From IMG/VR virus record IMGVR_UViG_3300035698_013095, positions 1 to 43,721 of that record: a DNA stretch of 43,721 nucleotides. One strand, given 5' to 3'. Of the stretch, positions 1-43,721 are shown piece by piece. This stretch comes from a virus. The notes under the pieces are model-generated. The model had not been told where the DNA came from. It was given only the letters and a program-made list of their open reading frames with translations, and made no database searches. The translations under genes and the position numbers were made by a program. Each line of letters opens with the position of its first letter. Positions within the stretch are counted from its first letter, which is position 1.

Positions 1-60
1 CAGGTAAGCGCGGACTTGCACTTATCTTATCAAAGATCAAAGCAAGTCCGCGCTTACCTG
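1..60. repeat. Perfect 19-bp inverted repeat at the left edge (fold-back artefact likely)
   Basis: Bases 1-19 are the exact reverse complement of 42-60, with a 22-base spacer. Bases 18-33 are repeated at 43706-43721, and there the upstream bases do not match 1-17. So 1-17 have no counterpart in the circular sequence. I infer a hairpin chimera formed at a contig or read end rather than a real telomere, because a long reading frame passes through the inferred circular junction in phase. Confidence 0.8.
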
Positions 61-1489
61 AGACGGGCTGCCACCGCTCGCTATCCCCTTGTTTTGGGGT
101 GCTGTTAGTATGATCATAAATTGATTCAGCCGATTCTCTCGCTTGCTCGTCAAGATCCTTTTGTGATTTCTCCGATACCATACGGCTCTTTGTAGCACCC
201 ACGTGAGCTAAAATAGCAATCTGATCATGCAACCCTTGAAGCTCTTCAGTGCTCATTTCATCAAGAGTGTTTGTTCCGAGATTAACAAAAAAATCAGCCG
301 GGAGCATATCTAAATTACCCTCTTGTCTTTCACGCGCCAAGAAAGCTACACGGCTTTCTCTTTTATCTTTTGTCTTTTGTGTTCGAGATTTAAGATCATA
401 ACTTTCAAGAATATCATCAATTTGTTCTTTATAATCAGGAGCAACTTTTGTCTTAGCTGACTTTTGTATACTTTTAACTAGCTTTTTTCGTGTTGCCCTT
501 TCTTCTAATTTTTCAATCCGGGCTTCGATCTTAGGGATTGCAGCCTCTAATTGTGCCTCGGTCTTAATATTTTTAATCGTCTTGAGAAAACTTCCTTTGT
601 CCGTCGCGTCCAATTCCGAATCCAATAAAACTTGAAGGGCTTCATTCTGAACCTTGACGACTTGTTCCTGACCCAATTTTTTCCCTTCCTTCTTTGCCTT
701 AATCGCATTTTTAATTCCTTGTCGAGCGACTTTGGTGAGGGTCTCTCCTTTAACTTCTAACTCTTCTTTTTCTAAATCAAATTGTTCTTTAGCCGTCGTA
801 AGAATATCAGCCCGCTGTACATCAAAACTATCCCGTTGCTTCAAAAGAGTATCAATTTTATTTTCAACGGCCTTAATTGGTTTTCCTTCTTTCTTTAAAT
901 TTTTACGCTCTCGTTCTAAACTGTCAATCTGTTTATCGGTAGATCGTACATCCACATCAAGTTTTTTTAAACGCCCTTTCATCTGTTCGTCTTTAACTTG
1001 CTCAACAGCTACACGCTGAATCTCTTCTTTAGATAACCGATCTTCCTGAGATCGTTGCCGGGCCTGTTTCTCTTGAACCTCTTCTAAATTAAGTTCTTTT
1101 TCTTTTGCCGCAGTTTTCTGCTCTGAAGTTTGCTCTGCTTCTTTCTCTATAATATTAACAACCTCACTTTGAGAAAGCGTTTTTGGTTGAGGTTTTGTGG
1201 CTTCAACTTTAGGATCCACTTGCTTTCGAATTTGTTCAATCATCTTAGAAGATGAATATTTCATTGCGCCGGGAAAAGCTAATACTGTAGCTTCAACCCC
1301 TAATTCATAACCACTAGGAATAGACGACCATAGTCGATCAAAAACATTACCATCGTCCGGCCCAAAATTAAGTCCAGTAATAGCACGGATAATATCTCCT
1401 AATCTTTCCTCCCCGAGCTCTGTTACAAAACCATTATACCCCGCACGAGTAAATAATTTATTTACCCCCGCCTGACAATGAAGATGAAT
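1..1489 (-). CDS. Middle part of a giant gp16-like ejection/polyvalent protein, open frame after an in-frame amber
   Basis: This frame is open from directly after the TAG at 1490-1492 to the left edge. It is in the same phase as the 292-codon gene upstream and, through the circular junction, as the 41842-43721 frame downstream. It begins without a start codon (IHLHCQAGVNKLF); the first ATG is at 1264, without a convincing ribosome site. The region AGYNGFVTELGEERLGDIIR followed by VEATVLAFPGAMK is, from memory, typical of phage large polyvalent / ejection proteins. A long Lys/Glu-rich coiled-coil stretch follows (roughly 1200-350). The last codons read at 1-17 (SPRLP) come from the fold-back and are not real. 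Whether this part is made by readthrough, or is expressed at all, cannot be told from sequence. Confidence 0.7.
   Translation of the reverse strand, partial: MHLHCQAGVNKLFTRAGYNGFVTELGEERLGDIIRAITGLNFGPDDGNVFDRLWSSIPSGYELGVEATVLAFPGAMKYSSSKMIEQIRKQVDPKVEATKPQPKTLSQSEVVNIIEKEAEQTSEQKTAAKEKELNLEEVQEKQARQRSQEDRLSKEEIQRVAVEQVKDEQMKGRLKKLDVDVRSTDKQIDSLERERKNLKKEGKPIKAVENKIDTLLKQRDSFDVQRADILTTAKEQFDLEKEELEVKGETLTKVARQGIKNAIKAKKEGKKLGQEQVVKVQNEALQVLLDSELDATDKGSFLKTIKNIKTEAQLEAAIPKIEARIEKLEERATRKKLVKSIQKSAKTKVAPDYKEQIDDILESYDLKSRTQKTKDKRESRVAFLARERQEGNLDMLPADFFVNLGTNTLDEMSTEELQGLHDQIAILAHVGATKSRMVSEKSQKDLDEQARESAESIYDHTNSTPKQGDSERWQPVSGKRGLALIFDKISASPRLP
18..33. repeat. 16-bp terminal overlap with 43706-43721 (circular junction)
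   Basis: The 16 bases at 18-33 are identical to the last 16 bases of the window. Joining through them gives a circle of 43,688 bp (34-43721). The minus-strand frame of the ejection-protein gene is then continuous across the join: 2335 plus 1880 bases is 1405 codons exactly. This is what a circularly permuted or terminally redundant phage genome gives on assembly. Confidence 0.85.
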
Positions 1490-1492
1490 CTA
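1490..1492 (-). other. In-frame amber codon inside the giant ejection-protein frame
   Basis: GCA TAG ATT CAT: a single TAG interrupts an otherwise open 1404-codon frame. One transition would restore Trp (TGG) and one transversion Lys or Tyr, for example. TAG also ends ordinary genes at 19435-19437, 22647-22649 and 26867-26869, so a genome-wide TAG reassignment is not supported. Confidence 0.85.
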
Positions 1493-2368
1493 TGCTTTTG
1501 TCAAAGCATCTTTCATTTTTTTTGGAAAAATCCCCATAACTTTATCAGTACCTTTAGAAATTAATGGACCAAGAAAAGCTTCTCCCGCGCGTTCTGTAGC
1601 AATCTCAATAAATACATCAGCTAACGATTCTGCAAAAGAGGTGAAAGGTTTACTGACAGCTTTTTCGCTAATCTGTAATCCTTTTTCAGTTAATACTAAA
1701 TTACGTCCAATCTCTTTTTCAAGTGCTCCTTTTGTAACCCTTGTTGGTATTTGAACCGCTGTTTCAGCAGCGGCACCGGCGGCAAACCCTACAGAGTGCG
1801 CTAAGGCTCGTCTTAAAAATTTAGAGGAAATCCTCTTGAGTGCGACTGTTGTTCCTTTCGCTGCCGCGGTTTTTGCCGCCGTACCAATTCCAAAAGTTAA
1901 CAATAATTCCATGCCAAGGGCGGGAAGCTCTGCAACTCCTCGAGAGACGTCTCCACCAAAACTATATTCACGTATTTGTTCTTCTGCAATACCTAATAAA
2001 TATGTTTGTGCAATCTGCATATCTTTATTTCGTTGACGCTTATTATCCCCATACTCATTCGATTGTATTCGACGCATGGCCGTTAATACATCTAAATTCT
2101 GTTTAGCCTCAATTCCGGTCCCAATAAAAGGCGCAAACTTTCCGAGGTTAACTCCTCGAGAATGTTCAGCAAAACCAATTTTACCTCTACCTCTCCAATT
2201 TTCTTTTAATGATTCTGGAACACTGATAAGATCTAATAAATTTAATTCATCAGTATCAACAGGCACACGCTGAGACATGACAGCATCATCCACACGAATA
2301 CTTTCAGGCTCAATATTCTCTACACCCAATGTGTTATCAATAAAATCATCTAACCGAATGGTGCTCAT
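1490..2368 (-). CDS. N-terminal part (292 aa) of the gp16-like ejection/polyvalent protein, ended by in-frame TAG
   Basis: The ATG at 2368 overlaps the end of the gp15-like gene. The protein begins with an acidic, soluble region, then carries alanine/glycine-rich hydrophobic helices at about residues 145-205 (LPALGMELLLTFGIGTAAKT, HSVGFAAGAAAET), as seen in ejection proteins that cross membranes. It ends KKMKDALTKA and TAG. The same frame stays open for a further 1111 codons across the circular junction, making a 1404-codon frame with one internal amber. By position (after gp13-, gp14- and gp15-like genes, before the fibre) this is the gp16-like internal virion protein. No lytic transglycosylase motif is evident. 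Confidence 0.75.
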   Translation of the reverse strand: MSTIRLDDFIDNTLGVENIEPESIRVDDAVMSQRVPVDTDELNLLDLISVPESLKENWRGRGKIGFAEHSRGVNLGKFAPFIGTGIEAKQNLDVLTAMRRIQSNEYGDNKRQRNKDMQIAQTYLLGIAEEQIREYSFGGDVSRGVAELPALGMELLLTFGIGTAAKTAAAKGTTVALKRISSKFLRRALAHSVGFAAGAAAETAVQIPTRVTKGALEKEIGRNLVLTEKGLQISEKAVSKPFTSFAESLADVFIEIATERAGEAFLGPLISKGTDKVMGIFPKKMKDALTKA

Positions 2369-4011
2369 TCTTTATCCTTTATTTTAATAATTGGCATCCC
2401 GTCGTTAGCAATAGCTGTAATTTCATACATCCCACCATTTGCCGGAACTTTATTTCCGATAGTTAAATAAACCGGTAGCCCCATACTCTTTAAGGTAGCT
2501 CTAGCTTTAGCGTTCTTGACGAGGTTATCGTGGGTTTCGTCATTCATTTTATCTAACGAAGAAAGGTCCCCACCAAGTTGATCATTCACCATATCCATAT
2601 AAAAATCTAAAGTATCAATAGCGTGTTCTCGACCAAGTTTATTATTTGCATTTTTAAGAATATCAGCTAAACTTCGTCGAATCTTTTTAGATCCAGATAA
2701 CGGACTAGAGGATCCCATTCCCATAAAACCACCCTCGTTAGGGACTTGAAATCCGGATCCTTTTTCTCTCATACCTTCAGTAATATCATTTTGAATAGCG
2801 GTCTTTGCAAAAAGCATCCACTTATCATAAGTGGCTTTTGAAATTTTCTGATTATAATAAGCTTCGGTTGCGTTACGTTGAAAATCTAAAACCTTGTCGA
2901 GAGTATCAACTAACGAATTTTGGCCCTCTTCATAATCAATTAAGAACTGATAATCAGATAATAAGTTAGCTTTCGTATCAACGTCGTCTACCGCATTAGT
3001 TTCAATCTCTTCAAGTCTAATATCTCGAATTCTTTCTAAAAGATTTTGTTGTTTAGTCAAAGCTCTAATTCGCTCTTCTGGTAAACCGGCCTGTTCTGCT
3101 TGAAGTAATGCAAAGGATGTTTGACTAATCTTTTCCTCAAGACCGACGATATCCATCTTATCATTGATTACAGCAGTAGAGGTTTTAAAAATATCAACAG
3201 CCGCTTCCGCAGCTTGTAAAAAATTAGATTTTTTAATCTCTCCGGATTTAGCTTGATCAAGTTTTACTAACAATTCTGCTTTAACACTCGGCTCAATAAA
3301 AAGATCAAAATCTCCTCGGATAAGATGTTGCGCCGCTTCAAAACTTTCTCCCCGAGCCATTTTCCCGCTAATAAAACCACGAGTAATTGATTCCATACCA
3401 CTATCTAAAACTTTTTGTCCTTCTTTTATACCACCGAAAGCCTGACTTAATTTCCGATTGCCCTCCCCATTTTCTTCTTCTAGCTGAAACAATTCAATTT
3501 TTTTAAGATACTCTTCGTAAGAGGGTGTTTGCGCCGCTGTTTTAGCGTCGGACGATATACGATCAAGATAATTCTGTTGAGAAATCTGCGCGCTCTGTTC
3601 AATCTTCCAAGCCACATCACGAATGTCTTCTTGAATATTTATATTATCAATATCAAAAGCAAACTCTTGTTGTAACCCACGATCGGTTAAAGCATCCACG
3701 TGCTCATTCTTTAATTGCGCTCTCTTCTCTTTTAATAGAGCAGTAGCTTTTTCCGGATCCCCCATGTTCTCTTGCTTAATTTGATTAGCGGCCTCTAAAT
3801 ATGAAGTCGAGTATTCTCCAACAGCCTTTGCACGTGTAGAATCGTCAACAAGTTTTTTAGATTTTGCTTCGATGGCGAGAATACCATTAAAAAATGTATC
3901 GGCTAAATTTTTGACCGCCCCGGCAATAATAGCCCCGCTATGGTCCTGATCAGGTACACCGGTCCGGGCAGACGCCGCTTTTGGTCTAAAATATGTAGGT
4001 ATTTTTGTCAT
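2365..4011 (-). CDS. gp15-like internal virion (ejection) protein
   Basis: A 548-residue, mostly helical, charged protein. It starts MTKIPTYFRPKAAS and contains repeated heptad-like stretches (about residues 50-110 and 280-330). It has no signal peptide or membrane segment. Its place between a gp14-like membrane-active small protein and the giant gp16-like frame matches T7 gene 15 order, where the product forms the periplasmic part of the DNA-ejection channel. The ATG shares its A with the TAA of the upstream gene (TAATG-type coupling) and its 3' end overlaps the next start by 4 bases. The assignment rests on position and composition more than on recognisable motifs. Confidence 0.6.
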   Translation of the reverse strand: MTKIPTYFRPKAASARTGVPDQDHSGAIIAGAVKNLADTFFNGILAIEAKSKKLVDDSTRAKAVGEYSTSYLEAANQIKQENMGDPEKATALLKEKRAQLKNEHVDALTDRGLQQEFAFDIDNINIQEDIRDVAWKIEQSAQISQQNYLDRISSDAKTAAQTPSYEEYLKKIELFQLEEENGEGNRKLSQAFGGIKEGQKVLDSGMESITRGFISGKMARGESFEAAQHLIRGDFDLFIEPSVKAELLVKLDQAKSGEIKKSNFLQAAEAAVDIFKTSTAVINDKMDIVGLEEKISQTSFALLQAEQAGLPEERIRALTKQQNLLERIRDIRLEEIETNAVDDVDTKANLLSDYQFLIDYEEGQNSLVDTLDKVLDFQRNATEAYYNQKISKATYDKWMLFAKTAIQNDITEGMREKGSGFQVPNEGGFMGMGSSSPLSGSKKIRRSLADILKNANNKLGREHAIDTLDFYMDMVNDQLGGDLSSLDKMNDETHDNLVKNAKARATLKSMGLPVYLTIGNKVPANGGMYEITAIANDGMPIIKIKDKE

Positions 4012-4463
4012 TATTTAAGTACCCCCGTCGCTTTTCCCACGAAAACTCCTCCCGCGATAGAAGTGCCTCCCCCAATAACACCACTAATAAGTTTTGCTTT
4101 TCCAGATTTTTTTGTAATAGATGCTTGCCTGTCTAAAAGTTTAGCTTGAGCACTCCCGGATCGTTTAATAGCTGATATCTCTTGTTCAAATTGATCATAG
4201 GTATCTTGTAAAACTACAAGACCTGTACCAGCCAAACCAATACCATTTGCTAAGAAAGATACTTTTTGTTGAGCAATAAATTTACGTCGCTGTTCTCCTT
4301 TACGAGAAGCTTCTGCGCCCGTCTCTTCTTGCTGAATACGAGCTTGTTCTTCTAATAACGCCGCTTGATCATCCGCGGCACTTTTTTCTGCTATGCCTCC
4401 GTATATCGACGCTCCCGCGGAGAGAATAATAAATGTGGATAAAGCAATAACGGCAAGGCTCAT
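4011..4463 (-). CDS. gp14-like internal virion protein
   Basis: 150 residues. A hydrophobic N-terminal helix (residues 3-22, VIALSTFIILSAGASIYGG) is followed by an amphipathic Gln/Glu/Lys-rich helix (about 25-70) and a glycine-rich hydrophobic C-terminus (about 122-148). This helix plan, with the QQKVSFLANGIGLAGTGLVV segment, fits the T7 gp14 family, which is ejected first and inserts in the outer membrane. The ATG overlaps the TGA of the preceding gene (ATGA), so the two are probably translationally coupled. Confidence 0.65.
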   Translation of the reverse strand: MSLAVIALSTFIILSAGASIYGGIAEKSAADDQAALLEEQARIQQEETGAEASRKGEQRRKFIAQQKVSFLANGIGLAGTGLVVLQDTYDQFEQEISAIKRSGSAQAKLLDRQASITKKSGKAKLISGVIGGGTSIAGGVFVGKATGVLK

Positions 4464-4903
4464 AAGACACCTCCTGTAATAGATAACATCGAATATGTTC
4501 GACCAAATTTATCATAATGTTTTAAAGAACCTTCTTTTTCAAAACCAAAAAACTTTGCAAATCTTAAAAAAGTGGCTCCTTCTAAACAAGTCATTTGAAT
4601 ACGATTAAACATTTTCGTAACTACATCAAGATCTTGTTTAACTGCTTGACAAATAGATTTCTTTTTTTCACACCATCCTTTAGTACCAAAGAAAAACACC
4701 TCTGCAACCCCCATTCGAATTTTGTAAAGCCCGAAGATTGCATATAATTTATCTCCAAACCAAAGAGACCGAGAAACTCCTCTGTGTTCTAATTCTAAAA
4801 GAGCTCTAGGAATACTTTCTTCCGGCATCCACATTTCAAGTCCAGCCTCTTCCTCAAGATTTAATTTAAAATAATCTTCTGCAACAAAATTTTCTAATCT
4901 CAC
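4460..4903 (-). CDS. gp13-like GNAT-fold phage protein (DUF2833-type)
   Basis: 147 residues with the layout of phage GNAT-like proteins: an N-terminal acidic helix, RGVSRSLWFGDKLYAIFGLY then VAEVFFFGTK strands, and a C-terminal LRFAKFFGFEKEGSLKHYDK segment that resembles the end of an acetyltransferase fold. T7 gp13 and relatives (DUF2833) sit in the same place, just before gp14. They are needed for virion morphogenesis rather than known as enzymes. The start overlaps the end of the tail nozzle gene by 4 bases. No acceptor substrate can be predicted. Confidence 0.6.
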   Translation of the reverse strand: MRLENFVAEDYFKLNLEEEAGLEMWMPEESIPRALLELEHRGVSRSLWFGDKLYAIFGLYKIRMGVAEVFFFGTKGWCEKKKSICQAVKQDLDVVTKMFNRIQMTCLEGATFLRFAKFFGFEKEGSLKHYDKFGRTYSMLSITGGVL

Positions 4904-7209
4904 TTTTCCCCCGCGTCTAATGTTAAGTTGGCTGCGTTAACAGTACAAGGATAAGGTTGATCCTGTAAAATAATCAACTCTTTTCTCTCTTCCCATTTGT
5001 CTTCATAGAAATTTGATTTTACTCCGGTAAAAGGAAGAGGGGGTCGATCCGTTGCTTGACCCGACACCGAAGAAGTAATTTGATCTAACTCATATAAATT
5101 GGTCCCGTATTTAGATCCAATACTGTGAGAAAATATTAAATCTACATCAGAAACATTTTTTTGACTTGTTAGAATATTTTCTTCGTCGGACCCTAATACT
5201 AGGTCCATAGAAACAAAAATACCAATATAATTATATCCTAGATGAACAATGCCCGCTTGTCTGTTTAACGTTATAGTTCCATTGCTAACTGTTACATCTG
5301 GATGGGTACGCCCGTCTGTAATAACTTGAATAGTCTCCCCTTCTAAATGATGAAGTCCTGTTATGGTATCGGCTGTTAAATACCAATCTCCCGCAGCAAT
5401 AGCATCCGTATTATCAAAATCACTTTCAACCGTACATACAACAACAGTAGGGCTCGTATATGCAGTAATTAATGCGACGCCTCCCCCTACACGATCTTGG
5501 TATTTTTTAAAAATCTTTTTACCAACGTCCCCGGCGACAAAGGATCCCCCTCCGGACATAGTAAAATTAATCCCTGTACCCGTCGTAGCTGAAGGGGTCA
5601 TTGTAGGATCTGAAGTAATAACAGATCCATCAAAAGTTAAAAAGCTATCAAGATAAGTTAAATCTTTCTGCGCTTCGTATACCTCATTTTCATAGGCTGC
5701 GGTATCTGCATCTTCATCATCAGTATAATAATCTGTTTTAGATACCCCCTCAAATGGTTCTGTAAAATATTCTAAATAACATACAGCGGTACCATTAATA
5801 GTTCGTTCAACGGCAATCCACACCCTGTCATACCCGTCTTCTAAAGGTTCGATAGCAACACTCGTTATATTTACATCAGCGCCCCCGATTTTATGTTGAT
5901 GCCAACCAGAAACATCCTCTTTTGATTTTAATGTTATTCCGACAAGCACTCCATCATTCCTAACCATCCATAAAATATCAGATCGTCCGCGCTGAAATGC
6001 AATTTGTTTAATTCCCGAGACTGTTAAATGAGACGATACAAATGCTCTATTAACTGATTTATAAGAATCTGCTAATAATTCATATTCAAAACTACGAATG
6101 ATCCGCCCGCCTTTTTGAACATAATAAAGCGTGTTACCATTTGCTACCGGTCTAACTGCCTGAGCCCCGTAAGGGTCAAGAGGACGTTTTCGAATATTAG
6201 TCGGGGTAATAGCATCATTAGTACCCCCTCCATCAATTCCAATAATACCTCCGGTTGTCCCGACGGATATAAAATCTGGAAGTCCTACAATCCAATTTAT
6301 ATAAACAACATCCCCTTGATCTGAAGTAATAGGAAATACGATAGCGTGATCTGCATCAGCCCCGGTCGTATAATCATCATAGCGAGACGCTCCCGCGTCC
6401 GTCGGAGATCGACTTAACCACATAGAATCGGGATTATTATGGGTACTTGAGAAAACAGATCGGCCTTGATAAAAACCAACACCACCGGGATAATCATTCG
6501 CCCCACCGAAAGGATCCGCAGTACGGACATATACAGCAAAGGTCCATGACGTCGCGCTTACACGTGTTAATTTATATGGCGGAAAAGTACGCTGCGCGGT
6601 ATACATAACATTACCTTGTTGTGCAAGTTCAAATTCAAATAATTCAGTATCAGTATAGGGTGAAGTTAATTCATACACTATAGTAGAAGTCCCATCAGAA
6701 ACGTACGCAGTAAATCCAGTACCATCTACATCATCATCAAAAAGATCAGTCAGTTCATAATCATTGGCCCCGGCGTTAGCAACACGAAAATATCGACCAT
6801 TAAGTTCTGTCATACCGACGACACCTTCAATATAGATCTCGTGGCCGTTAGAATAAGGGTGTCCCACGTCGGTAACAACAACAGGACTTGCTTGAGTAGC
6901 TCCTGTAATAACAGTTGCAGTAGGATCAAGAGTTAAAGCCGCGTCTTCATGGATTCTAATTTTAGCATTAGTAAATTCTAAAATATATACTTGTTCGTCG
7001 TTGTACCGAAAACGTTCTATTCGAGCTTCATAATTATGACGAGAATTATGACTAAACATCGTACCGCCGCGGTATACCATAGGTCCTTGTTGTCGAGCAA
7101 TAAAATTCTGCATCCGTTTCCCGGAACCAAAATATAATTCGGAATCTGTTCGACCATAAAGATCAGAAGAAACCTCACCACCTGAAAATTTTGTTAATAG
7201 CTGTTGCAT
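4900..7209 (-). CDS. Tail nozzle protein (tail tubular protein B / gp12-like)
   Basis: 769 residues. The N-terminus LTKFSGGEVSSDLYGRTDSE followed by MQNFIARQQGPMVYRGGTMF is characteristic of the short-tailed phage nozzle family (xFsgGEvSp.LyGR.Dl..y..g...l.NfiV...G...rrpGt.fv). The rest is beta-rich, in keeping with the beta-propeller and platform domains of nozzles. It forms the distal tube of the stubby tail and holds fibres. It lies directly after the adaptor gene, as in T7 and BPP-1-like phages. The start is 3 bases after the adaptor stop region. Confidence 0.85.
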   Translation of the reverse strand: MQQLLTKFSGGEVSSDLYGRTDSELYFGSGKRMQNFIARQQGPMVYRGGTMFSHNSRHNYEARIERFRYNDEQVYILEFTNAKIRIHEDAALTLDPTATVITGATQASPVVVTDVGHPYSNGHEIYIEGVVGMTELNGRYFRVANAGANDYELTDLFDDDVDGTGFTAYVSDGTSTIVYELTSPYTDTELFEFELAQQGNVMYTAQRTFPPYKLTRVSATSWTFAVYVRTADPFGGANDYPGGVGFYQGRSVFSSTHNNPDSMWLSRSPTDAGASRYDDYTTGADADHAIVFPITSDQGDVVYINWIVGLPDFISVGTTGGIIGIDGGGTNDAITPTNIRKRPLDPYGAQAVRPVANGNTLYYVQKGGRIIRSFEYELLADSYKSVNRAFVSSHLTVSGIKQIAFQRGRSDILWMVRNDGVLVGITLKSKEDVSGWHQHKIGGADVNITSVAIEPLEDGYDRVWIAVERTINGTAVCYLEYFTEPFEGVSKTDYYTDDEDADTAAYENEVYEAQKDLTYLDSFLTFDGSVITSDPTMTPSATTGTGINFTMSGGGSFVAGDVGKKIFKKYQDRVGGGVALITAYTSPTVVVCTVESDFDNTDAIAAGDWYLTADTITGLHHLEGETIQVITDGRTHPDVTVSNGTITLNRQAGIVHLGYNYIGIFVSMDLVLGSDEENILTSQKNVSDVDLIFSHSIGSKYGTNLYELDQITSSVSGQATDRPPLPFTGVKSNFYEDKWEERKELIILQDQPYPCTVNAANLTLDAGEK

Positions 7210-7211
7210 AA

Positions 7212-7859
7212 TTAATAAACGAAATCAAACTCATAGTCGCCGGCTACTTGTTGTAGGGTTGATGGAAATAGACCGGAACTCACAAGTTTACTATTTTCAT
7301 ATCGAGTTGGTGGCCTTTCTTGTCCGTTAAAAGCAAGAGCTTCTTTTTCTGTCGCTATAATAAAATCTTTAATTTCTTTAATAATCGAAGGTTTCGCTGT
7401 AATCTTATGAGCTATCACCAAAGCTAATCGCGCAACTAATAATAGAGTAAAGAGAGGAGGAAAGTCAGTTACAGTTTCATTATCATAAAGAAACCATACA
7501 TCGAGAGAAGATCCTTCATTATTATTAATCAAAATAATTCCCGCCTCAATACGATAATCGTATTTAGATAGAGAATGTTTAGGACTTATGATAGCTGTTA
7601 GTTTAAGATAATCATTTGGAAATGAATAATAATCTGCATAGATAGATACAGAAGGTGTTCCTCCACGAGAAACCGCTTCAGATTTTGTAGCAAAATTCCA
7701 ATTTCGAGATTGAATGAGCCCAGCGCGAACAACATCATACCAACGAGCACAAAGACTTTCTACATCCGTCGTAGGGGTATCAATATCCGCAATCGGTTTT
7801 TCTTTTAATAAGTCTAAGGCGAGATTGCATACCCCGACTTTACTCGTTGGTAGTGACAT
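7212..7859 (-). CDS. Tail adaptor protein (tail tubular protein A / gp11-like)
   Basis: 215 residues, close to the usual size for the gp11 / P22 gp4-type adaptor ring under the portal. Family-like features are the N-terminal VCNLALDLLKEKPIADID, then LCARWYDVVRAGLIQSRNWNFAT (helix plus the conserved RxWNFA) and YYSFPNDYLKL. A strong AAGGAGGT ribosome site lies upstream of ATG 7859, directly after the capsid terminator hairpin, so this gene opens the tail part of the late operon. Confidence 0.85.
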   Translation of the reverse strand: MSLPTSKVGVCNLALDLLKEKPIADIDTPTTDVESLCARWYDVVRAGLIQSRNWNFATKSEAVSRGGTPSVSIYADYYSFPNDYLKLTAIISPKHSLSKYDYRIEAGIILINNNEGSSLDVWFLYDNETVTDFPPLFTLLLVARLALVIAHKITAKPSIIKEIKDFIIATEKEALAFNGQERPPTRYENSKLVSSGLFPSTLQQVAGDYEFDFVY

Positions 7860-7878
7860 ACCGACCTCCTTGGTAAAT

Positions 7879-7922
7879 AAAAAAGCGCACGCAAGCGTCT
7901 AAAACTATACGTGCGCTTTTTT
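7879..7922 (-). terminator. Hairpin terminator after the capsid genes
   Basis: A 13-bp perfect stem (7879-7891 with 7910-7922, core GCGCACG/CGTGCGC flanked by A6/T6) with an 18-base loop. In minus-strand RNA it ends in six U. It sits between the decoration-like gene and the tail adaptor. Because the stem carries A-tract and T-tract ends it could work in both directions, but only minus-strand genes flank it. Like T7 T-phi after gene 10, it probably lets capsid RNA outnumber tail RNA. Confidence 0.8.
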
Positions 7923-7948
7923 AAACGAAATTTAAGATTAAAACTACG

Positions 7949-8452
7949 TTAACGACCTAAAGTCGTCAAGACGACTGTAATCGTTCCGGCAGCAGAAACC
8001 TCAGAATTAAGTGTCAACGCCACCCAATAAGAATCATTGGGGATATGCCCTATAACATCTGTGGTCGCAACATCATTAGCAATATCATAAAAAGACTTCA
8101 CGCCTCTCTCTTCTACCCCTAACGCAGCTAAACCATCAGTTTTTGAAGAATACGCGACCCCGGCATTAATATCAGTACCATCCATTAATGCATCTGCGTC
8201 AACTACTGTACCATCCTCTCTATATAAGCCAAGGTCAATATCAGTAGCACCAGCAATAGCATCATTGATGATCCAACACTCTAAAGGAATTTCATGGGCG
8301 CCTACACGAAACAGGGCCTTGACATCCCCCGCGGCATCAGCCGCTTCGGTTTCAAACGTAATACTTCTAACAGTAGGACCGACCCCGCTTGACTTGTGAG
8401 CGTCCGTCGCCACTCCCGCTAATACATTTGCATCAACTTTATCAAAACTCAT
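7949..8452 (-). CDS. Probable head decoration / capsid-associated protein
   Basis: 167 residues, directly downstream of the major capsid gene and upstream of the terminator, so it should be made at capsid-like levels. The sequence is beta-rich and low in charge (TVRSITFETEAADAAGDV, GHIPNDSYWVALTLNSEV, GTITVVLTTL), with no signal peptide. Position and composition suit a capsid-stabilising or decoration protein. I see no diagnostic motif, so the role is an inference. AGGAG precedes the ATG. Confidence 0.5.
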   Translation of the reverse strand: MSFDKVDANVLAGVATDAHKSSGVGPTVRSITFETEAADAAGDVKALFRVGAHEIPLECWIINDAIAGATDIDLGLYREDGTVVDADALMDGTDINAGVAYSSKTDGLAALGVEERGVKSFYDIANDVATTDVIGHIPNDSYWVALTLNSEVSAAGTITVVLTTLGR

Positions 8453-8486
8453 AACAAGCTCCTCTATTTTTTTTTAAAAAAACGGG

Positions 8487-9371
8487 TTAATCGGTCGTAG
8501 TAATTCTCTGAATTAAAACACCTTCGGTACGAACTGCTCCGAGTGTCCAATTCACCTGAACTTGTTTAGTTTGTACTAAGTCCGTTCTTTCTTGGACTTT
8601 AATCTCAAACTGTTTAGGCATTGCATAACAAAGGCCACGAGAGCTCATTGCTAGACAAGACCGTACTCCGGCAGAGACAGAAAGAATAGGATTAGTAGCA
8701 TTGGCCGCAAATTTAATTAAACGCATCCCGACAACTTCAGTCATACTACCCTTCTCGATTGCGTATTGACGAACAAAATCACCACTCGTTAATTCAGTTT
8801 CCTGCATTAACGCCGTATGTTCGTCACCCGAGATACAGAAAACAAAATCTTCGAGCATATCGTTGCCAACATCCTCGTCGATAAAATTCTGTACTGTTGA
8901 TAAAAGATTTGCGTAAGTAATACCGCCCGTGGCCGTAACTGTGGCCCCACCGTCACTAGCAAAAGTAACTGTGGTTTCAAAATCCTCACCAGTAAGAACA
9001 TCAGCTAACGCCGCTTCTATACCGATACGATCATGAACCCGTGCCATAGCCATAGCACACGCTTTTTGGTATTCACGCTCTTGATCCAAAAGAACTTTTG
9101 ACACATCGTCTTCGTCGATAGGGATGGTAAGAGAAAAACGTCGTCTTCCGATTTTTCGTCTTGTGATCTTCAAATCACTAAAATTTACTTTGTTGAAACG
9201 TCCGCTTAACTCTTGCGCTTCGATAGAACCGACGCCATCATAGGCATACGCTTTACCACGCATTTGTTTTACGGGGAATATCCCGGCAAAGCGAGCTCTC
9301 ATTTGCTGCGCTTCAACGTGAACCATATCCGAGAATTGGATAATTTGTGCAACTTCAATTTGAGCAGACAT
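8487..9371 (-). CDS. Major capsid protein
   Basis: 294 residues, a size typical for the compact HK97-fold capsid proteins of BPP-1-like podoviruses. Evidence: location straight after the scaffold gene; its own sigma70-type promoter and leader; GGGAG ribosome site; and family-like segments such as YDGVGSIEAQELSGR, RRRFSLTIPIDEDDVSKVL (E-loop/spine region) and a C-terminal VQVNWTLGAVRTEGVLIQRI strand. No N-terminal delta domain is present, consistent with a separate scaffold. Confidence 0.85.
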   Translation of the reverse strand: MSAQIEVAQIIQFSDMVHVEAQQMRARFAGIFPVKQMRGKAYAYDGVGSIEAQELSGRFNKVNFSDLKITRRKIGRRRFSLTIPIDEDDVSKVLLDQEREYQKACAMAMARVHDRIGIEAALADVLTGEDFETTVTFASDGGATVTATGGITYANLLSTVQNFIDEDVGNDMLEDFVFCISGDEHTALMQETELTSGDFVRQYAIEKGSMTEVVGMRLIKFAANATNPILSVSAGVRSCLAMSSRGLCYAMPKQFEIKVQERTDLVQTKQVQVNWTLGAVRTEGVLIQRITTTD

Positions 9372-9426
9372 ATTACACTCCCGTGTTTGTTAGAAAAGGG
9401 TTAATGAAAAATTTTGATCCTCGGTA

Positions 9427-9500
9427 CGCTCCCCGTTACCGGACGTGTCGCCTGTAAGGTAGGCTTTACCAACGGACGATTTTACTCGCTCCCCATTACC
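9427..9500 (-). promoter_or_regulatory. Capsid mRNA leader with a repeated 14-base box
   Basis: The 14-mer CGCTCCCC(A/G)TTACC occurs at 9487-9500 and again at 9427-9440, exactly 60 bases apart with one mismatch. The first copy lies at the expected transcription start of the capsid promoter, the second in the leader. In the RNA the second box can form the loop of a CGGTA/TACCG hairpin. The unit could be an operator pair or an RNA control element. The whole 9372-9503 leader is otherwise non-coding. Confidence 0.5.
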
Positions 9501-9503
9501 TCT

Positions 9504-9533
9504 ATTTTACTAGAATACCATAACATTTGTCAA
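9504..9533 (-). promoter_or_regulatory. Sigma70-type promoter of the capsid gene
   Basis: On the minus strand TTGACA (9528-9533) is followed after 18 bases by TAAAAT (9504-9509). The -35 hexamer is perfect and the -10 has five of six consensus bases. It lies just past the end of the scaffold gene and about 130 bases before the capsid ATG. Confidence 0.75.
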
Positions 9534-9541
9534 GAACTTTT

Positions 9542-10486
9542 TTATTTTTTTGTTGCGCTCGCACCTTTTTGTATTTCGGCTATTTGAGAGTATAGGTCTT
9601 TAACTTTTTGTTGTGCTACATCATATCCCGGATCACGAAAATCTTTATACGCGGGAGTTTTCATAAGTTGCATAGCTTCTTCTCGTAAAGCGACGGGATC
9701 TCCGGTTGCTGGTCTATTACTCGGTCCTATACCATCTTCGCTAATATACTTCTTGTGAACCGCATTAAGAGTTGTAGTTAACAATAACAAGGAACGGTTA
9801 TCAAGGTTCTCAAGCTCAGGTTTAAGATCATCTGGAATATTCTCTCTCATAAGATTCTTAGCTATACCCAATGCCGTTTCTCGACTATCTTTGTATATTT
9901 CAGAAATCTTAGTATCAAACTCTGTGTCTTTAGCCTCTTCAGTCGCTTTAATATCTCCCGCTATTTTATCATACCCTTCTGTGATCTTATTAACTTGGTG
10001 TTGGCTAACTCCCGCATCATGAAATACTTGCTTCATGCCTGTTTGAAAACCTTCATCCCGACCGTTTGCCTTAGAAAACTCAGTTTCCGGAAAGGCATAT
10101 TCACTCATGTCTTTGGGGCGTAAGGAGTTATAAAAAGCAGTAATCTGTTCCGGGGTAGCCTCTGCTCCCGGGACCCCAACATCCGGCCTTTGACCTAACT
10201 TTGATTGAAGATTAACGTGTTGGTCAATAAGCTTTTCAAACGTGATATCCTTAAAATATTCCTTATTTCTGTGTTCCGGGGGTAATGCGGTAGCCATATC
10301 AAGCTCAGGAGCTTTATATGCTGGTGGGTCTCCTCCCGGGGGAGTATTGTTAACATCAATTTTAACCTCTGGTGGATCTCCGGCTGGTGGATCTCCGGCT
10401 GGTGGATCTCCGGCTGGTGGATCACCAACAAGGCCACGATTGTTAAAAGGGAATTTAGCCCACTCATTGTTCCAAAACTTTTTCAT
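9542..10486 (-). CDS. Capsid scaffolding protein
   Basis: 314 residues placed between portal/Bbp19-like genes and the major capsid gene. The N-terminus has a low-complexity linker of four GDPPA units (about residues 21-40). Next comes a YFKDITFEKLIDQHVNLQSK segment typical of phage scaffold N-regions, then charged helices throughout (ITEGYDKIAGDIKATEEAKD), and a Lys-rich C-terminus (IQKGASATKK), the usual capsid-binding end of scaffolds. It directs capsid assembly and leaves the prohead. A protease is not seen nearby. Confidence 0.75.
   Translation of the reverse strand: MKKFWNNEWAKFPFNNRGLVGDPPAGDPPAGDPPAGDPPEVKIDVNNTPPGGDPPAYKAPELDMATALPPEHRNKEYFKDITFEKLIDQHVNLQSKLGQRPDVGVPGAEATPEQITAFYNSLRPKDMSEYAFPETEFSKANGRDEGFQTGMKQVFHDAGVSQHQVNKITEGYDKIAGDIKATEEAKDTEFDTKISEIYKDSRETALGIAKNLMRENIPDDLKPELENLDNRSLLLLTTTLNAVHKKYISEDGIGPSNRPATGDPVALREEAMQLMKTPAYKDFRDPGYDVAQQKVKDLYSQIAEIQKGASATKK
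10371..10427 (-). repeat. 15-base tandem repeat (about 3.8 copies) in the scaffold gene
   Basis: The unit GGTGGATCTCCGGCT begins at 10371, 10386, 10401 and 10416, the last copy diverging after nine bases. On the coding strand it encodes GDPPA repeats, keeping frame. Copy number is likely to vary by slippage. Confidence 0.9.
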
Positions 10487-10506
10487 TGTGTCTCTCCTCT
10501 TTTGTT

Positions 10507-10764
10507 TTAGTTTTCTATTTTTCTTCTTATTCCATGGGGAATGTAACGTCTAATGTCTAAATATAGCCTTCTTCGCGCTTCGTTAAATAGAGTGCCATAA
10601 ACATTAATCTCATGCGAGCGTGGATCCCCCACAATCGTACTCGTATGAAAGTTACACTGACGTAACAAGTACCGAAATAGCTCTTGCCCTTCTGCGGTTT
10701 GAGCTACTTCGGTAATTGCCTTTTGTATTCTATTAGGTACCTCTTTAGCCTCTTGGTCTCCCAC
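10507..10764 (-). CDS. Bbp19-like small phage protein
   Basis: 85 residues. The core FRYLLRQCNFHTSTIV followed by LFNEARRRLYLDIRRYI matches the pattern of the Bbp19-type family of BPP-1-like phages (F.yLL..CG.f...f........FneGrR..gl.il..i), usually found between portal and scaffold, as here. Its role in head assembly is not established. The start overlaps the portal gene's 3' end by 20 bases. Confidence 0.65.
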   Translation of the reverse strand: MGDQEAKEVPNRIQKAITEVAQTAEGQELFRYLLRQCNFHTSTIVGDPRSHEINVYGTLFNEARRRLYLDIRRYIPHGIRRKIEN

Positions 10765-12478
10765 TGATAGCTCCTTGTGTCATACTCTGAGCCTGAGCCC
10801 CCTTCATTGCTACATCAGCCCCAATCTGTGCCATCTGTACTTGCTGCATGGCTTTCGCGGCTTCCGCCCGAGCTTCTCGTATGTTCTTCATGGTTTTAGT
10901 ATCGTTTAATGTATCAAATGTTGCTCCGGTTAATTCATTGATACGAAGTAAAGTTTCATCTTGATTAATGCCATCAAGGACCTCGGTTAATCCTCCCGCT
11001 GCCATCCCGAGAGCAATATCAAGTTGTTGAGTAATTCCTTGAAGTTCTTCAATTCGCATAATACGATTTGCCGGAGAAACATATTTAACGTCGTAGACTT
11101 TCTGTCCCCGTTCCATAGCTTTTGCAATAGGCGCCGGTATATATAGAGGAACAAGCCCTTGACTAACTATTTCTTTTTCTTTCTCTGAACCTTTAATAAC
11201 TCCTATTAATCCCGCCTCAAGATGAATATTAAAAGAGGATTTAATTACTTTATTAAAAGTTTCAGTCTCTTGTCGTTTAAAAACACCACTTAAACCCTCG
11301 CCCCTAAAACGATCACGTATTTGAGCCTCACCTAACGTCATTCTTGTCTCGTTATTGAGATCCATTAAACGATCAATATAAAAGGCTTTTGATACGTCAT
11401 TAATTAATTGTTCAATTAATTGCTGGATCATCTGCATATCACCAACATCAAACAACGCACCAACAGGAGATTTTTCACCTATGCTCGTAGTATTAAAAAC
11501 ACTCAACCCACCCGCGGAAGTATCTACTACTCCACTACCGAGAGCCCCATTATCTAAAAGATATAGAGGAGGATTAAGGTTTTTCTCTCCCGCGCGCATA
11601 ACAAGTTCCCATGCTACATTAAGTCGTAAGATTGCCGGCATAGCAAACATGGCCGGAGATCTAGCATATATTTCACCTAATGCTTTTGTGAAACGTCCTA
11701 CTGCAATAGGGTGTTGATTAAAACCACTTTCTCTTAATATTTTGTTTGCATCGTATTCAATATGAAGAGAAGCAATAGGCATAGACTTGTTACCAAAACC
11801 AAACCGCCCTTCTCGTCGGGGTTCAATGAGTTGTAAGACACGTACTTTATCAAGAAAATTTCCATTGATCCATTTATCCGACGACTTCTTGCTAACATTA
11901 TTAATGCCATATTCTTTAATTAGTTGATCAACATTATATTCAATGTCCAAGAAAATAGTATCAATTATCCCGTTCTTGTTTTCTTCAATGACCATGTTCT
12001 TAACATTAATTGCGTGATACCTTATCGGGACAAAGAGATCCCCCGTTGCTTCTGTATGAATTCCACTAATACCAAAAGCCCCCTGATCCAACATATACTC
12101 GTCAAGAGCAGTAGCAAGACCGGCTTCCGGATCATCCATACTGTCGGCGAGGATTCGTGAAACATCTGCGTAATACTTTTTTATTTCTGCTGAATCTGGA
12201 ATGTTACGTGGCCGCTGTATTCTAAACGACCGCCCCCCATTTGGCCACAAGTTACCGAGAATGGCCGAAGCCATCGTTCGATTCGCTTCCGGCGCTGTAG
12301 AAGAAAACAGTTGTTCCGTCAAAAACTCGCCCGGCATTGAGTTAGCGAGGAAATTTTGTTTTCGGGTTAAAACATATTCACCAACAAGCTGATACATCGT
12401 CAACCAGTGTTGTTTAATTTTAACCCCGTTACTATGGCGGTCTTTCGTCAACTTCACTTTATTTGTTATTGATGCCAT
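10745..12478 (-). CDS. Portal protein (T7-type head-tail connector)
   Basis: 577 residues from ATG 12478, chosen because AAGGGGG lies just upstream and an earlier in-frame ATG at 12535 would overlap the preceding gene. Family-like segments: NRTMASAILGNLWPNGGRSF near the N-terminus, LDEYMLDQGAFGISGIHTEA, a crown/stem region NETRMTLGEAQIRDRFRGEG then FKRQETETFNKVI, and an Ala/Gln-rich C-terminus that would line the barrel. Twelve copies form the DNA channel at the head vertex. Neighbours terminase, Bbp19-like and scaffold agree. Confidence 0.88.
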   Translation of the reverse strand: MASITNKVKLTKDRHSNGVKIKQHWLTMYQLVGEYVLTRKQNFLANSMPGEFLTEQLFSSTAPEANRTMASAILGNLWPNGGRSFRIQRPRNIPDSAEIKKYYADVSRILADSMDDPEAGLATALDEYMLDQGAFGISGIHTEATGDLFVPIRYHAINVKNMVIEENKNGIIDTIFLDIEYNVDQLIKEYGINNVSKKSSDKWINGNFLDKVRVLQLIEPRREGRFGFGNKSMPIASLHIEYDANKILRESGFNQHPIAVGRFTKALGEIYARSPAMFAMPAILRLNVAWELVMRAGEKNLNPPLYLLDNGALGSGVVDTSAGGLSVFNTTSIGEKSPVGALFDVGDMQMIQQLIEQLINDVSKAFYIDRLMDLNNETRMTLGEAQIRDRFRGEGLSGVFKRQETETFNKVIKSSFNIHLEAGLIGVIKGSEKEKEIVSQGLVPLYIPAPIAKAMERGQKVYDVKYVSPANRIMRIEELQGITQQLDIALGMAAGGLTEVLDGINQDETLLRINELTGATFDTLNDTKTMKNIREARAEAAKAMQQVQMAQIGADVAMKGAQAQSMTQGAISGRPRG

Positions 12479-12488
12479 AATAACCCCC

Positions 12489-12749
12489 TTAGAGAGATAG
12501 TAAAAACGGTTTCGCTTTATTCGGATTAGGACCAAAGCCCTGAGCTTTTCGATCTTTCAAAAACGCTGCTGCTTGCTTAGGTGATTTTTCTCCCGAAGCT
12601 TGTTCCGACGCGGCTTTTGCTTGTGCATCTGCTTTACTCGTATCTACCGTCGGTGTCCCCGTAGCATTATTCTTTCCAGCATTTGCTAATTTAGTACCGG
12701 CATACGAAGCGGTCCCAATCATCAATAGAGGTATAATCGCTGCTGCCAT
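12489..12749 (-). CDS. Small protein with N-terminal hydrophobic helix, between terminase and portal
   Basis: 86 residues. Residues 2-20 (AAAIIPLLMIGTASYAGTK) are hydrophobic, then an Ala/Lys/Ser-rich polar stretch and a proline-containing end GFGPNPNKAKPFLLSL. Small proteins of this plan occur at this spot in short-tailed phages, but I recognise no domain. It could be a minor virion or ejection component. It ends 11 bases before the portal start. Confidence 0.6.
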   Translation of the reverse strand: MAAAIIPLLMIGTASYAGTKLANAGKNNATGTPTVDTSKADAQAKAASEQASGEKSPKQAAAFLKDRKAQGFGPNPNKAKPFLLSL

Positions 12750-12769
12750 AATAAACTCCTTAGTAAAAG

Positions 12770-14380
12770 TTAATGACTAACGTTAACGCTAACGGATCCG
12801 ATTTGTTTTTGGGTTCCGGTAACGCGCCTGATGGTCGTTAACTCGCTCTTCGTTTTATTTCTTTCAATTTGATTTGCTATGCGAATTTTCGACCCACGCA
12901 TATTCGCTGCTACCGGGTACGCAAAAGTTAAAATGGTCCCGTCGAATATGTCGGTGGATATTCCGTAATCTAATTTTATTTGTGCTTTCGAAACTAAGTA
13001 TATTTTTTTAGTCGGTGTTTCTTTGTACATCGGAACAATGAGGAGATCAGCAAAGAAATCTTCATCGTCGGGAATATCACACATACCATCTTCAATCCAA
13101 TCTCTTAACGTCAACGCCATTTCCGCGCGCTTGTTAAGGAAGCGATCCCTGTTCATAGGTTTGTGAGAAAAGTAAACTCCCTGTACTACTTCTTTATACC
13201 CTGATGCGCGTAAAAAGTCAATAACTCCGTAACCTTGTCCATAATCAATAAAACATTTATCAATACCTTCTCTTTCAATCATACGCGCCGTTTGTTGACC
13301 CAAAGGAATACTCGGGTCTTCTGGTATGTCTGCGCCCTGAATAACTTTGTACCATAAAATTTTTCTTCCTTGACGACAAACCCACACAACACGATCATTG
13401 GTCCTAGCACAATCAAGACCTAATATCTTTGGCGCGGAAGCATCTTGAATTATTCTTTTACGTGCTTCAAGTAATAATTTAGGTGAAAGAAGTGATTGGC
13501 CGGAAATAACAAACGCTTCCATTGCGTTCATTGGATATTCTTGTTTAAATTTCCATTCGTCGCCAAGTTCGATAATCTTATTACGTCGCCAACACATTTG
13601 AGCTACATCAAGCTTATAAGCTTTCATTAAATCATGTTCGTCTTGATCGAGAATAAAATCCGGTCCGGGTTTAGTGCGATACTCTTCTTGCCAAAACCAA
13701 GGGATGAAGATAAGGATAAATTCGCCCTTGCCTTTCATAGCGTCCATAGCTTTACGATAAAACATATTATTCATACCATTAGCAGTAGATTCATGAATGA
13801 CCTCAGTATCATCCATATCAGATACCGCTTGAAATAATCCTGTCTCTAATTCATCTGTACGCGCGTACCATGCAGCCTCGGAGCAATGCAACTGTTTAAT
13901 AGTTAACCCTCGGCCAAGATCTTCATTCCCCGCGGTCCCGACGGTATATTCAGATTCTATCTCTGAAAATTTTATTTGATTCTTATTAGCGGCATCTACT
14001 GTCGGGGCAATTATCTCCGGCATATAACGAAGATATCTTTTAACCATATCAAATAAGGGACCCGTCGTCTTCGCCTGATGGGATAAGATGAAGGTACCCG
14101 TGCCGGGAACAAAAATAGTTTTATGAAAGAATCTCGCAGAGGTATAGGTACTCATACCTTGCTGTCTTCCCTTTAATAAAAGAGCCCGTACTTTTCCAAT
14201 ACGAGCTTTCTGTTCTTCTAATCTTTGATGCGTATAACGCTGTGCCCTGTTAAAATTAAAAGGCACGAGCGCGCCGGCTTTATCTTTAATAGTCAAACAC
14301 TGCGACGCAAAATAAGGTAATTGATTTTTTAAATCATTTAACCGTTTCGCCCGTTCGTTTTGTCTATTATTGATACCCAT
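12770..14380 (-). CDS. Terminase large subunit
   Basis: 536 residues. The ATPase half has a deviant Walker A at about residue 67 (LLLKGRQQGMST), a Walker B-like TIKQLHCSEAAW near 165 and a coupling motif around VIHESTANGM. The nuclease half has three spaced acidic residues in RNase H-like strands: KILGLDCART (about 320), CFIDYGQGYGVID (about 375) and TDIFDGTILTFAYP (about 485). It pumps DNA into proheads and cuts concatemers. The ATG overlaps the stop of the small-subunit-like gene, and the order small/large/portal is canonical. Confidence 0.9.
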   Translation of the reverse strand: MGINNRQNERAKRLNDLKNQLPYFASQCLTIKDKAGALVPFNFNRAQRYTHQRLEEQKARIGKVRALLLKGRQQGMSTYTSARFFHKTIFVPGTGTFILSHQAKTTGPLFDMVKRYLRYMPEIIAPTVDAANKNQIKFSEIESEYTVGTAGNEDLGRGLTIKQLHCSEAAWYARTDELETGLFQAVSDMDDTEVIHESTANGMNNMFYRKAMDAMKGKGEFILIFIPWFWQEEYRTKPGPDFILDQDEHDLMKAYKLDVAQMCWRRNKIIELGDEWKFKQEYPMNAMEAFVISGQSLLSPKLLLEARKRIIQDASAPKILGLDCARTNDRVVWVCRQGRKILWYKVIQGADIPEDPSIPLGQQTARMIEREGIDKCFIDYGQGYGVIDFLRASGYKEVVQGVYFSHKPMNRDRFLNKRAEMALTLRDWIEDGMCDIPDDEDFFADLLIVPMYKETPTKKIYLVSKAQIKLDYGISTDIFDGTILTFAYPVAANMRGSKIRIANQIERNKTKSELTTIRRVTGTQKQIGSVSVNVSH

Positions 14381-14817
14381 TACAAATCCTCCACGTCGTC
14401 AACGTTAACCACATCAATCGTTTCTATTGGGTCGAGGTTATCAAGAAAATCCTCTATTGTCCCACGTACACTCAAAGACTTAATATTCTGTACTGGTCTA
14501 CCAAGAGCACGGTCGAGGACCTCTTTCCTCGCGTCTTTATCTCCTCGAGAAGCTTGATCAACGAGATCAATTATAAGCGCCTCACCTTTAGTCAATCCTA
14601 CATAGCGTGGGTCGTGACCGTCATAAGGAAGATTCATTGCTTCAGACAACAACATCTTCATCCGGCCGTCCATCGGCCCCGCAACTATCGGCGCGCCTAT
14701 AATTACTGGCTTCCCATCAACCCACTTTAATTTAGTGGAGTAGTTCTCGACGGGAACAATATCCATAGCCCGCTCTACCTGATTAATGTTTTGTGCAAGC
14801 TGTTGTAAAATACCCAT
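14380..14817 (-). CDS. Small terminase-like DNA packaging protein
   Basis: 145 residues. The C-terminal half LTKGEALIIDLVDQASRGDK then ARKEVLDRALGRPVQN is the pattern of DUF5681 / small-terminase-like phage proteins (A...A..GD..A...ildR..GkP.q). It lies directly upstream of and overlapping the large subunit. Expected role: DNA recognition and ring formation for packaging. No classic N-terminal HTH is seen, so it is assigned by pattern and position. Confidence 0.6.
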   Translation of the reverse strand: MGILQQLAQNINQVERAMDIVPVENYSTKLKWVDGKPVIIGAPIVAGPMDGRMKMLLSEAMNLPYDGHDPRYVGLTKGEALIIDLVDQASRGDKDARKEVLDRALGRPVQNIKSLSVRGTIEDFLDNLDPIETIDVVNVDDVEDL

Positions 14818-15497
14818 TAGATATCTTCTAGTTCTTCATCAACGGTTTGATCCAAAGGACCATGCTCGCCGGTCTTCATCATATCTTGGTTCAACCCCTC
14901 AACCCTTTCTGTTGTTTGCTTCGCAATCGACGCCGGTGTTAAATCTTTTTTATCCACGTTTGGTGAGGGACCGGTCTCTGTTTTTGATTGATTAGCAATC
15001 GAAACGCTCGGAGGTGTTTCTTCTTGCTTATGCAATTCCGGATTAAGGTCCCCGATCTGCAAATCCATTTCAAGGTCAGGTCGTCGCAATTCTAATTTCT
15101 TTAAATAAGCGTCGGGGTCCGTCTTCGCATCTTGAACAGCTATACGAAGTTTAAACAAATCAGGATATAATCGAGAATCGACGGGAAGAAGGTTATCCTT
15201 TATGTAGCTCACCAAAGAAGTCCTATCCATATACACGATCTCAACTTTTCTCATTTGCTGTTTCGAAGCCTCGTCGAGAGGAGTGATCCCAGTTATATGA
15301 TATGTACGGTACATAATATAATCTGAGTGCGCCTTTGATAGCACAGGGGTCAATAGTTTATTCTTAACCGTAGACAGAGCAGCGGTCAGCGACGGAATAT
15401 TTGCCTCAAACTCATATTGCTTAACAATCCGTTTCTCCCCCATGATTTCGGAGCGTGCATAATACTCCCCAACTACTTTTACTTTAAATCCTTTCAT
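14817..15497 (-). CDS. Unknown protein, first gene of the late arm
   Basis: 226 residues, not recognised. The N-terminal half has alternating strands (FKVKVVGEYYARSEI, RKVEIVYMDRTSLVSYI). The C-terminal half (about 150-226) is Pro/Glu/Lys-rich and looks disordered. It follows the strong minus-strand promoter at 15554-15582 by about 57 bases and is coupled by overlap to the small-terminase-like gene. As the promoter-proximal late gene it might be a packaging or head accessory factor. Confidence 0.6.
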   Translation of the reverse strand: MKGFKVKVVGEYYARSEIMGEKRIVKQYEFEANIPSLTAALSTVKNKLLTPVLSKAHSDYIMYRTYHITGITPLDEASKQQMRKVEIVYMDRTSLVSYIKDNLLPVDSRLYPDLFKLRIAVQDAKTDPDAYLKKLELRRPDLEMDLQIGDLNPELHKQEETPPSVSIANQSKTETGPSPNVDKKDLTPASIAKQTTERVEGLNQDMMKTGEHGPLDQTVDEELEDI

Positions 15498-15553
15498 GGT
15501 TTATCATCTCCTTTGTATTTTGTTATGATGTTTTCAAACAACTCTATATTTTT

Positions 15554-15582
15554 ATATTAGTTTATTTTTTTAAATTTGTCAA
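15554..15582 (-). promoter_or_regulatory. Main late-arm sigma70-type promoter
   Basis: On the minus strand TTGACA (15577-15582), 17-base A/T-rich spacer, TAATAT (15554-15559). A perfect -35 and good -10 at ideal spacing make this the strongest promoter I can read in the window. It faces the packaging/head genes. Confidence 0.85.
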
Positions 15583-15624
15583 GGGTTTTTCTGTATATTG
15601 TAGGTAGGGTATTTATAGCTACAA

Positions 15625-15756
15625 GGGGTGGGGGTCTTATATAGAGTAGGTACTTTAGAGGAGGGGGAGGGGAAGAGGGGGTCCTGTAATATTTTATATA
15701 CAACACCGGGCCGGTTAACGGATGCAATGCACCCGGAAAAAATGAGGGGGTGGGGG
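15625..15756 (+). other. G-run clusters with G-quadruplex potential
   Basis: G-runs of four or five occur at 15625-15628, 15630-15634, 15663-15667, 15669-15672, 15677-15681, 15746-15750 and 15752-15756, all on the plus strand. The cluster at 15661-15681 has three runs with loops of one and four bases. A fourth run must come from further away. The surrounding DNA is A/T-rich, so the strand bias stands out. Confidence 0.6.
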
Positions 15757-15815
15757 TCGATTCCTTATTCTCTCCATGGGCGTGAGGATAGGGAGCACAC
15801 ACAACGAGCAAATGA

Positions 15816-15837
15816 ATTATGAGCATATGCTCATAAT
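15816..15837. repeat. 22-base perfect palindrome (operator or origin site)
   Basis: The segment centred on GCATATGC reads identically on both strands over 22 bases with no spacer (core ATGAGCATATGCTCAT). Such a dyad is a natural site for a homodimeric regulator. The RHH protein (30175-30384) and the double-HTH protein (19499-19897) are encoded candidates. Confidence 0.7.
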
Positions 15838-16100
15838 GCAACATAACAAAATAGGACAGGGATAACATAACAACAACACCAAGAGTGTTAATTATGGACG
15901 AAGTTAGTGCAGTGCAATGCATTATCTGAAGACTTCGAGCATAAACTATGCCCTTTCCCCCTATACTATACAATACTAAAACTGATTATTATGTTTTAAT
16001 TTTAATACCTACATAGAAGCATTTCAGAGCTAACCCCTTACCCCTAAAGAACTTAGCTAGACTACTACATTTCAACGTCTATTACTACATCCGCACACAA

Positions 16101-16142
16101 TCGAAGCACTAAAAATCCAATAAATAAAAATGCGTGCTTCGA
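16101..16142. repeat. 9-bp inverted repeat around an A/T-rich loop
   Basis: TCGAAGCAC (16101-16109) and GTGCTTCGA (16134-16142) flank 24 mostly A/T bases. There is no T-run after either arm, so it is not a typical terminator. It could be an unwinding or protein-binding element close to the early promoter. Confidence 0.55.
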
Positions 16143-16204
16143 TACTCGACCAATATTACGTCCAAGTGCTTTTGTAGGTGTGGTCATGACAAAATAATAA
16201 TCTA

Positions 16205-16237
16205 TTGACATTCTAGTTATATCTGGTAGACTATAAC
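16205..16237 (+). promoter_or_regulatory. Probable early-arm promoter
   Basis: A perfect TTGACA lies at 16205-16210. Two -10 choices follow: TAGACT (16227-16232, 16-base spacing) or TATAAC (16232-16237, 21-base spacing). The weak or badly spaced -10 suggests it may need an activator. It is the only promoter-like sequence before the first early gene at 16293. Confidence 0.5.
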
Positions 16238-16292
16238 TATCAAAAGTAAAAAACCTTAACCCTATATTATAAGTGAAAGGAGGGCTTTAATC

Positions 16293-16409
16293 ATGTGGGA
16301 AATAATTACACTAACAGCGACCGACACAATTCAAATAGTTTGCGCCAGTGATCTATTTGAATTGATGGCGAAGTTTCCAGAAACAATTTACTGCAAACAA
16401 ATTAGTTAA
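16293..16409 (+). CDS. Tiny first early gene (38 aa)
   Basis: The ATG at 16293 follows GAAAGGAGGG at good spacing and the frame ends with TAA at 16407-16409. The peptide MWEIITLTATDTIQIV is followed by ASDLFELMAKFPETIYCKQI. It has no recognised domain. As the first gene after the early promoter it could be a host-takeover peptide, but that is inference. The good ribosome site is the main evidence. Confidence 0.6.
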   Translation: MWEIITLTATDTIQIVCASDLFELMAKFPETIYCKQIS

Positions 16410-16445
16410 ATATTATTAACCTGATAATGAAGGAGAAAAAAACCA

Positions 16446-16739
16446 ATGAATTTAAATCACAAGCGAGCACTCAAGGACGCAACAAAAGGATTAATCGGGG
16501 ATGGAGCAACACACTTAAAAGCCAAAGAAATAAAACGAAGGTTTGCGGATCAATGTAAAAGGCTCGGGGTATATGATTTATCATGGGCGTTATTTGTTGA
16601 GCTCGTGCGCTCCACTAATTATTTAAGATGGAATACCATGGATATTATTGACGTCCTTAACCCTGTTATAAGAGAAGGACAAGAAGAGATAAAGGGTTTT
16701 AAATATCGTATACATTGCGATACTGGGGCGGGCGGTTAA
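16446..16739 (+). CDS. Small early protein of unknown function (97 aa)
   Basis: Starts MNLNHKRALKDATKGLIGDG, lysine/arginine-rich at first, then LSWALFVELVRSTNYLRWNT and a hydrophobic/acidic helix. GAAGGAGAAAAAAACCA precedes the ATG. No domain recognised. The basic N-terminus could bind nucleic acid. Size and place fit phage early accessory proteins. Confidence 0.65.
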   Translation: MNLNHKRALKDATKGLIGDGATHLKAKEIKRRFADQCKRLGVYDLSWALFVELVRSTNYLRWNTMDIIDVLNPVIREGQEEIKGFKYRIHCDTGAGG

Positions 16740-16740
16740 T

Positions 16741-16932
16741 AATAAAGAGAAGCTAACAACTTACATTTGTCCGCATTGTGATAATTATATTTTAATCCTT
16801 CAACCAAAAAAAGGAAGCGTTTCAAGCCGAGGCTATTGGGACGCCGTTAAAATATGTTTAGTTTGTGGGAGGTTGAGTTTTGTTAAAACTTATCCTAGTG
16901 GTAAGGCAACCGCTGAAAAAATGGGGGCTTGA
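16741..16932 (+). CDS. Zinc-ribbon-like small frame without a canonical start
   Basis: The open frame ends with TGA at 16930-16932 and encodes two CxxC pairs about 30 residues apart (ICPHCDNY and ICLVCGRL), the spacing of a zinc ribbon, then a Lys-rich tail. No ATG or GTG is in frame at the 5' end; only CTG (16723) or ATA/ATT codons inside the previous gene are available. The start codon is therefore unknown and the boundary given is the first codon after the upstream stop. Confidence 0.45.
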   Translation, partial: NKEKLTTYICPHCDNYILILQPKKGSVSSRGYWDAVKICLVCGRLSFVKTYPSGKATAEKMGA

Positions 16933-16934
16933 TT

Positions 16935-17282
16935 ATGAAACCAATTACAATAGAAGACATTGACAGCATAGCCGAAGGAATAAAAGACGCTTGCTGTAAT
17001 TTAACTAACCCAAAAGAAAGAGAACGCTTCGAGCTTGACGCTTATAATTATTTAAAGGAAGCGCTCGACCCGTGGCGTGACGGCTTCCCTATTACGTGTT
17101 TAAGCCGTGGGGATTTAGTAAACACCTTAACCCAAAAACAAATCGACAACTTGTCCGACGATGATATGGCTTATCTTGCGGGTAAGATTGGAAATGCTTG
17201 TCTTGATTGCTGTTACTGGGAGGCGCTCAGAGTTTGGGCGGAAGAAATTATCAAAGATAAAAAAGAGGATGGGGAAGAATGA
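16935..17282 (+). CDS. Small early protein of unknown function (115 aa)
   Basis: ATG 16935 (GGGGGCT just upstream) is preferred over TTG 16929. The sequence MKPITIEDIDSIAEGIKDAC contains acidic helices and a segment LSDDDMAYLAGKIGNACLD that I associate with widespread small phage proteins of unknown role. It has five cysteines but no spaced CxxC pair. The end overlaps the next ATG by four bases (ATGA). Confidence 0.65.
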   Translation: MKPITIEDIDSIAEGIKDACCNLTNPKERERFELDAYNYLKEALDPWRDGFPITCLSRGDLVNTLTQKQIDNLSDDDMAYLAGKIGNACLDCCYWEALRVWAEEIIKDKKEDGEE

Positions 17283-17449
17283 AAAAACAACCTAATCAAA
17301 TTATCACTTGCACATTAAATGTGCTTCTAATGCCTAACAGGGAAATAATTTCTCTTGGGAGGTCTTTGGGGTGGTTCAAAGAATTTAAAGACCATTTGAC
17401 CCCCGTCGCTGATGTAACAGGAAAACCAATAACAGAAAAAGACCTTTAA
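17279..17449 (+). CDS. Tiny early gene (56 aa)
   Basis: The ATG at 17279 overlaps the TGA of the previous gene (ATGA). The product begins MKKQPNQIITCTLNVLLMPN and ends ITEKDL with TAA at 17447-17449. No motif recognised. Tight coupling to its neighbour is the reason to call it. Confidence 0.55.
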   Translation: MKKQPNQIITCTLNVLLMPNREIISLGRSLGWFKEFKDHLTPVADVTGKPITEKDL

Positions 17450-17485
17450 TTTTTAATCCTTAACCAACGAAAGGAGTTTTATATC

Positions 17486-17791
17486 ATGCAAGAAATAATC
17501 AACGCTGTAATAAAAGCCCCGATTGAAACTTTAACTTTAAAAGAGATATCGCAAGAGGGTTCTAATAGAATCTATTTAGTGGAAAGGTGCAACAGACAAT
17601 CTGTTTTAGTAAAAAGAAACAATGAATATTTTTGGCGTAGTTTTTATTTAGACCAAGAGAATAGAACAAGCTACAAAACATTTAACGGGGCTATTGAAAG
17701 TCGATTTGAAAAAAAGCAAAGGGTTTTTATTCTCAGAAATAAAACTGAATTAAAAGAAATGATAAAAGGGGGAGGGGGTTTTAATTATTAA
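17486..17791 (+). CDS. Small early protein just upstream of the ribozyme (101 aa)
   Basis: ATG 17486 follows AAAGGAG. The protein starts MQEIINAVIKAPIETLTLKE, is rich in Arg/Lys and aromatic residues in the middle, and ends in glycines (KGGGGFNY). No family recognised. Its stop codon TAA (17789-17791) forms part of stem I of the hammerhead ribozyme, so self-cleavage would leave this mRNA with a structured 3' end about 50 bases past the stop. Confidence 0.65.
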   Translation: MQEIINAVIKAPIETLTLKEISQEGSNRIYLVERCNRQSVLVKRNNEYFWRSFYLDQENRTSYKTFNGAIESRFEKKQRVFILRNKTELKEMIKGGGGFNY

Positions 17792-17853
17792 CCCCTGACG
17801 AGCTCACAAGAGCGAAACAGCCCCCTTATTCTCGGGGCTGTTGGGTTATAAAT
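17784..17853 (+). ncRNA. Type I hammerhead ribozyme
   Basis: The full conserved core is present in order. Stem I 5' strand is TAACCC (17789-17794). CTGACGA (17795-17801) follows, then stem II GCTC/GAGC with loop ACAA (17802-17813) and GAA (17814-17816). Stem III is ACAGCCCC/GGGGCTGT (17817-17824 with 17834-17841) with a 9-base loop. T17842 is the H17 position, then stem I 3' strand is GGGTTA (17843-17848). A15.1-U16.1 closes stem III. The open helix is stem I, so it is type I. Stem I can extend past a 2x2 mismatch (84-86 with 51-53), a place for tertiary contact with loop II. Predicted cleavage is between 17842 and 17843, separating the 101-aa gene mRNA from the downstream genes. Basis: sequence for the motif, known hammerhead consensus for the call; activity is inferred. 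Confidence 0.9.
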
Positions 17854-17908
17854 GTAAAAGGAAGGGGGGTTGTCATGCTTCGGGGCTAAAGACCCCACGT
17901 ATTAAACA

Positions 17909-17940
17909 AGGGTTTTTGAGGTTGTACCCTGAACAACCTC
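17909..17940 (+). promoter_or_regulatory. Structured leader (hairpin/possible pseudoknot) before the 17966 gene
   Basis: GAGGTTGT (17918-17925) pairs with ACAACCTC (17933-17940) around the loop ACCCTGA. The loop's ACCCT is complementary to AGGGT at 17909-17913, allowing an H-type pseudoknot or an alternative hairpin. A second hairpin GGGG/CCCC lies at 17882-17895. The structure ends 11 bases before AGGAGG (17952-17957). It might tune translation of the RNA freed by the ribozyme. The region 17849-17965 has no gene. Confidence 0.5.
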
Positions 17941-17965
17941 ACTATATAAAAAGGAGGTGGGAAAA

Positions 17966-18208
17966 ATGATAACTGTTAAATTGTTTTATCGTGACGGGGC
18001 AAATTATAAAGACGTATTCGACGTCGAGATTGACAACAAATATATAAACCTCGTCCGAAAGCATAAAATGTGCGGCGAGGATGATTTACTTCAAATGGAG
18101 CAAGTCGGCTTAACAGCTAAGGACATTCCAATTATTAAAAAATATGGTTTCGATTCTAAATTTGACCATAGCCTTGTCACAGTTATGGAGGTAACGCAAC
18201 ATGATTAA
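17966..18208 (+). CDS. Small early protein of unknown function (80 aa)
   Basis: ATG 17966 has AGGAGG eight bases upstream, better than GTG 17957. The sequence MITVKLFYRDGANYKDVFDV suggests a beta-rich start, followed by acidic helices. No family recognised. It is the first gene after the hammerhead ribozyme and structured leader. Its end overlaps the next gene. Confidence 0.65.
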   Translation: MITVKLFYRDGANYKDVFDVEIDNKYINLVRKHKMCGEDDLLQMEQVGLTAKDIPIIKKYGFDSKFDHSLVTVMEVTQHD

Positions 18209-18401
18209 AATATCAATAGAGCCAACATTAAAAGATACACACTGTAAACAATGCCTCATACTTATTAAAAAGGGTGAGCGGTGCTTGAGGGCTTACGGCT
18301 ACAGGGACAGCGCTGGCTCGATCTGCCAAATATGTATTGACGAAGGATTTAACAAACCAAAAACAGAACAAGAAGAGGTTTTAAACTCAGGAAGATTTTA
18401 A
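18201..18401 (+). CDS. Small zinc-finger-like protein (66 aa)
   Basis: Contains CKQCLILIKKGERCLRAYGY and, about 20 residues on, ICQICIDEGF. Together these give two CxxC pairs plus an extra Cys, arranged like a treble-clef/zinc ribbon. It may bind nucleic acid or a host protein. The ATG lies in the stop region of the previous gene (CATGATTAA), so translation is coupled. No specific family recognised. Confidence 0.65.
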   Translation: MIKISIEPTLKDTHCKQCLILIKKGERCLRAYGYRDSAGSICQICIDEGFNKPKTEQEEVLNSGRF

Positions 18402-18419
18402 AAAGGAGGTTTAAAAATT

Positions 18420-18608
18420 ATGTCACAATTTAAAGTTTTTGCGCCGAGGATGCGCCCGCATATTATAATGGCGCACAGCCTCGACGAAGCGGAAAGGATT
18501 GCGAATAAAAAATATCCTGACTGGACGGATATTTATATTATCAATCGGGAAAAAGCTGTAGTGGAATGTGAACCTGATTCTGCGGAATTAGAAGCCGCAA
18601 CTCTGTAA
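18420..18608 (+). CDS. Small early protein of unknown function (62 aa)
   Basis: AAAGGAGG precedes the ATG. The product MSQFKVFAPRMRPHIIMAHS then LDEAERIANKKYPDWTDIYI has the look of a small alpha/beta protein: a strand, a helix of the type DEAERIA, and a second strand. No named family. It lies in the run of coupled small genes. Confidence 0.6.
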   Translation: MSQFKVFAPRMRPHIIMAHSLDEAERIANKKYPDWTDIYIINREKAVVECEPDSAELEAATL

Positions 18609-18657
18609 AATAATATAACAGGGTTCGGGACAATTTCATTAAAGGAGGTGTAACTCT

Positions 18658-18834
18658 ATGCGTAAAGATGATTTAATCTATTACGAAGCGGACGTCTTTG
18701 TTTGTGAATTCGTCCGTGGGGATAGAGCGCTTGTTCACCGCAAAAATCATGTGGGGGATATGCGAGTTATTGTTTTAACTGATTTTGAAATTAAAATGAG
18801 TGAGCAAGACAAACCTTATTGGAGGGAAAAATGA
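18658..18834 (+). CDS. Small early protein (58 aa) coupled to the SleB-like gene
   Basis: ATG 18658 follows AAAGGAGG with good spacing. It starts MRKDDLIYYEADVFVCEFVR and ends at TGA 18832-18834, overlapping the start of the hydrolase (ATGA). It is likely a small beta-rich domain (YYEADVFVCEFVRGDRALV). No recognised family. Confidence 0.6.
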   Translation: MRKDDLIYYEADVFVCEFVRGDRALVHRKNHVGDMRVIVLTDFEIKMSEQDKPYWREK

Positions 18835-19247
18835 AAAAATTTATAATTGGGTTAGCGCTTTTGTTGCTTACGTCCGGTTTTACGTGGAAGCAACCATTAA
18901 ATGACGCAACCGAACAAGTGGTACACGCTATAATAGGAGAAGCCGCTGGGGAAACACTTGCCGGGCAAGTTGCAGTTGCTTGCGGTATATTATACCGACC
19001 GGAAGGATTATACGGAGTTAACGGATCCGAAATGACCCGAACACCTTCATGGGTTGAGCGTCAAACCGCTATTGATGCTCTGTATTGGGCTCTTGAGCCG
19101 GGTGTATGCGCGGGTTTTGGATATCCTGATATGTGGTGTTCTGATCTTGATGTGTGCCGGGAAGCGTGGCAAGGCGTTCCGATGATTTACATAACAAAAG
19201 AAGGAAACCATAACTTTTATAGGAGGATTACTACAAAAGGAGAATAA
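18831..19247 (+). CDS. Secreted SleB/CwlJ-like cell wall hydrolase
   Basis: 138 residues from ATG 18831 (GGAGGGAAAA upstream; an in-frame TTG at 18819 is less likely). The N-terminus MKKFIIGLALLLLTSGFTWK is a Sec signal peptide or signal anchor. The domain begins AIIGEAAGETLAGQVAVACG, matching the SleB/Hydrolase_2 pattern with the catalytic glutamate in GEAxGE and the GQxAVA helix, then a cysteine-rich end (GVCAGFGYPDMWCSD). It would cut peptidoglycan in the periplasm. Its place in the early arm, far from the late lysis-type genes, is odd. It could be an exported endolysin of the SAR type, or act earlier in wall remodelling. Confidence 0.8.
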   Translation: MKKFIIGLALLLLTSGFTWKQPLNDATEQVVHAIIGEAAGETLAGQVAVACGILYRPEGLYGVNGSEMTRTPSWVERQTAIDALYWALEPGVCAGFGYPDMWCSDLDVCREAWQGVPMIYITKEGNHNFYRRITTKGE

Positions 19248-19248
19248 G

Positions 19249-19437
19249 ATGGACTATATTTATTTACAGGGTTCTGAGGATGTTAAATCCGCGGGACATA
19301 ATATGCAAAGCGCCGCGGGAGCTATGCAGAGTGCAGCTAATACTATTAGCACTGCTTTATACGAACATAAGCAATTTTTGGAAGAGTTTATTACCCGGTT
19401 TGAAGAAGCAATAAATAAAAAACTTGACAAAGCCTAG
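19249..19437 (+). CDS. Small helical protein (62 aa), ends in TAG
   Basis: Starts MDYIYLQGSEDVKSAGHNMQ, continues with an Ala/Ser-rich amphipathic helix and ends with a Lys/Glu helix (EEFITRFEEAINKKLDKA). AAGGAGAATAAG is upstream. It resembles small helical phage proteins upstream of lysis or regulatory genes, but function is unknown. Its last codons overlap the next promoter (19424-19453). TAG is used here as an ordinary stop. Confidence 0.55.
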   Translation: MDYIYLQGSEDVKSAGHNMQSAAGAMQSAANTISTALYEHKQFLEEFITRFEEAINKKLDKA

Positions 19438-19453
19438 ATATCTATGGTAATAT
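19424..19453 (+). promoter_or_regulatory. Sigma70-type promoter before the HTH regulator
   Basis: TTGACA (19424-19429), 18-base spacer, TAATAT (19448-19453). The -35 lies inside the 3' end of the 62-aa gene. It would start replication-gene transcription independently of the small-gene operon. Confidence 0.8.
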
Positions 19454-19498
19454 GTCACATACATTCGAGAATTGTTTACTAATTAGGAGGTGATATAC

Positions 19499-19897
19499 AT
19501 GATACAATATGAAGGAAAAACACTATTGACGACGCAAGAGGCGTGCACTGTCCTTAACCGTTCGATGGAAGCGTTGAGACAGATGATCTACCGAGGACGA
19601 TTTTCCAAACAAAAAATTGGAAGTCGTATCTACCTCGACAACGCCGAGATCATGACTTTTCATTCGCGCAAGGCTGGGTTCCCTTCGTTTGAAGAACTTG
19701 GAGATCTTTCGCAACATGAAAAATTTTATACTTTAATTGAAGTGCAATCTCTGTTAAACTATACCCCTAACTATCTAAAGACATTGATTAAGTCGGGACG
19801 GCTGGAAGGTTACTGTACCGCTGACAATCAAATTCTCATCCCTAAAAAATCTTTAGATAAATTCATGGGGGTATTTAATGAAGCCGAAGACTTATAA
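19499..19897 (+). CDS. Double helix-turn-helix (MerR/excisionase-like) DNA-binding protein
   Basis: 132 residues from ATG 19499, with AGGAGG eight bases upstream (GTG 19490 is part of the ribosome site). Two HTH_17/Xis-like repeats are visible: LTTQEACTVLNRSMEALRQM ending with a wing KIGSRIYLDNAEI, and YTLIEVQSLLNYTPNYLKTL with a wing ending ILIPKKSLDKFM. It probably regulates transcription or binds the origin. With no integrase in the genome an excisionase role is unlikely. The 3' end overlaps the primase gene by 20 bases. Confidence 0.75.
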   Translation: MIQYEGKTLLTTQEACTVLNRSMEALRQMIYRGRFSKQKIGSRIYLDNAEIMTFHSRKAGFPSFEELGDLSQHEKFYTLIEVQSLLNYTPNYLKTLIKSGRLEGYCTADNQILIPKKSLDKFMGVFNEAEDL

Positions 19898-21992
19898 AGT
19901 AAAGCGTGAGCTCCTCGACCTATACACGGACGCGGGGCTTACGTTATTTCAATGTGATGGTTATTCGAAGAAACCATTACGACGAGGTTTTAAAAATACG
20001 CCGTTCGATCCCCTTTTCTCAGTAAGCGATCAAAATTACGGCGTACTATTAAGAGGAAGATACGTTGTTATTGATGTAGACAAACGAAGCTTCCAACCAG
20101 AAAATGATAAACCCCTATCACGATTATTTCAAGACATTCAAATTCCAGTAGCTTTAGTTAACCAAACATTTACCGTGTCCACTCCATCGGGAGGGTATCA
20201 TATTTATTTTTCTAAGTTGGAGCAAGTGCAAATTAAAGGAAGCCTTAAAGATTATCCCGGGCTTGAATTTAAACAGCATTTTATTACCGCGGCCGGAAGT
20301 TACAATGAGGAGGTAGATAAACATTATGAAATCAAAAGGTATTCGCCCTCGGTTATCCAAAAATGCCCGGACGTTCTCTTGGCTTTACTCGCCCGAGGGG
20401 ATGATATCGACGTTGTTGCGGAAGGGTTACTCACAAATCACCCGACGAACATCAAAAAATTCGTTGATATTGTATCAAATGGGACACCCGCTATACAAGG
20501 CGCGGGCGGAGATAGTCGTACCTTCACCGTCGCCGCTCTTGGAAAAGATTATGGCCTCTCATGGGAAAAGACCCACGAGTTAATGTGTCAATTTTTTAAT
20601 CCTCGGTGTCAACCTGAATGGACACACGACGAGCTCGAAGTTAAAGTTAAAAATGCGTACCAACACGGATATAAACAAACTGGATGTAAATCTATCGAGA
20701 ATGAATTTGATGAATACCAACAACCCGAACAAACAATGGTAAAAACTGAAAAAAGAATTTGGCATAAGACGCCGAACGGAAAACGTTTTAGAGTTACTCT
20801 CCACAACACTGTTCAAATTCTTTCTAAAGCTGATGGATTAAAAAAAGATTACACCCCTCTCCTAAAAAATAAACTTCAATATAATTTATTCACTAACCGT
20901 ATTGAATTTGTTATGGCTCCACCTTGGCGTAAAACTGCGGCGCACTGGACCGACGAAGACGCGATTCAAGTTAAACATCACCTTTCCCTTAATTGGGATT
21001 ACGATCCACCAACATCCCATATTCATGAGGCTGTTGTAACGATCGCTTCTGATAACGCGTATCACCCGGTCCGAGATTTTGTCCGGAGTATAAAATGGGA
21101 TGGGGCACCGCGCATTGATAATTGGCTATCGCGGATCTGCGGGGCCAAAGATACTGAGCTTATTCGATTTTATGGGCGTAAGACATTAATTGCTATGGTA
21201 TCACGTGTGTTTCAACCCGGATGTAAATTTGATCACGTTCTTGTATTAGAAGGTCCTCAAGGTAGAGGTAAAAGTTTTTTATGTAAGATACTAAGTGATC
21301 CATGGTTTACCGACGCGCATATAAATGTTAAACACAAAGATTCTATTGATCTAATTCAAGGGAATTGGATAGTAGAACTTGCTGAAATGTATGCCGTGTC
21401 TAAGTATGAGAGTAAAGCTATGAAAGGTTTTATAACTACTTGCGTTGATCGTTGCCGTCCGGCATACGGGCGCAATGCTGTTAACTACCCTAGACAGAAT
21501 ATTTTTATTGGTACAGTTAACGCAGAGACAGAAGGGTATTTAAAAGATCATGAGAATAGGCGTTACTGGCCGGTACTCATTAATGAAGTAAACATCCCCT
21601 TATTAAGAGAAGAGAGGGATCAACTTCTCGCGGAAGCATATGTATGTTATATGAAAGGGGAATCAATTTATGTGTATGACAAAAAGATCGAAGCAATGTC
21701 CAGAGAAGAGACAGCAAAAAGACAGATTGACGATCCTTGGCTTCATACTATTGATAATTGGTTGGACCAACATTATTTTGACTACTACGACAATAAGAAA
21801 TTTGCTTGTGTTACACAACCCATTGATATTTTTGTTAGTTGTATTGGGGGCAATACTACAATGTTTTCTCCTCGTGAAGCGTTACGTATTGCTGGAATCT
21901 TAAAAGCCCTTGGTTTTGTTAAGCAGCAATATCAAGACGGCGGACACCGAAAAACTTTCTACGCAAAAAGTATTGACAAATTCATAGTTTAA
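19878..21992 (+). CDS. Primase-polymerase / VirE-type helicase fusion
   Basis: 704 residues. The N-terminal bifunctional primase-polymerase-like domain (about 1-190) shows RYVVIDVDKRS (DxD metal site) and TPSGGYHIYFSK. A middle region with a PriCT-like helix (about 215-275) follows. The C-terminal VirE / SF3-like ATPase (about 395-600) has KWDGAPRIDNWLSRICG and Walker A VLEGPQGRGKSFL at about residue 460, then WIVELAEMYAVSK and NRRYWPVLI. It would prime and unwind DNA at the phage origin. It overlaps the HTH gene. Combinations of this type are common in phage and plasmid replication modules. Confidence 0.88.
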   Translation: MKPKTYKVKRELLDLYTDAGLTLFQCDGYSKKPLRRGFKNTPFDPLFSVSDQNYGVLLRGRYVVIDVDKRSFQPENDKPLSRLFQDIQIPVALVNQTFTVSTPSGGYHIYFSKLEQVQIKGSLKDYPGLEFKQHFITAAGSYNEEVDKHYEIKRYSPSVIQKCPDVLLALLARGDDIDVVAEGLLTNHPTNIKKFVDIVSNGTPAIQGAGGDSRTFTVAALGKDYGLSWEKTHELMCQFFNPRCQPEWTHDELEVKVKNAYQHGYKQTGCKSIENEFDEYQQPEQTMVKTEKRIWHKTPNGKRFRVTLHNTVQILSKADGLKKDYTPLLKNKLQYNLFTNRIEFVMAPPWRKTAAHWTDEDAIQVKHHLSLNWDYDPPTSHIHEAVVTIASDNAYHPVRDFVRSIKWDGAPRIDNWLSRICGAKDTELIRFYGRKTLIAMVSRVFQPGCKFDHVLVLEGPQGRGKSFLCKILSDPWFTDAHINVKHKDSIDLIQGNWIVELAEMYAVSKYESKAMKGFITTCVDRCRPAYGRNAVNYPRQNIFIGTVNAETEGYLKDHENRRYWPVLINEVNIPLLREERDQLLAEAYVCYMKGESIYVYDKKIEAMSREETAKRQIDDPWLHTIDNWLDQHYFDYYDNKKFACVTQPIDIFVSCIGGNTTMFSPREALRIAGILKALGFVKQQYQDGGHRKTFYAKSIDKFIV

Positions 21993-22001
21993 TAGTATAC
22001 T
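21973..22001 (+). promoter_or_regulatory. Strong sigma70-type promoter inside the end of the primase gene
   Basis: TTGACA (21973-21978), 17-base spacer, TATACT (21996-22001). It begins in the last codons of the primase-helicase gene and drives the recombination/polymerase block that follows. AGGAGG for the next gene lies about 10 bases downstream of the -10, so the leader is very short. Confidence 0.8.
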
Positions 22002-22022
22002 AGGAAACTAGGAGGATAGGAA

Positions 22023-22205
22023 ATGCGTATATTAGAACGATTAACAAAATGTATGATGTGTGTAGGGCTTATTCCGTTTATATGGACGATGCTTATAATG
22101 ATTGCTATATTTTTATTATTTATGCCTTTAGTTGCTTTCATAAGTCCGGACACAGTTAAGTTTAAAGAGAAAGGAGAAAAAGATGCGGATGATCAGTCTT
22201 CATGA
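22023..22205 (+). CDS. Small membrane protein (60 aa)
   Basis: Hydrophobic from about residue 8 to 43 (MCVGLIPFIWTMLIMIAIFL then LFMPLVAFI), enough for one long or two short membrane helices. A charged C-terminus (KFKEKGEKDADDQSS) follows. It is placed right after a strong promoter. It could be a holin-like or membrane-interfering early protein, but nothing more specific is visible. Confidence 0.6.
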   Translation: MRILERLTKCMMCVGLIPFIWTMLIMIAIFLLFMPLVAFISPDTVKFKEKGEKDADDQSS

Positions 22206-22389
22206 TTTAGAACCTGAAGCAAGAATTAGAGATAGGTCAAGACGAAAAATGAATTGGAAAAAACGTTACATTAAAATGCGTATGGCTTTTGCACGAAGCG
22301 TTGGCATAATTCATAATCATAAACAAGAGAAAGCACGAAGATGCCGACAAATTGCAAAAGGCATGATACAAATTAGTGAGGTGATTTAA
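22183..22389 (+). CDS. Small, very basic protein (68 aa)
   Basis: Arg/Lys-rich: RDRSRRKMNWKKRYIKMRMA and QEKARRCRQIAKGMIQ. AAAGGAGAAAAAG precedes ATG 22183. It probably binds nucleic acid. No family recognised. It overlaps the previous gene by 23 bases and ends in TAATG with the next. Confidence 0.55.
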   Translation: MRMISLHDLEPEARIRDRSRRKMNWKKRYIKMRMAFARSVGIIHNHKQEKARRCRQIAKGMIQISEVI

Positions 22390-22649
22390 TGGTTAAACAG
22401 TTTTCTAAATTGCATAAGGAAGACACAAGCTTTAAGAGTAAGAAGGACGCCCGGCGCCTTGCCGAGCAAGCATTAAAAACGTGTGAGGGTTTTATGCTCT
22501 TTACGGTTCAGCAAGATAAGGGCCACCAACTCAAGTACGCGGGCAATGCTTTCATTCAACAGGACCACGCCGCCGGGATGCCCGCGTTTATTATGCAAGT
22601 GCTAGATGGACGGAAGGAACAACTCGAAGGAGAAAATAGTGGGGAGTAG
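22389..22649 (+). CDS. Small protein of unknown function (86 aa)
   Basis: Starts MVKQFSKLHKEDTSFKSKKD, then RRLAEQALKTCEGFMLFTVQ and a segment AFIQQDHAAGMPAFIMQVLD. An alpha/beta mini-domain is plausible. Coupled by TAATG to the previous gene and overlapping the start of the HNH-like gene. Ends in TAG. Confidence 0.6.
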   Translation: MVKQFSKLHKEDTSFKSKKDARRLAEQALKTCEGFMLFTVQQDKGHQLKYAGNAFIQQDHAAGMPAFIMQVLDGRKEQLEGENSGE

Positions 22650-23001
22650 CCGTTATGAAACCGTTGTCAAGCCATGGAGAAACAAGAACGGACGGTGGTA
22701 TCGTCCCGTTGAATACGCTAAACGTCGATGCACTGACAAAAATCATAGAGAATATCCGGGCTATGGTGGACGCGGAATCAGGTGTACCCTTACATATGAT
22801 CAAGCCCATTTCCTCTATAACCGCGATCGAGGTGAAATTTTGGAGAGGCCGTCTTTAGACCGCATAGACCCCGACGGGAATTATACATTTGAAAATTGTA
22901 GATACATTGAGCTAACAGAGAACATAAAACGTCGTAGACCTAGAGGATCAATTCAGCACGCAACACCGGAAAATCAAAAGGAATTAGAATGGGAAGAATA
23001 A
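22639..23001 (+). CDS. HNH-type endonuclease-like DNA-binding protein
   Basis: 120 residues from GTG 22639, which has AAGGAG seven bases upstream; an in-frame ATG at 22606 lies deep in the previous gene. The core REYPGYGGRGIRC, then ERPSLDRIDPDGNYTFENCR and ELTENIKRRR, is the pattern of the phage HNH-like family (YGgRGI...LDRIDndGnYep.NcRw.....q..N.r). The classical catalytic His before the DRID segment is not obvious, so nuclease activity is uncertain. Such genes can be mobile. Confidence 0.7.
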   Translation: MGSSRYETVVKPWRNKNGRWYRPVEYAKRRCTDKNHREYPGYGGRGIRCTLTYDQAHFLYNRDRGEILERPSLDRIDPDGNYTFENCRYIELTENIKRRRPRGSIQHATPENQKELEWEE

Positions 23002-23159
23002 AAAATCAATATGGGTGGGCTATTTTTGACGGCGATCGGCTTGTGTTGGCAAACGCCCATAAAGGTGTTATGGAAGCTTATTTTAGGACAGAGTTGAATC
23101 GAAACCCTAATTTTAAAATAGAAGAAATAATATTTAAAAAGAAAAAAATATGCAACTAA
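22989..23159 (+). CDS. Small protein of unknown function (56 aa)
   Basis: The ATG at 22989 overlaps the 3' end of the HNH-like gene and the stop (TAA 23157-23159) overlaps the start of the SNF2 helicase. The product begins MGRIKNQYGWAIFDGDRLVL and ends with a Lys-rich stretch (FKKKKICN). Overlaps at both ends argue for a real coupled gene. No family recognised. Confidence 0.55.
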   Translation: MGRIKNQYGWAIFDGDRLVLANAHKGVMEAYFRTELNRNPNFKIEEIIFKKKKICN

Positions 23160-24850
23160 GAGATTATCAAAAAATTGGAGTTAAATTCTTACAAGAGCGT
23201 AAATACGCGCTCTTAGCTGACGATGTAGGTATAGGGAAGACAGCACAAGCTCTTTGTGCGCTTGACAGCTTCCCTGTCCTCGTTGTTTGTCCAGCTTCGG
23301 TAAAACATAATTGGGCTAACCAGATTGAAATGTGGATCACTCACAGAAGACAATACATTAAAATTATAAAGAACGGGAAGGACCCCATACCATTAAATAG
23401 GGATTTTTACATTATAAATTATGCTCTTATAAGCCGGGGAGGTAGAGAGGTTTTTAAGCAATTAATGACTATGAATTTTGGTTTGATTATTTGTGATGAA
23501 TCTCATAAACTTAAAAACACACGTGCTCACCGCACTAAAAGGATCCTTCACCCTCGAGGATTGATTTCCCGTACAGATAAAATGTGGTTCTTAACTGGGA
23601 CACCTATTAAAAATCGTCCCATTGATTTACATTCTCTCCTATCATCCACGCGGCCCGACCTTATTGCCCCTTACACTTCGTATTTGCGGTTTGCGTATCG
23701 CTTTTGCGGAGCTTACGAAGATAAATATGGTCTTAATGTCAACGGCGCTTCACATGAAGGGGACCTCGCAAACCGCATACGTCCATTTATGCTTAGAAGA
23801 GAACAGCAAGAAGTTTTAAAAGAATTACCCGACGCTATGATAGATACTGTTGAACTTGAATGTACGCCTGAAGCCAAAAAAATTATACGGGAAGAAGAAT
23901 TAAAAACGGCAGAGTTAGCCGGAGAACGTGACATAGAATTATTTACTTTGGGGGAGACCGCGCGTATCAGACAAGCTTTAGCAAAATATAAAATAAAAGA
24001 ATCCCTTCCCTTTATAGAAGATCTTCTGGAAGAGACCTCTAAGATTGTTATTTTTTATCATCATAGAACAGTTAAAAATGCTTTATTAAAATCACTGTCT
24101 AAAGAAAATCCGGTTTATATCGACGGTACCGTACCCGCACAGAAACGCGCCGGGATTGTTGAACAATTCAACACAGAGCCCTCGTGCCGACTTTTTCTTG
24201 GACAGATACAAGCCTGTGGAGAGGGCCTTGACGGACTACAATATGCTTGCCATACGGCGGTGTTTGTAGAACCTTCTTGGTCCCCCACAGATATAACACA
24301 ATGTATTGGGCGGCTAAAAAGATTTGGTCAAACATACATGGTCAACGCATATATCCTCGTCATAAAAGCTACGCTTGAGGCTAAGATGATGGGTACTGCG
24401 CGTTGGAAAGAACAAATAATGAATCGGATAATCCAAAAAACAGGAGAAAAGCAAATGTACTTAGAAGAAAAAATTGAAAAACTCGAAAAAGCAATATCGA
24501 CGTTAGTTGCCACGCTTGACAAAGTTCTTAACGACGCCCCCGCCTCCGAGACTGTAACTACCGCGCCGGGAAAAGCGGGAACAAAAAAGGTAACAAAGAA
24601 AGTTACGAAGCAAGCCGAAGCGGAACCCACGGTAGAAGATCCTGATGATGGGGAAATAACCATTGATCAGGTTCGAGCGCTCGCCGCGGATATTTGTAAA
24701 AAATTCCCTAACGGCGTTGGAAAGAATCGTTGTAAAACCACTATTCAAGCTCTCGGCGGTACGAAGTTAGATACTCTTGAGGGTAAGAAGATTGGAAAAT
24801 GTTACGAACAATTCGCAGAAGTTTTAGCGGAGGACGACGATGATATCTAA
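23150..24850 (+). CDS. SNF2-family helicase fused to a small phage coiled-coil/RecT-region-type domain
   Basis: 566 residues. SNF2/SF2 motifs: I DDVGIGKTAQAL (about 24-35), II LIICDESHKLKN (about 115), III WFLTGTPIKNR (about 148), then V/VI QACGEGLDGLQYACHTAVFV and PTDITQCIGRLKRFGQ (about 355-400). Residues 436-566 form a second module: a coiled coil MYLEEKIEKLEKAISTLVAT, a Lys-rich linker, and ITIDQVRALAADICKK with LEGKKIGKCYEQFAEVL, which in other phages I know as a separate small gene. ATG 24455 at the module border has its own AGGAG eight bases upstream, so a 131-aa product may also be made. Confidence 0.85.
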   Translation: MQLRDYQKIGVKFLQERKYALLADDVGIGKTAQALCALDSFPVLVVCPASVKHNWANQIEMWITHRRQYIKIIKNGKDPIPLNRDFYIINYALISRGGREVFKQLMTMNFGLIICDESHKLKNTRAHRTKRILHPRGLISRTDKMWFLTGTPIKNRPIDLHSLLSSTRPDLIAPYTSYLRFAYRFCGAYEDKYGLNVNGASHEGDLANRIRPFMLRREQQEVLKELPDAMIDTVELECTPEAKKIIREEELKTAELAGERDIELFTLGETARIRQALAKYKIKESLPFIEDLLEETSKIVIFYHHRTVKNALLKSLSKENPVYIDGTVPAQKRAGIVEQFNTEPSCRLFLGQIQACGEGLDGLQYACHTAVFVEPSWSPTDITQCIGRLKRFGQTYMVNAYILVIKATLEAKMMGTARWKEQIMNRIIQKTGEKQMYLEEKIEKLEKAISTLVATLDKVLNDAPASETVTTAPGKAGTKKVTKKVTKQAEAEPTVEDPDDGEITIDQVRALAADICKKFPNGVGKNRCKTTIQALGGTKLDTLEGKKIGKCYEQFAEVLAEDDDDI

Positions 24851-25991
24851 AACTTTCCCAGCCCACTCTAAACTTGCAGCATCCTCGTGTGAACGATGGT
24901 GGAATTGTCCCGGATCCGTGAAAGCCACAGCAAACTGTATCGTTGTTACAAGTAGCTATATGGCAGAAGGTACAGTAGCGCATGATTTGTCCGCGGATTG
25001 TCTTTTAAAGGATTGGGATTATGAAAAGCTTGCATCTTTTGAGGGGGTTGAAAAATCTGAGGGGGAGCACATTATCACCGTCGATGAAGAAATGATTGAT
25101 GCAGTGTGGGAGTACGTAGAAGATGTTCGGTCTCATATGAGGCCGGGGGCTATAATGATCGTCGAGAAAAAAATCGAGATCCCCGAGGTCCATAAACTTT
25201 TATTTGCAACCCCGGACTGTATCATCATTTGGCCCTATGAGAAAATCATGGGGTTTGATCTTAAATATGGGGCCGGAAAAAAGATATCGTCTTACGAAAA
25301 TAAACAACTTCTCTATTATATCCTTCGCTATTATATTGACGAGGATGTAAAGGAAATTGAAATTAGTATTGTTCAACCGCGTATGGGTGATGATCATGTT
25401 AGCACTTACGCCGTAGACGCTGAGTACATGAATAGTTTTCGTGAAGAGTTAGCAGTTAAAGCAAAAGCCGCTCTATCTCCAAAAGCCCCATTGATCGCCG
25501 GGGATTGGTGTCATAAGACGTACTGCCCGGTATTTAATACGTGTAAGACCGCCAACGAGAAAGCTCAATCTCTCGTGGCGAAAGACTTTACCGATGCACC
25601 GCCGGTAAGTCGTTTAACAATTAAACAAATTGTTAAGGTACTCGATAACCAAGAATTCATTAAGGCGTTCATTACTAAAGTTGTGGATTATGCTAAGGAG
25701 TTAGCTTACCAAGGTGAAAACATTCCCGGGTATAAATTAGTAACATCCCAAGGACACCGAAAATGGTCCTCAGAAGACGCGGTACTTGCCGATTTTGAAG
25801 GTAAACATGGTAGTAAAATGTTTGAGCCAAAGAAATTAAAATCACCGTCGAAGATGGAAAAGGTGATCGGTAAAAAAGAAGTAGTACAATACGCGTTTAA
25901 ACCGGACACGGGGTATAAGCTCGTCACCTCGGATAGCAAAGGCGAGCCAATTAGTTTAACAAGTGCAAAAGAAGACTTTGAGGAGATTTAA
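24840..25991 (+). CDS. DUF2800 (PD-(D/E)XK, Cas4/RecB-like) nuclease
   Basis: 383 residues, usual for DUF2800. N-terminus KLAASSCERWWNCPGSVKAT with the S..RW..CPgS pattern, then MAEGTVAHDLSADCLL (the GTxaH helix), EVHKLLFATPDCIIIWPYEK and the active-site strand GFDLKYGAGKKI (D...K). A cysteine group follows at WCHKTYCPVFNTCKTA. It probably resects DNA during phage recombination. It is followed by the DUF2815 gene as in many phages. The ATG overlaps the helicase stop. Confidence 0.85.
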   Translation: MISKTFPAHSKLAASSCERWWNCPGSVKATANCIVVTSSYMAEGTVAHDLSADCLLKDWDYEKLASFEGVEKSEGEHIITVDEEMIDAVWEYVEDVRSHMRPGAIMIVEKKIEIPEVHKLLFATPDCIIIWPYEKIMGFDLKYGAGKKISSYENKQLLYYILRYYIDEDVKEIEISIVQPRMGDDHVSTYAVDAEYMNSFREELAVKAKAALSPKAPLIAGDWCHKTYCPVFNTCKTANEKAQSLVAKDFTDAPPVSRLTIKQIVKVLDNQEFIKAFITKVVDYAKELAYQGENIPGYKLVTSQGHRKWSSEDAVLADFEGKHGSKMFEPKKLKSPSKMEKVIGKKEVVQYAFKPDTGYKLVTSDSKGEPISLTSAKEDFEEI

Positions 25992-25995
25992 AATT

Positions 25996-26304
25996 ATGGC
26001 CGAAAAAACACCACAACAAGTAGCTCTCGACGGGTTTGAGCGTATTTGGAACACGCTGGATCCCCAAAAGAAAACGCAAGCATTAAAAGATGATTTTAAT
26101 GCATCGTATTGTTATATTCGGGATGCTGAATTGGTAGAAGATCACGTTGAAGATCCTCCTCCCCCTCCTGATGATGATAACGACGGGGGTAATGATTCTT
26201 CACAAGGCGCAAAATTGTCGGATCCGATTAATGATCCGCCAAAAGACGACGCGCCTGATTCAGAAACTACAAAAGATCCGGCAGCCGAGTTAGCAGAACT
26301 TTAA
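25996..26304 (+). CDS. Small acidic protein between nuclease and ssDNA-binding candidate
   Basis: 102 residues from ATG 25996 (GAGGAG upstream). The first half is helical (TPQQVALDGFERIWNTLDPQ). The second half is low-complexity, rich in Asp and Pro (EDPPPPPDDDNDGGNDSSQG). No family recognised. The acidic tail recalls DNA mimic or SSB-type tails, and it may bind a replication or recombination partner. Confidence 0.55.
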   Translation: MAEKTPQQVALDGFERIWNTLDPQKKTQALKDDFNASYCYIRDAELVEDHVEDPPPPPDDDNDGGNDSSQGAKLSDPINDPPKDDAPDSETTKDPAAELAEL

Positions 26305-26341
26305 ACCAAACGTCATTAAAAATTAAAAAAGGAAAAACAAA

Positions 26342-26869
26342 ATGCAAAAAGACTTCATAATCAAAAAAGATGGCTCGTTGTTGACCCCTATATTTAGGGT
26401 AACTTTCCCTCATGTTTTTGAGCCAAACGACGAGGGCAAGTATGGTCTTGGTATGATCTTCGAGAAAGATACAGAGTTTGACGCTCTCGATGATCTTGTT
26501 GGGGCTACAATACAAGAAAAGTGGCCAAAAAACGCCCCTAAAGGGCTCATGCTTCCTACTCTCGACGGTGACGACAGCGATCGTCCGGAATATGAGGGGA
26601 TGTTTTATATCAATGGTAAGTGTGGAAAGTATAAACCAGGAATTGTTGATGCAAAACGTCAACCTCTTGAGGATCCGGAAGAATTTTATCCGGGATGTTA
26701 TGCTCGCGCAACAGTTTCTTGTTATGCTTGGTCATTCAAGGGCAAGAACGGCGTATCCGTTTCTGTGCGAAATATTCAAAAATGTGAAGAGGGTGAACCG
26801 TTGATCAGCCGGGTACGTCCGGATGATGATTTTGATGATTTGCCCGACGATGAAAATGGTGATCTATAG
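26342..26869 (+). CDS. DUF2815 family, probable ssDNA-binding protein
   Basis: 175 residues. Pattern of DUF2815: LTPIFRVTFPHVFEPNDEGK, GMIFEKDTEFDALDDLVGA, RPEYEGMFYINGKCGKYKPG, EEFYPGCYARATVSCYAW, GVSVSVRNIQKCEEGEPL, and an acidic tail DDDFDDLPDDENGDL like those of SSBs. Members sit beside DUF2800 nucleases, as here, and are thought to be helix-destabilising or annealing factors. Ends in TAG overlapping the GTG start of the next gene (TAGTG). Confidence 0.82.
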   Translation: MQKDFIIKKDGSLLTPIFRVTFPHVFEPNDEGKYGLGMIFEKDTEFDALDDLVGATIQEKWPKNAPKGLMLPTLDGDDSDRPEYEGMFYINGKCGKYKPGIVDAKRQPLEDPEEFYPGCYARATVSCYAWSFKGKNGVSVSVRNIQKCEEGEPLISRVRPDDDFDDLPDDENGDL

Positions 26870-27195
26870 TGAACGGAATTGATCAATGTAAAATTATTAA
26901 TGAGAATGACACTGATGGCAACCCTACAGGGGGGCTTGTTGTCGGTGTGGGATTAAATATCTCTTGGCAAAACGGGCCGTTAGGTCGCGGTCCCCAACGA
27001 AAAGAACCTAATGGGGCTTTCGTTGAAACAGTTATCTCAGCGGCTAAATCCCGTCTTGAGTTTTATCAAGGATCAAAGTTTAATTGTGAAGCAAATCAAC
27101 AAGCTATTCTTGCTTTACAAAACGCTTTGAATTGTTTGGAAGCACGAACAAAAGACAGGGAAGATCGCGAGGTAGAAGGGGAACATAAAGTATGA
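26869..27195 (+). CDS. Tad1-like (Acb2/Tad1 hairpin domain) anti-defence candidate
   Basis: 108 residues from GTG 26869. After a short polar N-terminus come VVGVGLNISWQNGPLGRGPQ (beta part), GAFVETVISAAKSRLEFYQG, then SKFNCEANQQAILALQNALN and CLEARTKDREDREVEGEHKV. The block helix - F.C.eN..ai..l..AL..L..RT..R....VEG is, from memory, the helical hairpin shared by Acb2 and Tad1 proteins, and the beta region before it fits Tad1 better. Tad1 captures the Thoeris signal gcADPR; Acb2 captures CBASS nucleotides. The family match is by recall, and the ligand is unproven. Confidence 0.6.
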   Translation: MNGIDQCKIINENDTDGNPTGGLVVGVGLNISWQNGPLGRGPQRKEPNGAFVETVISAAKSRLEFYQGSKFNCEANQQAILALQNALNCLEARTKDREDREVEGEHKV

Positions 27196-27455
27196 GCGAA
27201 GATACCTCTCAAATAGAAACACCCGTTTTTTCAAAAGAGCATTTACCTGATTTTTCTAACGCGAGAAAATTCCGTAAAAAAGTATTGACGCGGGCGATCC
27301 GTATCAATACTGAATTTACGGTTGAAACGAGTGAAGGAAAATTAAGCTGTAAAGATGGTTATTTAGCCATTGATGCTCGTGGGTACCCTTATCCTATAGC
27401 TAAAGACGAATTTGAAAAAATTTACGTCGAGGAAAAAGGAGATCTTTTTAAATAA
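27192..27455 (+). CDS. PGDYG-like small protein
   Basis: 87 residues. The C-terminal part EGKLSCKDGYLAIDARGYPY followed by PIAKDEFEKIYVEE has the pattern of PGDYG-type domains (a strand pair with GDylv..dG..ypi....F...Y). The first part FSKEHLPDFSNARKFRKKVL is helical. Role unknown; such domains occur in many phage accessory proteins. Overlaps both neighbours by short stop/start overlaps. Confidence 0.5.
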   Translation: MSEDTSQIETPVFSKEHLPDFSNARKFRKKVLTRAIRINTEFTVETSEGKLSCKDGYLAIDARGYPYPIAKDEFEKIYVEEKGDLFK

Positions 27456-27592
27456 TGGTAGATTGGGGGCATGAGGAGCCGCGGGCGAATGTAGAACCCG
27501 TTCATGTGAGGTGCGATCGCCACATGGACAAAGGGTGCTACAATTCAAACAAGGTGTACCTAGCCCCCACTACTCAACTAAGGATGTTATGA
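27455..27592 (+). CDS. Tiny gene (45 aa) before the DNA polymerase
   Basis: The ATG overlaps the stop of the previous gene (TAATG) and the TGA overlaps the ATG of the polymerase (ATGA). The product starts MVDWGHEEPRANVEPVHVRC. Two-sided overlap supports a real coupled gene. It has two Cys and several His but no clear zinc-site spacing. Function unknown. Confidence 0.5.
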   Translation: MVDWGHEEPRANVEPVHVRCDRHMDKGCYNSNKVYLAPTTQLRML

Positions 27593-29505
27593 ATAAAATA
27601 CACCTAGATTTTGAAACACTATCCCGCATAAATATAAGGAAGAGCGGGGCGGGACGTTACTGTAAGGATCCTTCTACTGAGATATTATGTGTTGCATACG
27701 CTCAAAATGACGGACCGGTATTAGTTGAGCCGGGTAATTATTATCCTCCTATATTCGACCGCTGGATTGAAAAAGGATATACCTTCGTCGCCCATAATGC
27801 TTTTTTTGAATACTCGGTTTGGAAACACGTTTGGAAAAAGACACCTCCACCTTTTATGTGTACGATGGCAATGGCGTGCGCCCACGGGCTTCCTTGGAAA
27901 CTGGAAAAGCTTGCTAGGGCCTTAAAGCTACCGGAACAAAAAGAACTTGAAGGTATGCGGTTAATTCGATTATTTTCTGTACCAAACAAAGACGGTAAAT
28001 TTAATCGTCCGGAAGATTTTCCGGAAGATTATAAAAAATTTATGGAATACTGTCGTCAAGACGTTAAGACAGAACGAGAAGTTGACAGACGTTTACCAGA
28101 TCTTGTGCCGATCGAACAAGATATATTCCAATTAACACTTGATATTAACGACCGAGGAGTTTGTGTTGATACAGAATTAGCCCAAGAAGCTATGACAATA
28201 TGTAAAGATCTTTCGATAGAATGTAATAAGGAAGTAGCAGAAATAACAAATAAGAAGATTCTCGCGGTTACACAAACTGTACGATTAAAAAATTGGATCA
28301 ATGAAAACTATTCAGGAATTGATATGGCCGGGGTTAGCGCTGACGATGTAGAAGAGGCTTTAACGTATGATATACCCGACGAGCTTCGTCGTCTTCTTAT
28401 ATTGCGTCTTGAGTACGGGCGTAGCTCTGTTGCTAAATTCAGTCGGGTTATTGATTCTTGCTGTGATGATGGAAGGATCCGTAACCATTTAATTTATCAT
28501 GGTGCGTCAACCGGACGGTGGACAAGTCAAACCGTTCAATTTCAAAATTTACCGAGGGGTGGGGACATTGATCAAGATGTATGTATTGATGTTATTAAAA
28601 GTGGCGACGCTGAGTTTATGAGTACGTTGTACAGTAATCCTATATCTGCCTTATCGACTTGTATTCGGGGTGTCGTGGTTGCTCCAAAGAATAAAACATT
28701 GTTGGCCGCGGATTATTCAGCGATCGAAGCCCGGGTTTTAATGTGGGTTGCTAAACAGCGAGACGCAGTAACATTATTTCACGACAAAAAAGACATATAC
28801 GTTGATATGGCTAAAGTGATTTATAAAAATATTGCCTTAACAAGTAAAGATAAAAAAGAAAGGCTTGTTGGAAAACACACGGTCCTCGGATGTGGTTTTC
28901 AAATGGCCGCCCCTAGATTTAAAGTAACTTGCGAAGGGTTTGGGGTTAAGGTTAGTAAAGAACTTTCAGAAATAGCCGTTACTGCGTACAGGAATAAATA
29001 TAAAAAAGTGGTTTCTTTCTGGAATGATATTGAACGTGCGGCCAAATATACAGTTAGGCATAAAAAACCCTGTCATTGTGGTCCTGTTACTTTCTACATC
29101 AAAGGGAAGTTTCTTTATTGTCGATTACCTTCCGGTCGAGATCTTGCTTATTATTATCCCGGCACGGAACAAAAAGAAATGAAATGGGGTAAGACAAAAG
29201 ATTCTCTTTATTACTATACAGTTAATAGCGAATCTAAAAGTTTTAAAAAGACCTTCACTTACGGAGGCAAATTAACCGAAAACATTGTTCAGGCTATTGC
29301 TCGAGATCTTATGGCATGGGCTATGTTAAAACTTGAAAAGGCTAATTATTCTTTAGTGTTATCAGTGCACGACGAAGTTGTTTGTGAGGGGGATGAAGAA
29401 CATTCCCTCGAGGAAATGATTGACCTTATGTGCAAATTACCTTCGTGGGCGAAGGGTTGTCCGATAGACGCTGAAGGATGGGCCGGGGAGAGATATAAAA
29501 AATGA
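27589..29505 (+). CDS. Family A DNA polymerase with 3'-5' exonuclease
   Basis: 638 residues from ATG 27589. The exonuclease domain begins KIHLDFETLSRINIRKSGAG (DxE, Exo I), continues YTFVAHNAFFEYSVW (Exo II) and FMEYCRQDVKTEREV (Exo III YxxxD). The polymerase domain has ASTGRWTSQTVQFQNLPRG, motif A LLAADYSAIEARVLMWVA, motif B region KHTVLGCGFQMAAPRF, and motif C LVLSVHDEVVCEGDE. No 5'-3' exonuclease domain is present. This is the replicative enzyme, of the bacteriophage-type PolA group, used with the VirE-type primase-helicase. Confidence 0.95.
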   Translation: MNKIHLDFETLSRINIRKSGAGRYCKDPSTEILCVAYAQNDGPVLVEPGNYYPPIFDRWIEKGYTFVAHNAFFEYSVWKHVWKKTPPPFMCTMAMACAHGLPWKLEKLARALKLPEQKELEGMRLIRLFSVPNKDGKFNRPEDFPEDYKKFMEYCRQDVKTEREVDRRLPDLVPIEQDIFQLTLDINDRGVCVDTELAQEAMTICKDLSIECNKEVAEITNKKILAVTQTVRLKNWINENYSGIDMAGVSADDVEEALTYDIPDELRRLLILRLEYGRSSVAKFSRVIDSCCDDGRIRNHLIYHGASTGRWTSQTVQFQNLPRGGDIDQDVCIDVIKSGDAEFMSTLYSNPISALSTCIRGVVVAPKNKTLLAADYSAIEARVLMWVAKQRDAVTLFHDKKDIYVDMAKVIYKNIALTSKDKKERLVGKHTVLGCGFQMAAPRFKVTCEGFGVKVSKELSEIAVTAYRNKYKKVVSFWNDIERAAKYTVRHKKPCHCGPVTFYIKGKFLYCRLPSGRDLAYYYPGTEQKEMKWGKTKDSLYYYTVNSESKSFKKTFTYGGKLTENIVQAIARDLMAWAMLKLEKANYSLVLSVHDEVVCEGDEEHSLEEMIDLMCKLPSWAKGCPIDAEGWAGERYKK

Positions 29506-29726
29506 GATATTTATACGAAGTAGAAACAAAAAAGTATGGTGCTATACGTCAAGAAGCAGACCGATTAACAATAACCCCTAACGGAGATCTATCCCTCATT
29601 GATGTTAGTCTTGTATCAAAACAAATAAAAGATCAAGAAATTATGGCGGAAGAACCTTCCCCTACTTTGGTTTTAGCGGCGGGGGAGTGGGGAAGATTAG
29701 TAAAAGTGGAAAAAAAGGAGGGTTAA
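29502..29726 (+). CDS. Small protein of unknown function (74 aa)
   Basis: Starts MRYLYEVETKKYGAIRQEAD, then alternating strands (RLTITPNGDLSLIDVSLVSK) and PSPTLVLAAGEWGRLVKVEK. Looks like a small beta domain. Overlaps the polymerase stop (ATGA). No family recognised. Confidence 0.6.
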   Translation: MRYLYEVETKKYGAIRQEADRLTITPNGDLSLIDVSLVSKQIKDQEIMAEEPSPTLVLAAGEWGRLVKVEKKEG

Positions 29727-29729
29727 TTA

Positions 29730-30185
29730 ATGGGAGTATTAATAACCCCAAAAGAAAATGTTTACTGTCCTCTATGCGACGAGCTTATGCAATGTGCTGA
29801 GTTTAAAGTTAAAAATCAATATGTAAAAGCTTATTTTTGTAAATACGATAATGTATCTATTTTGTCTATTGACCCCATGCTTAATAAATGGAGAGACACC
29901 GACAAAATTATTAAGTGTCCGGAATGTCAAGCAAAAATGAAATGGTTTGGGCGGATGCTCGACTGTTACATGAAAATGGTTTGTCCGGAATGTGGGATCT
30001 GTGTCGAAAAAGATAGTGATATGGCAGTAGATCCGCAACATGGGGTTGAAGTAGAGGATATGGATCAGCCGGAGCCTGAAGTATTTGATATTCAAATTCC
30101 GATTGATAAACTTAATCTATCACCAGAAAAAAAGGCGCAGTTAAGGCAGCGCATACAAAAAAAGAGAGAGCACGATGGGAAATAA
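29730..30185 (+). CDS. Multi-zinc-ribbon protein (151 aa)
   Basis: Cysteine pairs: CPLC (residues 12-15), a lone Cys near 36, CPEC (about 68-71), a Cys near 83, and CPECGIC (about 89-95). This gives two or three zinc ribbons in the first 100 residues. An acidic stretch (EVEDMDQPEPEVFDIQI) and a basic C-terminus (QLRQRIQKKREHDGK) follow. Probably binds nucleic acid or host RNA polymerase; function unknown. GGAGGGTTAATTA is upstream. Confidence 0.65.
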   Translation: MGVLITPKENVYCPLCDELMQCAEFKVKNQYVKAYFCKYDNVSILSIDPMLNKWRDTDKIIKCPECQAKMKWFGRMLDCYMKMVCPECGICVEKDSDMAVDPQHGVEVEDMDQPEPEVFDIQIPIDKLNLSPEKKAQLRQRIQKKREHDGK

Positions 30186-30384
30186 AGGTATATATGTTGA
30201 CATCGACGGAGAATTGAAAAGACATTTCCTCGTTAAACTCGCCATCAACGGAAAAAAACAAACTCAAGTAATCACTAAATTTATTACGGAGTACACCTTT
30301 GGTAAAAAAATACCAAAGCAATTTAAAATCAGACCACTTATTACAAAGGGGTGTAAAGGTGTCAAAATCTCAAAAGACTTCTGA
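30175..30384 (+). CDS. Ribbon-helix-helix-like small regulator
   Basis: 69 residues. ELKRHFLVKLAINGKKQTQV then ITKFITEYTFGK fits a ribbon-helix-helix domain: a strand with basic residues, helix A, a short turn with Thr-Gln and helix B. RHH dimers bind short palindromes, so this is a candidate to bind the dyad at 15816-15837. Overlaps the zinc-ribbon gene by 11 bases. Confidence 0.55.
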   Translation: MGNKGIYVDIDGELKRHFLVKLAINGKKQTQVITKFITEYTFGKKIPKQFKIRPLITKGCKGVKISKDF

Positions 30385-30586
30385 CGAAGTGAAAAAGTTA
30401 GCGGAGGATCATTGGGCTTATTTATCTAACATCCTTAAAGCTCACGGAGAGAATGAGCACGTGTTAGATTTAATAGGAATTCATTATAAAACTGCAATGG
30501 TCCACGGGTATAAACACGGAGTACAGGACACTGATCGCAAAAGGTTAAACATTACTCAGGAGGTGCGCCATGATATTAGGAATTGA
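30359..30586 (+). CDS. Small helical protein of unknown function (75 aa)
   Basis: GTG 30359 is chosen because AAAGGGG lies seven bases upstream; an ATG at 30299 lies inside the RHH gene. Sequence VSKSQKTSDEVKKLAEDHWA, then LDLIGIHYKTAMVHGYKHGV, a helical plan common in short phage proteins next to RuvC-like genes. Function unknown. The 3' end overlaps the resolvase start by 17 bases. Confidence 0.55.
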   Translation: MSKSQKTSDEVKKLAEDHWAYLSNILKAHGENEHVLDLIGIHYKTAMVHGYKHGVQDTDRKRLNITQEVRHDIRN

Positions 30587-31031
30587 CCCCGGAATCTCCG
30601 GAGGCATAGCATTACTCGGGCGTAAAAATGGTACTGCATGGTTACAAACAAAAGTTAAACATATGACCCCTCACGATATAGCATTGACGCTCGATGAAAT
30701 AAAGCATCGAATTACAAAATGCTACATCGAACGCGTTCACTCTATGCCAAAACAGGGAGTAAGGTCAACGTTTACTTTTGGTCAAAATTTTGGAATGTAT
30801 GTAGGGATCCTCACAGCTTTAAAAATCCCTTTTGCTTATGTTTCCCCGGGAACGTGGCAACGCGTCATGGGGTGCCTCTCTAAAGGTGATAAAAACGTAA
30901 CCAAAAAGAAAGCTCAAGAATTATTTCCTCAACTTACAATCACTCATGCTGTCGCTGACGCTCTTTTAATTGCTGAATATGGCCGGAGAAAAGAAGCGAT
31001 CTATAATCCTGACAGCGTGGAGGACCTATGA
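30570..31031 (+). CDS. RuvC-like Holliday-junction resolvase
   Basis: 153 residues with the RNase H-fold resolvase motifs: MILGIDPGISGGIALLG (first Asp), CYIERVHSMPKQG (Glu), SMP..G....F.FG..fG...G pattern, YVSPGTWQRVMG and HAVADALLIAEYG (C-terminal Asp). It resolves recombination or branched replication intermediates before packaging. CAGGAGG is upstream of the ATG. Its stop overlaps the next start (ATGA). Confidence 0.88.
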   Translation: MILGIDPGISGGIALLGRKNGTAWLQTKVKHMTPHDIALTLDEIKHRITKCYIERVHSMPKQGVRSTFTFGQNFGMYVGILTALKIPFAYVSPGTWQRVMGCLSKGDKNVTKKKAQELFPQLTITHAVADALLIAEYGRRKEAIYNPDSVEDL

Positions 31032-32116
31032 AAAAAACCCTATCCTATACCATCCCCTTGATCGCTGGATTTTTTGCCTGTGTGCCTTTTATTTATTTTA
31101 AACTCACACCCCCTTTATCTTGGTGGCCGCTAATAATAACGTGCGCCGGATGCGCCGGGATGTATCTTCTTTTTATGGAAATAAATCCGATCATTAAAGG
31201 GGTATCACTATTAAGTTTTATCAGTTGTTTTTTCAGTAACGTACCCTACCTATCATTTAATGCGTATGTAGCGATCGTCTTCTGTTGTTATTTTTATATT
31301 GGCGCGATTAAGATGAAATCGTGGGGCCCTACATTTAGGATGTTAAAAGCTGTTTTGGTTCTTAACCTTCTCTTAATAGCGGCTCAATTCTTTTCTCATG
31401 ATCAACTTTTAAATTTTGGTCTTACTGAGATAACACAATTCGGAGTAGTGGGACACCATATGCAAGAGGCGAGTTTTATTGTGATCGTATCTGCATTTCT
31501 TATTCAATTACATCCGGGATTTTTAATCATTCCTGTTTTTGTTGCGCTGTTTTGCAATTCTACATGGTCCGTATTATGTATTGCGATAGGGACGTGGATT
31601 TATTTCCCTTCAAAAGTGTGGCGGAGAATAGCTTTTTTAATTTTCATAGGGTTCGTTGTTATGGGGGTGATAACACATAAGTTTGAGGCTAATTGGTCTG
31701 TACAACACTATCATGGCCGAATGAGTATTTGGAAAAGGACGATTGAACTCACCAACGAAAGAGCTTTACCGGGCTGGGGTTTAGGAACGTATAAAGTTAT
31801 ATTCCCTATTAAAAGTGGACTTCCAGATACGCCGGTAAAAACCGCACATAATGATTGGCTTCAAATGCTTTTCGAAATTGGATATCCTTTGTTTATTCTT
31901 TTTGTCGGGGTAAACATAACGACATTTCTGCGATTGTTAAATCAGTATAGGGAAGATAAAATAAAATACTCTCGGGTCTTAGCGGGGTACTCAATTATTG
32001 TAGTTGATATGATGGTCCATTTTCCTATGCGAATGATTCAAACTGTCTTACTCATGCTCCTTTTCCTCGCCTATTGTGAAATGATTGTTCGACGTAGAAC
32101 AATTCATTTAGAATAA
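31028..32116 (+). CDS. O-antigen ligase/polymerase (Wzy/WaaL)-like membrane protein
   Basis: 362 residues, with about nine or ten hydrophobic segments from the N-terminus (YTIPLIAGFFACVPFIYFKL) to LLMLLFLAYCEMIV. The large loop near residues 225-285 holds RMSIWKRTIELTNERALPGW, GLGTYKVIFP and AHNDWLQMLFEIGYPLFILF, which is the Wzy_C pattern (R...W......i...p..G.G.g......HN..L....e.G). Such proteins join or polymerise undecaprenyl-linked glycans at the periplasmic face. In a phage it would alter host surface polysaccharide (serotype conversion or superinfection exclusion). Last gene of the plus arm, coupled to the resolvase. Confidence 0.75.
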   Translation: MKKTLSYTIPLIAGFFACVPFIYFKLTPPLSWWPLIITCAGCAGMYLLFMEINPIIKGVSLLSFISCFFSNVPYLSFNAYVAIVFCCYFYIGAIKMKSWGPTFRMLKAVLVLNLLLIAAQFFSHDQLLNFGLTEITQFGVVGHHMQEASFIVIVSAFLIQLHPGFLIIPVFVALFCNSTWSVLCIAIGTWIYFPSKVWRRIAFLIFIGFVVMGVITHKFEANWSVQHYHGRMSIWKRTIELTNERALPGWGLGTYKVIFPIKSGLPDTPVKTAHNDWLQMLFEIGYPLFILFVGVNITTFLRLLNQYREDKIKYSRVLAGYSIIVVDMMVHFPMRMIQTVLLMLLFLAYCEMIVRRRTIHLE

Positions 32117-32117
32117 A

Positions 32118-32143
32118 AAAAGGGGAGAATTTCTTCTCCCCTT
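32118..32143 (-). terminator. Convergent hairpin terminator between the two arms
   Basis: Stem AAGGGGAGAA (32120-32129) with TTCTCCCCTT (32134-32143), loop TTTC. Minus-strand RNA ends in seven U, so it is a good terminator for the late arm. In plus-strand RNA only two U follow, so early-arm stopping there would be weaker. It lies just after both terminal stop codons. Confidence 0.85.
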
Positions 32144-32165
32144 CCACGTGGTCTCCTATAAAATT

Positions 32166-32681
32166 TTAAGGTGTAAGTGTAACACTTGTCAAAGATAATA
32201 CAGCCCACCCGTCGGTACTATCAATAAATATAAGAGTGAGTTGATCATCAACAGCATTAAATGACGCCGCTGACCATCCGTATGAAGTAGTAGGCGTAAC
32301 TGTAGTTGTCTGAGCTCCACTATAAGCATGAATAGTTAGGATCTGTCCTTTCTTTCCATCAGCAAGAGTTTTAGCTGCAAAAGCCGGATCTGCTGTCGTA
32401 ATCTGCATATTTATATAAGAATACGAAGTAGGTATGGCCGTTGTCGAAGAAAGCATAGATACCGCGCCGCCGTTTGCAGCACCCGCGGCAATCAAAGTTG
32501 GATCCACAACTGGAATATTTAATGCCCCGTTTGTTTTTGTAAGGGCAGAAGGTCCAGTTAGATTGATCGTCTTTACCCCTTGCTGGGTACCCCCATCGAG
32601 TTTTATGCCGAGACTTGCAAAGCAAGTAGACGAAAGGGCTAAAATTAATGCAACGCTTAAAACTAGAATTCTTTTTTTCAT
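32166..32681 (-). CDS. Secreted Ala/Thr-rich protein, last late-arm gene
   Basis: 171 residues. A classical Sec signal peptide (MKKRILVLSVALILALSSTC, cleavage after CFA) is followed by a Thr/Ala/Gly-rich, beta-prone mature part (INLTGPSALTKTNGALNIPV, GQILTIHAYSGAQTTTV, ILT/LIF strands) like fibre or surface-layer domains. GGAGGTGACAC precedes the ATG. No named family. A candidate exported phage protein that coats or modifies the host surface. Confidence 0.75.
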   Translation of the reverse strand: MKKRILVLSVALILALSSTCFASLGIKLDGGTQQGVKTINLTGPSALTKTNGALNIPVVDPTLIAAGAANGGAVSMLSSTTAIPTSYSYINMQITTADPAFAAKTLADGKKGQILTIHAYSGAQTTTVTPTTSYGWSAASFNAVDDQLTLIFIDSTDGWAVLSLTSVTLTP

Positions 32682-32748
32682 GTGTCACCTCCGGTAATTG
32701 ATTAATTAATCTATTTATATTGTATAATATTTTTTAGAAAAAGGGAAG

Positions 32749-32964
32749 TCATTTCTCATTTTTCATGCAGCCCCCCTTTGTTTTAGGTTTCCACGGGATC
32801 CAGATATCTACTATGGATATAAAGTCTGCTTTTGCGGCATCAATGTTTCCGACCTTAGTCTTTATATCGCTTGACTTCCCGTATATCTTTTTCTCATTAT
32901 GGTAATGCGTCACGCAACCAGATAAACATATAATGATTAGGATTAAACTAAATTTCCGTATCAC
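32749..32964 (-). CDS. Small outer-membrane-type lipoprotein
   Basis: 71 residues. MIRKFSLILIIICLSGCVTH has a lipobox LSGC with Cys17. The mature part YGKSSDIKTKVGNIDAAKAD then IVDIWIPWKPKTKGGCMKNE is short. A lipobox implies a Gram-negative host with lipoprotein sorting. Next to a membrane-anchored coiled-coil protein (33694-34068) it could be an o-spanin-like partner, or a superinfection-exclusion lipoprotein. Confidence 0.7.
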   Translation of the reverse strand: MIRKFSLILIIICLSGCVTHYHNEKKIYGKSSDIKTKVGNIDAAKADFISIVDIWIPWKPKTKGGCMKNEK

Positions 32965-33505
32965 TATCCCACCTCCCGTAAAGTATGTTATGCTCTTTGT
33001 TATCTTTCATGTATTGGTTAAGATCTTCCGGGGATCCGTGCGTTGGTAGATTCTTAATAAACTTTCTTAATTTCTTAGGAAGATCATAAGGGAGCAAGGC
33101 TCTTAGATGATAGGGTACGTCCTCGCTACAATATTCTAATCCGGGAATGTTCATTCGTCTTAACCCGATAGCTTGACCCACAATTCCGACCCAATCATAA
33201 AGAGTTGTATACCATGGTTGTTTTAATTTAACTTCAACAGAGTGAATAAGGATTTTTTTAAGGTGATTTGACAATCCATTAATTGATATAAATTTAAGAC
33301 GATTACCTTTTTTCATATATTTAGAAACTTTAATTCTGGAATACTTATTTCCTTGGGAAGCAAACACGCCGTCTTTATGCATCCACATAACATGATTATA
33401 AAAACCTTTTGTTCGAATTTTTATAATTGTTTGAATTAAACCGCTCGTATGATCGGAAAATACAATCAGAGGAAGATCTTTTTTTGGTATTTTATGAGGA
33501 TCCAT
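32948..33505 (-). CDS. Papain-like (permuted NlpC/P60, YiiX-type) cysteine peptidase/amidase
   Basis: 185 residues. The likely catalytic His lies in IRTKGFYNHVMWMHKDGVFA (about residue 38) and the likely Cys in NIPGLEYCSEDVPYHL (about 127), giving the permuted order His before Cys with the YCSE motif of YiiX-type proteins. No signal peptide. It could cut peptide or ester bonds in the wall or act on lipid-linked substrates. In the cassette with a membrane coiled-coil protein and a lipoprotein it is a candidate endolysin. Overlaps both neighbours. Confidence 0.65.
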   Translation of the reverse strand: MDPHKIPKKDLPLIVFSDHTSGLIQTIIKIRTKGFYNHVMWMHKDGVFASQGNKYSRIKVSKYMKKGNRLKFISINGLSNHLKKILIHSVEVKLKQPWYTTLYDWVGIVGQAIGLRRMNIPGLEYCSEDVPYHLRALLPYDLPKKLRKFIKNLPTHGSPEDLNQYMKDNKEHNILYGRWDSDTEI

Positions 33506-33692
33506 TTTTCCCCCCTTCTTCTTCTTGGTGTTCGGGATCTAATTTACCTAATAATATGTGCCCTAAACCTCTTGAGACTATTCTATACGCTTTAAACATA
33601 AACACTCCTTCAGAACCTTCATCTGGAAGAATTTTATCGAGACGTCGTGTTATTATAGTGACGAAAGCATCAATAAAATCCTTCTTTTTCAT
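33492..33692 (-). CDS. Small protein of unknown function (66 aa)
   Basis: Starts MKKKDFIDAFVTIITRRLDK, a basic amphipathic helix. It continues with FMFKAYRIVSRGLGHILLGK and ends in a Glu/Gly-rich tail. The frame starts one base after the end of the previous gene. No family. Possibly a lysis-cassette accessory or antiholin-like factor, unproven. Confidence 0.5.
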   Translation of the reverse strand: MKKKDFIDAFVTIITRRLDKILPDEGSEGVFMFKAYRIVSRGLGHILLGKLDPEHQEEEGGKNGSS

Positions 33693-33693
33693 C

Positions 33694-34068
33694 TTAATCC
33701 TTTTTGTTTTCTAATTTTTCAAGTCTATCATCCTGATTATGTATTTTTGTAATTAAGCCTTTTTTCTCGACGGTTCCAATCAAAGCGTCTCTTATCTCTT
33801 TTATTGTTCTATCTAATTCATTAAATTTATTTTCCATATTTTTATCTACCCTATTAAATCTACTCTCCATATCTTTATTTGCTTCATGGCGATTAGAACG
33901 ACATTCTGGTAAAAATTTATTTTCAAACCATTCATAAGATATTCGTTTTTCAAGTTCTTTAGAATTATTGGATATAGCTTTTATTAAATACCAACACCAT
34001 CCAGCTAAAAATAAAAAACCGGTTGTACATATTCCAAGCCCCCACAAAAGTATTGGTATAACATTCAT
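33694..34068 (-). CDS. Membrane-anchored coiled-coil protein (holin/i-spanin-like)
   Basis: 124 residues. One N-terminal membrane helix (VIPILLWGLGICTTGFLFLA, residues 3-22, running to about 30) is followed by a long charged coiled coil (HEANKDMESRFNRVDKNMEN then KFNELDRTIKEIRDAL). Such proteins act as haemolysin-XhlA-like or i-spanin-like lysis factors. It lies just before the peptidase and lipoprotein genes. The exact role is open. Start codon overlaps the stop of the beta-helix gene. Confidence 0.6.
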   Translation of the reverse strand: MNVIPILLWGLGICTTGFLFLAGWCWYLIKAISNNSKELEKRISYEWFENKFLPECRSNRHEANKDMESRFNRVDKNMENKFNELDRTIKEIRDALIGTVEKKGLITKIHNQDDRLEKLENKKD

Positions 34069-35645
34069 TATCGTAGTGTCCCCCCAGAAAAAGAACCCCC
34101 GCCTACTCCTTGTTTGACAGACGAGCTTTGTTCTAAATATCCGGCGTCCCTATTAGTTCTCGGCTGTCCTCTATAATCTGTATCTAATAAAGTGAAAGGA
34201 CTTGGAAACGCTGGTGACATATCTGTTGCATAATTTATAGCTGGACTTGTTGGACCTAATATTATACTTATAAATTCTCCCGCATAACCATAGAGATAAT
34301 CAACTATTAGTTCTGGATCAACAACTGTTGAATTAGGTCCTAGAATACTTTCATTATCAGCAATTCTGAAAGCGACAGAGTAATCATCATCTAAATCTAA
34401 TCCTGAACAACTTGCCGCGGGCATATGGTATGACAGTGTAGGGTTTCCATTTTTAGCATAATCTGAACCTATGTATAGATTGCCTCTCAATGTCGCTGTT
34501 TCAGTTCCATCACAAGTATTAGAACCTACTATCATTAACATTGTAGATTCACCCCAAATTGTATTACCATAAACATAATAATCTGCGCCTATAGCTGGGC
34601 TAAAACTAAATGGTTTTCCATCACCTCTACAGTGATCAAAATTCGGTTCTTGGGTATATGGTTTACCCCTAAAAAAGTTACAGTTACCAACAATTATATT
34701 ATTCTCAACAATATAAGTTCCAGCAGCGCCTTTTAATCCTGTGCCGCCATTACCCTCAATTACTGAATTTCTAATAACAAATGTATCTGTTGCGCCGCTA
34801 TGTATAATATCTAAACCATCTTGAACATTATTTTTAAATGTTGAATTATTAAAAGACCAATTACCAGCAGCGCCGGAGCCCATTGAAAATCCATCACCAA
34901 AACCATTTTGTGCGCTACTGAAACAGTGTCCAATTTCACCATCCATTGTTTCTATACAGCCATTCCAATCTACATGAAAATCATTAAAATCAAATGTACC
35001 AGATGTAATTGTCTCTCCACTATAACCCCAACCAGAAAATCCGTTAGCTCTTATAGTTACCCTGTCTACATCAAAATTAGATAAATTAGTACCAGCAGCG
35101 ACGCCAGTATTAGCCATGCCGTGTATATTAATGTCTCGTAATATTACATTATCGTTTCCTCCTATATCAAGACCTATCTCGCACCCTACCCCACCACACC
35201 TCCACTCTACATCTAATCCAGAGGATCTCTCTGAACAAGCAGCGGGATCAGTAATTTCTAAACACCTAAGTTCTATATCACTTTCACCATGATTAATGTC
35301 AAATGCTCTAGCGCCTGTTGCTATTATCTTTGGCATACTTTTACAATCAGCGTAGTTTTCACCATAAATTTTTACTCCATTAGCCATAAATAAAGAATCG
35401 TTTGTTACATAAGTACCATTTTTTATAATAACTGTATCATTCTCAGCTATGGCTTTTTCCCACCCTAATATTTCTATGGGGTTTTCAAAAGCGCAAGGTT
35501 GTCCTGAACCACCTTCGTATGCCGCATCAGTAGTACCTAGACATTCAGTTGCATCACCACCGTCTTCTCTAATATAGTAAATAGCAGCTTCACTTGAGGC
35601 CATTAACATAAGTAAAATAATTATTGTTTTGATGAATAATTTCAT
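34068..35645 (-). CDS. Secreted right-handed beta-helix protein (about 525 aa), cysteine-rich
   Basis: Signal peptide MKLFIKTIIILLMLMASSEA from ATG 35645 (an upstream ATG at 35657 adds MGRR). The mature part begins IYYIREDGGDATECLGTTDA. It has the repeated N/G/D turns and V/I strands of pectate-lyase-like helices (VILRDINIHGMANTGVAAGT, WSFNNSTFKNNVQDGLDIIH, FVIRNSVIEGNGGTGLKGAA). About 13 cysteines support disulphides in an oxidising compartment. It may bind or cleave surface glycans like a tail-spike, yet it is exported. C-terminus glycine/serine-rich. Confidence 0.8.
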   Translation of the reverse strand: MKLFIKTIIILLMLMASSEAAIYYIREDGGDATECLGTTDAAYEGGSGQPCAFENPIEILGWEKAIAENDTVIIKNGTYVTNDSLFMANGVKIYGENYADCKSMPKIIATGARAFDINHGESDIELRCLEITDPAACSERSSGLDVEWRCGGVGCEIGLDIGGNDNVILRDINIHGMANTGVAAGTNLSNFDVDRVTIRANGFSGWGYSGETITSGTFDFNDFHVDWNGCIETMDGEIGHCFSSAQNGFGDGFSMGSGAAGNWSFNNSTFKNNVQDGLDIIHSGATDTFVIRNSVIEGNGGTGLKGAAGTYIVENNIIVGNCNFFRGKPYTQEPNFDHCRGDGKPFSFSPAIGADYYVYGNTIWGESTMLMIVGSNTCDGTETATLRGNLYIGSDYAKNGNPTLSYHMPAASCSGLDLDDDYSVAFRIADNESILGPNSTVVDPELIVDYLYGYAGEFISIILGPTSPAINYATDMSPAFPSPFTLLDTDYRGQPRTNRDAGYLEQSSSVKQGVGGGSFSGGTLR

Positions 35646-37162
35646 TCTGCGTCCCATGGATGGTCTTTATTTCTCTTTCTTAATTTAGTTAACATTCCCA
35701 TTACTTGAGTGGGCGACGCGCCGCTTACGTATTCATCAGCGCCTATATCCCAAGTATCACCTTCTGTGTCTCTATCTCTTCCATCTATATCTGTATCGAA
35801 TAACCCGTCACCTCTATCAAACGCCAAATCTATAACATCAGTATCACCGGCTACTAAATGATAATCGTCCGCCGCAGAATTGGCATAGGTAACGCTTACG
35901 TTATCGTAATAGGTTCCTTGTTCTGGTGCTGTAGCATCGGAAGAAGCATTGTTTGTTCCGTCGTCACAATAAACCCCGGCTCGATAGTCTGTTGTATGCC
36001 CGGTTGATAAATTATTATAAAAAGTAATGCATCTACTAAAACTCCATCCCATACTTCCGTTATCAGCAGCAGTATTATTACCGTGGATATGGATATCGTC
36101 CGCCGAGTAATCTCCAAAACCACTATACGCACATTCATAAACGAGGTTGTTATATACTTCTGACCTATTATCATATAAAATTCTTATACCAGAATTTCGT
36201 GTATGGTGTATTACGTTATTCATGATATATGTGTAATCGGATGTATCATTTGTCCCTGTCCGTATTCCATCATCACCACTTGACTGAGAGCTTCCATCAA
36301 TTATTAACCATTGAATACGGGTATAGTTATCATATATTGAAATGATAGGCGCTGACGTATCTGTTGTAGGATTTATTGTGGCTGCTCCGTTATCTGTACC
36401 ATCATGTCTTTCTCCTACCGGTGCTGACAACATCATATAATATGTAGCATTTGTTATTGAATCATTAATTGTAAGAGTGTCGTCTAAGTCGCCTTGATCG
36501 TTATATAAATTACCTGTTTCTTGTCTAGTGTCTGTTACTAAATCCCCATCTTTATCCGCTTCCCACAAAGTAAAAGTATTATAATCTTCCCCAGCAACAT
36601 TTATAGTAGATACGGTTTCAGCAAAAGCTTTTGGCACTATTAAGTTTGCTAACTTCTTAATGGGCTTATCAATATAAGCATATCTTAAATACCCCCGTCG
36701 ATAACTTGCTATATCTAACGCAGTTTTCTTAGTTGTATTCGCCTTTAATGTTGCAAAACTTTTAACTGTTTCATTCAACCCTTTTTTTAATTCAAGAGTA
36801 TCTATGTCAACTTTATATTTCCTATACGCTTTCATAAGCATATATGGATTACCCATATCATCAAGCCCGTCCTGAACAAACCATTCTTCAGTATGTTTAT
36901 TGATATCCTCTTTGGTTATGTTGCTAACTTTCTGGATAATAAAAGCTTCTTTCTCTCTTTTAGTAGGAGTGTATTGTTCTGTTACAGGAAGAAATTGAAT
37001 GTAGTCACCTTTTTTACTGGCGCCATAACAGTTTTCTAAAGCCGCAGTATCTTCAACCGACGGTTTATCAACGGGTTGAATATACGCCCAATAATCTTGT
37101 GCAAAAGAAGAAGAGGTCATACAAACTATCAATAGTGTAAATAGAATTATTTTTTTAATCAT
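35642..37162 (-). CDS. Secreted beta-helix/adhesin-like protein (506 aa)
   Basis: From ATG 37162 a signal peptide MIKKIILFTLLIVCMTSSSF (cleavage after FA, then QDYW). Residues up to about 180 are alpha/beta and Lys-rich. From about 250 onward come parallel-helix-like repeats (IIDGSSQSSGDDGIRTGTND, YIMNNVIHHTRNSGIRILYD, NNLVYECAYSGFGDYSADDI). The end has a Asp-rich stretch (DGLFDTDIDGRDRDTEGDTW), which could bind calcium. An earlier in-frame start at 37198 overlaps the previous gene. Likely surface or spike-like; the ends overlap both neighbours. Confidence 0.75.
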   Translation of the reverse strand: MIKKIILFTLLIVCMTSSSFAQDYWAYIQPVDKPSVEDTAALENCYGASKKGDYIQFLPVTEQYTPTKREKEAFIIQKVSNITKEDINKHTEEWFVQDGLDDMGNPYMLMKAYRKYKVDIDTLELKKGLNETVKSFATLKANTTKKTALDIASYRRGYLRYAYIDKPIKKLANLIVPKAFAETVSTINVAGEDYNTFTLWEADKDGDLVTDTRQETGNLYNDQGDLDDTLTINDSITNATYYMMLSAPVGERHDGTDNGAATINPTTDTSAPIISIYDNYTRIQWLIIDGSSQSSGDDGIRTGTNDTSDYTYIMNNVIHHTRNSGIRILYDNRSEVYNNLVYECAYSGFGDYSADDIHIHGNNTAADNGSMGWSFSRCITFYNNLSTGHTTDYRAGVYCDDGTNNASSDATAPEQGTYYDNVSVTYANSAADDYHLVAGDTDVIDLAFDRGDGLFDTDIDGRDRDTEGDTWDIGADEYVSGASPTQVMGMLTKLRKRNKDHPWDAE

Positions 37163-38501
37163 CTTGTTTTCCCGTCCACCAAACACTAAAAGAATCACAA
37201 GTGCTTGAAGTTGAAGTTACTACTATATCTAAATAATCAGTTTGGTCGAAATCAACATCGCCCCCTAGAGTACAATCTAAAACACCGGCAGCATTACAAG
37301 TAATATCTGTTCCGTTTACGTCGGCCGGTGAACCATCATCTATTTGTAAATCCATATCTAATTCCCCACCACCGTCAACAATGCAAGCAATACAATCTAA
37401 AGTAATATTTTGCGCGGCGTAATCTATATTCTTTTCATCATTAGCGTCTGTGGGTTCGTTTATAAAGAAACCATTTTTATAAATTATTGAATTCCAAATA
37501 GGATTAGCCGCCGCGCCTTGGGTTTTTAAAAATTTACCCGTGGTCCCCGCGCCTAACCTTACCCAATTAGTACCATCATAATATAAAATATCGCCTTGTG
37601 CGTCGCTACCAACCGCAATATCAGTACCATCAACTGAATTATCTTGTATGGTGGCCGCTCCGCCAGCCGCGAAAACTATATCACTACTTACAGCAACACT
37701 ATCAAAACCAGATCCATCAGCTATTAATATATTTCCTGAAGTATCATCGGATGTAGTTACATCGGATAAATCTGATAAACTCCCCCCAGCAAACGCATCA
37801 CTTCCATCACATAGATCAGCATGGCCAGTTATAGCTACACATAAAGTTTGAGGATCTACAGATTCCCAACTATCCCCATCAGCAGATAATACGTTTCCAC
37901 TTGTCGAGGTTGAGGTCCCCACATCATTAAGCCCATCGAGGTAAAAATCACTATTGTCAATCGCATATACGACACTCGTACCATTAAAATATCGAATTCG
38001 TTTGGTAGTAGTGTTATACCAAACATCACCATCGTCGGGAGCACCTTTATCAGAAGCCCTTGACACATTCAAATATGGATCCGCGCTGTCAACTATTAAC
38101 CCGTCAACAGTAATTACCGCGGGTATGGTGGTTGTTGCAATAAATACTGAATCGTTCGCCACTAATAAATTTCCAGCCGTTGAAGTTGAAGTACCTACAT
38201 CTGATAAACCATCTAATTCAGATACACCACTTCCCGACCCTACGGAGGTCCAAGAGCTTCCGTTATACCAACAAATAACGCTTGTGGATCCCGCGCCCGT
38301 ACTACAATCAGAAGAATCTGCCCCATCTGAAATAACAACAACTCTTCCTAATACTACTGGTGGTAGCGTTGCCACAGTGTATGTTTTAAGCCTATCAGTA
38401 GTAACCAACCCTCCTCGGTAGCCCCAATTACGTGCAAAAGCAGAAGAGCATATAGCTAATAAAACTATGGACAACATTAATCGACAGATAATTTTTTTCA
38501 T
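37155..38501 (-). CDS. Secreted fibre-like protein with repeated 20-residue units (448 aa)
   Basis: ATG 38501 has AAGGAG nine bases upstream; GTG 38507 is too close to it. Signal peptide MKKIICRLMLSIVLLAICSS (to SAFA). Three similar units follow: LSDVGTSTSTAGNLLVANDS, LNDVGTSTSTSGNVLSADGD and LSDVTTSDDTSGNILIADGS, a pattern known from phage tail-fibre shafts (LsDV....a.nq.L..dGs). VWYNTTTKRIRYFNGTSVVY is a common fibre segment. The combination of fibre repeats and a signal peptide is unusual. Confidence 0.8.
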   Translation of the reverse strand: MKKIICRLMLSIVLLAICSSAFARNWGYRGGLVTTDRLKTYTVATLPPVVLGRVVVISDGADSSDCSTGAGSTSVICWYNGSSWTSVGSGSGVSELDGLSDVGTSTSTAGNLLVANDSVFIATTTIPAVITVDGLIVDSADPYLNVSRASDKGAPDDGDVWYNTTTKRIRYFNGTSVVYAIDNSDFYLDGLNDVGTSTSTSGNVLSADGDSWESVDPQTLCVAITGHADLCDGSDAFAGGSLSDLSDVTTSDDTSGNILIADGSGFDSVAVSSDIVFAAGGAATIQDNSVDGTDIAVGSDAQGDILYYDGTNWVRLGAGTTGKFLKTQGAAANPIWNSIIYKNGFFINEPTDANDEKNIDYAAQNITLDCIACIVDGGGELDMDLQIDDGSPADVNGTDITCNAAGVLDCTLGGDVDFDQTDYLDIVVTSTSSTCDSFSVWWTGKQDD

Positions 38502-38522
38502 AATCACGGTCTCCTTAAACTA

Positions 38523-38930
38523 TTAAAGATGGCGAGAACTAACTAACCGTAAACGAGTTACCGTTATCGTAGCATCATTTCCCGCGCCCATATTAAATTT
38601 AATCCTAGCGTTGATTGCGGGTGTTGGGCCGAAAGGAATAATAAAAACCTTTTGATCATTTAACACCGCAATTTCCGGCTCACCGTCCGGTACAACATAA
38701 TTTGCATTAGTTAAGTTTTGCTCTGCATCTGTTAGATCTTCATTACTGTGTTCAACATCCACGCCAACATTTGCAGTATTAGATCCTTCCACCTTTACCT
38801 CAAGTCCGAAACTTACATTTTTTTGGAGAGGGAAAGATTGCGACCATTTATTTCCAGTTACGGCCGGAAGGGTTATTTCTGTAACTCCCTGTAATGCTAA
38901 TAAATCAATGTATTTATTTTCCTTAGTCAT
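38523..38930 (-). CDS. Beta-rich structural-type protein without signal peptide (135 aa)
   Basis: Starts MTKENKYIDLLALQGVTEIT, then strands FGLEVKVEGSNTANVGVDVE and ATITVTRLRLVSSRHL. It is related in style to the adjacent secreted protein 38984-39442 (both look like single beta-sandwich domains) but lacks its signal sequence. Perhaps a fibre accessory or cap protein. No family recognised. GGGGGAATTTAAT precedes the ATG. Confidence 0.6.
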   Translation of the reverse strand: MTKENKYIDLLALQGVTEITLPAVTGNKWSQSFPLQKNVSFGLEVKVEGSNTANVGVDVEHSNEDLTDAEQNLTNANYVVPDGEPEIAVLNDQKVFIIPFGPTPAINARIKFNMGAGNDATITVTRLRLVSSRHL

Positions 38931-38983
38931 ATTAAATTCCCCCTACCTGATAATGTTAATGAAATTTTTTCATAATATTATAT

Positions 38984-39442
38984 TTATCTATCCCTTTGAT
39001 AAATCATACTGGCTGTTATTTGAGAATTTGCATCGGGATCAAATTTATATCTTAAATACGGCGCTACTCTAGCAGTGTGAACAATCCATCGAGAAACATT
39101 TTGTAAAGCTGTTACGAGGTTTCCTTTAGCTGTGAGCGCACCTACCATATCACTCGTGTATGCTGTATACCAAGTAGTTCCGTCAATAGAATATTCTGCG
39201 GATATATCAACATCACCCCCGCCCCCGGCTATATCCTCTGTTATTACAAGGGTGGTAAAACCTACATTATCTTTTATTGAAAGAGTTTCACTGTAAACCG
39301 CGGCCCCGCTTGTTAATGCATAACTAGAAATAGCAGTTCCGGCGGCGTCTTTCAAACTTCGAGTTCGAGCGTCAACTTTTGCAAACGCTTGAGCCGAAAT
39401 TAAAAGACAACAAATACACATTAAACTAATTAATTTTTTTAT
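38984..39442 (-). CDS. Secreted small beta-sandwich protein (152 aa) with an ATA/ATT start
   Basis: The only in-frame ATG (39421) is 28 bases from the ribosome site AAGGAG and would cut the signal peptide. Reading from ATA 39442 (or ATT 39445), six to nine bases from AAGGAG, gives KKLISLMCICCLLISAQAFA, a complete Sec signal. ATA overlaps the TAA of the upstream gene (ATAA), like normal ATGA coupling. The mature part has VDISAEYSIDGTTWYTAYTS and LRYKFDPDANSQITASMIYQ, as in small phage structural beta proteins. The rare start is inferred. Confidence 0.65.
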   Translation of the reverse strand: MKKLISLMCICCLLISAQAFAKVDARTRSLKDAAGTAISSYALTSGAAVYSETLSIKDNVGFTTLVITEDIAGGGGDVDISAEYSIDGTTWYTAYTSDMVGALTAKGNLVTALQNVSRWIVHTARVAPYLRYKFDPDANSQITASMIYQRDR

Positions 39443-40152
39443 AATTCGTCTCCTTCTGATTTTGCAATTTCATTTATTTTATTTAACTTCTCTTCAATTT
39501 GTAATTCCCTCAAAGCAATGTCATTTTCTTTTGCAACAACCTCTTTACGAAGTTGTTTAAAAGTTTCAACCCGTTGGTCGTATCTATTATTTAATCCAAT
39601 AAGTGCGTCTTTTGTTTGCTGAAGCATTTCTAATTCCCGGTTAATCTTAATTGAGAGGTCCTCAAACTGCGTAATAAGTACCCTTTGATTTTTAACTTCA
39701 GCAACAGCCCTCTCTTCTGAAATTCTTGATTGAGCAATTAAAGTAACAGCGTCTTTTTTCTCAACTTCCATCTTCCTAAGATCATATGCAATCTCTGTTT
39801 CAGCCGCTTTAATCTGCTCAAATATTTTATTATTTTCCCGAATTAATCTAAGCTCTTCCTGTATCTTATCACATAGGGTTTCCTTCCTTCCCTTAATATA
39901 CTCATTAGTTTCGTTCCGTTTAACATTTAATTCATCCTCTTGACTTTGCACCCAAGAAGAAAAGTTTTGTTTTTTGGCTGCAATCTCTTCTATGACACTA
40001 GCTTTCTCTTCTAACGCTTTTACGATATCAGCTTTAATCACAACAAGTTGACTTTGATAGTCTTTAAGCCCTTGATCCCGTATCTTTTTAATGCGTTCCG
40101 GAGTTAAGGGTTCATCTTTTTTATAGTTAACTCGGATTCTTTTATTATACAT
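39439..40152 (-). CDS. Long coiled-coil protein (237 aa)
   Basis: Almost entirely charged helix (ALEEKASVIEEIAAKKQNFS, EEKLNKINEIAKSEGDEL), with heptads from about residue 25 to 230. No signal peptide or membrane segment. It may be a chaperone, a structural shaft or a scaffold for the fibres encoded around it. Ends GDEL with TAA overlapping the rare start of the next gene. Confidence 0.65.
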   Translation of the reverse strand: MYNKRIRVNYKKDEPLTPERIKKIRDQGLKDYQSQLVVIKADIVKALEEKASVIEEIAAKKQNFSSWVQSQEDELNVKRNETNEYIKGRKETLCDKIQEELRLIRENNKIFEQIKAAETEIAYDLRKMEVEKKDAVTLIAQSRISEERAVAEVKNQRVLITQFEDLSIKINRELEMLQQTKDALIGLNNRYDQRVETFKQLRKEVVAKENDIALRELQIEEKLNKINEIAKSEGDEL

Positions 40153-40154
40153 AA

Positions 40155-40358
40155 TTATATTTCCAAAGGTACGCCGACAATATAATCAATAATATATTCC
40201 AATTTCTCTTTGTCGGTTAAGGTTAAATTAGTTGCTAACTGTTGTCGAGCATTATCCCGAAACTGTTTCGTGCTCTCTCGGAGTTTTAACAATTCAGATC
40301 TCGATAACTTTTTTAACTGTTCTTCTTTTTTAAAATTTTTCCTTATCAACTGTGTCAT
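40155..40358 (-). CDS. Small helical protein (67 aa)
   Basis: MTQLIRKNFKKEEQLKKLSR then LRESTKQFRDNARQQLATNL, and a final hydrophobic IDYIVGVPLEI. Basic and helical; no family. Two bases before the coiled-coil gene. Probably an accessory of fibre assembly, by place only. Confidence 0.5.
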   Translation of the reverse strand: MTQLIRKNFKKEEQLKKLSRSELLKLRESTKQFRDNARQQLATNLTLTDKEKLEYIIDYIVGVPLEI

Positions 40359-40362
40359 TTAA

Positions 40363-40815
40363 TCACCCCCAAATAATTGTATCGTTTTCGTTTTGGCAGC
40401 TTTCGTCCCTACAGATAATTCCCGTCTTTGAAACGCTTTTTACAGAAGTTTGTTCTTGAACGGAAATTTTATTTCTGTTAGATATAGCCTCTTTTAAAGC
40501 ACTTCCTTTTTGTGTAATACCTTGTTTCTCTTCTTCCGAGGCAGTTTTAGGATCGAAAGATTCTTTTAACATATCTAACTCTGCCTTTTTTTGATCAACG
40601 TTTGCATTATGGGGCGCTACTCGGGTCTTATAGTCAATTTGTATTTGATTAAACTTATTACGCCGTAAGACTTCTGTTTTATCCTCTAACAAAACAAACT
40701 CAGTTACTTTTCGAGGACCAAGAGTTTTTTCATCGGCCTCATTAATAATATATTTAGCGTTTTTAATGTTTGGTGAATCAATAAATTTAAGGCAACGAAT
40801 ACATTTTATTTTCAT
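40363..40815 (-). CDS. Split zinc-ribbon protein with helical insert (150 aa)
   Basis: N-terminal MKIKCIRCLKF (CxxC) and C-terminal GIICRDESCQNEND (CxxxxC) could come together on one zinc, with about 120 residues of mostly charged helix between them. No signal peptide. No known family. It lies between the fibre and the coiled-coil gene, so it may be a fibre chaperone or connector. Confidence 0.6.
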   Translation of the reverse strand: MKIKCIRCLKFIDSPNIKNAKYIINEADEKTLGPRKVTEFVLLEDKTEVLRRNKFNQIQIDYKTRVAPHNANVDQKKAELDMLKESFDPKTASEEEKQGITQKGSALKEAISNRNKISVQEQTSVKSVSKTGIICRDESCQNENDTIIWG

Positions 40816-40827
40816 ATTTTCTACCCC

Positions 40828-41838
40828 TTATGTTTTCATGATATATGCTGAAGCATAATATTTATCTCTATTAGTATGAGCAGATCCACTTCCGGCATTT
40901 CCCGTCGTACCCGCTTCATTATAAATAGTTTCAGCGGCACCTTCTCCCGTTCCTCCGGAGGTACTTAAATCAGTATGATTATGTATAGCAAGCTCGGCCA
41001 CTGTTATTGCATGAGTTGACACACCACCAGTATCATCAACATTATTTGTTCCCGCTGCATCTGCGTCAGCGTGAATAACGAATCTATCTGTATAATCCGG
41101 GGTACTGTTAGCCCCGTCACATATTACATAACCCGAAGGGATGGCTGATATAGCCCCTGTCCAAATAATAGACATTCCACTTTCTATCTCATACATTGAC
41201 GCGGCTGCTGCTTCAGCGGCGGCTTGAGCGGCTTCAGCGGCGGCTTGTGCGACTTCAGAAAGTCCTTGGGCGGTTTCAGCATCGGCTTGCGCGGCTTCAG
41301 CGGCGGCTTGTGCGACCTCTGCTTCTGCTACCGCGGCGTCAAAATCACCAACATCAATTTCAAAATTTGTCATTTCTCCATCTTCGCCGTCCCAAACAAG
41401 AGCTTTTCCATCTTCCGGCTCCGGCAAATTAACTGAACTTATCGCGGAGGTTAAAGGCAACGATACCGTCCTATCAATTAAATCTTTTAATTGCTGTACC
41501 TGAATTTCTAATTTATCTAACGCATTTTTAATAACCACTTCTGAAAATCCTTCATTTACAGGAATATCCGCACCCTGAGTATAGGGAAGAGACCCAATCA
41601 TTAAAACTTCATATTGATCTGTTGGAGGAGTTACAAAAGTAACGGTACCCTCTTCCGCCGCAGAATCTATTGCGACAGTGTAATGCGTTGTTATAGTTTG
41701 TAAAGTCGCCACATCATCTGTGTCAACAATATAAACTAATAGCTCCGTATCATTATAAATCTTAAAACCAAAATCAAAATCCGTAAGGATCCCGTCGGCG
41801 GTTAGTCGTGTTCTTCTAACTGATGTTTGAACCGTCAT
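40828..41838 (-). CDS. Tail fibre with T7 gp17-like N-terminus and collar-like tip
   Basis: 336 residues. N-terminal part matches the phage T7 tail-fibre attachment domain: TRLTADGILTDFDFGFKIYN, DTELLVYIVD, HYTVAIDSAAEEGTVTFVTP, FSEVVIKNALDKLEIQVQQL. Next is an Ala/Glu coiled coil (about residues 175-215) of AAEAAQA repeats. The end (about 220-336) has SGMSIIWTGAISAIPSGYVI then DYTDRFVIHADADAAG and HNH/HTN-rich loops of the tail-collar type. No signal peptide, in contrast to the exported fibre-like proteins nearby. Joins the nozzle and binds the receptor. Confidence 0.88.
   Translation of the reverse strand: MTVQTSVRRTRLTADGILTDFDFGFKIYNDTELLVYIVDTDDVATLQTITTHYTVAIDSAAEEGTVTFVTPPTDQYEVLMIGSLPYTQGADIPVNEGFSEVVIKNALDKLEIQVQQLKDLIDRTVSLPLTSAISSVNLPEPEDGKALVWDGEDGEMTNFEIDVGDFDAAVAEAEVAQAAAEAAQADAETAQGLSEVAQAAAEAAQAAAEAAAASMYEIESGMSIIWTGAISAIPSGYVICDGANSTPDYTDRFVIHADADAAGTNNVDDTGGVSTHAITVAELAIHNHTDLSTSGGTGEGAAETIYNEAGTTGNAGSGSAHTNRDKYYASAYIMKT
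41205..41330 (-). repeat. Ala-rich tandem repeat in the tail fibre gene
   Basis: Degenerate copies of GCTTCAGCGGCGGCTTG-type units encode AAEAAQA/ AQADAETAQG repeats. They keep reading frame and should form a trimeric coiled-coil shaft. Copy number is likely to vary. Confidence 0.8.
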
Positions 41839-41841
41839 AAT

Positions 41842-43721
41842 TTATCTCCTTCGAGTACGCCGTTTACCTTTTTTAGCCGGCGCGCTTGGTTTTAACGCCC
41901 ATTCACTCATAAATAATCGACGATAATCGTTGGTTTCGTCATTGTATAAATCAAGTATTCCATCTAATGTATCAGCATACTGTGTAGGGATTTTTCCTGT
42001 TAATATACCTACTGCCTTAACCCCATGTCTTAATTTCTTTTGAGGGCTCTTAGATTTTACCGCACGGCCCGCTTCCACAAATCCACTTAACGCCGGGGGT
42101 GCCCCAAAATCAAATCCTTTAACTAACGTATTCATTATATCCCGGACCAAAAGAATCCCCGCAACAGGGTAAAGAGCTAATTCTTTTAAATGTTTTTTCC
42201 AGTCGTCAATATCCCCTCCCGATCGAATAACACTACTTAACGTCGCCGGGGCTACCCAAAGCCAAAATAACGCACGCGCATAACTGCCAGTCTTTCTTAG
42301 GGGGTGTGCTTTACTGTATTTTAATTGATCCATAGCAGATACTAAAAGATTATGAGTGTTCCCAAAATGAGACATAAACATAGTCCACATTTTTTGCCAT
42401 TGATCACCTTTCATTACTTCCGCTAAATTTTCTATTGATCCTGTAGGCTGTGTTGTTCGAACTATATGATCCGCGTGCTGAACAGCAAGCGCCTCGTCAT
42501 TATTATTTTCATCAAGACCTTGCTGATATGCTCCTAACCACGACGGCATTGTTGTAATCTGATCAATACCAACTATCCAACTAAACATAACTTCATTCCA
42601 ATCTTTTCCTGTTTTAGTAAGATGGGAAACCCGTTTGGATTTTAAAAAATCTTTTAGCTCCCGATCAAAAGTATTACGTCGATTCTTCATAATGGCCGAA
42701 CGAGAATACACAAACTCAAAAGCCGCTTTCTTATCCTTATGAAAATCTTTTAAACCAATCGCTGCATATTTTGTTCCAATTTTATATATCGTTTGAAAAT
42801 ATGATCCTCCCTTTAATAAAGAAACTGTTACCCTATGCGCCAAAAGAGACGCCGTACTATTATGTCGTAATCCCTGAGCCATTTTCTGTACGATGTTTCC
42901 CGCGCGTATACCCGACGGGTTAGCGACGGATCTAAGCCATGTTGGGAATTGGTTATAAATGTTCTCACCCATCGTATCGTTAACTGCTTTTTGGAATAGG
43001 GGATGCTTAATAAGTTTTTGAACATCCCGAACTTCCGCGGATAAAGATGTATAGTGAATAACCCCATCTACGTGATTTAAAAGAATTTCAAAGACGTTTA
43101 AATTAACCGGCGTAGTACCTCCTACGCGACGATAAGAAAAACTCCTATTCATGTAAGTTGTTTTGAAAACCTGTTGAAATAGATCCTCCGTCGCTTGCCT
43201 TACTTGAGCTTGTTTACTTGTCTTGAAGTCCTCTATAATAGGGAAGTAGCGTCCCTCTACTTTAGGGGGTCGTACTCCGTAAAGTTTTTCTGTGGCCGCA
43301 ACCACTTCTGGAAATAAAGAATCTAAAAGCTCATGGACCTCATTAACAAACGCTTTCGAATTAGGATCTGCATCTACCTTGTCAACAATAATTTGAATTT
43401 CTTCCGCGGAAAACTCGTTACCTTCCAACAAACGTTGAAGGTTTCCTGTGTTACCGCTGTTTAAAGCAACGCCGAGCATTTGCTCCCACGTCAACTCCAC
43501 CTCCACCCCTTCAATTTTTTGAGGTTTATGCATCACATCTGATAAATTAGTTTCAAACCTTTGAAAACTTTTTTGAAGTTTTGCATATGCAATTTCAGAA
43601 AGCGTTAACTCTTTATTAATTCCTTTTTGAATTTTTTCAAAAACTTCTTGTGCTACCCCGAGAGTATGAGAAATGAATTCTACTTTTCGATGAATAGCGA
43701 AAAAGGCACTTATCTTATCAA
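41842..43721 (-). CDS. C-terminal part of the giant gp16-like ejection/polyvalent protein
   Basis: Open frame from the right edge to TAA 41842. Through the overlap 18-33/43706-43721 it continues the frame of 1-1489 in phase (LIFDKISAFFAIHRKVEFIS at the join). A GTG at 43536 is inside the frame and is not needed as a start. Recognisable style: LPD38-like/ polyvalent protein region RHNSTASLLAHRVTVSLLKG, WNEVMFSWIVGIDQITTMPS, MWTMFMSHFGNTHNLL, ALFWLWVAPATLSSVI, then a very basic end (PAPAKKGKRRTRRR-type). Together with 34-2368 it makes 1404 codons including one amber. Confidence 0.75.
   Translation of the reverse strand, partial: DKISAFFAIHRKVEFISHTLGVAQEVFEKIQKGINKELTLSEIAYAKLQKSFQRFETNLSDVMHKPQKIEGVEVELTWEQMLGVALNSGNTGNLQRLLEGNEFSAEEIQIIVDKVDADPNSKAFVNEVHELLDSLFPEVVAATEKLYGVRPPKVEGRYFPIIEDFKTSKQAQVRQATEDLFQQVFKTTYMNRSFSYRRVGGTTPVNLNVFEILLNHVDGVIHYTSLSAEVRDVQKLIKHPLFQKAVNDTMGENIYNQFPTWLRSVANPSGIRAGNIVQKMAQGLRHNSTASLLAHRVTVSLLKGGSYFQTIYKIGTKYAAIGLKDFHKDKKAAFEFVYSRSAIMKNRRNTFDRELKDFLKSKRVSHLTKTGKDWNEVMFSWIVGIDQITTMPSWLGAYQQGLDENNNDEALAVQHADHIVRTTQPTGSIENLAEVMKGDQWQKMWTMFMSHFGNTHNLLVSAMDQLKYSKAHPLRKTGSYARALFWLWVAPATLSSVIRSGGDIDDWKKHLKELALYPVAGILLVRDIMNTLVKGFDFGAPPALSGFVEAGRAVKSKSPQKKLRHGVKAVGILTGKIPTQYADTLDGILDLYNDETNDYRRLFMSEWALKPSAPAKKGKRRTRRR

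Follow-up and report, generated by a model that had tools for sequence, protein, structure and literature searches.

The stretch of DNA analysed here (the window) is the single virus record IMGVR_UViG_3300035698_013095 with a length of 43,721 bases. Its genes for a major head protein, the large subunit of terminase and tail proteins mark it as a phage; the closest head protein in the 'phages' collection has 50% identity. The curated gene list of the window comprises 49 genes, 42 of which start with ATG, five with GTG, one with TTG and one with ATA. During curation by hand, a more plausible start downstream of the first possible one was chosen for 11 genes, and the start of the gene at 38984-39442 was shifted upstream to ATA; the list excludes the initial 1.5 kb of the window as well as the gene at 41842-43536. 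All 48 remaining genes have a standard start and are free of internal stops. The gene with the proposed ATA start and its surroundings contain the following features; L002, L071, L074 and L077 are related records introduced below.

38984..39442, minus strand: reading frame of 152 amino acids from ATA to TAA, intact; exported phage protein, predicted to contain a beta-sandwich
39440..39442, minus strand: proposed start ATA, aligned with the ATG of relatives (L002 without gaps; L071, L074 and L077 from query residue 1)
39450..39455, minus strand: Shine-Dalgarno (SD) site AAGGAG, 7 nt before ATA
39439..39442, minus strand: ATAA, in which the proposed start shares bases with the TAA that ends the upstream gene
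39443..39445, minus strand: ATT, alternative start, disfavoured by a spacing of 4 nt and by the lack of a counterpart in L002, L071, L074 and L077
39419..39421, minus strand: ATG, first standard start, without an SD site in range and without a positive n-region; corresponds to the internal Met 8 of L077
39380..39442, minus strand: Sec-type signal peptide IKKLISLMCICCLLISAQAFA with the A-X-A-like end AFA; cleavage site assigned by eye
39439..40152, minus strand: upstream gene of 237 amino acids, coiled-coil-like by eye, whose 3' end contains the SD site of the next gene
38523..38930, minus strand: downstream gene of 135 amino acids, matching phrog_28213

The open frame extends from 39469 to 38984 on the minus strand, and no in-frame ATG, GTG or TTG occurs between the preceding stop and the ATG at 39421. 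From the SD site to this first ATG the minus strand reads AAGGAG ACGAATT ATA AAA AAA TTA ATT AGT TTA ATG. The spacing from AAGGAG is thus 4 nt to the ATT at 39445, 7 nt to the ATA at 39442 and 28 nt to the ATG at 39421. The first-pass annotation had regarded the SD site as correctly spaced for either ATA or ATT; this holds for ATA, whereas ATT is disfavoured. Its further observations that the nearest ATG is 28 nt away and that ATA overlaps the upstream stop as ATAA were confirmed: the TAA of the gene 40152..39439 lies within 39442-39439. With 14 copies of AAGGAG on the minus strand, the chance of finding one of them 5-9 nt before a given codon is p ~0.0016, so that its position here exceeds coincidence. 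For 17 of the 27 copies in the window a standard start follows within 4-12 nt, the nearest such start lying at 5-11 nt and never at 4 nt. Among the 10 other copies, the one at 39455-39450 alone directly precedes a gene start and eight are located inside or opposite listed genes; the tenth (750) is found near the contig end. The leader AAGGAGACGAATTATAA is nearly identical to AAGGAGATAAATTATGA at 41851, which belongs to a tail gene of the same phage (start 41838). Such a context would suit a mutated ATG. Against translation from the ATA stands the lowest-energy fold of the RNA, which engages the larger part of the SD site in pairing with positions beyond the start, although this fold does not surpass those of shuffled sequences (z -0.97).

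The N-terminus encoded from ATA has the properties of a signal peptide, namely a KK n-region, a hydrophobic core (mean hydropathy 2.9 over ten residues) and the AFA end recognised by eye. As the first-pass annotation had stated, a start at ATG 39421 would cost the n-region, including both lysines. The structure model (mean pLDDT 75, pTM 0.69) contains a helix at residues 2-16 and a beta-sandwich after the signal peptide. Structure matches were weak; they consisted of uncharacterised small phage proteins and, among solved structures, varied beta-sandwiches that include a subtilase domain, Eph receptor ligand-binding domains, carbohydrate-binding modules and PirA proteins. Such matches concern the fold, not the function. 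Comparison of the protein with PHROG (E 0.01) and Pfam (E 0.1) gave no match. Its place of action might be the periplasm or the cell surface, with sugars perhaps as ligands, which is a guess.

A first scan with the window protein yielded one relative, L002, which is 53% identical over 150 residues without gaps and whose ATG is opposite the ATA. Thirty records, many of them fragments, were searched: that of L002 itself and 29 found via the head protein. Four of these matched, namely the L002 record, L034 (44% identity) and, weakly, G027 and G028. The latter two matches (27% identity) fit the downstream gene better and were excluded from the start count. Because the downstream protein and the 152-residue protein match the same gene in G027 and G028, the two are probably distant relatives within one family. 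A search of viral contigs with a three-sequence alignment added L071, L072, L074 and L076, two further rows being known records. The same alignment detected L077 on the 44.9-kb contig MVQL01000157.1, which is binned as Pelotomaculum sp.; this bin is possibly a clue to the host or possibly the result of a misbinned phage. L073 is the L002 record and L075 the L034 record; L076 is a separate record, the printed sequence of which is the same as that of L075. Neither tblastn of 'phages' nor a two-sequence alignment run against viral contigs and genome contigs gave a new relative, and with the L002 protein as query only L002 itself was returned. A search of viral_contigs with an exact pattern of 25 bases, in which A or G was accepted, revealed no other copy of the locus, records very near the window being possibly omitted. 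The downstream gene had no new relative in 'phages'. For the upstream gene, no PHROG match at E 0.01 and no relative in one viral scan were found.

In all seven related records, which represent six distinct sequences, the gene starts with ATG, is preceded by an SD-like site (by eye) and encodes a signal-peptide-like N-terminus. The identity of the window protein to the six distinct relatives is 44-58%. Of the 27 residues that are invariant among them, 25 are retained in the window, and one of the departures is the start residue. In alignment A3 the ATA of the window falls into the Met column of the relatives, and for L071, L074 and L077 tblastn placed the ATG at query residue 1. The comparison of L077 (MKKIISIMLIMLLIS) with the window (IKKLISLMCICCLLIS) is especially direct: MKKIISIM is aligned to IKKLISLM, such that the ATA corresponds to the ATG of L077 and the ATG at 39421 to its internal Met 8. 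L034/L076 and L072 differ in length by one and three residues just after the start column, and therefore neither decides between ATA and ATT. Given the 4-nt spacing and the alignments with L002, L071, L074 and L077, ATA 39442 is preferred to ATT 39445 as the start. The alignment of homologues, which the first-pass annotation had recommended as a check, thus placed an ATG at the equivalent N-terminus in each of the seven records. Together with the missing SD site of ATG 39421, this lends good support to its central proposal, a non-AUG start that restores the signal peptide.

ATA is not a conserved start, since it occurs in none of the seven records, all of which have ATG; a conserved non-AUG start is hence rejected. 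Is it a recurrent habit of these phages? A scan of both strands covered the window together with 27 slightly overlapping stretches taken from 14 related records, ~0.47 Mb in all, and sought frames of at least 80 codons that have ATA, ATT or ATC 5-9 nt behind AAGGAG or AGGAGG, at least 15 nt upstream of any standard start. The site at 39442 was the only one returned in this set, which did not include the records of L071, L072, L074, L076 and L077. A phage-wide habit of such starts was accordingly rejected for the window and the 14 records. When the starts of the window genes were compared with these 14 records, matches short of the N-terminus yielding no codon, 111 of 154 rows had a standard start at the aligned position (98 ATG, 12 GTG and 1 TTG). 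The other 43 rows had other codons and were taken as N-terminal misalignment; ATA, ATT or ATC stood in seven of them, and in all seven cases an ATG of the same frame was no more than two codons away. Because all relatives found have ATG, the ATA would be a change private to the window, so far as the records examined show, and not a conserved regulatory start.

These findings are best explained by assuming that the gene starts at ATA 39442-39440, where one G>A change in an ATGA overlap left a weak, and weakly used, AUA start. We assign this reading a probability of about 0.6. It builds on the intact frame, the SD site, the ATAA overlap and the ATG of the relatives; it takes the base to be real and the change to have run from G to A, and it supposes both an ancestral ATGA overlap and the use of AUA. 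A recent ancestor would probably have had its ATG within an ATGA stop/start overlap. Provided that ATA is the start, stop and start have four bases in common at 39439..39442, and the gene list of the window contains seven other junctions of this kind, six with ATGA and one with GTGA, the upstream genes of which therefore end in TGA. The overlap is absent in all six distinct relatives, where 1 to 84 nt separate the end of the upstream frame from the start; for this reason, the ancestral ATGA is deduced from the other junctions of the window. A single transition from ATGA to ATAA would have converted the upstream stop from TGA to TAA and the downstream start from AUG to AUA, so that the upstream stop was kept. 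Ribosomes would still be placed on the AUA by the AAGGAG 7 nt upstream and by the termination of upstream translation within these four bases. Synthesis of the exported protein, with the AUA read as fMet, would then probably continue, although with only part of the yield that an AUG would give.

An ATA start is of a rare but known kind. A study by Hecht in 2017 reportedly dealt with all 64 codons. In E. coli, infC and pcnB have AUU starts, which limit expression as the near-cognate start proposed here would; that of infC is regulatory. The junction resembles ATGA-type coupled pairs in its 4-nt stop/start overlap and differs from them in having ATAA instead of ATGA or GTGA. For Staphylococcus aureus, one report describes AUA starts of infC, ccpN and citZ and an AUU start of cvfC1, which like the window have ATA or ATT in the start position; extended SD sites are predicted there for infC, cvfC1 and ccpN (PMC13009471). 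According to the same report, the activity of reporters with the starts of ccpN and citZ (AUA) and cvfC1 (AUU) in poor medium was ~10% of that with AUG, while rich medium brought the ccpN AUA reporter to as much as 30% (PMC13009471). The starts of ccpN and cvfC1 are described there as conserved, with support from ribosome profiling and reporters, whereas the ATA of the window comes from the sequence of one record. Its nearest parallel is the citZ AUA, which in this account is confined to strains of one lineage (PMC13009471). Re-initiation at a coupled start is stated in another paper to be raised by an SD site and lowered by excess IF3 (PMC2268962). These effects and the reporter yields are consistent with weak translation from the AUA of the window, the use of which is, by analogy, plausible. 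In a further study, on start-codon evolution, 1 of 61,358 ancestral AUG starts changed to AUU and AUA is not mentioned in that text, which suggests that start changes of such type are rarely kept (PMC5622118). Among the papers listed by a full-text search for an AUA start in a phage, the SPP1 genome paper contains AUA once, in a codon table. Absence from print is not claimed.

An unlikely alternative is that the base of the contig is wrong or a minority variant, such that a consensus or damage error shows A where most phage copies have ATG. The ATG in all seven related records speaks for it. A comparison was made with G002, a near-identical record that covers window positions 4302-35663 and ends short of the gene at 38984-39442. 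Over these ~31 kb, there are only eight substitutions, all of them transitions, plus 15 nt at window positions 10369-10383 that are absent from G002; the latter lie in a proline-rich repeat and are in frame by length. So small a number speaks against frequent errors in the contig, as does the intactness of the 48 other listed genes. On the other hand, the window has A/T at seven of the eight sites, as expected of damage or error, and five of the six substitutions in listed genes change an amino acid. The pattern thus has the look of unfiltered mutations or errors; homologues gave no polarity for the differences. Variation between such close phages could also sometimes strike a start codon. Because the other listed genes are intact, we lean toward a real base.

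It is also rather improbable that the A is real and marks a start-loss allele, the protein being no longer made usefully because the gene is dispensable or newly broken. The change is common to no relative found, and the gene is uncommon in related phages, considering that four of 30 records matched, two of them weakly, and that many records are fragments. Against a loss stand the intact frame of 152 codons, the retention of 25 of 27 invariant residues and the intact SD site; a very recent loss would leave the same appearance.

The first-pass annotation had suggested that a rare start would keep expression low or make it depend on coupling or initiation-factor levels. As an evolved function this was unsupported: none of the seven records has ATA and none of the six distinct relatives has the 4-nt overlap. 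As no relative found has AUA, there is no evidence of selection for it; reduced or coupling-dependent expression is a plausible consequence of ATA. That ATAA is a selected form of the ATGA overlap, making synthesis of the exported protein almost wholly dependent on terminating upstream ribosomes and host IF3, is unlikely.

It is very unlikely that ATG 39421 is the true start and that the protein lacks the first seven residues. In its favour, no standard start codon precedes this ATG in the frame, and a hydrophobic stretch follows it (mean hydropathy 2.7 over ten residues). On the other side, no SD site is in range, both lysines are lost, and the starts of the six distinct relatives lie farther upstream, L077 having an internal Met at this place. 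Gene callers that allow only ATG, GTG and TTG would nevertheless choose it and lose the n-region of the signal peptide. A fusion with the upstream gene by frameshift or read-through, suggested by the contact of the frames at ATAA and the following A-run, is hardly credible: it would bury the signal peptide, a slippery heptamer before the stop is absent by eye, and the relatives are free-standing genes behind different upstream genes.

If the base is real, the locus constitutes a natural single-base test of the rescue of AUA by an SD site and a terminating ribosome. The transition from ATGA to ATAA can be searched for in other genomes. The finding leaves general views unchanged.

Several other genes of the region are of note. 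In the window, neighbouring genes of the tail region with starts at 39442, 38501, 37162, 35645 and 32681 on the minus strand encode N-termini that by eye resemble Sec signal peptides. The same applies to starts at 4995, 5455, 7055 and 8385 on the plus strand in the tail region of L002. Such N-termini are unusual for genes adjoining tail fibres. The gene at 31028-32116 on the plus strand encodes a membrane-like protein with a match to the O-antigen ligase family Wzy_C above the Pfam cut-off; by this similarity, it may alter the host surface. A short lipoprotein-like product (LSGC) is encoded at 32749-32964 on the minus strand, overlapping 32948-33505. It is possibly an outer spanin, which would indicate a host with two membranes.
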